Source: an uncultured Candidatus Saccharibacteria bacterium (GTDB lineage: Bacteria > Patescibacteriota > Saccharimonadia > Saccharimonadales > Saccharimonadaceae). Taken from it: DNA of 46,851 nucleotides. The DNA is taken from assembly GCA_947303945.1 (NCBI GenBank), contig CAMYZS010000011.1:1-46851 (forward strand). Direction: 5' to 3'. A program made the position numbers and the translations under genes. The notes beneath the pieces are model-generated. The model saw only the letters and a program-made list of their open reading frames with translations. It had not been told where the DNA came from and made no database searches. This document shows, one piece after another, positions 1-46,851 of the stretch (the first letter of the stretch is position 1; every line of letters starts with the position of its first letter).

Positions 1-71
1 TTATGGGAATGTTCCTTTTTTGTTTCTAGTTCTTTCTAAATTCGTTAACTAAGCCCACACCCCCTAATTCA

Positions 72-100
72 TTGACAAACAAGCCTCACAGTGGTAAAAT
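72..100 (+). promoter_or_regulatory. Sigma-70-type promoter of the 178-768 gene
   Basis: A perfect -35 TTGACA (72-77) and a -10 TAAAAT (95-100) are separated by 17 nt. Transcription should start near 107, giving a leader of about 70 nt before the TTG start at 178. Nothing else is recognisable in 1-71. Confidence 0.75.
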
Positions 101-177
101 GAACCAGCACAACTTCTATTCGGAAGTATTGCAGATCTTTTACGTCGTACACTAAATAAAGAAGGGGGGAGTGTAAC

Positions 178-768
178 TTGGCGAAAATAATACCATTCAA
201 AAATAGCCCAGAGAGAAAGTGTACCACTTCTCCGAGCAACTATCACACAATAGTCCAATCGGCAATCCGAGATTATTGGATAAAGATGGACTTCATCAAG
301 TCCGATAACCTATACACCGTCAGATGGGTTCCTAAAGACCCCAAACAAGATATCAGGATATTAACCGCGGGACGTATACTGTCAGATAAAGAAAAAAAGA
401 GCACCGCCTTCTTCTCGACAGGCGGAGCAATGCTCTCGGAGCGGCTATCTGAATTCACAGAGAGTAACTACGCAGCCCTCTGCGAGAAGGATATTACCGC
501 CATCGATATGACACAAGGCAAAGGTATTGCTATGATAGCGATACCATGCAAACACGGATTTCTTATAGGCGGTTGGCGCAACGAGAAGTCCGACTGCTAT
601 CTTGCAGTTAAAATGCTTGCATTTGCGATGTATTGCCTGATCGCTGTAATTACAGTCACAACAGACTCAGAATCTGCAGCTATCCGTTCGATCATATCGA
701 ATGACACTCGTCTCGGCCTAGATAAACGAGTAGCTCAAAATGTAATCATTAGAGCTGCTATATCATAG
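178..768 (+). CDS. Hypothetical protein (196 aa), orphan gene with own promoter, SD and terminator
   Basis: I do not recognise this 196-residue protein. It starts at TTG (178), chosen because a strong purine-rich SD (AAGGGGGG, about 162-169) sits at normal spacing and no ATG follows nearby. There is no signal peptide; a hydrophobic stretch around residues 143-160 (rich in Leu, Ala, Ile and Val) could be one membrane helix or a buried core helix. It is a single transcription unit: a TTGACA/TAAAAT promoter at 72-100 precedes it and an intrinsic terminator at 789-824 follows. This architecture recurs in the other orphan genes of the window (3398, 10318, 11070, 34876 and 41868). Function unknown. 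Confidence 0.7.
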   Translation: MAKIIPFKNSPERKCTTSPSNYHTIVQSAIRDYWIKMDFIKSDNLYTVRWVPKDPKQDIRILTAGRILSDKEKKSTAFFSTGGAMLSERLSEFTESNYAALCEKDITAIDMTQGKGIAMIAIPCKHGFLIGGWRNEKSDCYLAVKMLAFAMYCLIAVITVTTDSESAAIRSIISNDTRLGLDKRVAQNVIIRAAIS

Positions 769-788
769 GTATAGCCAAAACGACAAGC

Positions 789-824
789 CCGCCACGGTAA
801 TAATAATTACAGTGGCGGTTTTTT
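789..824 (+). terminator. Intrinsic terminator of the 178-768 gene
   Basis: A 7-bp GC-rich stem CCGCCAC (789-795) / GTGGCGG (812-818) is followed by a run of T residues (819-824). Confidence 0.85.
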
Positions 825-830
825 ATTTCA

Positions 831-861
831 AAAAAACGGAGCCATTGTCTAAAATGGCTCC
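831..861 (-). terminator. Intrinsic terminator of the minus-strand 881-1318 gene
   Basis: The stem GGAGCCATT (838-846) / AATGGCTCC (853-861) is followed on the minus strand by a T-run (complement of the A-run at 831-836), 20 nt past the stop codon. Confidence 0.85.
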
Positions 862-880
862 ATAGAAAGACACGATGTTT

Positions 881-1318
881 TTATCCGACCGCGCGCCATA
901 TCGCATCCTCGACAGCATAGAACAGCCTATCGGGTAATGCATGTAATACTTCAGCTCCTTTCGTCTCCCCCTCCTCTCGGATATAATCCAAGAGCTTCTC
1001 AGCGAAAATTTCGGGCTGTATTTTCTCGATCAGCTCAGCCGCCCCTTCGCCGCCATTCATTATTACGCAGATGGCACGACCGAATAAGAAGTCTCCGTCC
1101 TCGTAGGCGGTCAAATCAATCTCGCCCAAGTAATCCTCCGGATCTTGCGGCGCATAAGTATCGCGCACTTCGTATCCATTCCTTTGAAGCAATTCCTCCG
1201 CCGACTCTTCGCCACTATTAGCCGCTCTCACATCTTCAATATGAAAGCCTGATCCTCGAAGCAGCAATTCCTCAGCTTTTGTCCTGTTTACTCCGTTAAG
1301 CGTTCTTTTTTTCTTCAT
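881..1318 (-). CDS. Hypothetical acidic protein (145 aa) with internal repeat
   Basis: Unrecognised, strongly acidic, soluble-looking protein of 145 residues. The first half carries two related segments, each AEELL followed by an R-x-G-(F/Y)-type stretch and then an acidic helix-like stretch (about residues 15-33 and 40-58), suggesting an internal duplication. The ATG at 1318 is supported by an excellent SD (GGAGGAAGAG) about 4 nt upstream. A candidate -10 TATAAT lies on the minus strand at 1443-1448, without a convincing -35; the leader between contains a 6-bp hairpin (CCCGGA/TCCGGG). A terminator at 831-861 ends the unit. It is convergent with the 178-768 gene. Function unknown. Confidence 0.7.
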   Translation of the reverse strand: MKKKRTLNGVNRTKAEELLLRGSGFHIEDVRAANSGEESAEELLQRNGYEVRDTYAPQDPEDYLGEIDLTAYEDGDFLFGRAICVIMNGGEGAAELIEKIQPEIFAEKLLDYIREEGETKGAEVLHALPDRLFYAVEDAIWRAVG

Positions 1319-1588
1319 TTCTCTTCCTCCATTTTATAACAGCCAACGCTTTGCCCGGAATGAGAATCTCCGGGGCTGATTTTCATATTCATACTCAACG
1401 CATTAATACAAAAAACAGACCCGAAAATCCCACCAACAGAGGATTATATCGTGTCTTAATGTACTACTTTGGCATGAACATCATACCTTATGACCATTCT
1501 ATCATACTTTCCTAATATAGTCAAGACGACGAACAGATACGCGGACGCACGTAACGGCGCACGCTCAAACTATACCTCTTTAACTTCC
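1319..1588. other. Intergenic region between argS and the 881-1318 gene
   Basis: No convincing gene. It holds the probable minus-strand leader and -10 box (complement of 1443-1448) of the 881-1318 gene and a small GC hairpin, CCCGGA/TCCGGG, around 1355-1375. The segment nearest argS shows no clear structure. Confidence 0.4.
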
Positions 1589-3271
1589 CTACATTTTCTC
1601 CGGAATCTCAATCCCTAACAAATCCAAAGCCCTCGTTAACACAAAACTCGCTTTTTCAATCATCCACAAACGTGCCGAACGCTCAATATCTACAGCGGAA
1701 GAAATCGGCGTTTTCTCATAATACCTATTTAGTTCTTGCGCCAGTTCAAAGGCAAAACCAGCAATTTTATGCATCGGAAAACCATCTAGCATCGCCGCCA
1801 CAATCGCTGGAAATTCAAGTAATAATCGCAAGATATCTTTCTCTGCCTCAAAATCATAATCCGAAAAATCAATCTTAGCAAAATTAGTATTTTTCTCCAG
1901 AATTCTCCGCATCCTCACACATGCGTACTGACAGAAAGGACCCGATTGCCCCGTCAAAGCAAAAATCTTATCTGGATCATATAAAATTCCCATCTTGCGA
2001 TCAGCCACGAAGTCAGAATATTTAATCGCACCAACCGCAATCTTTGCGATATCTTCATCTGATATATCGCCATCAAAGTTCTCGCGTACTCGTTTCTCGG
2101 CATCGTCAAGCAGTTCTTCCATCAAAACCACACCTTTACGTGAAGACATTTTCTCGCGCTTACCGTCTGGCCCAATCTGGTCAATCATACCAAAATTCAA
2201 ATGATAATTGTTTACTGTTAAGCCAATTTTCTTCGCCATCGCAAACAATTGCTCAAAGTAGAACTTTTGCTCCATACCAGTATTAATAATAATCAAATCC
2301 GGATTGAAATGCTCCACACGATACAGCATGCAACCTAAATCAGTCGTCGCATACAATGCCGTACCGTTACTTTTTAGCATTAACATTGGCACATTGATGC
2401 CAAATTCATCTAATTTACAGATAACCGAACCGTCTTCATTTCTTTCAAAAACACCGTCTGAAACATATTTTTCAACCGCTTTCTTGCCGCCTTCTACAAA
2501 CTGGCTCTCGCCCATCTCATATTCGGTTGAAATCCCTAAACGCGACATCACCTCGTGCATATGATTAGTCGAAATCTGATTAAAATGCTTCGACATTTTA
2601 ATTGCTTCAGAATCTTTGTTCTCCAGCTTCTTTAACCATTCTTGCGCCTCGTTAGCTAAATCATGTTTACCAACCTTCTCTTCTTCCTTTAAGTCCGCCT
2701 TCATCTGAATATAAATATTGCCAAGATCATAAACTGTGATCTTATCAAAATCTATTCCTGAACGCTTAAAGCCAGCCGCCCAAATCCCAAACGGCGTGCC
2801 AACGTCGCCAAGATGATTATCTGTTATTACCTTCCAACCGTTAGCCTCAAGCACTTTCTTCGCTGCCCACCCCTGCGTACCAGGGCGTAAATGGCCTACC
2901 GAGTACGGTTTTGCCATATTTGTACTTGGGAATTCATCTAATGCAACTTTACCCATTCCAGAATCATTATCCCCATAATTCTCAGACCAGATATTAAGCA
3001 ATTGTTCTCGTAAAGCCTTCCCAGATACGGTTATATTTATGAAACCTGGACCAGCAATCGATAACTTATATCCACAATCCTTCAGTTTTCCAATAATTTC
3101 TTCGGCAATCTGACGGGGAGCTTTACTAACCTGGCGCACTAAACGCATTGCCACATTCGTCGAGTAGTCACCAGTAATATCTCTCGGTACATCTGCAAAA
3201 TCAACTACGACATCATTAATACCATATAAATCGTTGATAACTCCCCTAATTTGTCCCTTCAGATTGTCCAT
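1589..3271 (-). CDS. argS: Arginyl-tRNA synthetase
   Basis: Class I aminoacyl-tRNA synthetase charging tRNA-Arg. The order is an N-terminal additional domain (about residues 1-105), the catalytic core with the ArgRS form of the HIGH motif (KPYSVGHLR, preceded by NMA), the NHLGDVGTPFG stretch, a canonical KMSSRKG loop, and the all-alpha DALR-type anticodon-binding C-terminus ending in LGIEIPEKM. Length (560 residues) is normal. An ATG also exists at 3280, but it directly abuts a minus-strand -10 box TAAAAT (complement of 3281-3286), so that start would lie in the promoter. The ATG at 3271 (MDNLKGQ) is 9 nt past the box and fits a leaderless or near-leaderless mRNA; no SD is present. The window also encodes a substrate, tRNA-Arg(UCU), at 8176-8250. 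Confidence 0.95.
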   Translation of the reverse strand: MDNLKGQIRGVINDLYGINDVVVDFADVPRDITGDYSTNVAMRLVRQVSKAPRQIAEEIIGKLKDCGYKLSIAGPGFINITVSGKALREQLLNIWSENYGDNDSGMGKVALDEFPSTNMAKPYSVGHLRPGTQGWAAKKVLEANGWKVITDNHLGDVGTPFGIWAAGFKRSGIDFDKITVYDLGNIYIQMKADLKEEEKVGKHDLANEAQEWLKKLENKDSEAIKMSKHFNQISTNHMHEVMSRLGISTEYEMGESQFVEGGKKAVEKYVSDGVFERNEDGSVICKLDEFGINVPMLMLKSNGTALYATTDLGCMLYRVEHFNPDLIIINTGMEQKFYFEQLFAMAKKIGLTVNNYHLNFGMIDQIGPDGKREKMSSRKGVVLMEELLDDAEKRVRENFDGDISDEDIAKIAVGAIKYSDFVADRKMGILYDPDKIFALTGQSGPFCQYACVRMRRILEKNTNFAKIDFSDYDFEAEKDILRLLLEFPAIVAAMLDGFPMHKIAGFAFELAQELNRYYEKTPISSAVDIERSARLWMIEKASFVLTRALDLLGIEIPEKM

Positions 3272-3317
3272 AACAGCCATATTTTACCATCAAAACACCA
3301 TTGTTTCAAAAATAAAC

Positions 3318-3346
3318 TTGACATATAACACTATTTCCACTATAAT
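3318..3346 (+). promoter_or_regulatory. Consensus promoter of the 3398-4000 gene
   Basis: Exact TTGACA (3318-3323), a 17-nt spacer and exact TATAAT (3341-3346): a full-consensus housekeeping sigma promoter, implying a leader of about 45 nt. It is divergent from argS. Confidence 0.85.
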
Positions 3347-3397
3347 AAATGCGTTACATTCGTTTTATTACGAAGAAAAGTACATGGAGATCGCAAA

Positions 3398-4000
3398 ATG
3401 ACTTTTAACTACAAAGACGTCAAGACTATCCTCGACAACATGGAACTCGTAAACGCATTCCTTAAGGACTCCAATAATCCGAATATTGTCGGAAAAATGG
3501 AGAAAGCCGGCATTCCGACGAGTGAGTATCGCGTTCGCGCCATGCTAAGCGCCTACGCTGCAAGCCTGACAATGAAGGCGCAAAGATATATCGAACTCAA
3601 CGAGAATCGCCGCCGAAGTCGGGAGACCCAGCGGCTCTACCGGCAGCTCACCGCGAAGGGACTCAACCCTCACGATAAGGAGAAGCTGCTGGAAGGAGCA
3701 GCCATCCTCGACAACAAAGAGGCTGTAAACGCGTTTGTATCAAATTGCGCAATCGACAATACGATGCGCGAACTCGGGATCAGACCCGACAAGAAGCACA
3801 TCGAGTCGATGCAAATGCTGATTTGCCGCAGAGCGAAAAATGCGGCAAAGAATAAAGCGCGTCGTCGACAGAGACGTACTCACAACGGCATCGCTAAGCC
3901 ACAGGATAAAGCGCGTCGTCAGCAGAGACATACCCGCGAAGAAGAGGAAGAGCTGCAGTTCGAGTTCGCCACTGATGATGGCGACAATATGGTCTCCTAA
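3398..4000 (+). CDS. Hypothetical basic protein (200 aa) with Arg-rich tandem segment
   Basis: Unrecognised protein. Residues 1-135 look helical and soluble. Around 148-180 it is extremely basic, with a direct duplication: KARRRQRRTH and KARRQQRHTR, encoded by near-identical DNA 54 nt apart (about 3855 and 3909). The tail then becomes acidic (EEEEELQFEF). Such a basic patch would suit nucleic-acid or membrane binding, but that is inference only. The ATG at 3398 follows a moderate SD (TGGAGAT), has a full-consensus promoter 50 nt upstream, and a strong terminator lies 8 nt past the stop. Confidence 0.7.
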   Translation: MTFNYKDVKTILDNMELVNAFLKDSNNPNIVGKMEKAGIPTSEYRVRAMLSAYAASLTMKAQRYIELNENRRRSRETQRLYRQLTAKGLNPHDKEKLLEGAAILDNKEAVNAFVSNCAIDNTMRELGIRPDKKHIESMQMLICRRAKNAAKNKARRRQRRTHNGIAKPQDKARRQQRHTREEEEELQFEFATDDGDNMVS

Positions 4001-4007
4001 ACACCTG

Positions 4008-4037
4008 GGGCGGTCAATAAACTGACCGCCCTTTTTT
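4008..4037 (+). terminator. Intrinsic terminator of the 3398-4000 gene
   Basis: A 9-bp stem GGGCGGTCA (4008-4016) / TGACCGCCC (4023-4031) followed by six T residues. Confidence 0.9.
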
Positions 4038-4055
4038 CATGACTTTTTCTCAAAA

Positions 4056-5648
4056 CTATTTACTCGCCGCACGCATCAATCCTTCAAACAACGGATGCGC
4101 CCGATATGGTCTACTCTTAAATTCTGGATGCGCCTGCGTTGCCACAAAGAAATCACACTCTGGCGCCTCTACGAACTCCACTAATTTACCATCTGGCGAA
4201 GTTCCCGAAACCACCAAACCACCCGCTTCAATCTCTTTTAAAAACTTCTGATTCACTTCGTAGCGATGACGATGCCGCTCAATCACGTCTTCCGCACCGT
4301 ACAACTTGGCCACTTTCGATCCCGACACTAACTTTGCCAAGTAGTTCCCTAAGCGCATTGTTCCCCCCGTACTTTCTTTCCCTTTTTGCCCTTCCATAAT
4401 ATATACAACATTTGCATTCTTTGGTGCATCAAACTCTTCAGAGTTCGCCTTTTTAATACCGCCACGTCGTGCCGCCGCAATTACCGCCGTCTGCAAGCCT
4501 AAACAAAGCCCAAGATACGGTTTATTGTGTTCCAAGCAATACTTTCCGGCTGCAATTTTACCTTCTACTCCGCGAATGCCAAAACCACCCGGTACTACAA
4601 GCCCATCTACGCCAGCAAAATCGTCTTCCGTCGCCTTCTCTGCATCAATCCAAACCGTATCCAACTTCACACCAACTTTCCACGCCGCCGCCTTCAAAGC
4701 TTCCGTCACCGATAAATATGCATCCGCATTATCAATATATTTCGCCACTAAGCCAATCTTCACTTTCTTCTTGAAGTCCGACTCAATATTCTCCACCAAC
4801 TCTTCCCATTGGCTCATATCTGGATCACCGTGATCTATGAACCGCTCCAATGGTGCCAAAACGCCACCTTTCACTGCATTTAATGGTACCTCATAGACAG
4901 ATTTTGCATCCGGCATCAAAACTACCGCATCCTCACGCACTGCACAAAATGTCGCAAGTTTCTTTGCAATTTGTGGCGCTTTAATTACCCGATCAACATC
5001 CATCCTTGCTACTACCATATCCGGAATAATCCCTAATTCACGCAAATCCCTCAAAGAATTCTGCGCCGGTTTCGTCTTAAATTCCTGCGAGGTCGACAAC
5101 CATGGCACATAACAAACATGAACATATAAACAGTTCTCGCGACCAACCTTCGCACTAAACTCACGAATTGCCTCCACGAAATGTGGCCCCTCCAAATCGC
5201 CAATCGTCCCGCCAATCTCTACGATATGCACATCCGAACCAAAGTTCTTCGCATTTTCCAAAAAAGTCTGTTGTACAAGACCAGTTGCGTGTGGTATCAG
5301 CTGCACTGTCTTACCACTAAACTTTCCTGCACGCTCTTCGTCTATTAAACGTTTATATAGCTTCCCAGAAGTCCAAATCGAATCCCCAGTCATTTCCTCG
5401 TCAATAAACCTCTCATAATGGCCCAAATCGAGATCCGTTTCTGCTCCATCTTTCGTTACGAAGCACTCGCCGTGCTCACGCGGGTTCAATAATCCAGCAT
5501 CAACATTAAAATAAGGGTCACATTTCTGCATCGAAACCTTAAGACCCTTCGCTTTCAAAATTGCGCCGATACTTGCTGCCATGATTCCCTTCCCGACGCC
5601 AGAAATCACGCCCCCTGTTACAAATATATATTTCGTTTTTGTTTTCAT
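4056..5648 (-). CDS. pyrG: CTP synthase
   Basis: Makes CTP from UTP, ATP and glutamine in pyrimidine nucleotide synthesis. The N-terminal amidoligase domain (about residues 1-270) begins with the typical FVTGGVISGVGKGI P-loop and has LNPREHGECFVTKDGAE, while the C-terminal class I glutamine amidotransferase domain has the oxyanion GGFGIRG loop, the nucleophile-elbow LGLCLGLQ (catalytic Cys) and the His/Glu signature HPEFKSRP near the C-terminus. At 530 residues it is full length. The ATG at 5648 follows a very strong SD (AAGGAGGTG). It is convergent with the 3398-4000 gene. Monocistronic here. Confidence 0.97.
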   Translation of the reverse strand: MKTKTKYIFVTGGVISGVGKGIMAASIGAILKAKGLKVSMQKCDPYFNVDAGLLNPREHGECFVTKDGAETDLDLGHYERFIDEEMTGDSIWTSGKLYKRLIDEERAGKFSGKTVQLIPHATGLVQQTFLENAKNFGSDVHIVEIGGTIGDLEGPHFVEAIREFSAKVGRENCLYVHVCYVPWLSTSQEFKTKPAQNSLRDLRELGIIPDMVVARMDVDRVIKAPQIAKKLATFCAVREDAVVLMPDAKSVYEVPLNAVKGGVLAPLERFIDHGDPDMSQWEELVENIESDFKKKVKIGLVAKYIDNADAYLSVTEALKAAAWKVGVKLDTVWIDAEKATEDDFAGVDGLVVPGGFGIRGVEGKIAAGKYCLEHNKPYLGLCLGLQTAVIAAARRGGIKKANSEEFDAPKNANVVYIMEGQKGKESTGGTMRLGNYLAKLVSGSKVAKLYGAEDVIERHRHRYEVNQKFLKEIEAGGLVVSGTSPDGKLVEFVEAPECDFFVATQAHPEFKSRPYRAHPLFEGLMRAASK

Positions 5649-5825
5649 TGGGCACCTCCTTAATTAGCCCACCTTAAAAATACACACCCCTAGCATAAGC
5701 TACTTCGCTATAAATATCAACTCCTGTTTTATTTAGTTTTAGTGTTGTAATACTTGCAAATCACTCTATATATAGCGTGTTAGAACAGTACGGCCATCAT
5801 ATTCCCAAATGCTATAATTGCTCTA

Positions 5826-6803
5826 ATGAACTGTTTTTATTATTCCCGCTACCGCTTCTATAACGCCAACGTCAAACATGAACTAAAATTCTTTCTTATC
5901 AGCGATATTCATTTCAGCAGTCGCGTAAAATCAAGTACCCTCAACGCCATCACCAATCAAGCCCTTCAAAAACAGCCAGACTATATCCTTATCGCTGGCG
6001 ACACCCTTGATTACCTTGATACCGTCGAGCAGGATTCTAGCCTAAAACGCCTTACCTCCTGGTTTACGCGCCTCGGCAAAATTGCACCTGTTTTTATCGC
6101 GCTTGGCAACCATGACTTTTATCGCAAAAATCCCAAATACAAAAACATCTTTTCAGCAACCCGCCATTGGATTATTGAAAAAAACCAACGTTTTATTGAA
6201 GCGGTCAACGTAATTAATAATGTCCAAATTCTCGACAATGAAGCCTATGAGGATAAAGACGTCTATATCTTCGGCTTCACTCAATCCCCCGAATACTATC
6301 AATTCGATCGCGACGAATCATATACTACTTCCCTCATCCATCCCGGTCGCGAAGATTTAAATATTCTCCTCTCCGATCTCGATGCGCTCAACCAAAAACT
6401 TATCACTCATTTACCAAAACATAAGGCAAAAATCGCCATCATTCACTCACCTATCTATCTTTCCGACTCCCAAGTTGCCGCCAAACTATATGAATTTGAC
6501 TATTTTATTTCCGGCCACATGCACAACGGCGTCGTCCCGCCAGTTATCAATGATTTTTGGCGCTCCGATCGTGGCATTATCGCCCCTGGCAAAAAACTAT
6601 TTCCACATGGTTCACGTGCTAAAATCACTAGCCCCTACGACAAAATTATTACCCTGGGCGCCGTCACGACTATCCAAGCCAGTGCCAGACCAGTTACCTT
6701 CATGAATCGATTATACCCAGTCAACATCGCCACTCTCGAACTTAGCAAAAACAAACTCTTTATCAGCAAACCAGACGTCAAACACCAATATCTAAGCTTC
6801 TAG
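5826..6803 (+). CDS. Calcineurin-like metallophosphoesterase (325 aa)
   Basis: Predicted di-metal phosphoesterase of the calcineurin-like fold. The metal-site motifs occur in order: ISDIHFS (D-x-H, about residue 27), IAGDTLDYL (GD), ALGNHDFYR (GNHD), IIHSPIY (H) and FISGHMHNG (GHxH). The rather hydrophobic N-terminus is too weak to call a signal peptide, so location is uncertain and the substrate unknown. The ATG at 5826 lacks an SD; a TATAAT box at 5813-5818 ends 7 nt before it, so the transcript is probably leaderless. It is divergent from pyrG and convergent with the ASCH gene. Confidence 0.85.
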   Translation: MNCFYYSRYRFYNANVKHELKFFLISDIHFSSRVKSSTLNAITNQALQKQPDYILIAGDTLDYLDTVEQDSSLKRLTSWFTRLGKIAPVFIALGNHDFYRKNPKYKNIFSATRHWIIEKNQRFIEAVNVINNVQILDNEAYEDKDVYIFGFTQSPEYYQFDRDESYTTSLIHPGREDLNILLSDLDALNQKLITHLPKHKAKIAIIHSPIYLSDSQVAAKLYEFDYFISGHMHNGVVPPVINDFWRSDRGIIAPGKKLFPHGSRAKITSPYDKIITLGAVTTIQASARPVTFMNRLYPVNIATLELSKNKLFISKPDVKHQYLSF

Positions 6804-6808
6804 TGCTT

Positions 6809-7204
6809 TTATTGTCCAAAATTCCAAATACCTAGTTTACCCTTAACTTCAATCGGCGTGACCGCCTCGATATTATCAAGAATCCAAGCATATCTACCAA
6901 CTTCATATTTTCCAGCAACAAAGTTATTCGGATCTCTTTCCTTCTCTTTTCTTATAAACTCGTCTGTCATACAGATGCAATCAACCAGTTCGCATCTGCA
7001 AATAATACATCCATATCTTAGATCCTTCTCCTTATACAGCTTAGATAACGCTTTGTTTTCCTTTATGTCTCCAGTTATTTTAGATAACCCAGCATGAATA
7101 TATAATTCTCCTCTATAATTTGTCTTCCAACTCCTAGTTTCAATTGTTTTAATCTTATTTTTTATCAAAGTCGCATACGGCTCTTTTAGCGTTAATACTT
7201 TCAT
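6809..7204 (-). CDS. ASCH-domain protein
   Basis: Small (131 aa) protein of the ASCH fold (PUA-related beta barrel). The family's conserved face is clear: LKEPYATLI, then KTIETRSW, then NYRGELYIHA, with the C-terminal strand RYAWILDNIEAV and ending LGIWNFG. Some ASCH members bind RNA or act on modified nucleosides; the function here cannot be fixed. The start is placed at the ATG at 7204 (MKVLTLKEPY) because family members begin there; an upstream in-frame GTG at 7252 would add 16 residues without known homology. No strong SD is visible. The stop is 6 nt from the convergent phosphoesterase gene. Confidence 0.8.
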   Translation of the reverse strand: MKVLTLKEPYATLIKNKIKTIETRSWKTNYRGELYIHAGLSKITGDIKENKALSKLYKEKDLRYGCIICRCELVDCICMTDEFIRKEKERDPNNFVAGKYEVGRYAWILDNIEAVTPIEVKGKLGIWNFGQ

Positions 7205-7360
7205 ATTATCGTCACTACCTATTATTAAATTATCTAAAAAGCCCAGAAACACACCTAGCTCTTTTTATCGTAGCACAAACACGAATGTTCGCTACGCATT
7301 AAGAAACAATTCTAGGTTTAATCCAACCCACACAAAGATCGGTCGCTTGAGCTGGCATCT

Positions 7361-7377
7361 ATGCTATGCTATGCTAT
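7361..7377. repeat. Short tandem repeat (ATGCT x3) upstream of the 7461 gene
   Basis: ATGCT occurs three times in direct tandem (7361-7375), followed by ATAAA. It overlaps the region where the promoter of the 7461-8030 gene is expected (a TTGAGC at 7347-7352 and TATGCT 17 nt later), so copy number might influence promoter spacing. This is inference. Confidence 0.35.
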
Positions 7378-7460
7378 AAAAAGAAATCATACATATGTTG
7401 GCTATTATAGTTTTTTTGAACCTTATTATTTTTTAAGTCCAAAGGAGGTGGTAATAAAAA

Positions 7461-8030
7461 ATGGCGTCAATACTAAACTACCTATGTCGTTATAGTTTAG
7501 TCTTTCCTCACAGAGTACTACTGTATACTTGGCTTTTTTGGCCAGGCACAATGTTTATTGTCGCAATTAAATGCGAACATCGACAAGTACACATTGGAAA
7601 GGGCCAGAGCCGCACATTCTTCCCAGGCGACCTTACGCTCGGATTCGATTTCGTAGTCTTGCTCACGCTGAGTGCCCTGTTGCAGATAGAGTATACAAAT
7701 GACTATCTAACAATTACAGCAATCATCGCTGCAATCTTTGCAGTCTTAGCCTGGGCTATCGATATCCAGCAATATCAGGATAGACGCTCAATAGCAAGCC
7801 CCACAAAGATTGCGCATGACATATGCGGCTTCTTCGTGTGCGCATGGGCTATCGGCTCTTTAGCATTCCGTGTCATCGTGAAATCCATCGAAGAGCAATC
7901 GTTTAACCAATATCCCGGTTTGTGGGTAGCTCTTTTAATCAGCGTCGCATTCTTCTGCACGATGATCTTTATCGACATCAAGAACCCTCCCGACCCAGAT
8001 TTGATGCATCCACCCAACTGGCGGGACTAG
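7461..8030 (+). CDS. Hypothetical polytopic membrane protein (189 aa)
   Basis: Unrecognised integral membrane protein with about five hydrophobic segments (approximate residues 17-36, 58-76, 80-100, 118-140 and 153-172) separated by short polar loops; the C-terminal tail is polar and Pro/Asp-rich. The ATG at 7461 has a textbook SD (AAAGGAGGTG) and an intrinsic terminator follows 19 nt after the stop. It stands alone between the ASCH gene and the tRNA-Arg gene, and belongs to the group of SD-plus-terminator orphan genes in this window. Function unknown. Confidence 0.75.
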   Translation: MASILNYLCRYSLVFPHRVLLYTWLFWPGTMFIVAIKCEHRQVHIGKGQSRTFFPGDLTLGFDFVVLLTLSALLQIEYTNDYLTITAIIAAIFAVLAWAIDIQQYQDRRSIASPTKIAHDICGFFVCAWAIGSLAFRVIVKSIEEQSFNQYPGLWVALLISVAFFCTMIFIDIKNPPDPDLMHPPNWRD

Positions 8031-8048
8031 CAGAAGCACTAACTAACA

Positions 8049-8074
8049 CCCCCGGCAACACCAGCCGGGGGTTT
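8049..8074 (+). terminator. Intrinsic terminator of the 7461-8030 gene
   Basis: An 8-bp GC-rich stem CCCCCGGC (8049-8056) / GCCGGGGG (8064-8071) with a short T-run after it. Confidence 0.8.
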
Positions 8075-8081
8075 GCATTGT

Positions 8082-8118
8082 AAAAAAAGAAGTCACAGCA
8101 TACGCGCAACTTCTTTTT
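8082..8118 (-). terminator. Intrinsic terminator downstream of tRNA-Arg
   Basis: The stem AAAAAGAAGT (8084-8093) / ACTTCTTTTT (8109-8118), read on the minus strand, ends in a T-run and lies about 58 nt past the tRNA 3' end. Confidence 0.7.
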
Positions 8119-8175
8119 CAACATCAACCCATTTAATGTCAAATACTCTTCTCTCAAAGAAAAGAATCCATTCCC

Positions 8176-8250
8176 TGGTAGGCCCAGCTGGAATCGAACC
8201 AGCATTGTACCCTTAGAGGGGGTATGTCCTATCCGTTGAACGATGGGCCC
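8176..8250 (-). tRNA. tRNA-Arg (anticodon UCU), CCA encoded
   Basis: On the minus strand the cloverleaf is complete: acceptor GGGCCCA pairs with TGGGCCT (one G-U), D-arm GTTC/GGAC, anticodon stem TACCC/GGGTA with loop CCTCTAA, a 4-nt variable loop, and T-arm GCTGG-TTCGATT-CCAGC. A discriminator A and an encoded CCA follow. The anticodon is TCT, reading AGA/AGG arginine codons. Oddly, position 33 is C rather than the near-universal U. A terminator at 8082-8118 follows. Confidence 0.93.
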
Positions 8251-8329
8251 ATTTTTATACACTTTATTTTACCACACCATATTGACGCCTAAAAAACTAA
8301 TCGCAAGTTACGTCGTGTATAATATGATT

Positions 8330-8950
8330 ATGAAAGTTTTAATCGCCGTCCCTACCTTTGAAAACATCACTCCAGACACCTTTAAATCAATCTATGAGCT
8401 AAATCGCGGCAATCTCGAAACTGAATTCACTTTCATTCGCGGTTACGATTGCGCCAAAGCACGCAATAAAATCGCCGAAGAGGCCCTTAGCCGTAAAGTT
8501 GACTACGTTCTCATGGTCGATAGTGACATAATTCTTCCCAAAAACGCCCTCATCGACCTCCTTGAGCAATTCCCTAAAGTATGTTTCGGCTACTATATTC
8601 GCCACAAATCTAGCAAGAAAATAGAGCACACTGAAACCACCATTAATAAGCCCGGGGATTCCAATACTAATCCATTCTTCACCGAGGAGCTAATCAAGAA
8701 CCGCGATAATGGCATTTATCGCCTACCTATCCGTAGTGCTGGCGCTGGCTGCGCACTTATTCAAACAAAAGTTTTCGAAGACCTCGAATATCCCTGGTTC
8801 GACTATATCTCATACAAAGACAAAACTTTCCTCTCCGAAGATTACTATTTCTGCAAGCAATGTCGCGACGCCCAAATTCCTCTCTATGTTGATACGCGCG
8901 TCGCCTGCAGTCACCGTTTCATCAGCTTTCAAAATGCCGACAACACCTAA
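8330..8950 (+). CDS. Glycosyltransferase-like protein (GT-A fold)
   Basis: About 206 residues resembling a small family-2-type glycosyltransferase: N-terminal beta strand KVLIAVPTFE, then a YVLMVDSDIILP stretch with the DSD (DxD-like) metal/nucleotide-sugar motif, and later SAGAGCALI followed by SEDYYFCKQC, resembling the acceptor-side ED motif. No membrane segments are seen, so it is probably cytosolic or peripheral. The start is taken at the ATG at 8330 because a perfect TATAAT occupies 8318-8323 and ends 6 nt upstream, implying a leaderless mRNA beginning at that ATG; the ATG at 8324 abuts the box and a longer frame from 8243 would run through the tRNA gene. Donor and acceptor are unknown. 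Confidence 0.75.
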   Translation: MKVLIAVPTFENITPDTFKSIYELNRGNLETEFTFIRGYDCAKARNKIAEEALSRKVDYVLMVDSDIILPKNALIDLLEQFPKVCFGYYIRHKSSKKIEHTETTINKPGDSNTNPFFTEELIKNRDNGIYRLPIRSAGAGCALIQTKVFEDLEYPWFDYISYKDKTFLSEDYYFCKQCRDAQIPLYVDTRVACSHRFISFQNADNT

Positions 8951-8965
8951 ACATCAGGTTCATAT

Positions 8966-8994
8966 TTGTTTACTCCTTCATCAGATGTTATAAT
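8966..8994 (+). promoter_or_regulatory. Promoter of tyrS
   Basis: TTGTTT (8966-8971), a 17-nt spacer and perfect TATAAT (8989-8994), about 30 nt before the tyrS start. Confidence 0.65.
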
Positions 8995-9023
8995 AACAGA
9001 GACAAAAACTAAAAGGAGTATTC

Positions 9024-10238
9024 ATGAAGTTATCCGAAGAACTCCAGTGGCGCGGTTTTACCGCCGAACACACACTGGCCCAGATATCAGATTTAGACAA
9101 AGCTCCGCGTAATTTTTATTGGGGCACCGACCCAAGCGCTGATTCACTTCATATCGGCCACCTCGCCGCCCTCATGATGTGCGCATGCTTTGTTCGCCAC
9201 GGCTATACTCCTTACTACCTCGTCGGCGGCGCCACCGGCCAGATTGGCGACCCTAAGGATACCGCCGAACGCGACCTCAAGAGTCTCAACGAAATCGAGC
9301 ACAACAAGGCCGCCCTCGCCAAGCAAATCATCAAGGTCACTCATTCTCCCGAAGGCACTAAGCTTGTCGATAATTATGATTGGTTCAAAGATATCAAATT
9401 TCTTCCCTTCCTCCGCGAAATCGGTAAAGCCTTTAGCATGACTCAGCTCCTCGACCGCCAATTCGTCCAAAAACGCATCGGCGAAGGTGGCTCTGGTATC
9501 TCTTATGCCGAATTTAGCTACACTCTCATCCAAGGCTACGATTTCCTTCATCTCTTCCGCACCTACAACATTGACCTCCAGCTCTGCGGTGCTGACCAAT
9601 TTGGCAACTGCACCTCTGGTATCCACCTCATCAAGCGCCTCGAGAATACCACGGCCGACTGCTACTCTTGTCCGCTCATCATCGACAAGGTCACCGGTCG
9701 CAAATTCGGCAAATCCGAAGGCAATGCCATCTGGCTCGACCCCGAAAAGACCTCTATCTTCGATTTCTACCAATTCTGGCTCAATCAAGCCGACGATGCT
9801 CTCGAAGAATACTTCAAGTACTTCACCTTCGTCATGCCTGACGAGCTCAAAGAAATCCTCGCCCAGCACAACGAGAATCCGGCTGCTCGCTACGGCCAAA
9901 AGCGCCTCGCTAGCGAAGTCACGAAGGTTGTCCACGGCGAAGAAGCTATGCAGCAAGCAGAAAAAATCACCACCCTTCTCTTTGGTGATGGTAAAATTAC
10001 CGATTTAAACGACTCTGATCTCGACCTCCTTGCCAAGAGCTTCCCGACCACCAAAGCTAATTCCAAACTCGTTGATATTCTCACCGAAACCAACCTCGCC
10101 TCTAGCAAAGGCGAAGCGCGCAAGCTTATTGCTAGCAACGCTATCTCCGTCAATGGCACTAAAGTCACTGAGGACCAACTCATCGAGAAAACCGCCCTCA
10201 TCAAAAAAGGAAAAAACAAGTTCGCCCTCGTCTATTAG
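9024..10238 (+). CDS. tyrS: Tyrosyl-tRNA synthetase
   Basis: Class I synthetase that charges tRNA-Tyr. The Rossmann core carries FYWGTDPSADSLHIGHL (HIGH motif, about residues 32-47), the tyrosine pocket segment YTLIQGYDFLHL, the GADQFGNC stretch, and KFGKSEGNA as the KMSKS loop. A C-terminal S4-like RNA-binding domain follows (about residues 345-404, with KGEARKLI and SVNGTKV). At 404 residues it is normal for bacterial TyrRS. The ATG at 9024 has a good SD (AAAAGGAG) and a promoter at 8966-8994. Codon use is rich in C-ending codons, more than in the 24-30 kb segment. Confidence 0.97.
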   Translation: MKLSEELQWRGFTAEHTLAQISDLDKAPRNFYWGTDPSADSLHIGHLAALMMCACFVRHGYTPYYLVGGATGQIGDPKDTAERDLKSLNEIEHNKAALAKQIIKVTHSPEGTKLVDNYDWFKDIKFLPFLREIGKAFSMTQLLDRQFVQKRIGEGGSGISYAEFSYTLIQGYDFLHLFRTYNIDLQLCGADQFGNCTSGIHLIKRLENTTADCYSCPLIIDKVTGRKFGKSEGNAIWLDPEKTSIFDFYQFWLNQADDALEEYFKYFTFVMPDELKEILAQHNENPAARYGQKRLASEVTKVVHGEEAMQQAEKITTLLFGDGKITDLNDSDLDLLAKSFPTTKANSKLVDILTETNLASSKGEARKLIASNAISVNGTKVTEDQLIEKTALIKKGKNKFALVY

Positions 10239-10248
10239 AGAGGCACTA

Positions 10249-10277
10249 TTGACTCCTCTGCCAAAATAGTTTAAAAT
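10249..10277 (+). promoter_or_regulatory. Promoter of the 10318-10770 gene
   Basis: TTGACT (10249-10254), 17-nt spacer, TAAAAT (10272-10277), starting 11 nt after the tyrS stop. Confidence 0.75.
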
Positions 10278-10317
10278 TACATAAACTCGTTGTTTATGTA
10301 CCTTAGGAGGATGTCAC

Positions 10318-10770
10318 ATGGGTATAGACCAAAATTGTAACAACAATCAGCCAGCCGTCTTACATGCAGAAACAGCTTATCTTATTGCGGCAATCACTAT
10401 CGACCCCAACACAGGTCGCGCCACTAATCTTGACGACTTCGTCGCAAAATGTCGAAATATTATTGAAGTGCCAAGTAGCCCGAGGCCACTCAGTATGGCA
10501 CTTCCCCGCATTCTCGAAATAGCTAGAAGCGCCGATTATCGAGCAGAAGACCGCAAAACTATCATTGATGCGCTTCGCGACGTACGCATAAAAGGCAACA
10601 TAAAAGACAGCTGTATAGATTACGAACTCTATACAACAGAGTATCGCCTAAGATGCGTCGACCACCCAGACCCGACAGCGCGATCACTGCCTTTATCTCC
10701 TAGTCGTCATTTTACTCCCGTTTCCCCGCTAGGACCAAGAGGAGTTAAGCCTTTACGGCCTATTAAGTAG
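10318..10770 (+). CDS. Hypothetical protein (150 aa), orphan gene
   Basis: Unrecognised soluble protein. The first 110 residues look alpha-helical with regular hydrophobic spacing (for example AYLIAAITID and KTIIDALRDV), while the last 35 are Pro/Arg-rich and probably unstructured. No signal peptide, membrane helix or catalytic motif is visible. The ATG at 10318 follows a strong SD (TAGGAGGAT), with its own TTGACT/TAAAAT promoter and a terminator 21 nt after the stop. It is one of the single-gene SD/terminator units typical of this window. Function unknown. Confidence 0.65.
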   Translation: MGIDQNCNNNQPAVLHAETAYLIAAITIDPNTGRATNLDDFVAKCRNIIEVPSSPRPLSMALPRILEIARSADYRAEDRKTIIDALRDVRIKGNIKDSCIDYELYTTEYRLRCVDHPDPTARSLPLSPSRHFTPVSPLGPRGVKPLRPIK

Positions 10771-10790
10771 ACAATCCGCGTTATCAACTC

Positions 10791-10826
10791 AATCCCGCAC
10801 CCTCTTATGGTATAGCGGGATTTTTT
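10791..10826 (+). terminator. Intrinsic terminator of the 10318-10770 gene
   Basis: An 8-bp stem AATCCCGC (10791-10798) / GCGGGATT (10815-10822) running into a T-run to 10826. Confidence 0.88.
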
Positions 10827-10858
10827 CTTGCAAAAATATCATTATCATCTATTAGCTA

Positions 10859-10887
10859 TTGACTAATTTTAAAAAGTGTGCTACAAT
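10859..10887 (+). promoter_or_regulatory. Promoter of the structured leader and 11070-11708 gene
   Basis: TTGACT (10859-10864), exact 17-nt spacer, TACAAT (10882-10887). The predicted transcription start is near 10894, about 176 nt before the start codon. Confidence 0.75.
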
Positions 10888-10893
10888 CTGACC

Positions 10894-11069
10894 ATACGCC
10901 ACAGATGTAGCGTAAGCATGTTGATAGACGCTAGTGAAATACTTGCCATATCTAACCTTCTTTTGCTCTCTAGCCTAGCATTAAGCGCACCACTCCACCG
11001 GCGCGTTTCATGCTCGGCTAGAGCAAGCACGGCAGATAAAATACAAAAAAGCCAAGGGAGGATATCATC
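10894..11069 (+). ncRNA. Long structured 5' leader (possible cis-regulatory RNA)
   Basis: The leader contains a small hairpin TACGC/GCGTA at its start and a large one at about 10963-11026. The large hairpin has an outer stem TTGC + TC + TAGCC pairing with GGCTA + GA + GCAA (one 2-nt bulge), continued after a mismatch by AGCAT/ATGCT, with GC-rich apical sequence. No T-run follows, so it is not an obvious terminator. Then come an A-rich stretch and the SD of the 11070 gene. A 74-codon frame in this leader (10876-11100) has no SD and overlaps the gene, so I read the region as untranslated. It matches no riboswitch class I recognise. Confidence 0.45.
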
Positions 11070-11708
11070 ATGGCAGTTAAAACATTTACGGTTCTCGTAG
11101 TTAACAGCAACGGACAGGTCGACAACATCACGACCCCCGCGGGGAGAAACGCAGCGGAGATTATTGCTGCGTTACGCCCCAACCAGGGCAGCAATACAAT
11201 CCTGGTATCCAACGACGGCGCGATTACAGTCGACTACACCCCCAATACTGCACCGAGCAACACGCTCAAGGATGCAATTATGGGAGAGGTTAAAGCCTGG
11301 GCTCGAACCGCTCCCGGCTACGGAACCAGAAGTGGCGACGGAGGCTGGGATACGCACCGCGCAACCGCTGTTCTTGCAAAAGACCACCGCACTGACGCTC
11401 AGAACAAGGAGGACGCAATCGCTTTCGTCCAGGGATGGCTCGACTACGTCGCAGGCGTTGGAGCTCCCGGCGGAAACAACGGCGGCGGGAACAACGGCGG
11501 ATCCGAAAACGGAAACGGCGGAAACAACGGCGGATCTGAAAACGGAAACAGCAGGAACAACGGCGGATCTGAAAACGGAAACGGCAGGAACAACGGCGGA
11601 TCCGGAAACGGAAACGGCGGGAACAACGGCGGCGGCCGCACGGCTACCGATCAGGAGCGCAGCGACTACCAGGCCGGAAAGGACCTGTATAACTCGCTCC
11701 GCAGATGA
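11070..11708 (+). CDS. Hypothetical protein with Gly/Asn/Ser-rich tandem-repeat linker (212 aa)
   Basis: Unrecognised. The N-terminal 50 residues look like a small beta-rich domain (TFTVLVVNSNGQVDN, then TILVSNDGAITVDY); about residues 65-130 form a helical region; about 132-188 are a low-complexity linker of 10-residue repeats (NNGGSENGNG type, 30-nt DNA period). A short charged helix-like tail (QERSDYQAGKDLYNSL) closes it. No signal peptide or transmembrane helix is visible, so secretion, if any, would need a non-classical route. The ATG at 11070 has a strong SD (AAGGGAGGA), with a structured 176-nt leader upstream and a terminator at 11771-11802. Function unknown. Confidence 0.7.
   Translation: MAVKTFTVLVVNSNGQVDNITTPAGRNAAEIIAALRPNQGSNTILVSNDGAITVDYTPNTAPSNTLKDAIMGEVKAWARTAPGYGTRSGDGGWDTHRATAVLAKDHRTDAQNKEDAIAFVQGWLDYVAGVGAPGGNNGGGNNGGSENGNGGNNGGSENGNSRNNGGSENGNGRNNGGSGNGNGGNNGGGRTATDQERSDYQAGKDLYNSLRR
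11466..11636 (+). repeat. 30-nt in-frame tandem repeats encoding Gly/Asn/Ser linker
   Basis: Units of about 30 nt (AACAACGGCGGATCCGAAAA-like, followed by CGGAAACGGC) recur about five times with small variations, inside the 11070-11708 gene. Copy number could vary between strains by slippage. Confidence 0.75.
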
Positions 11709-11770
11709 TCTTCCGCGCCCCCGGCGCACCCCCCGGCGCAACGCCCCCGGCAGCTATCGACATTATTCGA

Positions 11771-11802
11771 CTCCCCGATGAAAAATCATCGGGGAGATTT
11801 TT
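11771..11802 (+). terminator. Intrinsic terminator downstream of the 11070-11708 gene
   Basis: A perfect 11-bp stem CTCCCCGATGA (11771-11781) / TCATCGGGGAG (11786-11796) with a 4-nt A loop, followed by ATTTTT. Confidence 0.9.
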
Positions 11803-11898
11803 GTCTCAAAAAAACCCACCAAAAAGAACCCACCCAATAACGTCACTAAAAGCAACGCTCGATGATGCTATAATACTTACATCTAACCAGGAGAATAT

Positions 11899-12666
11899 AT
11901 GAAGAAAGTTTTATCCTTTGATGTCGATCAAACCCTCAATATCGCCAAAACGCCCATTCCGGACGATATCGCCGATCTTCTCACACAGTGCCTCGACCAT
12001 TTCGAAATCTGTCCCATTTCTGGCCAGAAGTTCGACCAATTTCTCTTCCAAATCGTCGATCGGCTCAAAAACGCTAAGCCAAAACAACTACAACATCTCC
12101 ATCTCTTTGTCGCACAAGGCACCCAATATTATCGCTACAACATAAAAAAGAAGGATTGGCAACAAGTCTACAGTTACCCCCTCACCGATGAGCAAGTCAA
12201 AAAAATCACCAAAGCCATCGAAACGGCCGCCGAAGAACTCGGCTATTGGGAGGCCGACAAGCTTCAAGAAGGCGACGAAATTATCGAAAACCGCCTCAGT
12301 CAGGTCACCTTCTCTGCCCTCGGCCAAAAAGCCGGCACCGAGGCTAAATATGCCTGGGATCCAGATTGCAAAAAACGCGAAGCTATCGTCAAACGCTGCA
12401 AAGAACTCGCCCCCGAATTCGATTACGAAATTGGTGGCACCACTTCCATCAATGCCGTCACTCCTGGTATGAATAAAGTCTTCGGCATGACTCACCTCCT
12501 CGAAGAGCTCAAAGTAAACAAGGAGGATGTCCTCTACTTTGGCGACATGACTCAGCCAGGCGGCAACGATTACCCAGTCGTCCAAATGGGCATCGATACC
12601 ATCACGGTTCGCTCCCACGAGGACACCGCTTACGCCCTCCGCGGCATTCTTGGTCTCATCAAATAA
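11899..12666 (+). CDS. HAD-IIB hydrolase resembling eukaryotic-type phosphomannomutase
   Basis: 255-residue HAD-superfamily protein. Motif I is FDVDQTL (nucleophile and general acid/base Asp, D-x-D-x-T). Near the C-terminus FGDMTQPGGNDYPV matches the characteristic FGDxTxPGGND metal site of eukaryotic-type phosphomannomutases, and EIGGTTSINAVTPGMNK matches the preceding substrate-side segment. It therefore probably interconverts mannose-6-P and mannose-1-P or acts on a related sugar phosphate; plain phosphatase activity is the alternative. The ATG at 11899 has an SD (CAGGAGAA) and a TATAAT box at 11869-11874. It precedes a small membrane protein and tpiA on the same strand. Confidence 0.8.
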   Translation: MKKVLSFDVDQTLNIAKTPIPDDIADLLTQCLDHFEICPISGQKFDQFLFQIVDRLKNAKPKQLQHLHLFVAQGTQYYRYNIKKKDWQQVYSYPLTDEQVKKITKAIETAAEELGYWEADKLQEGDEIIENRLSQVTFSALGQKAGTEAKYAWDPDCKKREAIVKRCKELAPEFDYEIGGTTSINAVTPGMNKVFGMTHLLEELKVNKEDVLYFGDMTQPGGNDYPVVQMGIDTITVRSHEDTAYALRGILGLIK

Positions 12667-12694
12667 TACAATCTGTATGCTAAAATAAAAGCAT

Positions 12695-13219
12695 ATGAAG
12701 AATACAAACTACTTTGGGCGCATCTGTCGCTTCTTGGGCAGAATTAATCTTTTTATTGGCTTCATTTTATGTATCGGTATTGGCGCTTTATTGCTTAGCG
12801 CCTCCATACTGGAAAAACCACTTATTCGACATAATCCAGATTCAAACGTAACCTCCACCACATCCCACCTATCACCAAAAACATCACATACTCCTATTAT
12901 TAACATTTTTCAAAATCAATTTCTCTCTTGGCTTCTTGTTGCCATAATCATTGCGGCTACAGCTATTGCAATTGCTTTTTTAGCCTACAGATACAACGCC
13001 ACCATTCGCAAGCTCATTGCTAGCCTCGCCAAACATATCAACTTCCCAATCCATATCGTCGAACTTAGCCTCGCTTTACTTATCTGGTCCCCTCTTCTAA
13101 TCATGCTCATCTTTAGCTTTCCCTATGCGGCCACTTTTTTCATTTTCTCTTTTATTATTAACGAGCTTTTATTTATCTTCGCTTGGGCTTCCTACGGCAT
13201 GCCAGATTATATTGTCTAG
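12695..13219 (+). CDS. Hypothetical membrane protein (174 aa)
   Basis: Unrecognised integral membrane protein with about four hydrophobic segments (approximate residues 17-37, 75-97, 118-138 and 140-165); a Ser/Thr/His-rich loop (about 45-65) lies between the first two. There is no SD; a TAAAAT box at 12681-12686 ends 8 nt before the ATG at 12695, suggesting a leaderless or nearly leaderless mRNA. It lies between the phosphomannomutase-like gene and tpiA but appears to have its own promoter. Function unknown. Confidence 0.65.
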   Translation: MKNTNYFGRICRFLGRINLFIGFILCIGIGALLLSASILEKPLIRHNPDSNVTSTTSHLSPKTSHTPIINIFQNQFLSWLLVAIIIAATAIAIAFLAYRYNATIRKLIASLAKHINFPIHIVELSLALLIWSPLLIMLIFSFPYAATFFIFSFIINELLFIFAWASYGMPDYIV

Positions 13220-13254
13220 TTTTTACTTTTATTCGGCTATGATAAAATATAAGC

Positions 13255-14043
13255 ATGATCAGCCCTAGAAAAACTTATATTATTGCGAACTGGAAAATGA
13301 ACTTCACCCCTGGTGAATCCAGTCTTTATCTAAATCGACTCAGTAAACGCATTACCCCATCACGCAATGTTCAAGTTATTCTCGCCCCATCTATCGTTTC
13401 CTTACAGCCACTCTCCCTCCAAATTAACCGACGTCAATTTAAGCTTGCCGCTCAAAACTTCTACTGGCGCGACTACGGTGCATTCACCGGTGAAACATCC
13501 GTCTCCCAACTTCGTGGCTTTGTCGATTACGCCATCATTGGCCACTCCGAACGTCGCTATATCTTCAACGAATCAGAAGAGGACATCGCCCAAAAAGTTG
13601 CCGCCGCCCTTCGTAATGGACTCACTCCCATCCTCTGCATTGGCGAAACCGCAATGGAACGCAGTGACGGCGAAACCGCCGCATCTATCTATAGCCAACT
13701 CGCCAACGGTCTACACGAAGTCAGCAAAGAAGATATATCCAAAATCATTATCGCCTACGAGCCAGTTTGGGCAATTTCGAGCAACAAAGATGCTCGCCCC
13801 GCCAAGCCCGCCGATATTGAAGAAGCTCAAGCGCTTATTCGCAAACATATTTCTAAACTTTACGGCAAAACTGCCAGCGAAGAAATCTCCATACTTTACG
13901 GTGGCTCCGTTAACTCCGATACCGCCGGAGGATACCTTTCCATCAGAGGTATTGACGGCCTTCTCGTCGGCAGCGCCAGTTTGATAGCAGACCCATTCTG
14001 TGCTATCGTAGAAACAGCTAAGGGTATAAAAAATGAGCGATAA
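13255..14043 (+). CDS. tpiA: Triosephosphate isomerase
   Basis: Glycolytic TIM-barrel enzyme interconverting DHAP and glyceraldehyde-3-P. The N-terminal signature IANWKMNF carries the catalytic Lys; IIGHSERRYIFNE carries the electrophilic His; IIAYEPVWAI carries the catalytic Glu; the phosphate-binding ILYGGSVN and a GLLVGSASL loop follow. At 262 residues it is full length. The ATG at 13255 lies 6 nt after a TAAAAT box (13243-13248) with no SD, so the mRNA is probably leaderless. The stop overlaps the start of the next gene (14033) by 11 nt, implying translational coupling. Confidence 0.97.
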   Translation: MISPRKTYIIANWKMNFTPGESSLYLNRLSKRITPSRNVQVILAPSIVSLQPLSLQINRRQFKLAAQNFYWRDYGAFTGETSVSQLRGFVDYAIIGHSERRYIFNESEEDIAQKVAAALRNGLTPILCIGETAMERSDGETAASIYSQLANGLHEVSKEDISKIIIAYEPVWAISSNKDARPAKPADIEEAQALIRKHISKLYGKTASEEISILYGGSVNSDTAGGYLSIRGIDGLLVGSASLIADPFCAIVETAKGIKNER

Positions 14044-14821
14044 TATTGATTATACAGAATTAGACAAGGCAGTTAACGAAGCTATGCGAGCTCAGTCTGG
14101 CCGCCGTCAATCTGCTAAGCCTACCACTAAGCCCACCGCGCAACATCCAATTGCTCGTCCGCAAAGTCGTGGCCGTTTTATAGATTTTGCACCACACGGA
14201 GTCTCTATGACTAATCCTGCTCCAGTTAAAACTACCCCAAAGCCTCTTACGCATCAAGTTACCACCCAATCAACTCCTCGTAAAATCATTCAACAACGTC
14301 CATTATCTTCCAACGTTTCTAGACAAGCCGTGATTAAACCAACTTCACGCATTTCTGCTACACATAAAACACCAGGAAACATCCCCAAAGCCCCCACCGC
14401 AACTTCGCCAAACATATCACGACCAAACATAACTGCCAGAATTCAGCAAAAGCAAGATCATTCAGCTACCACCTCTCCAAAACAAACCCTAAAACCAATC
14501 GTCGCCAAAAAAGCAGAAGCTCCAGACGCAAACAGCTATTCTCTCGGCGGCCGCTCCCCATTCTTAGTAGATACGAAAGTCGAAAAACGACCGCTCGGCA
14601 ATCGCATTCCAGAAACTAGCACCACCGCCATTCGCAGCACTAAAAACATCTACAGCCAGAAAAACCCCGCTAAAGCCCCTGTCGCAAAGCGCAAAAAACA
14701 CACCGTCACCGAAGCTCCAAAGTCCCACTCTGGCTGGCTCTGGTCATTGGTTGTTTTGCTCGTTATTGCTGCGGGCGCTGGTCTTGGCTATCTTGCCTAC
14801 TTAATCGTCTTTGCCAATTAA
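14033..14821 (+). CDS. Low-complexity protein with C-terminal transmembrane anchor (262 aa)
   Basis: Unrecognised. Residues 1-230 are rich in Thr, Pro, Lys, Ser, Ala and Gln and look disordered, with a few motif-like islands (GGRSPFLVDTKV near 183). A single strong transmembrane helix follows (about residues 236-260, WLWSLVVLLVIAAGAGLGYL), leaving almost nothing after it, so the bulk should face the cytoplasm (tail-anchored-like). It overlaps the 3' end of tpiA by 11 nt. Function unknown. Confidence 0.65.
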   Translation: MSDNIDYTELDKAVNEAMRAQSGRRQSAKPTTKPTAQHPIARPQSRGRFIDFAPHGVSMTNPAPVKTTPKPLTHQVTTQSTPRKIIQQRPLSSNVSRQAVIKPTSRISATHKTPGNIPKAPTATSPNISRPNITARIQQKQDHSATTSPKQTLKPIVAKKAEAPDANSYSLGGRSPFLVDTKVEKRPLGNRIPETSTTAIRSTKNIYSQKNPAKAPVAKRKKHTVTEAPKSHSGWLWSLVVLLVIAAGAGLGYLAYLIVFAN

Positions 14822-14880
14822 GCTCTAATCTGATATAATTTAGACACGTCAAAACACTTTGGCGTGCCTATCTTTACTTG

Positions 14881-14957
14881 GTGGGTATAGCTCAGCTGGT
14901 TAGAGCGTCGGTTTGTGGCACCGAAGGTCGAAGGTTCGAACCCTTTTACCCACCCCA
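14881..14957 (+). tRNA. tRNA-His (anticodon GUG), CCA encoded
   Basis: Acceptor GTGGGTA/TACCCAC, D-arm GCTC...GAGC, anticodon stem TCGGT/ACCGA with loop TTGTGGC (anticodon GTG), and T-arm with TTCGAAC. The discriminator is C73 and the base just before (14880) is G, giving the G-1:C73 pair diagnostic of tRNA-His. This is one of the tRNAs that QueA/Tgt (encoded at 39.7-41.9 kb) would modify. Confidence 0.96.
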
Positions 14958-14983
14958 TGTTATATAATAAATATGTGACACTT

Positions 14984-15058
14984 GCGAGTTTCATATAACG
15001 GTTATTATGTGAGTTTTCCAAACTCAACATGAGAGTTCGACTCTCTCAACTCGCACCA
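14984..15058 (+). tRNA. tRNA-Gly (anticodon UCC), CCA encoded
   Basis: Acceptor GCGAGTT/AACTCGC, an unusually AT-rich and weak D-stem (ATAT/TTAT), anticodon stem TGAGT/ACTCA with loop TTTCCAA (anticodon TCC), and T-arm GAGAG-TTCGACT-CTCTC. Discriminator A and encoded CCA follow. It lies 26 nt after tRNA-His, probably in the same transcript. Confidence 0.92.
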
Positions 15059-15060
15059 AT

Positions 15061-15100
15061 AGAATAAAAAAGATACCCGTTAGGGTATGTTTTTTATTCT
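15061..15100. terminator. Bidirectional intrinsic terminator after the tRNA pair
   Basis: An almost perfect 40-nt palindrome: AGAATAAAAA + GATACCC, loop GTTA, GGGTAT + TTTTTTATTCT. The A/T flanks give a T-run on either strand. Confidence 0.85.
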
Positions 15101-15102
15101 AT

Positions 15103-15240
15103 TACATGCAGGGTTCGAGAGAAGCGAACGTAGTTCGCTGCTAGTAGGAGCTGAGCGAAGCAAAAATGCTTGCATTTTTATTTCCGAAGCGACGCCCTAG
15201 CAGAAAGCCGAGCATCGCGAGGCGCTCTCTCGAAACCAAT
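15103..15240. ncRNA. Unidentified structured RNA element between twin terminators
   Basis: No reading frame fits this 138-nt stretch, but it is full of pairing. A long-range closing stem joins 15112-15122 to 15226-15237 (11 bp, one bulged A). Inside are the 7-bp hairpin AGCGAAC-gta-GTTCGCT (15123-15139), a TGCTAG/CTAGCA stem (15139-15144 with 15197-15202) and, within that, the hairpin AAAAATGC-tt-GCATTTTT (15162-15179). It is bounded by two near-identical terminators (15061-15100 and 15241-15274). It lacks the conserved loop of SRP RNA and I cannot assign it to a known family. Strand is uncertain because both flanking terminators are bidirectional. Confidence 0.45.
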
Positions 15241-15274
15241 AAAAAAGATACCCCGCAGGGGTATTTTTGTTTAT
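15241..15274. terminator. Bidirectional intrinsic terminator
   Basis: AAAAAAGATACCCC, loop GCA, GGGGTATTTTTG: a near-copy of the terminator at 15061-15100. It also serves the minus-strand gene ending at 15300. Confidence 0.85.
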
Positions 15275-15299
15275 CTTGAATATCAGAGAGGCGAACGCA

Positions 15300-16322
15300 C
15301 TAATTATTAACGACTACTCTCGATGTAAAGTAATTAGAATCCAGGTGTTGCTGCATTTCTGACGCAAAATCTTTCACCATCGAACCTAAACCGGCAGAAT
15401 TAGCGCTCCCATCAGAACCGGCTCCACAACGCTGCGGAAAACTTTTGTCATACCATGAACAGCTAACATTAGAACGAGTATTCCATTCGTCGTATTTCTT
15501 AAAGAATAACTGGACGGAATAAGATTTCGCATAACCACTTATTTTATTATTCAAATTTTTAATCGATCTCTCACTATCCGCCCGTTGGCTGCATTTTCGA
15601 TACATCTTAAAGATAGTCTCTCCTTCATTTTTGATTGTGGAGATATTCGGAATTTGCTTCCATAGGTTATTAATATCAGCATAATGAAAAGTACATCCCG
15701 AAGATTTATACGTCTCAGAGTATTGCGGAATTTTCGACAGTCCAAAGAGGGCTATCGTGTTAGGGTTAGTTATTAAACTTTTGTCGGTAGTTTTATCAAT
15801 CTCATCTATTGAATCAGCACATCCATAATATGGATAAATACCTTTCCCCTGCTCTCCTTGGCCTTCTCTAACTTTAATCCTTGCCGACACTGGAGAATCC
15901 AATAAGCCAGGTGCATGAGCGCCTTCAGACATTACAGGTGCAACATAATCAAGAGAAGTAGCTTTAAAAGAATTTAATTTTGCAACTCCATAAACCGGAA
16001 TCTGCTTGCCAATTTCGGGAATATCAGAAAGCGCATGGCAATATTCAAATTCTATATTATACTTTCCTGTTAGGCTTTTACATGCACGACTATATTCGTT
16101 GTACATACATGCGTCAACGACATCACTTAATCTCTGATCTATTTCATCTTGTGACGGCCATGGCCATAAATAACTATTACGCCAAATAATTCCACCAATC
16201 AAAATAATTACAATACTAATAACTACAAAAAAGAGTGTCTTCTTTATTTTAAAACCGCCTATATAAAAATACTTCTTATTTCTTCTCCCTCTGGTAGTTT
16301 TCTTCTTTTTAGTTGTCGCCAT
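15300..16322 (-). CDS. Hypothetical membrane-anchored extracytoplasmic protein (340 aa)
   Basis: Unrecognised. A very basic N-terminus (TTKKKKTTRGRRNKK) precedes one transmembrane helix (about residues 28-48), so the remaining 290 residues should lie outside the membrane. That part contains around nine Cys residues, consistent with disulfides, and no catalytic motif I recognise. The ATG at 16322 has a moderate SD (AAAGGA) located in the end of the upstream gene; the two genes are 9 nt apart and probably co-transcribed, so this protein may act with the membrane-anchored metalloprotease encoded upstream. The shared terminator is at 15241-15274. Confidence 0.7.
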   Translation of the reverse strand: MATTKKKKTTRGRRNKKYFYIGGFKIKKTLFFVVISIVIILIGGIIWRNSYLWPWPSQDEIDQRLSDVVDACMYNEYSRACKSLTGKYNIEFEYCHALSDIPEIGKQIPVYGVAKLNSFKATSLDYVAPVMSEGAHAPGLLDSPVSARIKVREGQGEQGKGIYPYYGCADSIDEIDKTTDKSLITNPNTIALFGLSKIPQYSETYKSSGCTFHYADINNLWKQIPNISTIKNEGETIFKMYRKCSQRADSERSIKNLNNKISGYAKSYSVQLFFKKYDEWNTRSNVSCSWYDKSFPQRCGAGSDGSANSAGLGSMVKDFASEMQQHLDSNYFTSRVVVNN

Positions 16323-16331
16323 ACAAATCCT

Positions 16332-17206
16332 TTATTTTGTACTATCTAATTTATCGACAGCCTTTCTGTATACGCCAATCTGAGCATTATATAGATCTAT
16401 AAGTCTATTATACTCATTGGCGGCGCTCCTTCTTGTATAATAATCAGCACTTCCATAAAAAATCCTTTTCTGGACATTTGCCTGTTCTAATATTTTATCG
16501 GCTCCAGCTAGAACGTCATTTAATTGTGTTTTGTTATCGTGATACAGTTTAGCGATATATTGCCTATCTTTGAATAGTCTGAATAGTGCTTCTCTAACGT
16601 AGATGGTATGCCATATAATTCAGTAGCAACGCGGACATAAAGCTCATCATATTTTTGGCTTGACGGATATAATGATATTTCCTCTCGTAATTCAGAATTA
16701 GACGCATACAGTTTATTAAGTTCAATTTCTATCCAATCTTTATCATTACCAGAGACCCGAGAATAAACCGCATGCATCATTTCGTGAGCCAAAGTTACTA
16801 TCTTTGAATTCTCATAGTTATAAAATGCCTTTTCTAACTCAGTCGCTTCTTTGCCGGAATCATAAATATCAATATATTCCTCGCCGTTTATATCATAATA
16901 ACAGCCTGCAACGTACGCGTTTGGATCGCCATCTCTACCGCAAATACCATTAAACGCTACCTTACCTTTTAATTGCGGAGAGCTTGCATATAAAATGGTT
17001 TTACCTTTATCTGTAAGTCTCATTTTTGTCACTAATTTTTTTATCTCCGAAGAGGGTTCAAATTCGGCCGCTTTACGCTTGTCATCATCTGAGGAAATAT
17101 TTAATAATATTAGAATAAGACCAATAATTAAAACACAAATTATACTGACAATTGTTATTTTCTTTTTAACAACAGTCTTCGTCTCATTTTTATGTTTTTT
17201 ACTCAC
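16332..17206 (-). pseudogene. Membrane-anchored HExxH metalloprotease, frameshifted near its C-terminus
   Basis: A basic N-terminus and one transmembrane helix (about residues 20-38) anchor an extracytoplasmic domain with LAHEMMHAVY (HExxH zinc motif) and a downstream Glu in VRVATELYGIP that could be the third ligand. The uninterrupted frame stops at 16520, but a 1-nt shift (-1 direction) near 16550-16555 opens a clearly coding continuation (FKDRQYIAKLYHDNKT, ending in AVDKLDST) that stops at 16332, only 9 nt before the next gene. Restoring one T in the TATTC run there repairs the frame. The start is placed at GTG 17206 because the ATG at 17212 abuts a TATAAT box (complement of 17213-17218), and the GTG lies 6 nt after it. 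A sequencing error remains possible. Confidence 0.65.
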
Positions 17207-17300
17207 AACCATATTATAAAATTATTTCAAAATATACAAAACGCTTGCGCCGAAAAAGTATAGTAACAAAAATACTATAATCTCGAGTTTCCCTTTCTCT

Positions 17301-19061
17301 TTATGCCAAATCGCTTGCCACGCGATTCACTTCCTCTAGCGTAGTTACACCAGTCAAGGCTTTCAATACACCATCTTGGCGCATCGTAACCGCACCCTTC
17401 ATCTTCGCCACACGCATAATGTCGCCCGATGTCGCACGTGCCACAATTAACTTTTGAATATCATCGTCTACTGAAATAGTTTCATATAAGCCAGCCCGCC
17501 CCTTATAGCCACCAGGCGTCTCCTCTGTCGCGACTCCTTTCACTAGCGTAAACTCCTGCGAGTCTAGTGGCGGCAAAACCCCATAGCCACGTGCTTCACT
17601 AACCGCCGGCACGTCACCCGCCGTCTTCGGCAATAATGAGCCGACTATATCCTTAACCATCTTCGTCTCCATATTGGTTGACATATATGTTTCACGACGT
17701 TCCGCCACGCGCCGCACCAAACGCTGACCAATCACCGTATTTAAAGTCGAAGCAATCAAAAACGGCTCAATTCCCATATCTAAGAGACGAGGCATAATAC
17801 CAGCCGCCGAGTTGGTGTGCAATGTCGAAAACACCAAGTGCCCCGTCAAGGCCGCCTGTACAGCTAAGTTTGCCGTCTCACCATCACGAATCTCACCCAC
17901 CATCACAACGTCGGGATCTTGACGTAAGATCGAGCGTAAACCCGAAGCAAATGTTAAACCCGCATCGACATTAATCTGAATTTGATTCACGCCATCCATC
18001 TTATACTCTACCGGATCCTCAAGCGTCACAATATTAATTGTCTCATCTTTAATCTTTTTAATTAAAGCATAGAGAGTAGTCGACTTACCAGAGCCAGTTG
18101 GACCAGAGGTCAGAATCATCCCATTTGGACGACTAATCCCCTCCAGAACATCTTTTAATGCTCGACCAGTCATACCCATCTTCTCGATATCCATCGAAGT
18201 ACCTGACTTATCCAAAAGACGAATTACCACCTGCTCGCCCCAAACCACTGGCGATGTAGCAATACGAAGATCAATCGTATTATCATTAACCACAACCGCA
18301 AACTGACCATCCTGCGGGATACGATGCTCATCGATCTTCAAGCGCGCCATAATCTTTATTCTCGAAACCAACGCTGCTTCAATCGATTTTGGCAATTCCA
18401 TCGTCTGGCGCAACACGCCATCAATACGCATTCTAATAATCAAAGAGTGCTCCAGTGGCTCTATATGAATATCCGACGCCTTCGATTTAGCAGCATAATC
18501 CAAAATCGAGCTTAAAGCCTTTGAAATCGGCGAATCTTGAGTAATCGTCAGAGCGTTATTCGCATCAGCTGCACTCCTATTTGCCTCTTCCTGTTTTGCG
18601 ACCTTATTGACATCCTTAAGGTCAGCCATATATTGCGCTAAAGCATTCTCAACGCCAGCCTCAGAAGTCATTATTGTCCGAATTGGCATTTTCACCAATG
18701 TCGACAGATAATCCATTCTCTGGATGTTCGAATTATCCAATACCGCCACTACGAGTTGCCCATTTTGCTCATCTAATGGCACAACTTTCGACCGCTGCGC
18801 CACTTCCTGCGGGATCTTTAATAATTTATCTTTATCAAATTTTACTCTTCTCAAGTCGATATAAGGCATATTTAAGGCTACAGCAGTGGCATGCTGAATA
18901 CAGTCATCCGTAGCAATATTTTTACTTCTAAGCACCGCCAAAACAGGCTGTCCCGATTTAGCAACCTCATTATATGTTTTCTTTACTAAACCAGCATCAA
19001 CCAAACCATTTTCCACTAAAATGCGGACAATCCTATCTTGTGTCTCTTTGTTGAGGAGCAT
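17301..19061 (-). CDS. pilB: Type IV pilus assembly/extension ATPase
   Basis: PilB/GspE-type secretion ATPase powering pilin polymerisation at the cytoplasmic face. The N-terminal MshEN-like domain (about residues 1-150) is followed by the ATPase: GPTGSGKST Walker A (about residue 318), the Asp-box VTLEDPVEYKM, VMVGEIRDGETA (Walker B region) and HLVFSTLHTNSA (His box). The C-terminal Cys-x2-Cys zinc site typical of PilB/GspE (after QRLVRR) is absent; it is replaced by an ERRETYMSTN stretch and a long insert. 586 residues. Its ATG overlaps the stop of the upstream gene by one base (TAATG style), so translation is coupled. It is the last gene of the pilus operon. Confidence 0.93.
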   Translation of the reverse strand: MLLNKETQDRIVRILVENGLVDAGLVKKTYNEVAKSGQPVLAVLRSKNIATDDCIQHATAVALNMPYIDLRRVKFDKDKLLKIPQEVAQRSKVVPLDEQNGQLVVAVLDNSNIQRMDYLSTLVKMPIRTIMTSEAGVENALAQYMADLKDVNKVAKQEEANRSAADANNALTITQDSPISKALSSILDYAAKSKASDIHIEPLEHSLIIRMRIDGVLRQTMELPKSIEAALVSRIKIMARLKIDEHRIPQDGQFAVVVNDNTIDLRIATSPVVWGEQVVIRLLDKSGTSMDIEKMGMTGRALKDVLEGISRPNGMILTSGPTGSGKSTTLYALIKKIKDETINIVTLEDPVEYKMDGVNQIQINVDAGLTFASGLRSILRQDPDVVMVGEIRDGETANLAVQAALTGHLVFSTLHTNSAAGIMPRLLDMGIEPFLIASTLNTVIGQRLVRRVAERRETYMSTNMETKMVKDIVGSLLPKTAGDVPAVSEARGYGVLPPLDSQEFTLVKGVATEETPGGYKGRAGLYETISVDDDIQKLIVARATSGDIMRVAKMKGAVTMRQDGVLKALTGVTTLEEVNRVASDLA

Positions 19062-19420
19062 TAGTCCTCCAAATCATCCGGCTCTAGGCTCTCTAGCTCA
19101 GGACTCTCAAAACTCTCCTCGCCCTCACCTTCGCCGTCTTCGTCACTTTTCTTACTAGCCTGCTTACATCTCTTAGCATCTGTATCATACTCTTCACCAT
19201 CTTTGCATTTACCAATAATAACTTCAACCGTCGGGTTTAGACTAGAAGGGTTAAAAGTCTCTAAATCTGGCGTTGACACCTCAGACGAAATATTCTCTAC
19301 ATACGTAATCTTATAAATGTCCTCACTAGGATCACCAAGAATCATATTTCCCAACCAATAAGAAACCACGACAGAAACAGCGGCCAATAATACTACCAAC
19401 GCGATATCAGAACTTTTCAT
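19061..19420 (-). CDS. Small membrane protein of the pilus operon (119 aa)
   Basis: Unrecognised by sequence. One N-terminal transmembrane helix (about residues 6-26) is followed by a short extracytoplasmic segment with a Cys pair (KCKDGEEYDTDAKRC) and a very acidic tail (EGEGEES, LESLEPDDLED). The gene is locked between the pilO-like gene and pilB with one-base start/stop overlaps at both ends, so it is translated with them and probably belongs to the inner-membrane pilus platform, where PilP lies in canonical clusters. Homology to PilP is not evident. Confidence 0.7.
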   Translation of the reverse strand: MKSSDIALVVLLAAVSVVVSYWLGNMILGDPSEDIYKITYVENISSEVSTPDLETFNPSSLNPTVEVIIGKCKDGEEYDTDAKRCKQASKKSDEDGEGEGEESFESPELESLEPDDLED

Positions 19421-20268
19421 TACTTATTGCTCCCCATTGCTTTAATACATTTTTCACTGCGTTCATCTGCGCAAATTATCTTTTCTTTCGAATCAATCTT
19501 AACCTCATCGGAATAATAACTTCTATAAACAGCTACAAATTCGATATCCGAATCGTTTTTAGCGCCACGATCATAATCTGACCAACTTATAGTTGCAGAC
19601 GTAATATCAAAATTACGAATCGAGCTCTCAATTGCCATAATAGCCTTATTAATCTTAGTAGGTTTATCTTTAATACTAATATTCGTGCTAAGTGATTTCA
19701 GGTTTAACGCATTTCCTGATTGATCTAATATATTTCCAGATGTACCGCTTTCTCCATTTGTGAGACTCAACAATTTTATCATCTTATCATTATGAACAAT
19801 CAGCCAGTTAAGACTCGAGTTAGTAGCCTCCTGATTCATCGTTGAAGGTAAGGTATCCGCGATTGCACGCAGAGCGGAACAAGTACGCGTTATCTCGATG
19901 TTATCATTTAAATCTTGATCGGCCTCGATTGTCTTTAATGCCGCTTGATCACATTTCGTTTCAGAACGCTCGCTCGCGACAACCTCTAGCCGCTCATTCT
20001 TCGCAAGTTCAGACACGGAAACGGCAAGATCCGTCAAGTTCTTCTGTGCATTCACCAAATTATCTATCTCTTCTGAGTTAGCAGCTATCTTTACGACATT
20101 AAAAGTAATTTTTTTCGAAAGGTAAATTACGCCAACAACCGTAACACCTAACACAATCGAAGCAAGACAAACAGCAATAAGCATATTTTTTTGTGCCGAA
20201 TCTATCTTCGCACGCTTCAATAATGCAACACCTTTTCCATTATTGCTGCTGGATTTCTTGACGGCCAT
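19420..20268 (-). CDS. PilO-like inner-membrane pilus alignment protein (282 aa)
   Basis: A basic N-terminus, one transmembrane helix (about residues 31-51, MLIAVCLASIVLGVTVVGVI), then a probable coiled-coil stretch (NSEEIDNLVNAQKNLTDLA...) and a periplasmic-type globular part. This is the PilN/PilO architecture, and the position third after pilM supports PilO, but sequence similarity alone is too weak to prove it. It starts 2 nt after the upstream gene and overlaps the next gene by one base. Confidence 0.65.
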   Translation of the reverse strand: MAVKKSSSNNGKGVALLKRAKIDSAQKNMLIAVCLASIVLGVTVVGVIYLSKKITFNVVKIAANSEEIDNLVNAQKNLTDLAVSVSELAKNERLEVVASERSETKCDQAALKTIEADQDLNDNIEITRTCSALRAIADTLPSTMNQEATNSSLNWLIVHNDKMIKLLSLTNGESGTSGNILDQSGNALNLKSLSTNISIKDKPTKINKAIMAIESSIRNFDITSATISWSDYDRGAKNDSDIEFVAVYRSYYSDEVKIDSKEKIICADERSEKCIKAMGSNK

Positions 20269-20270
20269 AA

Positions 20271-21467
20271 TTATTTCTCCCCATCCTTTCCTAATGCATT
20301 CGCTTCAGCAGTAAACATATCTCTAATTTGCACATAACTATCCGTAACGTTCTGCTTACTTGGACCAATTATCTGCATGTGTTTATTTCCTGCCTTAAAG
20401 ATCCTCGAATCTAATACAACACTTGCCGAAAACGACAATACCATTTGATCGTCAGAACCTCTGCCATAGCTAGAGCTACCAATAACTAATCCTCCAGCTC
20501 CTAGTAGTGGACATTCACTAAGAGTAGCCTCTTCATCGAACTCACCAGTCTCGGTATTATACTTAATACAGGCACTTTCAAAATAATAGCCTTTAGTAGT
20601 AGTGTCCGACTTTTTATTCGCCTTGTCGTCATTCCCATTTTTATATTTTTCCTTGTCCGAAGAATTATCGTAAGTACGGCGTATAATAATCGTTTCTTCT
20701 TCAATATCTTTCTGACTATCATCAATATTATCAGACCCTTCCAATTCACTCGATTGCTCGTCATCTTCTTTTTTTCCACTACTCTTAGAGCCGCTACTCA
20801 CCATTGGCGCCTCACAGCCTGGTGCGCCTTTTGTATACTTCGCATACGTATAGCCTTTTTCTATATATTCTTTTATACAGAAAGAAGGAATCTCTACATA
20901 TCCACCTTCACCATCAGGACGCATATAGCTACCATAATCAAAATAGGTTCTTTCGGTGCCTTTCCTAAATGTCTCAAGCGCATGATAACCTATTTTATTC
21001 TTAGCCTCTCCGACCGCATCAAATGACAATATATTTTGGCTAACATCTGATGTCAATTCATTAATTCTCACTATGTCGCCATTCGAAGTTCCATCAGGCA
21101 AAATCACATCCAACAAGCCAAACACACGTGAAAACTTAATTTTATTATTATTTAAAGCACCAAGATTCTTCATTTGATCTTGAATCGTCAATAACTCATT
21201 AACGTTTTTGAAGGTCATAACTGGCACGCCATAATCACTACAACTATCTTTTTTATTATTTGGATTCACACCATTCGTCCTACATCCAATTTCTTTCTCC
21301 TGAGTGCCAATCGTAAACGCCTGTCCGCCAGTAATACTTAGCATAATCAATATCACACCAACACACACGCATGCAACAATAATACATACGAATATAATAA
21401 AATTACGCAACTTCTGCTTCTGGAGAAGTTCTGATTTTACGTCCGGAACTAAGCTAATCTCGTACAT
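20271..21467 (-). CDS. PilN-like inner-membrane pilus protein (398 aa)
   Basis: Directly downstream of pilM (2-nt gap). A short cytoplasmic N-terminus MYEISLVPDV resembles the PilN motif that docks on PilM; a transmembrane helix (about residues 24-46) follows, then a long extracytoplasmic region. That region has a low-complexity Ser/Glu/Asp/Lys-rich insert (about residues 220-290) and Cys residues, making it about twice the usual PilN length. The assignment rests on gene order and the N-terminus rather than on clear domain identity. Confidence 0.68.
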   Translation of the reverse strand: MYEISLVPDVKSELLQKQKLRNFIIFVCIIVACVCVGVILIMLSITGGQAFTIGTQEKEIGCRTNGVNPNNKKDSCSDYGVPVMTFKNVNELLTIQDQMKNLGALNNNKIKFSRVFGLLDVILPDGTSNGDIVRINELTSDVSQNILSFDAVGEAKNKIGYHALETFRKGTERTYFDYGSYMRPDGEGGYVEIPSFCIKEYIEKGYTYAKYTKGAPGCEAPMVSSGSKSSGKKEDDEQSSELEGSDNIDDSQKDIEEETIIIRRTYDNSSDKEKYKNGNDDKANKKSDTTTKGYYFESACIKYNTETGEFDEEATLSECPLLGAGGLVIGSSSYGRGSDDQMVLSFSASVVLDSRIFKAGNKHMQIIGPSKQNVTDSYVQIRDMFTAEANALGKDGEK

Positions 21468-21469
21468 AA

Positions 21470-22513
21470 TTACCTCTTATTCAACCTTTCCGCTAATCCA
21501 ATCGCAACCGCAAATTCTGCCGCCACCTGCGACAACGCCTGTTGCTGCTGCGGCGTTACGCGTACCATTTGCCAAGGATTCCCTTGAATCGTCTTAAAAC
21601 CAGTTTTCGCTTCAATATACTCCGCCAAGAATGGAATAATGCCTGCAAAACCAGACAAGACCACACCATCTACGTTCACATTCGGGTACTTTGTCTGGAA
21701 AAAGTGAATCGACTTTGTCAGCTCAGATGCAAAGTTCTCAAGCGTTTGGTCAAGCGCCTTAAAGACCTGGCCGTCCAGCTTATCTTGCGCTAAGCCAAAC
21801 TTTAAAATAAACTGACGCGCATTCGACTCTTTCACGTTCAATGAGTTTGCGACCGTTCGTACTAATACCGACAAGCCACCAGGAAGCATCCGCACCAAGC
21901 GTGGCGCCCCATATACCATCGAGAGATCAGTCGAATCTTCGCCATAATCAATAATCAACAACGCTCCAGTTGTATTGGGTGGCGTCAAAGCGCGCGACAT
22001 TGCAATTGGATCTGGCTCTTGGGCTACTAGGTTAAACCCAAAAGCTTCTACGCTCTCCATACGCTCCTCTGCATAAGCAATGGATGTCGATGACAATAAT
22101 ACCTCTGTAATCTGCGGATCATTCGGGCTTGGACCAAGAATTACAAAATCAACTTTCGCGTCATCAATCGGCATCGGAATATATTGATCAGCATGATACT
22201 TAATAATCTTTTCCATCGATTTATTGTCTTGAGTAGGCACTTCAATAATCGTTGTAAATGTCTTACTTGAGGGCATACCAAGCGCAATGTTCTTCGTCTT
22301 GATACCAGCCTGTTCTGCCGCATTCTGTATTGTTTCGCCTAAGCGACGCTTACCAGCATCACTACTATCCTGCAAAATCGAACGGCTCACCGGCACATAA
22401 GCAAACCTCTGCAAGACCCACCCGCGCGAATTGCCGGAAAGTTGCACCATCCTTAGTGCGTCTGTGCCAATATCTAGCGCGAAGAAGTCGCCCACACCAT
22501 AACCTAGACTCAT
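21470..22513 (-). CDS. pilM: Type IV pilus assembly protein PilM
   Basis: Actin-like ATPase-fold cytoplasmic protein of the type IV pilus platform. It shows DFFALDIGTDALRMVQL (phosphate 1 loop region), NIALGMPSS, TTIIEVPTQD, then LLIIDYGEDSTDLSMV (phosphate 2-like) and GVVLSGFAGIIPFLAEYI, as in PilM/FtsA relatives. 347 residues, normal length. The ATG at 22513 has no SD; a TAAACT box (complement of 22520-22525) ends 6 nt upstream, so it is probably leaderless and marks the promoter of the operon pilM–pilN-like–pilO-like–small protein–pilB. Confidence 0.92.
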   Translation of the reverse strand: MSLGYGVGDFFALDIGTDALRMVQLSGNSRGWVLQRFAYVPVSRSILQDSSDAGKRRLGETIQNAAEQAGIKTKNIALGMPSSKTFTTIIEVPTQDNKSMEKIIKYHADQYIPMPIDDAKVDFVILGPSPNDPQITEVLLSSTSIAYAEERMESVEAFGFNLVAQEPDPIAMSRALTPPNTTGALLIIDYGEDSTDLSMVYGAPRLVRMLPGGLSVLVRTVANSLNVKESNARQFILKFGLAQDKLDGQVFKALDQTLENFASELTKSIHFFQTKYPNVNVDGVVLSGFAGIIPFLAEYIEAKTGFKTIQGNPWQMVRVTPQQQQALSQVAAEFAVAIGLAERLNKR

Positions 22514-22578
22514 GTAAATAGTTTACCACAAGCGTTTTCTAAAACGCAAACGTTTTTGTATGTAAAAAAGTCACAAAA

Positions 22579-23637
22579 TCAAACATTAAATTTAAACTCT
22601 ACCACATCTCCATCACGCATCACGTAATCTTTTCCCTCCGTGCGCATCAACCCAGCTTCTCGTACGGCTTTTTCCGAACCGAGTCGCACCAAATCCTCGT
22701 ACGCACAAACCGTCGCCGCAATAAAGCCGCGCTGAAAATCCGTATGAATTGCCCCTGCCGCTTCTGGCGCCGTCGCCCCTTGTCTAATTGTCCAAGCGCG
22801 CGTCTCTTTCTTTCCTGCCGTCAGGAAACTTTGCAGGCCTAAAGTATCATAGGCCACACGAACCAACTGGCTTAAACCATCTTCCGAAATTCCATAGCTA
22901 TCTAAGAATTCTTTCTTTTCCTCCAATGCCATATCTGCCATTTCCGACTCAAGTTTCGCATTTACGAAAACACATTTTTGCGGTGCCACCATCTCTGCTA
23001 GTTCTTTGCGTTTTACTTCGTCGGCCAGCTCATTTTCGTCCATATTGAACATATAGAAAACCGGCTTTGCCGAAAGCAAGTCAAGCCCATCTATCGCCTC
23101 TATATGTGTCTTTCCAGATTGCAATTCCCCTAAGGCTTTTGCGGCCCACTCTGCGCGTTTCGCCGCATCCTTATTGCCACCACGCGCCTCTTTTTGAATC
23201 TTTGGCAAAGCTTTTTCTAATGTTTCAATATCAGCCAAAGCCAACTCGGTTTCCACCGTTTCAATATCGCGTTGCGGATTTGGACCACCCGCCACATGCG
23301 TAACATTCGCGTCTTCAAATACACGCACTACGTGGCAAATCACCTTACATTCACGAATATTAGCTAAGAATTTATTACCAAGCCCCTCACCCTTCGAAGC
23401 TCCAGCAATCAATCCCGCAATATCCACAAACTCAACCGTTGCTGGAACCACTTTGTCTGAATCATACATCTTCGCCAATACGTTTAATCTTTCATCTGGA
23501 ACACCCACGATTCCCGTATTTGGCTCTATTGTCGCAAATGGATAATTTGCTGCTAATGCACCTGCATTTGTTAGCGCATTAAAAAGCGTACTCTTCCCCA
23601 CATTAGCTAATCCAACAATACCGATCTTTAAACTCAA
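22579..23637 (-). CDS. ychF: Redox-regulated/ribosome-binding GTPase YchF (OLA1 family)
   Basis: Obg-like ATPase family. G1 is GLANVGKSTLFNAL, followed by NYPFATIEPN (switch I), FVDIAGLI (G3, DIAG), FYMFNMDENEL (the atypical NxxE G4 motif that gives ATP preference), a central coiled coil, and a C-terminal TGS domain (AWTIRQGATAPEAAG to the end KDYVMRDGDVVEFKFNV). The start is placed at TTG 23637 (MSLKIGIVG) with an AAGG SD 6 nt upstream; a TTG at 23643 would overlap the SD. The first 20 nt of this gene and its SD region are the template of the intergenic repeats that fill the next 6.5 kb (24689-30150). Confidence 0.95.
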   Translation of the reverse strand: MSLKIGIVGLANVGKSTLFNALTNAGALAANYPFATIEPNTGIVGVPDERLNVLAKMYDSDKVVPATVEFVDIAGLIAGASKGEGLGNKFLANIRECKVICHVVRVFEDANVTHVAGGPNPQRDIETVETELALADIETLEKALPKIQKEARGGNKDAAKRAEWAAKALGELQSGKTHIEAIDGLDLLSAKPVFYMFNMDENELADEVKRKELAEMVAPQKCVFVNAKLESEMADMALEEKKEFLDSYGISEDGLSQLVRVAYDTLGLQSFLTAGKKETRAWTIRQGATAPEAAGAIHTDFQRGFIAATVCAYEDLVRLGSEKAVREAGLMRTEGKDYVMRDGDVVEFKFNV

Positions 23638-23664
23638 AACCAACCTTTCTATCTGTTGTTATAG
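23618..23664 (-). repeat. ychF-start repeat, copy R0 (half-site, inside ychF start)
   Basis: The minus-strand sequence AACAGATAGAAAGGTTGGTT, followed by TTGAGTTTAAAGATCGG, is the SD/start region of ychF. It matches the left half of repeats R1-R5 but lacks the right arm (ATCTTGAATTTTTAAACCAA type). Confidence 0.8.
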
Positions 23665-23711
23665 ATATAGTTATAGCATAATGTGTGGTAGATTGGTACA
23701 AAAGGAGGCAA

Positions 23712-24054
23712 ATGCGAAGATCATTGGAGAGTTTAAGTAGAAGCCGTAATATGGATATGTCAAAAGACCCTGAAGCATTGCTAATTATGCGGATAAGCCA
23801 AAAACTTTTGAAGAACATATGAGAGAATTAAAAGACTTATTATCTTCGTTGCCAAATGATGAGAATGATACCACTGTTGATAATGATGAAAACATGATCA
23901 AGATGGCGAAAGTGGTAAGAGAAAAAATAAACTCAACACGATAAAAGATATAAAAAGGTTTATAGGTAAGGATAAGCAGATAAGTGTCGAGGAACTAAAC
24001 AAGAAAATAAATGACGGAATAAGCCTAGCTGATATTTCTCTTCTTTTTAAATAG
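23712..24054 (+). pseudogene. Small gene broken by frameshifts (unknown)
   Basis: A perfect SD (AAAGGAGG, 23701-23708) precedes ATG 23712, but the frame ends after 36 codons (TGA 23820-23822), overlapping an ATG at 23819 that opens 41 further codons to 23944. A third frame (DIKRFIGKDKQISVEELNKK, then INDGISLADISLLFK) continues to a stop at 24054. Just upstream of the 23819 ATG the second frame already reads like coding sequence (ADKPKTFEEHMRELKDLL). The simplest reading is one ancestral gene of about 110 codons with two frameshifts; two genuine overlapping small genes are the alternative. No family recognised. It is the first unit after ychF, on the opposite strand. Confidence 0.4.
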
Positions 24055-24499
24055 AAAGTTTATCTGCGACTATTTTTATGGATTTCTCTAAGGTTAGAGC
24101 GAGATTATTAAAGAAACATAGCGCATAAATGTTTAAATATAAATCTGGAGAATAGTCGAAGAACGAGATTAACTCCCACCAAGCACTTCTTATTAGTTCT
24201 GAAACATCATCATACTGAAGGTTTTCCCTAGAAGACGCTTGGATGAGTTTTATGGATGAATTTAGAATTAATTCTGCACAAGCGTTAAAGCGTATTACTT
24301 CACGTATAATTCGAGATTCATTTTCTGCTAGATTTAGCTTTAAACTTTCTGCGTTCATTTTGTATATATCAAGATTAAGCTCACTCATGGTTTCTGATAG
24401 TTTTTTGAATGCAGCTAGCCATTCATCAATAGTGTGTTTTTTGGTTGCAACGATAATTTTGTCTAAATAGTTTTTTGTAAATTCCTCATTTTTGATCAT
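24047..24499 (-). CDS. Hypothetical protein (150 aa), all-helical
   Basis: Unrecognised. It appears entirely alpha-helical, with no signal peptide or clear membrane helix and no catalytic motif. The ATG at 24499 has an SD-like AAGGGGA and an AT-rich upstream region with TATAAT. Its 3' end overlaps the end of the broken gene 23712-24054 by 8 nt, convergently. It lies between repeats R0 and R1 of the ychF-adjacent array, is AT-rich like the rest of that segment, and is probably accessory. Confidence 0.6.
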   Translation of the reverse strand: MIKNEEFTKNYLDKIIVATKKHTIDEWLAAFKKLSETMSELNLDIYKMNAESLKLNLAENESRIIREVIRFNACAELILNSSIKLIQASSRENLQYDDVSELIRSAWWELISFFDYSPDLYLNIYALCFFNNLALTLEKSIKIVADKLSI

Positions 24500-24524
24500 T
24501 ATCTAATCCCCTTATTTATTATAA

Positions 24525-24689
24525 TTATATCATTTTTGAGCCGCCCGATATCAAATCAGCTTCTTTTCCGTACAATCTTTTCCTTACTTTATTTATATAA
24601 GTATCCATATAAGTGTCCGAGAAACCGCGCTTTCCGTGGTCGGGTTTTGGTAGTCGGACTTTAACAAAGAATGGTATATATGGAGTCAT
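24525..24689 (-). CDS. Possible small basic protein (54 aa), doubtful
   Basis: The frame begins at ATG 24689, immediately after the right arm of repeat R1, and encodes a Lys/Arg-rich peptide (KVRLPKPDHGKRGF...). It has no SD, and no -10 box at leaderless spacing. It may be a remnant; I include it because it fills the gap between R1 and the 24047-24499 gene. Confidence 0.25.
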   Translation of the reverse strand: MTPYIPFFVKVRLPKPDHGKRGFSDTYMDTYINKVRKRLYGKEADLISGGSKMI

Positions 24690-24755
24690 TGGTTGGTTTA
24701 GAAATACAAGATTCCGATCTTTAAACTCATAGCCAACCCGCATAATCTGTTATTG
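24689..24755 (-). repeat. ychF-start repeat, copy R1
   Basis: On the minus strand: AACAGAT (24744-24750 region), then GGGTTGGCTATGAGTTTAAA, GATCGGAATCTTG and the right arm CTAAACCAACC. It contains ATGAGTTTAAAGATCGG, the first codons of ychF (M S L K I G), and folds back through GGTTGG/CCAACC and AAGAT/ATCTT. Confidence 0.85.
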
Positions 24756-24794
24756 TGGGAAAATTATAGCATATTTTGGTATATAATAATTATT

Positions 24795-25349
24795 ATGAAG
24801 TGTCTTGTAATGGCAGATACGAATCCAAATACCGACTTGTCACAATTGGCTGAAAATGAAAAGGTAGATTTAATCATATCTTTAGGGGATTTTGAGCGCT
24901 CAATGCTCTTATCCTTAGCGAAAACTAATATTCCAAAAATTGGTGTTTATGGTAATCATGATGCAGGAGAATATATGAATGAAATAGGTATGTTGAATCT
25001 ACATATGCATACCTGGAGTTATGGTAACTATACTTTTGGCGGTTTTCAAGGTTGCGTAAGATACAAAGAAAATCCACAAGCCATTATGTACACGCAAGAA
25101 GAAGCAGATAGGATGTTTGCGGTTTTTCCGCCAGTTGATATTTTTATATCACATTGTCCTCCTCGTGGAATTAATGACGAGGAGGAAATTGCTCACCAAG
25201 GTTTTGATGGCTTAAAGAGTTATATAGATAGATGTCATCCTAAGGTCTTGCTACATGGCCACACGTATCCGACTGAAGAAAATATGGTTCGGGATTACAA
25301 TGGGACACGAATTGAATACGTCTTCGGTTATAAAATAATTGAAATCTGA
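24795..25349 (+). CDS. Calcineurin-like metallophosphoesterase (184 aa)
   Basis: Compact metal-dependent phosphoesterase: MADTNPN at the first metal position (where D-x-H is usual), ISLGDFER (GD), GVYGNHDAG (GNHD), IFISHCPPRG (H) and VLLHGHTYP (GHxH). The first motif is D-x-N rather than D-x-H, a deviation at a metal ligand. Start at ATG 24795: TATAAT at 24782-24787 ends 7 nt upstream, no SD, probably leaderless; an in-frame ATG at 24753 lies upstream of the promoter and is rejected. Single gene between repeats R1 and R2. Confidence 0.8.
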   Translation: MKCLVMADTNPNTDLSQLAENEKVDLIISLGDFERSMLLSLAKTNIPKIGVYGNHDAGEYMNEIGMLNLHMHTWSYGNYTFGGFQGCVRYKENPQAIMYTQEEADRMFAVFPPVDIFISHCPPRGINDEEEIAHQGFDGLKSYIDRCHPKVLLHGHTYPTEENMVRDYNGTRIEYVFGYKIIEI

Positions 25350-25368
25350 TTAAAAATTCCTACGAAAA

Positions 25369-25434
25369 AAGGTTGGTTTAAAAATTCAAGATTCCGATCT
25401 TTAAACTCATAACCAGCCTGTGATATCTGTTGTC
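25369..25434 (-). repeat. ychF-start repeat, copy R2
   Basis: Minus strand: AACAGATATCACAGGCTGGT, TATGAGTTTAAAGATCGG, AATCTTGAATTTTTAAACCA, ACCT. It matches R0 through the whole ychF start, including the upstream AACAGATA, and adds the right arm. Confidence 0.88.
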
Positions 25435-25470
25435 ATTAATATTATAACATTAAAATGTTATAATATTAAT
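25435..25470. promoter_or_regulatory. Perfect 17-bp palindrome overlapping the -10 box of the 25491 gene
   Basis: The 17-nt arm at 25435-25451 (starting ATTAATATTATAAC) and its exact reverse complement at 25454-25470 flank a 2-nt AA centre. The right arm contains TATAAT (25459-25464), correctly placed for a start near 25471. By symmetry the left arm carries TATAAT on the minus strand. It could be an operator or a back-to-back promoter pair. Confidence 0.6.
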
Positions 25471-25490
25471 AGTAGGTAGGAAAGTATAAA

Positions 25491-25904
25491 ATGAGCAAAA
25501 AGAAACTAGAGATAAGTCGGTATAATTGGAGTTTGAGGGGCCCTGGTTCGTGGGACAAAATGAAGTGGGAGATATTCGATGATTTGTCTATTGTTATAAC
25601 GGTTGAGTATCTTGAAGTTGAGGCTATTGGACAAAAAGTTTATGAATATACAATTAGACAAGAGGAATTTGATAGTTTGGTAGATAATATTGCTCTCGCT
25701 AAAGAGATAAATGTACTTGCAGGTGGTGGCTCTAGAAGTGATGGGGAAGCGTGGACTTTTGTAGAATATAATGATGATGGCTCAATTAAATGGATGCGCG
25801 ATCCTGGATATATTTATGGTATAAAACCTTTAGAAAACATTTCTAAATATTTATTAACTTCCATAGAAGAAAGCGAAGAGCTATTGCTGTTTTTAGATAT
25901 TTGA
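25491..25904 (+). CDS. Hypothetical protein (137 aa)
   Basis: Unrecognised acidic, soluble protein with alternating beta-like segments (WEIFDDLSIVITVEYLEVE), a Gly/Ser loop (NVLAGGGSRSDGEAWTF) and a helical C-terminus; no signal peptide or catalytic signature. The ATG at 25491 follows an SD-like AGGAAAG and the palindromic promoter at 25435-25470, so unlike its neighbours it is probably SD-led and possibly repressor-controlled. Single gene between repeats R2 and R3. Confidence 0.65.
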   Translation: MSKKKLEISRYNWSLRGPGSWDKMKWEIFDDLSIVITVEYLEVEAIGQKVYEYTIRQEEFDSLVDNIALAKEINVLAGGGSRSDGEAWTFVEYNDDGSIKWMRDPGYIYGIKPLENISKYLLTSIEESEELLLFLDI

Positions 25905-25939
25905 TGAATAAGCTTTGATAATGAATAGAATATAAAAAA

Positions 25940-26008
25940 AAGGTTGGTTTAAAAATTCAAGATTCCGATCTTTAAATTCATAACCAACCTGTTTTATTTT
26001 GTATCTGT
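25940..26008 (-). repeat. ychF-start repeat, copy R3
   Basis: Minus strand: AACAGATACAAAATAAAACA, GGTTGGTTATGAATTTAAAG, ATCGGAATCTTGAATTTTTA, AACCAACCT. The outer AACAGATA block is part of the last codons (I-T-D-T-K) of the nucleotidyltransferase gene. Confidence 0.86.
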
Positions 26009-26782
26009 TATTATGCCATATTTCTCGATAAATTGCTGCTCGAGTACTCCTAATAGTTCTTTGGCTTTTGAGATGTTGTTTTCGATATCTTCAAATGAGC
26101 TTACTCTATAGAATTGTTCTAGTTTTTGAACTATTTCTTGTGGCAAGTGGTCGTTGATATGACAGAGGCCATATTCCAAATGATTCGGAGTATAGATAAT
26201 TCTAGCAATAGTAACTAGCGGGTCTGCAATATTTTCAATATATTTTAAATACGCTTCGCCGTATTGATTCCTCTTGATATATTTTATAACTCTACTGGAT
26301 TGAAGAATCCGGTTTTTGCTATTATTGAAAGCTTTCTGTAATTTTTCTATGTTTAATTTAGGGGTATTTTTAAAAGTAATAATATTGTCTTTATCAAATT
26401 GGATTAACGGTTTTTCGGCTAGATCATTTTTAGTAAAACAAGTTGCGTCCAGTCCGCGTATTTCGTGGGATTGAACACAAATATCTAGTGTTAGATATTC
26501 GGATGTATTTGCAAGATGTATATTGCTTTGTGCAATTTCTTTGCGTATTTCATCGACTCGTGAGTCTATCTCACCGAGCTTTTGCAGTTCCTTAATGCAT
26601 TCATGAAGAAACGACTCTTGATATTCTTTTTTCACGTCAAACCAAAAATCAATATCGGAATAATCGTCAACTTTATCCAACCCATCCGCACCCTCAAGCC
26701 ACATGGCAAAAACGTAGTCTTTTGAGGACGCAAAATTCCGTAAATATTCTACGATTCTTTCCCTAGTAATTTCTGGTTTCAC
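25994..26782 (-). CDS. Nucleotidyltransferase-fold protein (aminoglycoside-adenylyltransferase-like)
   Basis: The N-terminal Pol-beta nucleotidyltransferase core has the signature LEGADGL...DDYSDIDFWFDV (G-x..D-x-D), with a later strand LTLDIC that may supply the third carboxylate; the C-terminal helical domain (about residues 140-262) resembles those of small-molecule adenylyltransferases of the AadA/Lnu type. Antibiotic modification is possible but unproven. Start at GTG 26782 (MKPEITRERI): TATAAT (complement of 26789-26794) ends exactly 6 nt upstream, and the ATG at 26806 lies upstream of that box. The stop lies inside repeat R3. A decayed second copy is at 28607-29095. Confidence 0.75.
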   Translation of the reverse strand: MKPEITRERIVEYLRNFASSKDYVFAMWLEGADGLDKVDDYSDIDFWFDVKKEYQESFLHECIKELQKLGEIDSRVDEIRKEIAQSNIHLANTSEYLTLDICVQSHEIRGLDATCFTKNDLAEKPLIQFDKDNIITFKNTPKLNIEKLQKAFNNSKNRILQSSRVIKYIKRNQYGEAYLKYIENIADPLVTIARIIYTPNHLEYGLCHINDHLPQEIVQKLEQFYRVSSFEDIENNISKAKELLGVLEQQFIEKYGIITDTK

Positions 26783-26850
26783 ACAGTAATTATAACATTT
26801 TTCCACTTTGGTTTTGGCAAGTGGATTTTGGTACTAAACGGAATAAAAGA

Positions 26851-26918
26851 AACAGGTTGGTTTAAAAATTCAAGATTCCAATCTTTAAATTCATAACCAA
26901 CCTGTGATATCTGTTAAT
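26851..26918 (-). repeat. ychF-start repeat, copy R4
   Basis: Minus strand: TTAACAGATATCACAGGTTG, GTTATGAATTTAAAGATTGG, AATCTTGAATTTTTAAACCA, ACCTG. Outer arms CAGGTTGGTT/AACCAACCTG pair perfectly (10 bp). Confidence 0.87.
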
Positions 26919-26958
26919 TTATATATTATTATACTATATTTTTATATATAATGAAGAC

Positions 26959-27699
26959 ATGTGTGTCTTGAAGACTACAAAAGGATATACGAACGCAAGA
27001 TTGATATTGTGCGGCGGTGGTTCTGGAGAACAAAATTACTACGCTAATCAGAAATTAAACGAGATCATAGATCATAATAAGCCCTTACTTTATATTCCTT
27101 TAGCTATGGACGAAAACGTTCATTCATATGATAGCTGTTATGAATGGATAAAAAAAGAGCTGTCGCAAGTTTCCTTCGCCGGGATAAAGATGGTTAGAAG
27201 CTTTAAGGATTTGGCTGAAAAAGAATTTAATGATTACTCTGCTTTGTTTATTGGTGGCGGAAATACTTATAAACTGTTAAAAGGGTTGAAGGATAACGGT
27301 ATATTCTCGAAAATCATAGATTATTTAGATGGTGGCGGTGCAATCCTTGGTTCGAGTGCTGGAGCTGTAATATTTGGGTATGGCATAAATAGCATTTCTA
27401 TGATGGATCCAAATAATGTGGGTTTGAAAGAGACAAAAGGTTTTAATGTTTTAGACGGTGTTTCTATATTCCCGCACTACACAAATAATAAGCTTGAGCT
27501 ATCAGAAGATGAAAATGAAAAGAGATTCCGTAATTTTACTGATTCAATTATAAATTACTCAAATTTGGTTGGAGATGTAATTGCTATACCGGAAGAAGAT
27601 GCAATCTTTGTTCATGACGGTAAAGTGGAGATTCTCGGAAGTAGGCCTTATTATTTCTTTAGAAAAGGCAAGTCTCAGAAAATAGATGTTTCAAAATGA
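26959..27699 (+). CDS. Peptidase E-like (family S51) serine peptidase
   Basis: Resembles alpha-aspartyl dipeptidase PepE. It has ILCGGGSG at the N-terminus, YSALFIGGGNTYKLL (the GGGNT segment), the nucleophile elbow ILGSSAGAV (catalytic Ser) and, downstream, SIFPHYTNN (probable catalytic His region) and VIAIPEEDAIFV. 246 residues, typical. Family members cleave N-terminal Asp dipeptides; related ones process other acyl or peptide bonds. The ATG at 26959 is 6 nt after TATAAT (26947-26952), no SD, leaderless. Single gene between repeats R4 and R5. Confidence 0.82.
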   Translation: MCVLKTTKGYTNARLILCGGGSGEQNYYANQKLNEIIDHNKPLLYIPLAMDENVHSYDSCYEWIKKELSQVSFAGIKMVRSFKDLAEKEFNDYSALFIGGGNTYKLLKGLKDNGIFSKIIDYLDGGGAILGSSAGAVIFGYGINSISMMDPNNVGLKETKGFNVLDGVSIFPHYTNNKLELSEDENEKRFRNFTDSIINYSNLVGDVIAIPEEDAIFVHDGKVEILGSRPYYFFRKGKSQKIDVSK

Positions 27700-27718
27700 G
27701 ATAATAGCTTTTTAAAAT

Positions 27719-27775
27719 AGGCTGGTTTAGAAATTCAAGATTCCAATTTTTAAACTCATAGCCAACCCGCGAATC
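27719..27775 (-). repeat. ychF-start repeat, copy R5
   Basis: Minus strand: CGGGTTGGCTATGAGTTTAA, AAATTGGAATCTTGAATTTC, TAAACCAGCCTA. It has diverged at the GATCGG block, and the outer AACAGATA block is weak (TAATGATTC). Confidence 0.82.
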
Positions 27776-27888
27776 ATTACCTTTTACCTATGCAAATAAT
27801 AAGATGTTATAATAGCATAATAAATCAAAGATATTAAACTGAGCCAACTGCTTATTTTCCAAACGAATATTTTTAAGGAGATGACAAA

Positions 27889-28575
27889 ATGAGTAATTCC
27901 CAAGAATATCAAAAAGGCTGGAAATGGAACACGTTGCAGTCAGAAAAAGATAGGAAGCAATGGTTGACGCCGTCACTTGAGGTTTATTCGTTTCTTTATC
28001 GTTGGAAAGAACAAAATCGAAAAGACTTTCTTGATCTCGGATGCGGCATTGGTCGTCACGCACTGATTTTTGGCAAACAAGGATTCAATGTTAATTTTTC
28101 AGACATAGTGCCAGATGCGGTTAAGCAGACAGAATCGCTTCTGAAGAAAGCAGATATTCCATGCTCTGGACGAATTGAAGATATGGAAAACATGTCTTTT
28201 GACGACAATTCTTTTGACTGCATTCTAAGTTGGCAAGTAATTAATCATAACGACACTAAAGGCGTTAAGAAAACGATTTCCGAGATCCATCGTGTCCTGA
28301 AACCAAACGGCGAAGTCGCTCTCACGATTCCGTCAAAGAAAACTTGGGGTTTTAGACAAGATTGGCCGATTGTTGATGAAAACACAAAGTTAAATATGGC
28401 TAATCCGGTAGAAAATCAAGTTCCCCATTTTTATGCTGACTATGCTTTAATAAAAGAATTATTTAAAGATTTTAAGCTTCTAAAAGTCGACGAAGTTTGC
28501 CAATGCAGACAATTTGAAAGTGGTCGAGAAAGTTTAGACTCCTATAAATTTATCATTCTTGCTCGCAAAAAGTGA
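27889..28575 (+). CDS. Class I SAM-dependent methyltransferase
   Basis: Rossmann-fold methyltransferase: motif I FLDLGCGIGRHALIFG (SAM-binding GxGxG region, about residue 45), motif II-like acidic position SDIVPDAV, FDCILSWQVINHN (motif IV/Methyltransf_11 pattern), then HRVLKPNGEVALTIP (motif VI region). The substrate is not predictable. The ATG at 27889 has a strong SD (AAGGAG) and a TATAAT about 75 nt upstream (27810-27815 region), so this unit uses a normal leader. It lies between R5 and R6 together with the decayed nucleotidyltransferase copy, with which it is convergent. Confidence 0.85.
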   Translation: MSNSQEYQKGWKWNTLQSEKDRKQWLTPSLEVYSFLYRWKEQNRKDFLDLGCGIGRHALIFGKQGFNVNFSDIVPDAVKQTESLLKKADIPCSGRIEDMENMSFDDNSFDCILSWQVINHNDTKGVKKTISEIHRVLKPNGEVALTIPSKKTWGFRQDWPIVDENTKLNMANPVENQVPHFYADYALIKELFKDFKLLKVDEVCQCRQFESGRESLDSYKFIILARKK

Positions 28576-28606
28576 CATCTTTCTCTACTCTTTATTTATA
28601 TAAGCG

Positions 28607-29095
28607 TTAGAATAAATCTGTTATCGTATTATATTTTCCGACAAAAATACGCTCTAATAATTCTAGTAAATCTTTAGCTTCTAGAATATTCCTCTCAATA
28701 TCTTCAAATGAAGCTATTTTATAGAACTTCTCTAGATTTTGAACTATTTCTTTTGGTAAATGATCATTAATATGGCAAAGACCATAATCTAGATGGTCTG
28801 GCGTATAAATAATTCTAGCAATAGTAACCAATGAATTAGCGATATTCTTATTGTATTTTAGATAAGCTTCACCATATTGATTCCTCTTGATATACTTTGT
28901 AACTCTACTAGATTGAAGAATTCGGTTTTTGCAATTGTTAAATATTTTTTGCAACTTCTCTACGTTTAATTCTGGCTTTTCTTTAAAAGTGATGGCATTA
29001 TTCTTATCAAATAAGATTAATGGCCTTTCAGCTAAATCGTTTTTAGTAAAACACATTGAACCTAAGCCACGTATTTCGCGGGATTCTTCATGCAA
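28607..29095 (-). pseudogene. Truncated duplicate of the nucleotidyltransferase gene
   Basis: The remaining 160 codons match the C-terminal part of the 25994-26782 product closely (for example CFTKNDLAE, then QYGEAYLKY and YGLCHINDHLP shared). The N-terminal catalytic half with the D-x-D signature is gone; the junction lies near 29085-29095, where LHE is joined to REIRG. The upstream flank (TATAATATTCTTTCCATTTT, then GGTTTTAG on the plus strand) and repeat R6 also match the flank and repeat R4 of the intact copy, so the duplicated unit was gene plus repeat. It is unlikely to be active. Confidence 0.85.
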
Positions 29096-29149
29096 TTATT
29101 ATAATATTCTTTCCATTTTGGTTTTAGCGGCTAAAAATAGAATAAAAAA

Positions 29150-29213
29150 GACTGACTTTTAAAAATCAAGATTTCAATCCTCAAACCCATAACCACCTCA
29201 CAATACCTACTAT
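29150..29213 (-). repeat. ychF-start repeat, degenerate copy R6
   Basis: Minus strand: GAGGTGGTTATGGGTTTGAG, GATTGAAATCTTGATTTTTA, AAAGTCAGTCTT. It is recognisable by the conserved order GTGGTTATG / AATCTTGA / right arm, but diverged at about a quarter to a third of positions by eye. Confidence 0.65.
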
Positions 29214-29253
29214 TAGGGCGTAACTATACCGTGTTTTATCCTATAATATAAGT

Positions 29254-30072
29254 ATGGACAGACTAGAATTAGACAGTAAGCTGTTTTCTTTTGATTTAAA
29301 TATAGACTTATTATATGGCTTAAAATATTGCATGAATCGCGAAAAAGGAGAGCTGAAACCATATAACACCACTGAAAAAACGAAAGTAATTGAGAATTTC
29401 TATGCCCTCTATCAACAGCAAGACAATATTGATGCGAAGCAAATTGCTACTTTTGGGGATTTTCAGCAAATAGCCAAAAAAGCTCTTACTAAACACAACG
29501 TTCATCTTCCTACCCTGGAGCAATATTTAATAAGCTTAAGCCTCCTAAAGCAGCGTGTTTTAGATGACTTTTTACAAAAACCCGGTTTGAATGAAATACG
29601 GTTTAGCCAAATAAAATCATTTTTTGGCTTTAGTCTTTCCGATTCCGTTAAGATATATCTGAGCTTTTTCGTTTCTGGAGGATTTGGCTTTTTATTAGAT
29701 AATAAGTCAATCATAGTACTCGGCGTTAAATATAATAAGTCAAAAGACCAGTATGGCACAAACGGAACCCTGGTCTGCAAAATCATCCATGAATTTGCCC
29801 ACCCATACGTAAAGAAAGCAATTATTGGTAGAAATATTACTACTAACGATAATGTCCCATATTATTATGCTAATAATAAAACTGAAGAAATATTAACACG
29901 CGTAGTAGAGATAATATTTTCCGGCCAGATTTTTGGTCAAGAATATATAAATTGGGCTATCAAAGAACAACGAAATGATGGCTTCCAGACTGTTGAAAAA
30001 ATTGTCGAAAGATACATTAAAAATCGAAATAGAATTCGGAAATTTGACGACTTATTAAAACTAGCAGTCTGA
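29254..30072 (+). CDS. Hypothetical HExxH zinc-metallopeptidase-like protein (272 aa)
   Basis: A predominantly helical protein with IIHEFAHPYV (HExxH) near residue 182 and TEEILTRVVEIIF about 30 residues later, where a Glu could be the third zinc ligand; this is zincin-like (gluzincin spacing). There is no signal peptide, so an intracellular role is likely; the substrate is unknown. The ATG at 29254 is exactly 6 nt after TATAAT (29242-29247), without SD, so leaderless. Single gene between degenerate repeats R6 and R7. Confidence 0.7.
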   Translation: MDRLELDSKLFSFDLNIDLLYGLKYCMNREKGELKPYNTTEKTKVIENFYALYQQQDNIDAKQIATFGDFQQIAKKALTKHNVHLPTLEQYLISLSLLKQRVLDDFLQKPGLNEIRFSQIKSFFGFSLSDSVKIYLSFFVSGGFGFLLDNKSIIVLGVKYNKSKDQYGTNGTLVCKIIHEFAHPYVKKAIIGRNITTNDNVPYYYANNKTEEILTRVVEIIFSGQIFGQEYINWAIKEQRNDGFQTVEKIVERYIKNRNRIRKFDDLLKLAV

Positions 30073-30080
30073 GTAATTGT

Positions 30081-30150
30081 AAGCTGGCTTAAAATTCAAA
30101 ATCCCTATTTTCAAGCCCCCAATCTCCAACTCTACGGTCTACTCGTAATC
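30081..30150 (-). repeat. ychF-start repeat, very degenerate copy R7
   Basis: The minus-strand block GGGATTTTGAATTTTAAGCC, AGCTT matches the right arm of R2-R5 with several changes; the left half (AGAGTTGGAGATTGGGGGCT) is only loosely similar. It is the last detectable copy. Confidence 0.45.
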
Positions 30151-30188
30151 CACTATTATGAAACATCATCCTTATATATAATAAAAAT

Positions 30189-30455
30189 ATGAACAATAAA
30201 GAGATTGAGAATGAAATAAAAAGCATCAAAACCCGCAATGCTAGAGTAGAGTTAGATAAAAAATGGGAAACTTCATGGACCCGAAAAGCCTGCATTTGCG
30301 TTCTTACGTATATTGTAGTGGTAATATACTGTTTCACTATTCAGCAAATCACAAACGTTTTCCTTTCTTCATTAGTTCCAGTAATCGGCTTCACTCTCTC
30401 TACCCTTTCTCTTAGCTTCGTAAGAAAGATTTGGGAAGAAAATATTAAAAAATAA
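30189..30455 (+). CDS. Small membrane protein (88 aa)
   Basis: A charged helical N-terminus (NNKEIENEIKSIKTRNARVE) followed by WETSWTRK and two transmembrane helices (about residues 35-52 and 55-75), ending in a short basic tail. It is similar in layout to widespread uncharacterised small membrane proteins, but no function is known. The ATG at 30189 is 6 nt after TATAAT (30177-30182), no SD, leaderless. It is just outside the last repeat of the array. Confidence 0.7.
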   Translation: MNNKEIENEIKSIKTRNARVELDKKWETSWTRKACICVLTYIVVVIYCFTIQQITNVFLSSLVPVIGFTLSTLSLSFVRKIWEENIKK

Positions 30456-30567
30456 GGGTCATAGCCATCATCTCGCCATAATTACCTTGCCCACTTTGAT
30501 CCTAAAGCACCATACGGTCAACCGAGCATTAACTTTTATGCAAAGAACTCCAAATGCCCTCGAATAA

Positions 30568-30861
30568 AATGATTTCAGTTTTATTTTAGATTGGAAGCAT
30601 AATCTTGAGAAACAAGGCATCACGACCGACCTTGCAAATGATGGCGAAGATGGACTCAATAAAGCCGTCAAAGATATCTACGATTGCATAATCTTGGATA
30701 TCATGTTGCCAAAGATATCTGGTACAGATATCCTAAAACGAATACGCGAAAAGAATATCCAAACTCCAGTAATTATGCTATCGGCGCTTTCGGAAGTTGA
30801 GATCATTACGGAATTTATCAAAAATCCAAATCAGTTAATCCGTAATAAACATCTAGAATAG
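30568..30861 (+). pseudogene. Decayed response-regulator fragment
   Basis: One open frame, without a start codon, encodes most of a receiver domain (KHNLEKQGITTDLANDGEDG, then CIILDIMLPKISGTDIL with the phospho-acceptor Asp, then VIMLSALSEVE). It jumps straight into a piece of an OmpR-type winged-helix domain (EFIKNPNQLI) and stops. The closest match in the window is the intact regulator at 38473-39132, with long runs of identity (GEDGLNKAV and VIMLSALSEVE), so it is a relic of a paralog with an internal deletion. The stretch 30456-30567 before it holds nothing I can identify. Confidence 0.75.
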
Positions 30862-30886
30862 CTACAAACAACAAAATCAGCTACAA

Positions 30887-31498
30887 TCAATCCCTCAACA
30901 ATGTAAGCGTAAATATATCACCATAATCCATCGTCGGAGTCGTAAGCTTAATCGATTCACCGTTCTTAATTACAAAATCTCGTTTTTCGCTACGCAAGTC
31001 TATCCCCTTCTTACTATCGGAGAAATTCTGAAAAGTATGTATAACCACACTATCATCATTAATCTTCACTACCTCAAATGAAAGAATGTCCTCTTCATAT
31101 TGTTTACCGTCCGCATGAGAATACTGACGTGTTTTCACTACGCATTTCTTATTTAACTCTAAGCTGCAATATGACTCAGTTTCTTTCGGCACATAATCTT
31201 TCGACCAACCACTCCAACTCGAGCTAACGATCTTTATCTTTGCCCCTATATTCTCCAACCGCCCTATTTGCGCTCTTAGATCGGAAATCTCTTTATCCTT
31301 TTTAATACTTATCTGTCCTATTTGTACCTTTAAATCGGATATCTCTCTATTCTTTTGGATGTTTGTTACCAGTCCATAGATTCCAAAACCAACCCCTGCT
31401 AGCGCTATTACTACTGCGACACTAGCAATGATAGCTAAATATCTTTTTTGTTTATTACCGTTAGTTTTTGTCATTTTGTCCTTCAAGGCCACGCCCAT
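30887..31498 (-). CDS. Hypothetical membrane-anchored coiled-coil protein (203 aa)
   Basis: A basic N-terminus, one transmembrane helix (about residues 20-42), then a heptad-like stretch with an internal repeat (REISDLKVQIGQISIKKDKE, then ISDLRAQIGRLEN), followed by a beta-rich extracytoplasmic domain (about residues 85-203) with two Cys. Function unknown. The start at ATG 31498 follows an SD-like GAGGAATTG; ATG 31474 (MTKTNGNKQ), also with an AAGGA upstream, is an alternative. It is divergent from the 31572 gene. Confidence 0.65.
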   Translation of the reverse strand: MGVALKDKMTKTNGNKQKRYLAIIASVAVVIALAGVGFGIYGLVTNIQKNREISDLKVQIGQISIKKDKEISDLRAQIGRLENIGAKIKIVSSSWSGWSKDYVPKETESYCSLELNKKCVVKTRQYSHADGKQYEEDILSFEVVKINDDSVVIHTFQNFSDSKKGIDLRSEKRDFVIKNGESIKLTTPTMDYGDIFTLTLLRD

Positions 31499-31571
31499 AT
31501 CAATTCCTCAAGATATAAATATTTTATATGCCCCCCTCACAATAATACCAGTTTCATATTACAATATACAT

Positions 31572-33218
31572 ATGATTAAAAACCGCGAGTATCGCCCACC
31601 TATCTCCGGCAGCGAGCAGGCTCCTTTGAGCCAATTTGGCTCCTTAAGCACGCCAGATACTCGGGGAGTAATCCAAAATACCCACGAAAAGCATCGTATT
31701 ACTCCGGACAAACTAGGTGAGTTTACAAAAGAATCCGTAAACACATATCTAGCCATTCGACAATCAGAAAACTATAACTTAATACGCAGAAAAGACCCCT
31801 TCCTCGCCCACGTCTATCAAACACTTATGCAAGAACATCCCGTTCTAAGGTGCGTTAAAGTTATAGACGAGAATACCAACGGTGCTTTCTACTCTCGTAT
31901 TTCAAAACTTAATAATCACTTTTTTCAAACAATACACTTCAATTTTTCCAATTCAGAAACCTATTTAAGACCCAACACAAACAAAAACGACAGTCTCGGT
32001 CTCGATTATGCATTAAAAACTATTGCACTCAAAACTGGAGCCAAATACTCCGAAATTTCGACAAACAAACATCTAATTACGTCTTTCATAATGATGCATG
32101 AGTTTGGCCACGCCTACGACTTCTTACGTAATTACCTCAGCGTTGAAGCTCATAAGCAAAACGAAAATCATTCATCTACACCAGACACTATCGCACAAGC
32201 ACTACCCCGTGCCTACAATAATGATTACGAAAACAGACTTAAAGATTTAATGACATTACCAATTCCGGGACAAACCACCTCCGACAATACCTCAGAAAAA
32301 ATTCAATTTTTCGCTAATCGGTTAAGAGCACTAGGCATCGACCCAAACAATCGTTCCGACGTCATTCTTCATCACAAAAAGAGCTACAGAGAAACGAGCT
32401 CCGAGTCCTTCGCCGACAACTTCGCGGCAACGTATATCATTAATCATTACAGCGACTTCTTTAGTACTGCTAATTCCCCAAGTTCTTCGGAAAAAGCTAG
32501 AACACATCTCGGCGAATGGCGACTTATAAATGATGATTTAGATATGCTCGGATTAGCTGAAGGAAAATCAATTAGTTTAACAAAATATGACCAAAAAGAT
32601 GGCATACCTTTCTTGCGCAATAAGCCAGAGAAAGAAGAAGGGTTCTTATTGAGCAAGCTAAAGATCGGCGAAGAAATAGTGTTACTAGATGAAGGAAATC
32701 CTGACCCAACCACAAGTCGCAAACAATTACCAAGAGTTAAAAATGTATTTATCCTACCGACGAAGAAAAATAATCAAATCGTAAACAAAATCATTATCCA
32801 ACTAAACGATAATGCTTCCCGAAATAATTCCCAATATTATCTAGTTGAACTCACTAACAAAGAACCACCAGAAATCATAGTCGACTCGAAAGAAATCACG
32901 AGTAATTTAAATCTAACCGTTGGCTCAAAAGTTCTATTAATGAAGAGAGAGCTTAATACTAACTCTATCTTTAAGCTTGGCGATATTATTGGCGGCAGAC
33001 TCGAACCGGCAGACGAAACCCACGACAGACCAATCATGATAAATGCCCCTATTATCCTATCATCTACAGTTGGCGAATATACCGGAATAGGAAACCTAGT
33101 AGATCCAGATTTCATGACTGGCGGCAATACGTCACCTATAATAAAAATTTATCGCAAATGGAAAAGATATTATCTAAGAACCCATTCTTCAATCTACGAG
33201 GTAATACCTTACGTATAG
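31572..33218 (+). CDS. Large HExxH metallopeptidase-like protein (548 aa)
   Basis: The N-terminal about 60 residues are polar and probably disordered. A zincin-like domain follows: SFIMMHEFGHAYDFL (HExxH, about residue 178) and, about 100 residues on, ETSSESFADNFAATY, whose ESFADNFA resembles the third-ligand helix of gluzincin-like peptidases. The C-terminal 200 residues are beta-rich with repeated valine-rich strands. No signal peptide or membrane helix. The start at ATG 31572 is 6 nt after TACAAT (31560-31565), so leaderless; a longer frame from 31428 would overlap the divergent gene and lie upstream of the promoter. Substrate unknown. Confidence 0.75.
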   Translation: MIKNREYRPPISGSEQAPLSQFGSLSTPDTRGVIQNTHEKHRITPDKLGEFTKESVNTYLAIRQSENYNLIRRKDPFLAHVYQTLMQEHPVLRCVKVIDENTNGAFYSRISKLNNHFFQTIHFNFSNSETYLRPNTNKNDSLGLDYALKTIALKTGAKYSEISTNKHLITSFIMMHEFGHAYDFLRNYLSVEAHKQNENHSSTPDTIAQALPRAYNNDYENRLKDLMTLPIPGQTTSDNTSEKIQFFANRLRALGIDPNNRSDVILHHKKSYRETSSESFADNFAATYIINHYSDFFSTANSPSSSEKARTHLGEWRLINDDLDMLGLAEGKSISLTKYDQKDGIPFLRNKPEKEEGFLLSKLKIGEEIVLLDEGNPDPTTSRKQLPRVKNVFILPTKKNNQIVNKIIIQLNDNASRNNSQYYLVELTNKEPPEIIVDSKEITSNLNLTVGSKVLLMKRELNTNSIFKLGDIIGGRLEPADETHDRPIMINAPIILSSTVGEYTGIGNLVDPDFMTGGNTSPIIKIYRKWKRYYLRTHSSIYEVIPYV

Positions 33219-33262
33219 CATCCGTTGTAAAAAATAAAGATAGTTGATACAATACCCTCACT

Positions 33263-34105
33263 ATGTTTATAGCAATCATGTTATTGTATATCATTCTAGC
33301 GACCGGGCTTAGTCAATTCTATAAACTCACAACGCGCACCATGAAAAACGCCGCCGCCCAAACGGTCGGTATTCAGTTTATCGCAAGTTTAAGCTGCTTA
33401 TTATTCATACCTTTTTTTGAACTACGCTTCCCTTCTAATCCATTAACTTATTTATTCCTGATTCTATCTTGCGTCTTTTACGCTATCAACAACTTCATGC
33501 TCGCTAGTGTTCGCAAAAACCTAGAGGCCTCAGCCATGGATATACTAAAACAAAGCTACACAGCCGCGATGACATTAGCTGGCTTTATCTTACTTGGCGA
33601 GCAAATTACACTATTCAAAGTGCTAGGAATAATGGCTATTATATGCGGGAACGTATTATTGTTTTGGCAACGCAAAAAAACGAAAAAGACAAAATACGTT
33701 TGGCTCGGCCTCCTAGCCTACGCCTGCAATGTTGCAGCAGGCTTAATCGATGTTAACTCTTCTAAGGAGTTTAACTTGCCAATCTATGTAGCATTCATCT
33801 ATATCATCCCCGCACTCTTTATCTTTGTTAGTAATCGACTACATTTCGCAGACGTCATTAATGAATATAAACGAGCCAACAAAAAGAACCTTTTAATTAC
33901 TGGCATTTGTTTTAGCATGCAATATCTCGTCCTCCTAATCGCATACTCCATGAGTGAAGTGTCGGTAGTAGCACCACTCGCCAGCTTATCAGCAGTATCA
34001 AATGTAGCCGTTGGGTTTTTGTGGCTAAAAGAAAGAAATCATCCAATCAAAAAAATCATCGCCGCCACCCTCGCAGTAATCGGCGTAATTCTTATAAAAC
34101 TATAA
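33263..34105 (+). CDS. EamA/DMT-family transporter
   Basis: About ten transmembrane helices in two five-helix halves, the layout of the drug/metabolite transporter superfamily. The EamA signature is seen at the end of each half: FILLGEQITLFKVLGIMAII (first) and VGFLWLKERNHPIKK, then IIAATLAVIGVILI (second). 280 residues, typical. Substrate unknown. The ATG at 33263 has no SD; TACAAT (33248-33253) ends 9 nt upstream. Confidence 0.82.
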   Translation: MFIAIMLLYIILATGLSQFYKLTTRTMKNAAAQTVGIQFIASLSCLLFIPFFELRFPSNPLTYLFLILSCVFYAINNFMLASVRKNLEASAMDILKQSYTAAMTLAGFILLGEQITLFKVLGIMAIICGNVLLFWQRKKTKKTKYVWLGLLAYACNVAAGLIDVNSSKEFNLPIYVAFIYIIPALFIFVSNRLHFADVINEYKRANKKNLLITGICFSMQYLVLLIAYSMSEVSVVAPLASLSAVSNVAVGFLWLKERNHPIKKIIAATLAVIGVILIKL

Positions 34106-34136
34106 CGATTTCAAAAAATAACTATATAATATAGCT

Positions 34137-34721
34137 ATGAAAAATGAAATCGAGGCTAAATTTCTAGATATCAATAAAGAAGATATTCGCTCAAAACTCG
34201 AGTCTATGGGTGCTACACTAGTTAAACCCGAAACATTAATGCGCCGTACCGTATTCTACACTGGCGATCATTCCTTTGCTCGTGTCCGCGATGAAGGCGA
34301 CAAAATCATCATGACTTACAAAAACGTCAGCGATGACCAATCAATTCTTGGCACCAAAGAAGTCAATATCCAAGTTAATAATTACGACGACGCCATACTC
34401 TTCCTCAATGGCTGCGGCCTAGAGATAAAAGCTCGCCAAGAAACCAAACGCGAAATCTGGACACTCGGTCATGCCGAACTCTGTATCGACACCTGGCCTT
34501 GGTTGCCAACTTTTCTAGAAATCGAAGCTCCAACCGAAGACGAAGTATGGCAAGTCACCAAGAAGCTCGGCTTCAAAAAGTCCGACGCCAAATTTGGCTC
34601 CGTCGATATAACCTATCAGCATTACTACGGCGTCGACCCAGATATAGTCAATCAACACACTCCAGAAATACTTTTTAGTATAAAAGCACCAGACTGGACA
34701 AAAGCTAAACGCCACATATAG
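34137..34721 (+). CDS. CYTH-domain (triphosphate tunnel metalloenzyme) protein
   Basis: It begins with NEIEAKF, the E-x-E-x-K signature of CYTH/TTM enzymes, followed by alternating charged strands lining a beta-barrel tunnel (RRTVFYTGD, FARVRDEGDKIIMTYKN, ETKREIWTLG, CIDTWPWLPTFLEIEAPTED). The family includes class IV adenylate cyclases, thiamine triphosphatases and inorganic triphosphatases; I cannot choose between them. 194 residues, normal. The ATG at 34137 is exactly 6 nt after TATAAT (34125-34130), with no SD, so leaderless. Confidence 0.82.
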   Translation: MKNEIEAKFLDINKEDIRSKLESMGATLVKPETLMRRTVFYTGDHSFARVRDEGDKIIMTYKNVSDDQSILGTKEVNIQVNNYDDAILFLNGCGLEIKARQETKREIWTLGHAELCIDTWPWLPTFLEIEAPTEDEVWQVTKKLGFKKSDAKFGSVDITYQHYYGVDPDIVNQHTPEILFSIKAPDWTKAKRHI

Positions 34722-34806
34722 CACAACCAACATTTAGCATCGTGCTGCATTCTAATAATTTATCCCAAACAATATAATAATCGTCGATATATACGGCTAC
34801 GTGTAG

Positions 34807-34835
34807 TTGACAACAACTAAAAAACGTTGTAGAAT
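34807..34835 (+). promoter_or_regulatory. Promoter of the leader peptide/34876 gene
   Basis: Exact TTGACA (34807-34812), 17-nt spacer, TAGAAT (34830-34835). Confidence 0.75.
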
Positions 34836-34852
34836 AAAAGGAGGAAACGATT

Positions 34853-34876
34853 TTGTACGTTAGGAGGGCTGTCTAA
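34853..34876 (+). CDS. Possible 7-codon leader peptide overlapping the next gene
   Basis: An ideal SD (AAGGAGG, 34838-34844) lies 8 nt before TTG 34853, which opens TTG-TAC-GTT-AGG-AGG-GCT-GTC-TAA. The stop overlaps the ATG of the 34876 gene (TAATG), and its tandem AGG-AGG arginine codons are at the same time the SD (34862-34867) of that gene, 8 nt before its ATG. Expression is not proven; two well-placed SDs in one leader are hard to explain otherwise. Confidence 0.4.
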   Translation: MYVRRAV

Positions 34877-35301
34877 TGCAATATGCAATCGAGAAAAGAA
34901 TATCCGTAGATGTTTTATTTGGACCCAGTAAAAAGCGTCTCAGCAAGGCGCATCGCGCTATACAAACAGCAGATGCGTTCAGAGCAGAAATCGGCTCAAA
35001 CATCCCCAACGATGATTATGACTATTTAAGCATAATACTCGTACCAACATGTTTAACCTGGTACTTAAAGGGGAAACATTTCCCCTACAGGATAAACGCC
35101 TTTGCAGAAAGAATTGTTGAGCTTGATGACGGTAGTTATCTAATCGAATTCAAGCATCAAAACTGGCGGAGACTACGTACACTCCGCGCACAAGACGCAG
35201 AATATAGGTTAGATCCAGAAACAACCTACTTTTTCCGCATCATATACAATCCCACAACCAGAAGTGGATTTGTGACTCAAATAAAAAAAGAGTCCAGATA
35301 A
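34876..35301 (+). CDS. Hypothetical protein (141 aa), orphan gene
   Basis: Unrecognised basic, soluble-looking protein; helical N-terminus (SKKRLSKAHRAIQTADAFRA) followed by beta-rich segments (YLSIILVPTCLTWYL, RIVELDDGSYLIEFKH, TTYFFRIIYNPTTRSGF). No signal peptide. The ATG at 34876 has an excellent SD (AGGAGG) and a consensus-type promoter, overlaps a possible leader peptide, and the gene ends 8 nt before an intrinsic terminator. It is another single-gene SD/terminator unit. Function unknown. Confidence 0.65.
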   Translation: MQYAIEKRISVDVLFGPSKKRLSKAHRAIQTADAFRAEIGSNIPNDDYDYLSIILVPTCLTWYLKGKHFPYRINAFAERIVELDDGSYLIEFKHQNWRRLRTLRAQDAEYRLDPETTYFFRIIYNPTTRSGFVTQIKKESR

Positions 35302-35309
35302 AGCCAAGT

Positions 35310-35338
35310 GGCCGCCGATACTATATCGACGGCCTTTT
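35310..35338 (+). terminator. Intrinsic terminator of the 34876-35301 gene
   Basis: The stem GGCCG-x-CGAT / ATCG-x-CGGCC (35310-35334, one mismatch) is followed by TTTT. Confidence 0.75.
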
Positions 35339-35340
35339 CT

Positions 35341-35988
35341 CTAGCTTAATTTACCTTTTCTTAATTTTAGTATTTCATCCGCGCGTTTTGCAACTTGCCT
35401 ACTATGCGTCACAATAATCACAATTTTCTTTTCCTTATGTGCCAGATCTCTAAAGATATTTATAATTTTCTCTTCAGTATCCTCATCAAGATTCCCCGTC
35501 GGCTCATCCGCCACAATAATTGGCGAATTTGACGCGATAGCTCGCGCGATTGCTACTCGCTGTTGCTGACCACCAGACAACTTTCCAATCAACCGACGCC
35601 CCTCCTCCTCGGATAATCCAACTTGCCTTAAATATTTATTCGCATCGACTTTTCTATTATCAAAATCTATTGCGACTTCTACATTCTCTTTGGCTGTCAT
35701 GTATTTAATTAAGTTATACGACTGAAACACAATGTTCACATATTTCAAACGAAATTCCGACCCACCAATTTTCTTTAAACTCTTACCATTATATTTTATG
35801 TCACCATCCTGCAACTTATCTAAAGCCGATATTAGTGACAGAAATGTCGTCTTGCCTGAACCGCTCTCGCCAACAATCGCATATACTTTACCTGCTTTAA
35901 ATTCAGCATTTATATCATTTAGAACTTGTTGTTTCCCGGACGCATTTGTATAACTGTATGAAATTCCTTCAACTTTTAAAATATTCAT
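35341..35988 (-). CDS. ABC transporter ATP-binding protein (MacB/LolD-like)
   Basis: Walker A GESGSGKTTFL, Q-loop FQSYNLI, signature LSGGQQQRVAIARAIA, Walker B IIVADEPTGNLDEDT and H-loop IIVTHSRQVA: a complete 215-residue ATPase of the MacB/FtsE/LolD subfamily (the EPTGNLD and 'QSYNL' patterns are typical). It is co-directional with, and 2 nt downstream of, its permease, at the end of the response regulator–histidine kinase–permease–ATPase cluster. Such sensor-linked MacB-type exporters often handle antimicrobial peptides or cell-envelope stress, which is inference here. Confidence 0.92.
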   Translation of the reverse strand: MNILKVEGISYSYTNASGKQQVLNDINAEFKAGKVYAIVGESGSGKTTFLSLISALDKLQDGDIKYNGKSLKKIGGSEFRLKYVNIVFQSYNLIKYMTAKENVEVAIDFDNRKVDANKYLRQVGLSEEEGRRLIGKLSGGQQQRVAIARAIASNSPIIVADEPTGNLDEDTEEKIINIFRDLAHKEKKIVIIVTHSRQVAKRADEILKLRKGKLS

Positions 35989-35990
35989 CT

Positions 35991-37484
35991 CTACTCCTTC
36001 CCCGCTAAGATTTCTTTTGGCTGATAGCGTAACACATTAATCGATGGCAAAATTAAAGCAATGATTATCACCAAGTAGCCCGTTACGAATAGTAATAAGA
36101 AATCAATCGGCGTCGCATTAATATCTAACTCTACATCCTTATTGTTATTAGTAAACATTTGCTGTTTCATGCTTCTTGTTTCTGACCCTTCCGGAGGAGC
36201 CATTGTGCCACCCGTAGAGCTTCCGGTTTGCGTGCCCGGACGGCCAAAATTACGTTCAGATTGCTGTGCGCTAGAAGCCGTTTGCGATTCTAACATGCTT
36301 TGCCCCATCATTTTTGCCAAAATAGTACCAGACAACGAAGCTAAAGCAAAACCCAGGGTGCCTACAATCAATAACTCCATCGCAATTTGCCCAATGATAT
36401 TCTTCTTATGTGCCCCCAGAGATAACAAGACACCCATTTCATAACGACGATCTTTCACATTAATTGTCACTATCAAAGTAATGATAATAATAGCCGCCAC
36501 AATTACGATAATTAAAATCGTTGTCGCAAAACTACCGACATCCTCGATTGAACCAGACAACGCATCATATTCACTTGTATCAACGGCAATCTTTAACTTA
36601 TTCTCTGCTAAACTTGGAAAATCCGTATTTATTTTTTCTACGAACTCTTCCGCTTTGTCCGAATTATTCATGTAATATTTAACGTTGTTCACGTTATAGT
36701 TGCCATCATTGTAGTCGTCAGCACTCAAGAACTTTGCCGCCGTTTCTATGTTCATATAAATTGCATTAGAATCTGCACGCTCATTAGAATCGTCATGAAT
36801 GCCTATTACACTTAATTCGATCGTTTTCTCGGTATATACATTTTTAATCTTGAAGCTATCGCCAACTTTTAGGCCGTTTAGTTCTGCGAATTCATAAGAA
36901 ATCATCGCCTCATCATTCGTGTCCTCATCAAAGTACGTCCCGTCTTTAATCGTGAATGATTCGCTTTCGACACCCGATATATATGCATAGGCATTAATTC
37001 CAGAAATAGTAATATCTTTTTCCAAAGTGCTTTCACTAGAAGATTCTGAACGCATCCTGCCGCCAGGTCCACCCGGCATTCCATTATCTCCTTCGCTCTC
37101 GACTACCTCAAGACTGGCCGAATTAGCGGAACTCGATAATTCGTAAGAATAATCCTTTACATAGTCCGAATATGTCGCAACTTTATTTGCCGTTTCGACA
37201 TCCACCGCCGGGCGAACCATATTCTTAAATATTTCTTTCCGGTCGCTACCATTTTCCATTTCTTCTTTCTGTGCCTCGCGTATAGCATCCATATCGGCCT
37301 GAATCGTTACCGTACCACCAAGTGTCGATTTTGCGTAATCCATCTGCGCCGCAACCGCAGTCTTAATTGTTATGGCTGCTAATACTAAATTAGCCATCAT
37401 GAAGAATATTGAAGCTAATATTATCGTTCGTCCAAGTTTTCGCCTAATCGACAAAAAGCTCCTCTTCAGCATGTTCTTAAACAT
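35991..37484 (-). CDS. ABC transporter permease (MacB/FtsX family)
   Basis: Four transmembrane helices: one N-terminal (about residues 18-40) and three C-terminal (about 330-350, 375-400 and 465-490). A large extracytoplasmic MacB_PCD-like domain sits between the first and second. The FtsX-domain stretch DRRYEMGVLLSLGAHKKNII is characteristic. Low-complexity inserts (GMPGGPGGRMRSESSSE, and a Ser/Gly/Thr/Pro-rich loop near 410-440) lie in extracytoplasmic loops. No SD as good as elsewhere is seen; the gene begins 60 nt after the histidine kinase stop, probably same transcript. Confidence 0.9.
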   Translation of the reverse strand: MFKNMLKRSFLSIRRKLGRTIILASIFFMMANLVLAAITIKTAVAAQMDYAKSTLGGTVTIQADMDAIREAQKEEMENGSDRKEIFKNMVRPAVDVETANKVATYSDYVKDYSYELSSSANSASLEVVESEGDNGMPGGPGGRMRSESSSESTLEKDITISGINAYAYISGVESESFTIKDGTYFDEDTNDEAMISYEFAELNGLKVGDSFKIKNVYTEKTIELSVIGIHDDSNERADSNAIYMNIETAAKFLSADDYNDGNYNVNNVKYYMNNSDKAEEFVEKINTDFPSLAENKLKIAVDTSEYDALSGSIEDVGSFATTILIIVIVAAIIIITLIVTINVKDRRYEMGVLLSLGAHKKNIIGQIAMELLIVGTLGFALASLSGTILAKMMGQSMLESQTASSAQQSERNFGRPGTQTGSSTGGTMAPPEGSETRSMKQQMFTNNNKDVELDINATPIDFLLLFVTGYLVIIIALILPSINVLRYQPKEILAGKE

Positions 37485-37544
37485 TCTGTTGCCCTTTCTA
37501 TTATTTTTCTGACTTTATTATTGCTATGAAGATTTAAATGAAAC

Positions 37545-38471
37545 TTAAAATTCTAAAATAAAACTTGTCGTTTTCTTATCGGAATCCGCTCTAATCTTCC
37601 AATTATTTTGATCAACCACCGCTTTCGCAATTGCTAACCCTAGTCCAGACCCATCCACGGTTTTATCCGTCTGATAAAATCGATCAAATACTCTCGCTAA
37701 CTTTTCTTGCGGTATCGTTTTTCCATCATTCTTTACCGTCAAGCTCTTGCTTGATACTATTACTTCAATTTTTGACATCGAATACTTTACGGCATTATCC
37801 AATAAGATATCCAAAACTTGTTCAAAATCTGCCTTCACGATTTTTGCTTCTACCTTTTCGGGCAAATTCAGCTTTATCTCTTTATCGCCCAATCGCGCTT
37901 CAATTAATTGCGTATGTCTTTTTACTATTTTTGCCAGATTAACATCCTTCTTTTCGATTGCAACCGTACGTCCATCCGTTCGCGCCAATACCAACAAATC
38001 GTTCACTAATTTCGCTGCTCTATCTAATTCTGAATCCACATTATCCACCCATGGCTGTTCGGTTGCGCCCAATGCTTCGAAATTAGCCCTCGCCGCCGCA
38101 ATTGGCGTCTTCAATTCATGTGATGCATTTGCAATAAACTCTCGTTGTTTATTATATGCATCCTTTACTGGCTCAATGGATCTCTCAGCATAATAATAAC
38201 TTGCAACAAAAACCAATAGCTCTGTCACGATAGCCACCAATAGTAAAGTAATTCCAAGCCGCTCTAATCTTCGTGCGCGATCTTGTTTTATTTCTTCATC
38301 AAACGCCTCACGCATCTCGCTCGTCATTTGTTCGTGCTCATGCAACCGCGGCGGACGCTCTTTGTCTGAAATTGCCGTTGCGGCAAAAATCGAACCAAAC
38401 GAAATTGCCAATATTAAAGTGGTAAATATCACGTTTGTTAGAATAAACTTATTGCGTAATTTCTTAAACAT
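37545..38471 (-). CDS. Sensor histidine kinase
   Basis: Two transmembrane helices (about residues 10-33 and 73-93) flank a short extracytoplasmic loop of about 40 residues rich in charged residues, too small for a classical ligand-binding domain. The HisKA box is FIANASHELKTPIAAARANF (phospho-His). The ATPase domain has ILLDNAVKYS (N box), TVKNDGK (G1), FDRFYQTD (F box) and GSGLGLAIAKAV (G2). The small-loop (intramembrane-sensing) layout together with the adjacent MacB-type transporter suggests an envelope- or peptide-stress sensor. Starts 1 nt after the response regulator stop. Confidence 0.92.
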   Translation of the reverse strand: MFKKLRNKFILTNVIFTTLILAISFGSIFAATAISDKERPPRLHEHEQMTSEMREAFDEEIKQDRARRLERLGITLLLVAIVTELLVFVASYYYAERSIEPVKDAYNKQREFIANASHELKTPIAAARANFEALGATEQPWVDNVDSELDRAAKLVNDLLVLARTDGRTVAIEKKDVNLAKIVKRHTQLIEARLGDKEIKLNLPEKVEAKIVKADFEQVLDILLDNAVKYSMSKIEVIVSSKSLTVKNDGKTIPQEKLARVFDRFYQTDKTVDGSGLGLAIAKAVVDQNNWKIRADSDKKTTSFILEF

Positions 38472-38472
38472 A

Positions 38473-39132
38473 CTATGCTTCTACAATTTTATAACCAAAA
38501 CCGCGCACCGAATTAATGGTCGCCTTCGCGCCGATCTTTTTTAAAACTTTACGCAAACGTGAAACGTAAACTTCAATGTAATTATCCTCACCAAATACTT
38601 CCCCACCCCAAACCTTATTTAATAAGAAATCTTTCTTAACAATCTTTCCCGGAGTCTTTAATAACTCATGAATAATTCCAGCTTCTTTTATCGTCAACGA
38701 AAAACCATTTAGGCTTTTCTCGTTTACGTCATAAACCAAGTTTAAATATCTTACCTTTTCATCGTTTATCTTCGCCGGGCGACGTAGAAGTGCTTTGATG
38801 CGCGCTATCAACTCAGCTGTTTTAAATGGTTTTGCCAAATAATCATCGGCGCCCGCGTCCAAACCATTTACTTTATCTTCTACTTCCGATAATGCCGAGA
38901 GCATAATCACTGGCGTTGCGATTTTCTTTTCACGCATTCGTCGTAAAATATCAATACCAGATAATTTCGGTAACATTACATCTAAAATTACCACGTCATA
39001 AATCTCGTCTACGGCCTTATTCAGCCCGTCCTCACCATTGAAAGCTAAATCGCAATCAATTTCTTCTTTACCTAAATTATGTTTTACGGCTTCCGCCAAG
39101 AATTTTTCATCTTCTACGTATAGAACTCTCAT
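38473..39132 (-). CDS. OmpR/PhoB-family response regulator
   Basis: N-terminal receiver domain: acidic pair YVEDEKF, phospho-acceptor Asp in VVILDVMLPK, Thr/Ser switch MLSALSEVED and Lys in DYLAKPFKT. C-terminal winged-helix DNA-binding domain ending YVSRLRKVLKKIGAKATINS, then VRGFGYKIV. The start is placed at ATG 39132 (MRVLYVEDE) with a strong SD (GAGGAGAT); an in-frame ATG at 39174 would add 14 unrelated residues. First gene of the cluster. A decayed paralog lies at 30568-30861. Confidence 0.94.
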   Translation of the reverse strand: MRVLYVEDEKFLAEAVKHNLGKEEIDCDLAFNGEDGLNKAVDEIYDVVILDVMLPKLSGIDILRRMREKKIATPVIMLSALSEVEDKVNGLDAGADDYLAKPFKTAELIARIKALLRRPAKINDEKVRYLNLVYDVNEKSLNGFSLTIKEAGIIHELLKTPGKIVKKDFLLNKVWGGEVFGEDNYIEVYVSRLRKVLKKIGAKATINSVRGFGYKIVEA

Positions 39133-39201
39133 TAGTATCTCCTCTATCCTTATAATACCAAGTCTAAAACCCAAAGCTGAAAAAAGCTTAAAAAACTAAA
39201 A

Positions 39202-39220
39202 AGCATAGATATGCTATAAT
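39202..39220 (+). promoter_or_regulatory. -10 box with adjacent inverted repeat, promoter of the 39272 gene
   Basis: TATAAT (39215-39220) directly follows the 6-bp inverted repeat AGCATA-GA-TATGCT (39202-39215). No good -35 is seen, so activation or operator binding at the palindrome is conceivable. Confidence 0.45.
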
Positions 39221-39271
39221 TGCCAAAAAACAATTAACTGCACTTTTCTATTTATGGAGGCGATTATACAG

Positions 39272-39601
39272 ATGATAAAAACCCTTAATCCCATTTTTAG
39301 CGTGCGCCTATATAACGCATCGTACAACCCCAAAACCAACGAAGCAACAGTACGCATACCTATATCATTCATCTTCCTTACTATACCCTACACTATAAAG
39401 GGAAAGATCACCCACGAGAACGACGAAAACACGACATTAATATTTCACTACATCCCAAAGCTAAATGTCACCATTATGTGCTCAGATGGCAAAAAAAGAA
39501 AGCTCCGCCGTGACAACGAATATTCAGTCGTGGTCAATTTCAATGTTCCACACGAAGCATTAATTACGGACCGCAAGCTTCTCCAACAATTCCTCTCATA
39601 A
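39272..39601 (+). CDS. Hypothetical protein (109 aa), orphan gene
   Basis: Unrecognised, basic, mostly beta-strand-like protein (SVRLYNASYNPKTNEATVRI, then a hydrophobic stretch SFIFLTIPYTI, then NTTLIFHYIPKLNVTI). No signal peptide. The start is placed at ATG 39272 with GGAGG at 39256-39260 (11-nt spacing); the ATG at 39254 overlaps that SD and would add six residues. It ends 8 nt before an intrinsic terminator. Function unknown. Confidence 0.55.
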   Translation: MIKTLNPIFSVRLYNASYNPKTNEATVRIPISFIFLTIPYTIKGKITHENDENTTLIFHYIPKLNVTIMCSDGKKRKLRRDNEYSVVVNFNVPHEALITDRKLLQQFLS

Positions 39602-39609
39602 TGACACCT

Positions 39610-39634
39610 AGCCAACCCTAAACGGTTGGCTTTT
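39610..39634 (+). terminator. Intrinsic terminator of the 39272-39601 gene
   Basis: The stem AGCCAACC (39610-39617) / GGTTGGCT (39624-39631) runs into TTTT. Confidence 0.82.
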
Positions 39635-39694
39635 ATTCATTAATCCAATAATTAGTTTTGCAAAGAAGACAAAAAAATTATATAATAACAAAAC

Positions 39695-41867
<2,173 letters not shown>

Positions 41868-41880
<13 letters not shown>

Positions 41881-42068
41881 AAAAAACTAACAATTTTATT
41901 ATAATCCGTTATGGACATTAAACCTACTTGACAAAGGATCTCTAGTATCCTAGGATCAATGCCTTCGCGCCGATGTCCTTCCGTATCGATATACCAGGCT
42001 GCGCCATTCTCCTCGCGCATTTCAAACCAGCACGTTTTGCCATCTGTAGTGGATCTCATAATGACCAT
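41868..42068 (-). CDS. Hypothetical small protein (66 aa), orphan gene
   Basis: Unrecognised. Beta-hairpin-like N-terminus (CWFEMREENGAAWYIDTEGH) and a helical C-terminus (PRILEILCQVGLMSITDYNK). No signal peptide. The ATG at 42068 has a very strong SD (AAGGAGGGGG), a full-consensus promoter (42122-42150) and a terminator whose stem overlaps both its own last codons and the end of tgt. Function unknown. Confidence 0.65.
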
Positions 42069-42121
42069 GACGCCCCCTCCTTCTTATAATTTACATAAAA
42101 CTTTAGCAAGCTTATGCTTAC

Positions 42122-42150
42122 ATTATAGCACAGAGAGCATTATTTGTCAA
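42122..42150 (-). promoter_or_regulatory. Full-consensus promoter of the 41868-42068 gene
   Basis: On the minus strand: exact TTGACA (complement of 42145-42150), 17-nt spacer, exact TATAAT (complement of 42122-42127). Confidence 0.85.
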
Positions 42151-42208
42151 TCCACATCACATTAAACCAAATTTTCACAATACTAGCACAGCTAATAATC
42201 CACTTGCA

Positions 42209-45200
42209 TTAATCACCTAAATACCATGTCGGAAGCGGAGCAGATGATGAGACTCTATCAAATGTCCCATTCTTAGATAATAAGCTTGAAGTATCCCAGT
42301 CATTAAGCGGCTCAAAGGTTAAAACGCCAGACAAGCCATAAAACATATTATCAACATTTCTAACCTTAGAAGTATCCCAGCCGGCAATCGCTTCAACGGA
42401 AGTGAGCCTAAATAAACCCTGGAACATCGCTGACATATCTAGCACATTCGAGACATCCCAATTGGCTAAAACACTTATATCAACAAGACCTTGGTCATTT
42501 GCGAACATATTATTCATGTCCGTCACATTTATGGTATCCCAACTAGCTAAAGCGTCTATATTAGTAAGGTTAGAAGTGCTCTGAAAAGTAGCACTCATAT
42601 TTATTACGTTTGAAGTATTCCAACTAGCTAAACCACTAATATCAGCTAATTGCGATGTGGCGCGGAACAAAGAGCTTAAATTTGTTACGTTATCAATATT
42701 CCAACCAGAAAGTGCATTTACATTGGTTATTCTGGTGCCATAAAACATATTGGATATATCCGTAATATTTGATGTGTTCCAATTTGCAGCACCATCAATA
42801 TTAGTCAAGCTAGAGACAGCACGAAACATGCCATGCAACGATGTAGTTTTCGAGAAATCCCAATTAGCTAGCGCATTTATGTTATTAATTCTCGTACTAC
42901 GAAACATTTCGTTCATATCCTCCACATTCGAGGTATCCCAATTTATTGCACCACCAATATCAGCTAAACTGGATGCACCATTAAACATATCGCTCATATT
43001 GGCTACGCTTATTGTAATCCAGCCGAGAGCGCCATTAATATTTGCAAGACTAGAAGCCGAATAGAACATATTGCTCATATTCGTAACACTAGAAGTATTC
43101 CAATTAGCGGCACCATCTATATTAACTAAGCTAGAGGCATCTTGAAACATATAGTTCATATTAGTAACACTAGAAGTATCCCAGTTGATGGCCCCGTCTA
43201 TATTTTCTAAGCTAGAGGCGCTATAGAACATGTAGCTCATATTCGCCACCTTAGGCGTGTCCCAATTGATTGCTCCGTCTATATTGGTCAGACTTGACGC
43301 ATTACGAAACATCCCGTTCATATCTGTCACATTTGATGTATCCCAATTCGCAAGCGCATCTATATCCGCAAGTTTGGAAACTTTCTGAAACATATAGCTC
43401 ATATTCGCCACTTTAGAGGTATTCCAACCTGTCGCTCCGCCTATATCAATAAGATTCGACGCGCCGCGAAACATGCTACTCATATTTGTCACATTGGAAG
43501 TATCCCAATTAGCTAACGCATCTATATTCGTAAGGCTAGAAGCGTTAGTGAACGTGCCATTCATATTCGTCACTTTAGAGGTATCCCAATTACTAGCGCC
43601 GTCAATGTTCGTTAAGCTAGAGGCGCCAGAGAACATAATATTCATATTTGTCACTTTAGAGGTATTCCAATTACTAGCGCCATCTATATTGATAAGACTA
43701 GTCGCATTACTAAACATAGAAACCATATTTGTCACGCTCGAAGTATTCCAATTAGCTAATGCATCTATGTTTGTAAGGCTATTCGTATCGCGAAACGCAT
43801 AACTCATATCAGCAACCTTAGAAGTATCCCAATTAGCCAAGGCATCTATATTAGCTAGGCTAGAGGCGCCAGAAAACATAATATTCATATGCGTCACCTT
43901 AGAAGTATCCCAATTAGCTAATGCATCTATGTTAGTAAGGCTAGAAGCGTTAGTGAATATTTCGGTCATCTTCGCTACCTTAGAAGTATTCCAATTAGCC
44001 AAGGCATCTATATTCGTAAGACTGGCCGTATAACGGAACGCTCCGCCCATATCTACAACATTTGAAACATCCCAACCAGCAAGCCCAGAAATATCAACTA
44101 ATCGCGTAAATTGATTAAACAAATAAGCTAAGTTGTTTGCTTTAATTTTATCTGCCTCGGAGTAGATATAGATTGAGCCATCAGTATCATCAAACCAAGC
44201 ATAGATTGGTACTGGTGAGTTTGTAGCCGAGATAATTGCCGCACTAGCCTCTTGTACTGGATTCATACTAGTAGCAGTCTTTACGGCCGTAATAGTTGTA
44301 TTCTGTGTTTTGTAGGTTGCATCGGATTGGCCAGATAATTTTTTAAGTGCTGCATTGATGTTTTGTCCATTATCTAGTACTGCGGTTATTTCTTCTTTAA
44401 CTTCCCCATCCATGCTCTTAGAGATAGAAGGCTTAGCCCAAGTGGCACGTAGTATTACATCATCCTCCATTAGTTTGAAGTAGTCATCATTAAGGATTCT
44501 GGAATCACCCTCAGCAATCTCCCAACCATTAAAGTTGTAGCCACTACAAGATAATGTATTATTAGATTTCTGAACTACTGCTAATGGTTGGTAGTCTTGT
44601 TCAATTGGAACCGTACCTTCGTAGCTACTACAGTCACTAGGTAGATTAGCTTCGTAGCTTATTTTGTAGCTAGATTTAAGTACGGGAGTAAGTTCACTCT
44701 CTATGTTTTCGTCTAATACTTCTGGGATAGTGGTTTGGATGGTTTCATGATCATTAGTTGGTAGGAAGGTGCCTTCTGGGATAGTACTAGCATTCTTAAT
44801 GGTGACATCTATGGTTAATTGAGCAGTATGGCCAGACATTAAGGCATTATTCATTGTCCAGGTTACTACTGGCGTATTGTTGTTGTAGTTTAGGGCTGTC
44901 TCGCCAATAGAGGCTTCTACTGCATCTATACTATCTACATCCCAGTATTCATCATTGATGTAGTCGGTGAGGGTAAAGTCTTCGTAAGTATACGGAGCGA
45001 GACTTGCTTCAAAGAGGACGTCTCTTAGCGTGCTCATGTTAGCAATGAACTGGTTATCTGAGACTTTCTTAATTGGATCGAGTATTTCGTCGCCCATTTC
45101 GTATTGGATGCCATTAATGGTCATGTAAGGATACATAGCTTTTATGGCTTGGTATTCTGGTATCTCATTCGGTGTTTGCTTGTTTGGATAACCGTCAGTA

Positions 45201-46851
45201 AGGAACAATAGAATAAGTTCACGGTTCTCTTGCTTTTGGTAGCCTTCAAGGACTTCTTCGGCCTTCTTAAAACCATCATAATAATTAGTGTGATCATGCG
45301 GCGAGATATTATTTATTAAAGACAATAAAGATGTTTTGTTATTACTCAAACCACTCATAATATGAGCACTACCATTGAAGTTTATGAGCGCAATACGATT
45401 TTCCGTATCGGCCAAAATTTCTTCAACTAGCTCCGACGCATCATGCTTAAGTTGCGCAATCTTCTCCCCCCTCATCGAGCCGGAGCTGTCTACGACCATC
45501 ACGATGTCTAGATTGGCATTATTTGCAACTTTGGCGACCGTATCGACATCAAAGGTTATTCTTGCTTTGCCCTGCTCTATCCATTTGGCACTCTTAGTTA
45601 CATGCCAGGAACCAGGATCGCCATTGGCGTAGCTTGCATGCTGGGAGGTGAGTTCGATGGATTTAATGACTTCGGTATAGTTTGCGGCATAGGTAAGTTT
45701 GGCAATAATACCACCAATAATGACACTAACTATGGCCAGGGCCGACAAAGCGTAGTGTAGAGTACGCTTGCTTCGACTTATTCTAATACAGGGGATGCAG
45801 GATAGCCTATCTTTGAGGTCTCGTTTCTTTGAGGTTGCGACAGTAAAGGCTAAGATTCCAACCCCCAAGCCCACTAAGCCTACATACGGTAAGGCATTGA
45901 AGATGATGCCAGTAAAGGGTACGGGTTCGGGGATGGTTTTAAAGTCTATAGTAGCTTTGTATTCTTTGTCTGTATCAAGAATGTGATCTTCAGCTAAGGC
46001 GCCAGTTAGCTCTACTGTATTAGTGAGAGTTTGAGCTTTGTTCTCGGTTACCTTGTATTCAGCATAGACGTCGATGCTAGAGTTTGCGGCAATGGTTGGG
46101 ATTACTGCTATGGTGCTGGTCTTAATGGTGTAGGAATCGTCAGCAGGAGACGCAAAGATGGCACCGTCAAGTTCTTCTTGGAGATAGACATCCGTTATTT
46201 TATATGCGGCTGTATTAGTGACAGTAACTTTAAACTTGACGGTTTCGCCATACATGTAGTCGTCTTTTGAATTAATGATGCTCTTTACTATGGTTGGGGT
46301 AAACTTATCCATGGCTCTAGTCCATTCGCCCTGGATGGTAACGTTTCCTTCTGGCATCGTGAAGCTTGCGTTCTTGTACCAGCCTAGGAAGTTATAGCCA
46401 TCAGCTTGTGGGTCAGCTGCGGTCGTTACAGTCTCACCTGGATAATAGGTTTCACATGGTGGAAGGAGTGAGTTGGCATCATCTGGGGATACTGCACCCT
46501 CAAACTCATAGCAGACCTTGTAGCTTACGCGTTCAAAGCTACCCGTTAGAGTAACGTTACCCTCTGGCATCGTAAAGCCAGTTTCACTTAGGGTTGCGTC
46601 TTGGGTGGACCAGCCAGAGAATTTGTAACCATCAATAACAGTATCCTTGGCGGTTGAATCGAGATCTACGGTAGTACCAGCCTCGTATTCTTTCTGAGCA
46701 GGCGGCATAAAGTCTGCTGGCTTATCTCCATTTACGACATAAGTGACATTGCATTTAGTATTAGCCGTATTTTTGGTCCAGATACCAACTAGCTCCACGT
46801 CTTGGCCGGGCATAGTGAAGGAGCCGTCCGTTACCGTAGCATCAGATGTAG
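42209..46851 (-). CDS. Giant surface protein: Listeria-Bacteroides-type repeats, VWA domain and BspA-like repeats (5' partial)
   Basis: Open to the window edge, so the N-terminus is missing; at least 1,546 codons. Numbering residues from the in-frame ATG at 46813, the order is: at least three Flg_new/InlB-B-type repeats (pattern YKFSGW...FTMPEGNVTL), a DUF11/Cna-like domain (VKFKVTVTNTAAYKITDV), then VPFTG plus a transmembrane helix (about 305-328) and KKRD. A short basic cytoplasmic loop and a second transmembrane/signal-like helix follow (about 352-378, ending LTYAANY). Next is a VWA domain with the MIDAS motif VVDSSGSMRG and FLTDGYPN (about 430-620), another Flg_new-like segment, and 23 BspA-like 27-residue repeats (WDTSKVTNM...MF...ASSL.NID) to the C-terminus LPTWYLGD. 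Likely cell-surface adhesion to a host bacterium or matrix. Confidence 0.85.
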   Translation of the reverse strand, partial: TSDATVTDGSFTMPGQDVELVGIWTKNTANTKCNVTYVVNGDKPADFMPPAQKEYEAGTTVDLDSTAKDTVIDGYKFSGWSTQDATLSETGFTMPEGNVTLTGSFERVSYKVCYEFEGAVSPDDANSLLPPCETYYPGETVTTAADPQADGYNFLGWYKNASFTMPEGNVTIQGEWTRAMDKFTPTIVKSIINSKDDYMYGETVKFKVTVTNTAAYKITDVYLQEELDGAIFASPADDSYTIKTSTIAVIPTIAANSSIDVYAEYKVTENKAQTLTNTVELTGALAEDHILDTDKEYKATIDFKTIPEPVPFTGIIFNALPYVGLVGLGVGILAFTVATSKKRDLKDRLSCIPCIRISRSKRTLHYALSALAIVSVIIGGIIAKLTYAANYTEVIKSIELTSQHASYANGDPGSWHVTKSAKWIEQGKARITFDVDTVAKVANNANLDIVMVVDSSGSMRGEKIAQLKHDASELVEEILADTENRIALINFNGSAHIMSGLSNNKTSLLSLINNISPHDHTNYYDGFKKAEEVLEGYQKQENRELILLFLTDGYPNKQTPNEIPEYQAIKAMYPYMTINGIQYEMGDEILDPIKKVSDNQFIANMSTLRDVLFEASLAPYTYEDFTLTDYINDEYWDVDSIDAVEASIGETALNYNNNTPVVTWTMNNALMSGHTAQLTIDVTIKNASTIPEGTFLPTNDHETIQTTIPEVLDENIESELTPVLKSSYKISYEANLPSDCSSYEGTVPIEQDYQPLAVVQKSNNTLSCSGYNFNGWEIAEGDSRILNDDYFKLMEDDVILRATWAKPSISKSMDGEVKEEITAVLDNGQNINAALKKLSGQSDATYKTQNTTITAVKTATSMNPVQEASAAIISATNSPVPIYAWFDDTDGSIYIYSEADKIKANNLAYLFNQFTRLVDISGLAGWDVSNVVDMGGAFRYTASLTNIDALANWNTSKVAKMTEIFTNASSLTNIDALANWDTSKVTHMNIMFSGASSLANIDALANWDTSKVADMSYAFRDTNSLTNIDALANWNTSSVTNMVSMFSNATSLINIDGASNWNTSKVTNMNIMFSGASSLTNIDGASNWDTSKVTNMNGTFTNASSLTNIDALANWDTSNVTNMSSMFRGASNLIDIGGATGWNTSKVANMSYMFQKVSKLADIDALANWDTSNVTDMNGMFRNASSLTNIDGAINWDTPKVANMSYMFYSASSLENIDGAINWDTSSVTNMNYMFQDASSLVNIDGAANWNTSSVTNMSNMFYSASSLANINGALGWITISVANMSDMFNGASSLADIGGAINWDTSNVEDMNEMFRSTRINNINALANWDFSKTTSLHGMFRAVSSLTNIDGAANWNTSNITDISNMFYGTRITNVNALSGWNIDNVTNLSSLFRATSQLADISGLASWNTSNVINMSATFQSTSNLTNIDALASWDTINVTDMNNMFANDQGLVDISVLANWDVSNVLDMSAMFQGLFRLTSVEAIAGWDTSKVRNVDNMFYGLSGVLTFEPLNDWDTSSLLSKNGTFDRVSSSAPLPTWYLGD
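42250..44110 (-). repeat. 81-nt in-frame tandem repeats (23 BspA-like units)
   Basis: Twenty-three units of about 27 codons, each starting with W-(D/N)-x-S-x-V-x-x-M and containing M-F and a NID/DI block. DNA identity is highest in the upstream and middle units (units 2-13), lower towards the C-terminus, suggesting recent unit duplication. Confidence 0.9.

Follow-up and report, generated by a model that had tools for sequence, protein, structure and literature searches.

Directly upstream of ychF, genomes of Candidatus Saccharibacteria contain arrays of small gene units joined at a 50-bp repeat, and these arrays at the ychF start amount to a previously undescribed look-alike of the integron without integrase. 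Integrons are the textbook example of how bacteria gather ready-made genes in arrays, and here an ultrasmall, genome-reduced episymbiont lineage owns an equivalent without any integron parts. It is likely that a gene-cassette system recombines at these repeats, with the 5' end of ychF as its fixed acceptor. The open papers searched did not describe arrays like these for Saccharibacteria or for Patescibacteria, which is weak evidence. All sequences analysed are assemblies, most of them metagenomic.

The window, which is the whole analysed stretch of 46,851 nucleotides from contig CAMYZS010000011.1 of an uncultured Saccharibacteria bacterium, contains one of these arrays. The redox-regulated ATPase YchF is encoded at 22579..23643 on the minus strand (TIGR00092, E=5.5e-127, and translation), with TTG at 23637 (MSLKIGIVGLANVGKST) as the likely start codon. 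R0 (23597..23646, minus strand), the acceptor site or hybrid junction at the 5' end of ychF, has its crossover dinucleotide GG at 23621-23622; its left half is of the cassette type (RBS, start codon, codons 1 to 6) and its right half is the ychF body. Five 50-bp copies of the dyad site range from 24690-24739 to 27719-27768, all on the minus strand, namely R1 (24690..24739, GG at 24714-24715), R2 (25370..25419, GG at 25394-25395), R3 (25941..25990, GG at 25965-25966), R4 (26854..26903, GG at 26878-26879), and R5 (27719..27768, GG at 27743-27744). The consensus on the ychF strand is AGGTTGGTTATGAATTTAAAGATCGGAATCTTGAATTTTTAAACCAACCT. An initial annotation of this DNA had described the repeats R1 to R5 with an outer 9-bp dyad and an inner AAGAT/ATCTT around CGGA, and a left half only as R0 at ychF. 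All of this was found again, with R5 falling beyond the coordinates 24689-26918 of that annotation and R0 being the 5' end of ychF itself. The copies are not due to chance: among 45 genomes there were 16 real site matches compared to none with a reversed-pattern control, and in the genome analysed here, copies of the site are confined to the ychF array. Further outward on the minus strand follow the decayed site R6 (~29150..29199, GAGGTGGTTATGGGTTTGAGGATTGAAATCTTGATTTTTAAAAGTCAGTC, then a recognisable unit end AAAACCAAAATGGA) and, tentatively, R7 (~30080..30129), a very weak site match (E=0.17) just past the gene at 29254-30072.

Counted from crossover to crossover, unit 1 (23623..24714) carries a gene on the minus strand (24047-24499) for a 150-aa protein without Pfam family, which is 91% identical to a protein of a cassette in G404, a genome of another genus. 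Unit 2 (24715..25394) encodes a calcineurin-like phosphoesterase (24798-25349, plus strand; PF00149, E=1.1e-8), and unit 3 (25395..25965) a 137-aa unknown protein (25491-25904, plus strand) that is 80% identical to a cassette protein of G353, likewise of another genus. The 270-aa protein of unit 4 (25966..26878; gene 25994-26806, minus strand) has no match in Pfam or NCBIfam and is 68% identical to a cassette protein of G409, whereas unit 5 (26879..27743) encodes a peptidase S51 (26959-27699, plus strand; PF03575, E=6.6e-28). Unit 6 (27744..29174) contains a methyltransferase gene (27889-28575, plus strand), whose product is 89% identical to a cassette protein of G350 and 85% to one of G045, and a gene at 28607-29095 (minus strand), a shorter paralogue of the gene in unit 4. 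The old unit 7 (29175..30104, outer end tentative) carries a gene (29254-30072, plus strand) with a weak DUF4932 match.

Site-specific recombination at the repeats is proven, because the breakpoints can be read from a stray unit in G026:C3 that is inserted in a tRNA-Arg promoter and whose empty site is present in relatives. Joining its flanks predicts an empty site that G005 and G036 contain with 100% identity over 112 nt, and G031 with 95%. The target AAGATT-GG-GGTC and the unit GATA-GG-AGTC give both expected products, which bounds the exchange to GG. The target of this stray landing has only ...AAGATNGG, and such landings are occasional. Where ychF carries a base other than A behind GG, A was found at this position of the buried proximal site in 16 arrays, and the base of ychF itself in 1; the clean 2-bp bound comes from the one stray insertion together with these one-sided markers at ychF. 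Across the 85 unit-intrinsic sites, the centre of the dyad lies between G and G, with 67% complementarity over 24-bp arms, compared to 53% at the next offset and 31% on average. The exchange point is thereby shown to be the GG dinucleotide, which sits precisely in the middle of the 50-bp dyad. The crossover at GATCGG had been predicted by the initial annotation, and the left-half identity to ychF indeed ends exactly there; its distinction between a genomic, attB-like target at the ychF start and element sites in the repeats is likewise borne out by junctions and breakpoints.

The acceptor of the array is the 5' end of ychF: of the arrays fetched, 48 had ychF on their contig, and all 48 lie directly upstream of this gene, with the units stacked head to tail in a single orientation. 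A unit starts with AATCTTGAATTTYTAAACCAACC... and ends with ...TGTTATAAT-N(13)-ATAACAGATA-NNN-AGGTTGGTTATGAATTTAAAGATCGG. In the consensus of 85 unit ends, this end carries the ychF promoter, leader, RBS, start, and first six codons, so that ychF would be complete again after every insertion. An example is the conserved ychF-proximal end of unit 2 (24694..24783, minus strand, ATATGCTATAATTTTCCCACAATAACAGATTATGCGGGTTGGCTATGAG...), where promoter, leader, RBS, and start of ychF are located on the unit. The unit-borne end is therefore best seen as a predicted replacement promoter, RBS, and start codon with the first six codons for ychF, and carrying these parts of its target would let units accumulate in a housekeeping gene without the gene being destroyed. 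Elements of the SXT and dusA type also insert in housekeeping genes, inside the 5' end, and restore them with a promoter and codons that the element brings along (PMC8409611). Like those, the ychF units would supply a new promoter and start codons to their target. However, SXT and dusA islands are large, have their own integrase and occupy a site in one copy, whereas the ychF units are ~1 kb in size, many follow each other, and an own integrase is not encoded. A buried site contains a promoter, a start codon, and an in-frame stop. A non-consensus left arm was found in eight sites, all eight of them outermost, and in none of the 37 inner sites (P=0.009). Several of the sites with such an arm hold the native ychF promoter ATAACAGATATG, and the left half of the G016 junction equals the left half at the ychF start of G006. 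The outermost junction may thus preserve the original ychF left half as a record of the first insertion.

Strong full-site matches (E<1e-9) are present in at least 76 of the 394 Saccharibacteria family genomes, and at E<=0.001 the site is found in 144 of the 394, essentially all from two genera. The 48 arrays together contain 85 mobile units with 88 ORF families. The units are 331-2337 bp long, plus a single unit of 6076 bp, mostly comprise one or two genes each, and their cargo includes hydrolases, methyltransferases, NUDIX enzymes, and CdiA-type toxin domains. Near-identical units occur across genera: the protein of unit 1 and the methyltransferase of unit 6 share the above-mentioned 89-91% identity with their counterparts in G404 and G350, compared to 60-61% for YchF there. 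These identities show that units travel between species and genera, and the arrays represent a route of gene circulation among Saccharibacteria.

As to the mechanism, it can be assumed that units occur as small circles, each carrying an entire attP-like site of 50 bp, and that a recombinase acting in trans joins such a circle with the ychF start. This enzyme would most likely be a serine recombinase, because the exchange comprises the central 2 bp and the site is a 50-bp dyad. Insertion would give a complete ychF under the promoter of the new unit and shift the older units outward, and the ychF junction would remain a target, since the left half of the unit copies the left half of the acceptor. 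A reaction of a buried site with R0 could free units again. Whether this is a second gene-cassette system of independent origin, analogous and not homologous to integrons, with recombinase-less units, a serine-type exchange at a 50-bp dyad by ychF, re-supplied promoter and start, and an enzyme in trans, is in our view evenly balanced. The arrays open a clear test, namely which enzyme links ychF with the 50-bp site.

In one particular version of the cassette explanation, the units are satellites of serine-integrase elements and depend on large serine recombinases that phages, plasmids, or islands bring in on their visits; we regard this as quite possible, though slightly on the doubtful side. 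A serine integrase dimer on attP covers a 50-bp pseudo-palindrome of 25-bp half-sites with exchange at the central dinucleotide (PMC3783163), and the array site has the same length, half-sites, and exchange, together with a distinct target site. Unlike in attP/attB systems, the units are too small for an integrase gene, the hybrid ychF junction stays a target, and units accumulate in tandem. No recombinase was found among the ORFs of the 85 units, nor one bound to or encoded next to the sites. Serine recombinases (PF00239) are common and diverse in the lineage and occur in 29 of the 42 array genomes of genus g2, but they are absent from the other 13, all >=94% complete, and also from G026 and G029. 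In genus g1 they are found in ~6 of 10 genomes with arrays and in 11 of 35 without, and hence do not track the arrays. The resident large serine recombinases were rejected as the enzyme, being diverse, absent from these 13 genomes, and, where they could be placed, located at tRNA genes; each placed enzyme uses a site other than that of the arrays. Near 51 recombinase loci, no site-like sequence was detected in comparison with a reversed control. Serine recombinases of visiting elements would come and go, so that the resident set need not include the enzyme. However, none of the 48 arrays has a recombinase-encoding element integrated at the ychF start. Among 2.9 million viral contigs, the strict site pattern matched none, and a looser pattern matched once, inside an apparently unrelated sequence. 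A similar plasmid or phage record that could indicate a donor was not found either.

That the chromosomal Xer recombinase moves units bounded by dif-like sites, in the manner of pdif modules, is unlikely. Xer is the one recombinase that recurs in essentially all of the more complete genomes, which speaks for it. The core of the array site is probably unlike the usual dif arms. The Acinetobacter dif/pdif modules resemble the ychF arrays in that gene modules lie between short sites, can form arrays, and do not encode their recombinase, and module arrays of this kind that depend on the recombinase of their host in trans have been described (PMC12907356). The ychF arrays differ from them in having a single acceptor and a site that does not match a 28-bp dif and its 6-bp centre in length, symmetry, or breakpoint. 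For 11-bp arms around such a centre, breakpoints at its edges, 3 bp off centre, are predicted, which is excluded by both G026 products with their exchange within GG. Moreover, the overlaps GAATCTT of the unit and GTATTGT of ychF are non-homologous, whereas tyrosine exchange normally needs homology. Second tyrosine recombinases were rejected as well: G000 has one on another contig, recombinase models match upstream of just two of the 48 arrays (G191 and G430, Xer/XerA type, both well under the integron-integrase cut-off), and most g1 array genomes have Xer only.

Very unlikely is an integron-like reaction, in which a tyrosine integrase recombines a folded, attC-like single strand of the repeat with an attI-like site at ychF. 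Like integrons, the ychF arrays consist of small units that mostly hold one gene and vary in function; all sites point the same way, and a fixed growth point, decayed old units at the far end, and an enzyme in trans are further common features, as are one-sided target recognition and a single preferred breakpoint. The single-strand folding expected by the initial annotation was significant for R3 (z -4.2) and R4 (z -3.8) and weaker for R1 (z -2.4) and R2 (z -1.6), but R5 (z -1.1) and R0 gave no signal. The attC geometry itself, to which that annotation had likened the repeats, fails, because the exchange point would be the apical loop if the site folded, and not the box at the stem base where attC is cut. 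Neither unit end has a conserved fold, and the arms do not covary, neither in situ nor within a unit. Furthermore, none of the 48 array loci has an intI-type integrase next to it, and only the universal Xer protein was found in the array genomes G042, G029, and G045; its score with the integron-integrase model is 134 bits, where the cut-off is 265. In contrast to integrons with their dedicated attI platform, the acceptor here is the coding start of a housekeeping gene, which is rebuilt by units that bring promoters.

A single-strand transposition of the IS200/IS605 type by a HUH (Y1) enzyme targeting ...AAGATNGG is highly improbable, although a one-sided target directly 5' of the insertion, the fixed orientation, the absence of target duplication, and the repetition of the target in the unit end would suit it. 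Y1 transposases, which were also rejected as the enzyme, are missing in 33 of 38 array genomes with a sub-threshold fragment in the 34th, conserved subterminal hairpins are absent, and a dyad spanning the joint is unexpected. Saccharibacteria are naturally competent (PMC10633639), and conserved flanks together with ychF could let whole arrays swap. Homologous recombination following transformation may therefore add to the spread of units, but as the explanation it is hardly credible, since it cannot account for the constant GG breakpoint or for the insertion in G026, whose target has only ~8 bp in common with the unit. That the repeats act, without recombination, as transcription terminators or as insulating RNA elements between genes is close to untenable, and as sole explanation this reading is refuted by the tRNA-Arg site, which occurs both empty and filled. 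In its favour, about one third of the copies have T-runs behind the right arm, and the buried site holds the promoter, start codon, and in-frame stop. However, a terminator scan was negative at the sites, and the exact empty site, the junction markers, the ychF-start copy at each join, and the gene exchange between genera all speak against it, so that the right arm is more than the terminator that the initial annotation had named as its counter-case. The lack of covariation between arm variants, which had led that annotation to argue against a purely RNA-level role, holds across 85 units, the RNA fold is not conserved, and the RNA level plays no part. The consensus structure across the junction consists only of a weak 8-bp helix, and a conserved bridge RNA was discarded on this ground.

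The window comprises one whole contig (G000:C11) of a 1.29-Mb Saccharibacteria genome in 45 contigs, assigned to this taxon by the closest matches of its YchF, and harbors ychF at 22579-23643 on the minus strand. Right of ychF, i.e., upstream of the gene, a 50-bp sequence is present five times (R1 to R5) with a spacing of 571-913 bp, and further out lie a decayed site (R6, ~29150-29199) and a doubtful one (R7, ~30080-30129). Each site reads AGGTTGGTTATGAATTTAAAGATCGGAATCTTGAATTTTTAAACCAACCT on the ychF strand, and its left half corresponds to the ribosome-binding region, the start codon and the first six codons of ychF. Mostly one gene is found between consecutive sites. The cargo encodes, in order, an unknown 150-aa protein, a phosphoesterase, an unknown 137-aa protein, an unknown 270-aa protein and a peptidase S51, further out a methyltransferase with a shortened paralogue of the 270-aa gene, and then a DUF4932-like protein. 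A search of the G000 genome detected the repeat in the array only. Elsewhere in the window, a 1534-aa ORF (42209-46813) contains at least 12 tandem repeats of 81 bp (27 aa), and five 33-bp repeats (11452-11649) lie within a glycine- and asparagine-rich ORF.

With one repeat as query, 13 of 151 relatives gave matches, and a model built from 18 sites for the family-wide search matched 144 of 394 genomes. A strong full-site match (E<1e-9) is present in at least 76 genomes, 10 of the window's genus (g1) and 66 of a second genus (g2), with hardly any matches in other genera of the family. In all 48 arrays, which were fetched with ychF included, the sites are located directly upstream of ychF, and their orientation is uniform except for one inverted site in G191. 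These arrays comprise 85 units, each reaching from one crossover to the next, with sizes of 331-2337 bp and one of 6076 bp. The 113 unit ORFs, 80 of which point away from ychF, fall into 88 families. Among the 25 Pfam families listed of 65 are CdiA C-terminal toxin domains (7), NUDIX (4), serine hydrolases, peptidase S51, the metallo-beta-lactamase fold, nucleoside deoxyribosyltransferases, NYN and methyltransferases; no recombinase is among those 25, and Xer and serine-recombinase queries against the unit ORFs found none either. ORFs of 129 aa recur as cargo (G353, G306, G354, G409, G414, G394, and others), some with a CdiA C-terminal toxin-type domain and often paired with a 100-120-aa ORF, a possible immunity partner. 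We are highly confident that this is a real and widespread system of cassettes arrayed at ychF, of which the open literature searched (subscription journals and preprints lay outside its coverage) contained no account.

Aligned from crossover to crossover, the 85 units have two conserved ends of ~75-80 bp each. One begins AATCTTGAATTTYTAAACCAACCTATTTYTTTTATCCCATTTTC, and the other corresponds to the promoter region of ychF, ACCAAAATATGTTATAATTATACC-N-ATAATAACAGATATCACAGGTTGGTTATGAATTTAAAGATCGG. In array-free relatives the native ychF start is often shorter, with the -10 box, AACAGAT and ATG directly consecutive (TATAATAACAGATATGAG), so a unit carries a complete replacement for the displaced ychF start, putatively including promoter function. 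Experiments have demonstrated such a replacement for IMEVchUSA3 at dusA, and one has been reported for SXT at prfC (PMC8409611); the ychF units resemble both elements in this respect. The native ychF of array-free relatives often looks leaderless, as start codon and AACAGAT lie within a few bases of the -10 box. The unit end starting at the crossover (e.g., 24525-24739, minus strand, in the window) gives a conserved peptide when translated, NLEFLNQPISFIPFSIKIHLPKPKWKN or ...RLPKPDHGKRGFSD..., and has apparently synonymous changes, as if coding-derived.

The point of exchange can be read from one unit of G026, which lies away from ychF inside the promoter region of a tRNA-Arg gene (L123:9165-10105, G026:C3). 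Joining its flanks predicts an empty site that exists, 100% identical across 112 nt, in G005 and G036; the G031 counterpart is 95% identical. The target is AAGATT-GG-GGTC, the unit ends are GATA-GG and AGTC, and the products are AAGATTGG-AGTC and GATAGG-GGTC. As the markers flanking GG directly on either side both retain parental linkage, the exchange falls inside GG; the insertion caused no target duplication, and an A to G change at the second position behind GG in this unit is not accounted for by the exchange. In ychF, the nucleotide following GG occupies a free codon position; where it is not A, the proximal buried site carries A in 16 arrays and the base of ychF in one, so the breakpoint does not lie right of GG. 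All eight sites with a left arm not AGGTTGGTT-like are outermost in their array (8/48 versus 0/37, P=0.009), and several (e.g., G045, G309, G330) carry a native ATAACAGATAT start; to judge from their sequence, these are junctions of the first insertion. The G016 site and the ychF start of G006 share the same left half. When all units are considered, the dyad is best centred exactly between both Gs, and exchange probably takes place at this central dinucleotide. The tRNA-Arg gene of G026 itself appears to be split by a distinct island that encodes its own tyrosine integrase, and a complete second tRNA-Arg copy lies alongside. A second, decayed site of G445 (C9 right end, L310:8800-9300) is not at ychF but adjoins tRNA-like genes, apparently another secondary location.

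Cleavage by serine recombinases falls on a central dinucleotide through which the dyad axis passes. On attP, the dimer of a serine integrase occupies 50 bp in the form of two 25-bp half-sites (PMC3783163), and the array site matches in length and symmetry; for an enzyme of the serine type we regard the chances as evenly balanced. In such a model the ychF start would be the attB, and R0, the junction at ychF (23597-23646, minus strand), would stay a good target because the left half of the unit imitates that of attB. Growth would thus occur only at ychF and in fixed orientation, with full 50-bp sites inside the array versus a half-site at ychF, which fits the distinction that the initial annotation had made between an attB-like half-site and element sites. 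The system works like an integron, but the tests that define integron membership place it outside this class. A folded, attC-like single-strand substrate, as initially proposed from the fold-back repeats, is disfavoured: the exchange point would sit in the apical loop, the unit ends have no conserved single-strand structure, a weak 8-bp helix is all that the junction shows, and of the five window copies two fold little better than shuffled sequence. The lack of consistent covariation between the arms, noticed at the outset, holds in place as well as within a unit, and likewise speaks against this fold. An exchange of the Xer type would cut three bases to each side of the centre and is contradicted by both G026 products. 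Homologous recombination, transposition with target duplication and a terminator-only role of the repeats, the last already considered for the right arm in the initial annotation, are excluded as full explanations by the breakpoints.

Regarding the enzyme of the serine-type model and its alternatives, one Xer per genome is nearly universal, other tyrosine recombinases are sporadic, and Y1 transposases are nearly absent. The second tyrosine recombinase of G000 is encoded on another contig than the array, and such an additional enzyme upstream of the array is confined to G191 and G430. In G191 (L307:810-3310), a small ORF and a XerA/XerC-like recombinase lie just upstream of the array with the one inverted site, and a similar recombinase on G000:C35 likewise has a small upstream ORF. 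Among the array genomes, 29 of 42 in g2 and about six of 10 in g1 have serine recombinases and the others lack them; 11 of 35 array-free g1 genomes also have them. The families that could be placed adjoin tRNA genes. The large serine recombinases (L209-L220) lie beside restriction-modification-like islands, those placed adjoining tRNA-Glu-like and tRNA-Leu-like genes, and members of one family share 99% identity across two genera. No related site lay near any of the 51 recombinase loci. From this survey of tyrosine, serine and Y1 enzymes we therefore infer an enzyme that acts in trans and is perhaps encoded by visiting plasmids or phages. No carrier of the site was detected among viral contigs with a strict pattern, or among plasmid and phage records by sequence similarity.

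Saccharibacteria are naturally competent (PMC10633639), which offers a route for small circles or fragments. Unit proteins are often far closer between genomes than the host YchF: the window's unit 1 protein shares 91% identity with a unit protein of G404, and its methyltransferase shares 89% with one of G350, whereas YchF identity to these genomes is 60-61%. Of 153 protein pairs compared, 31 show a higher similarity for the unit protein than for YchF.
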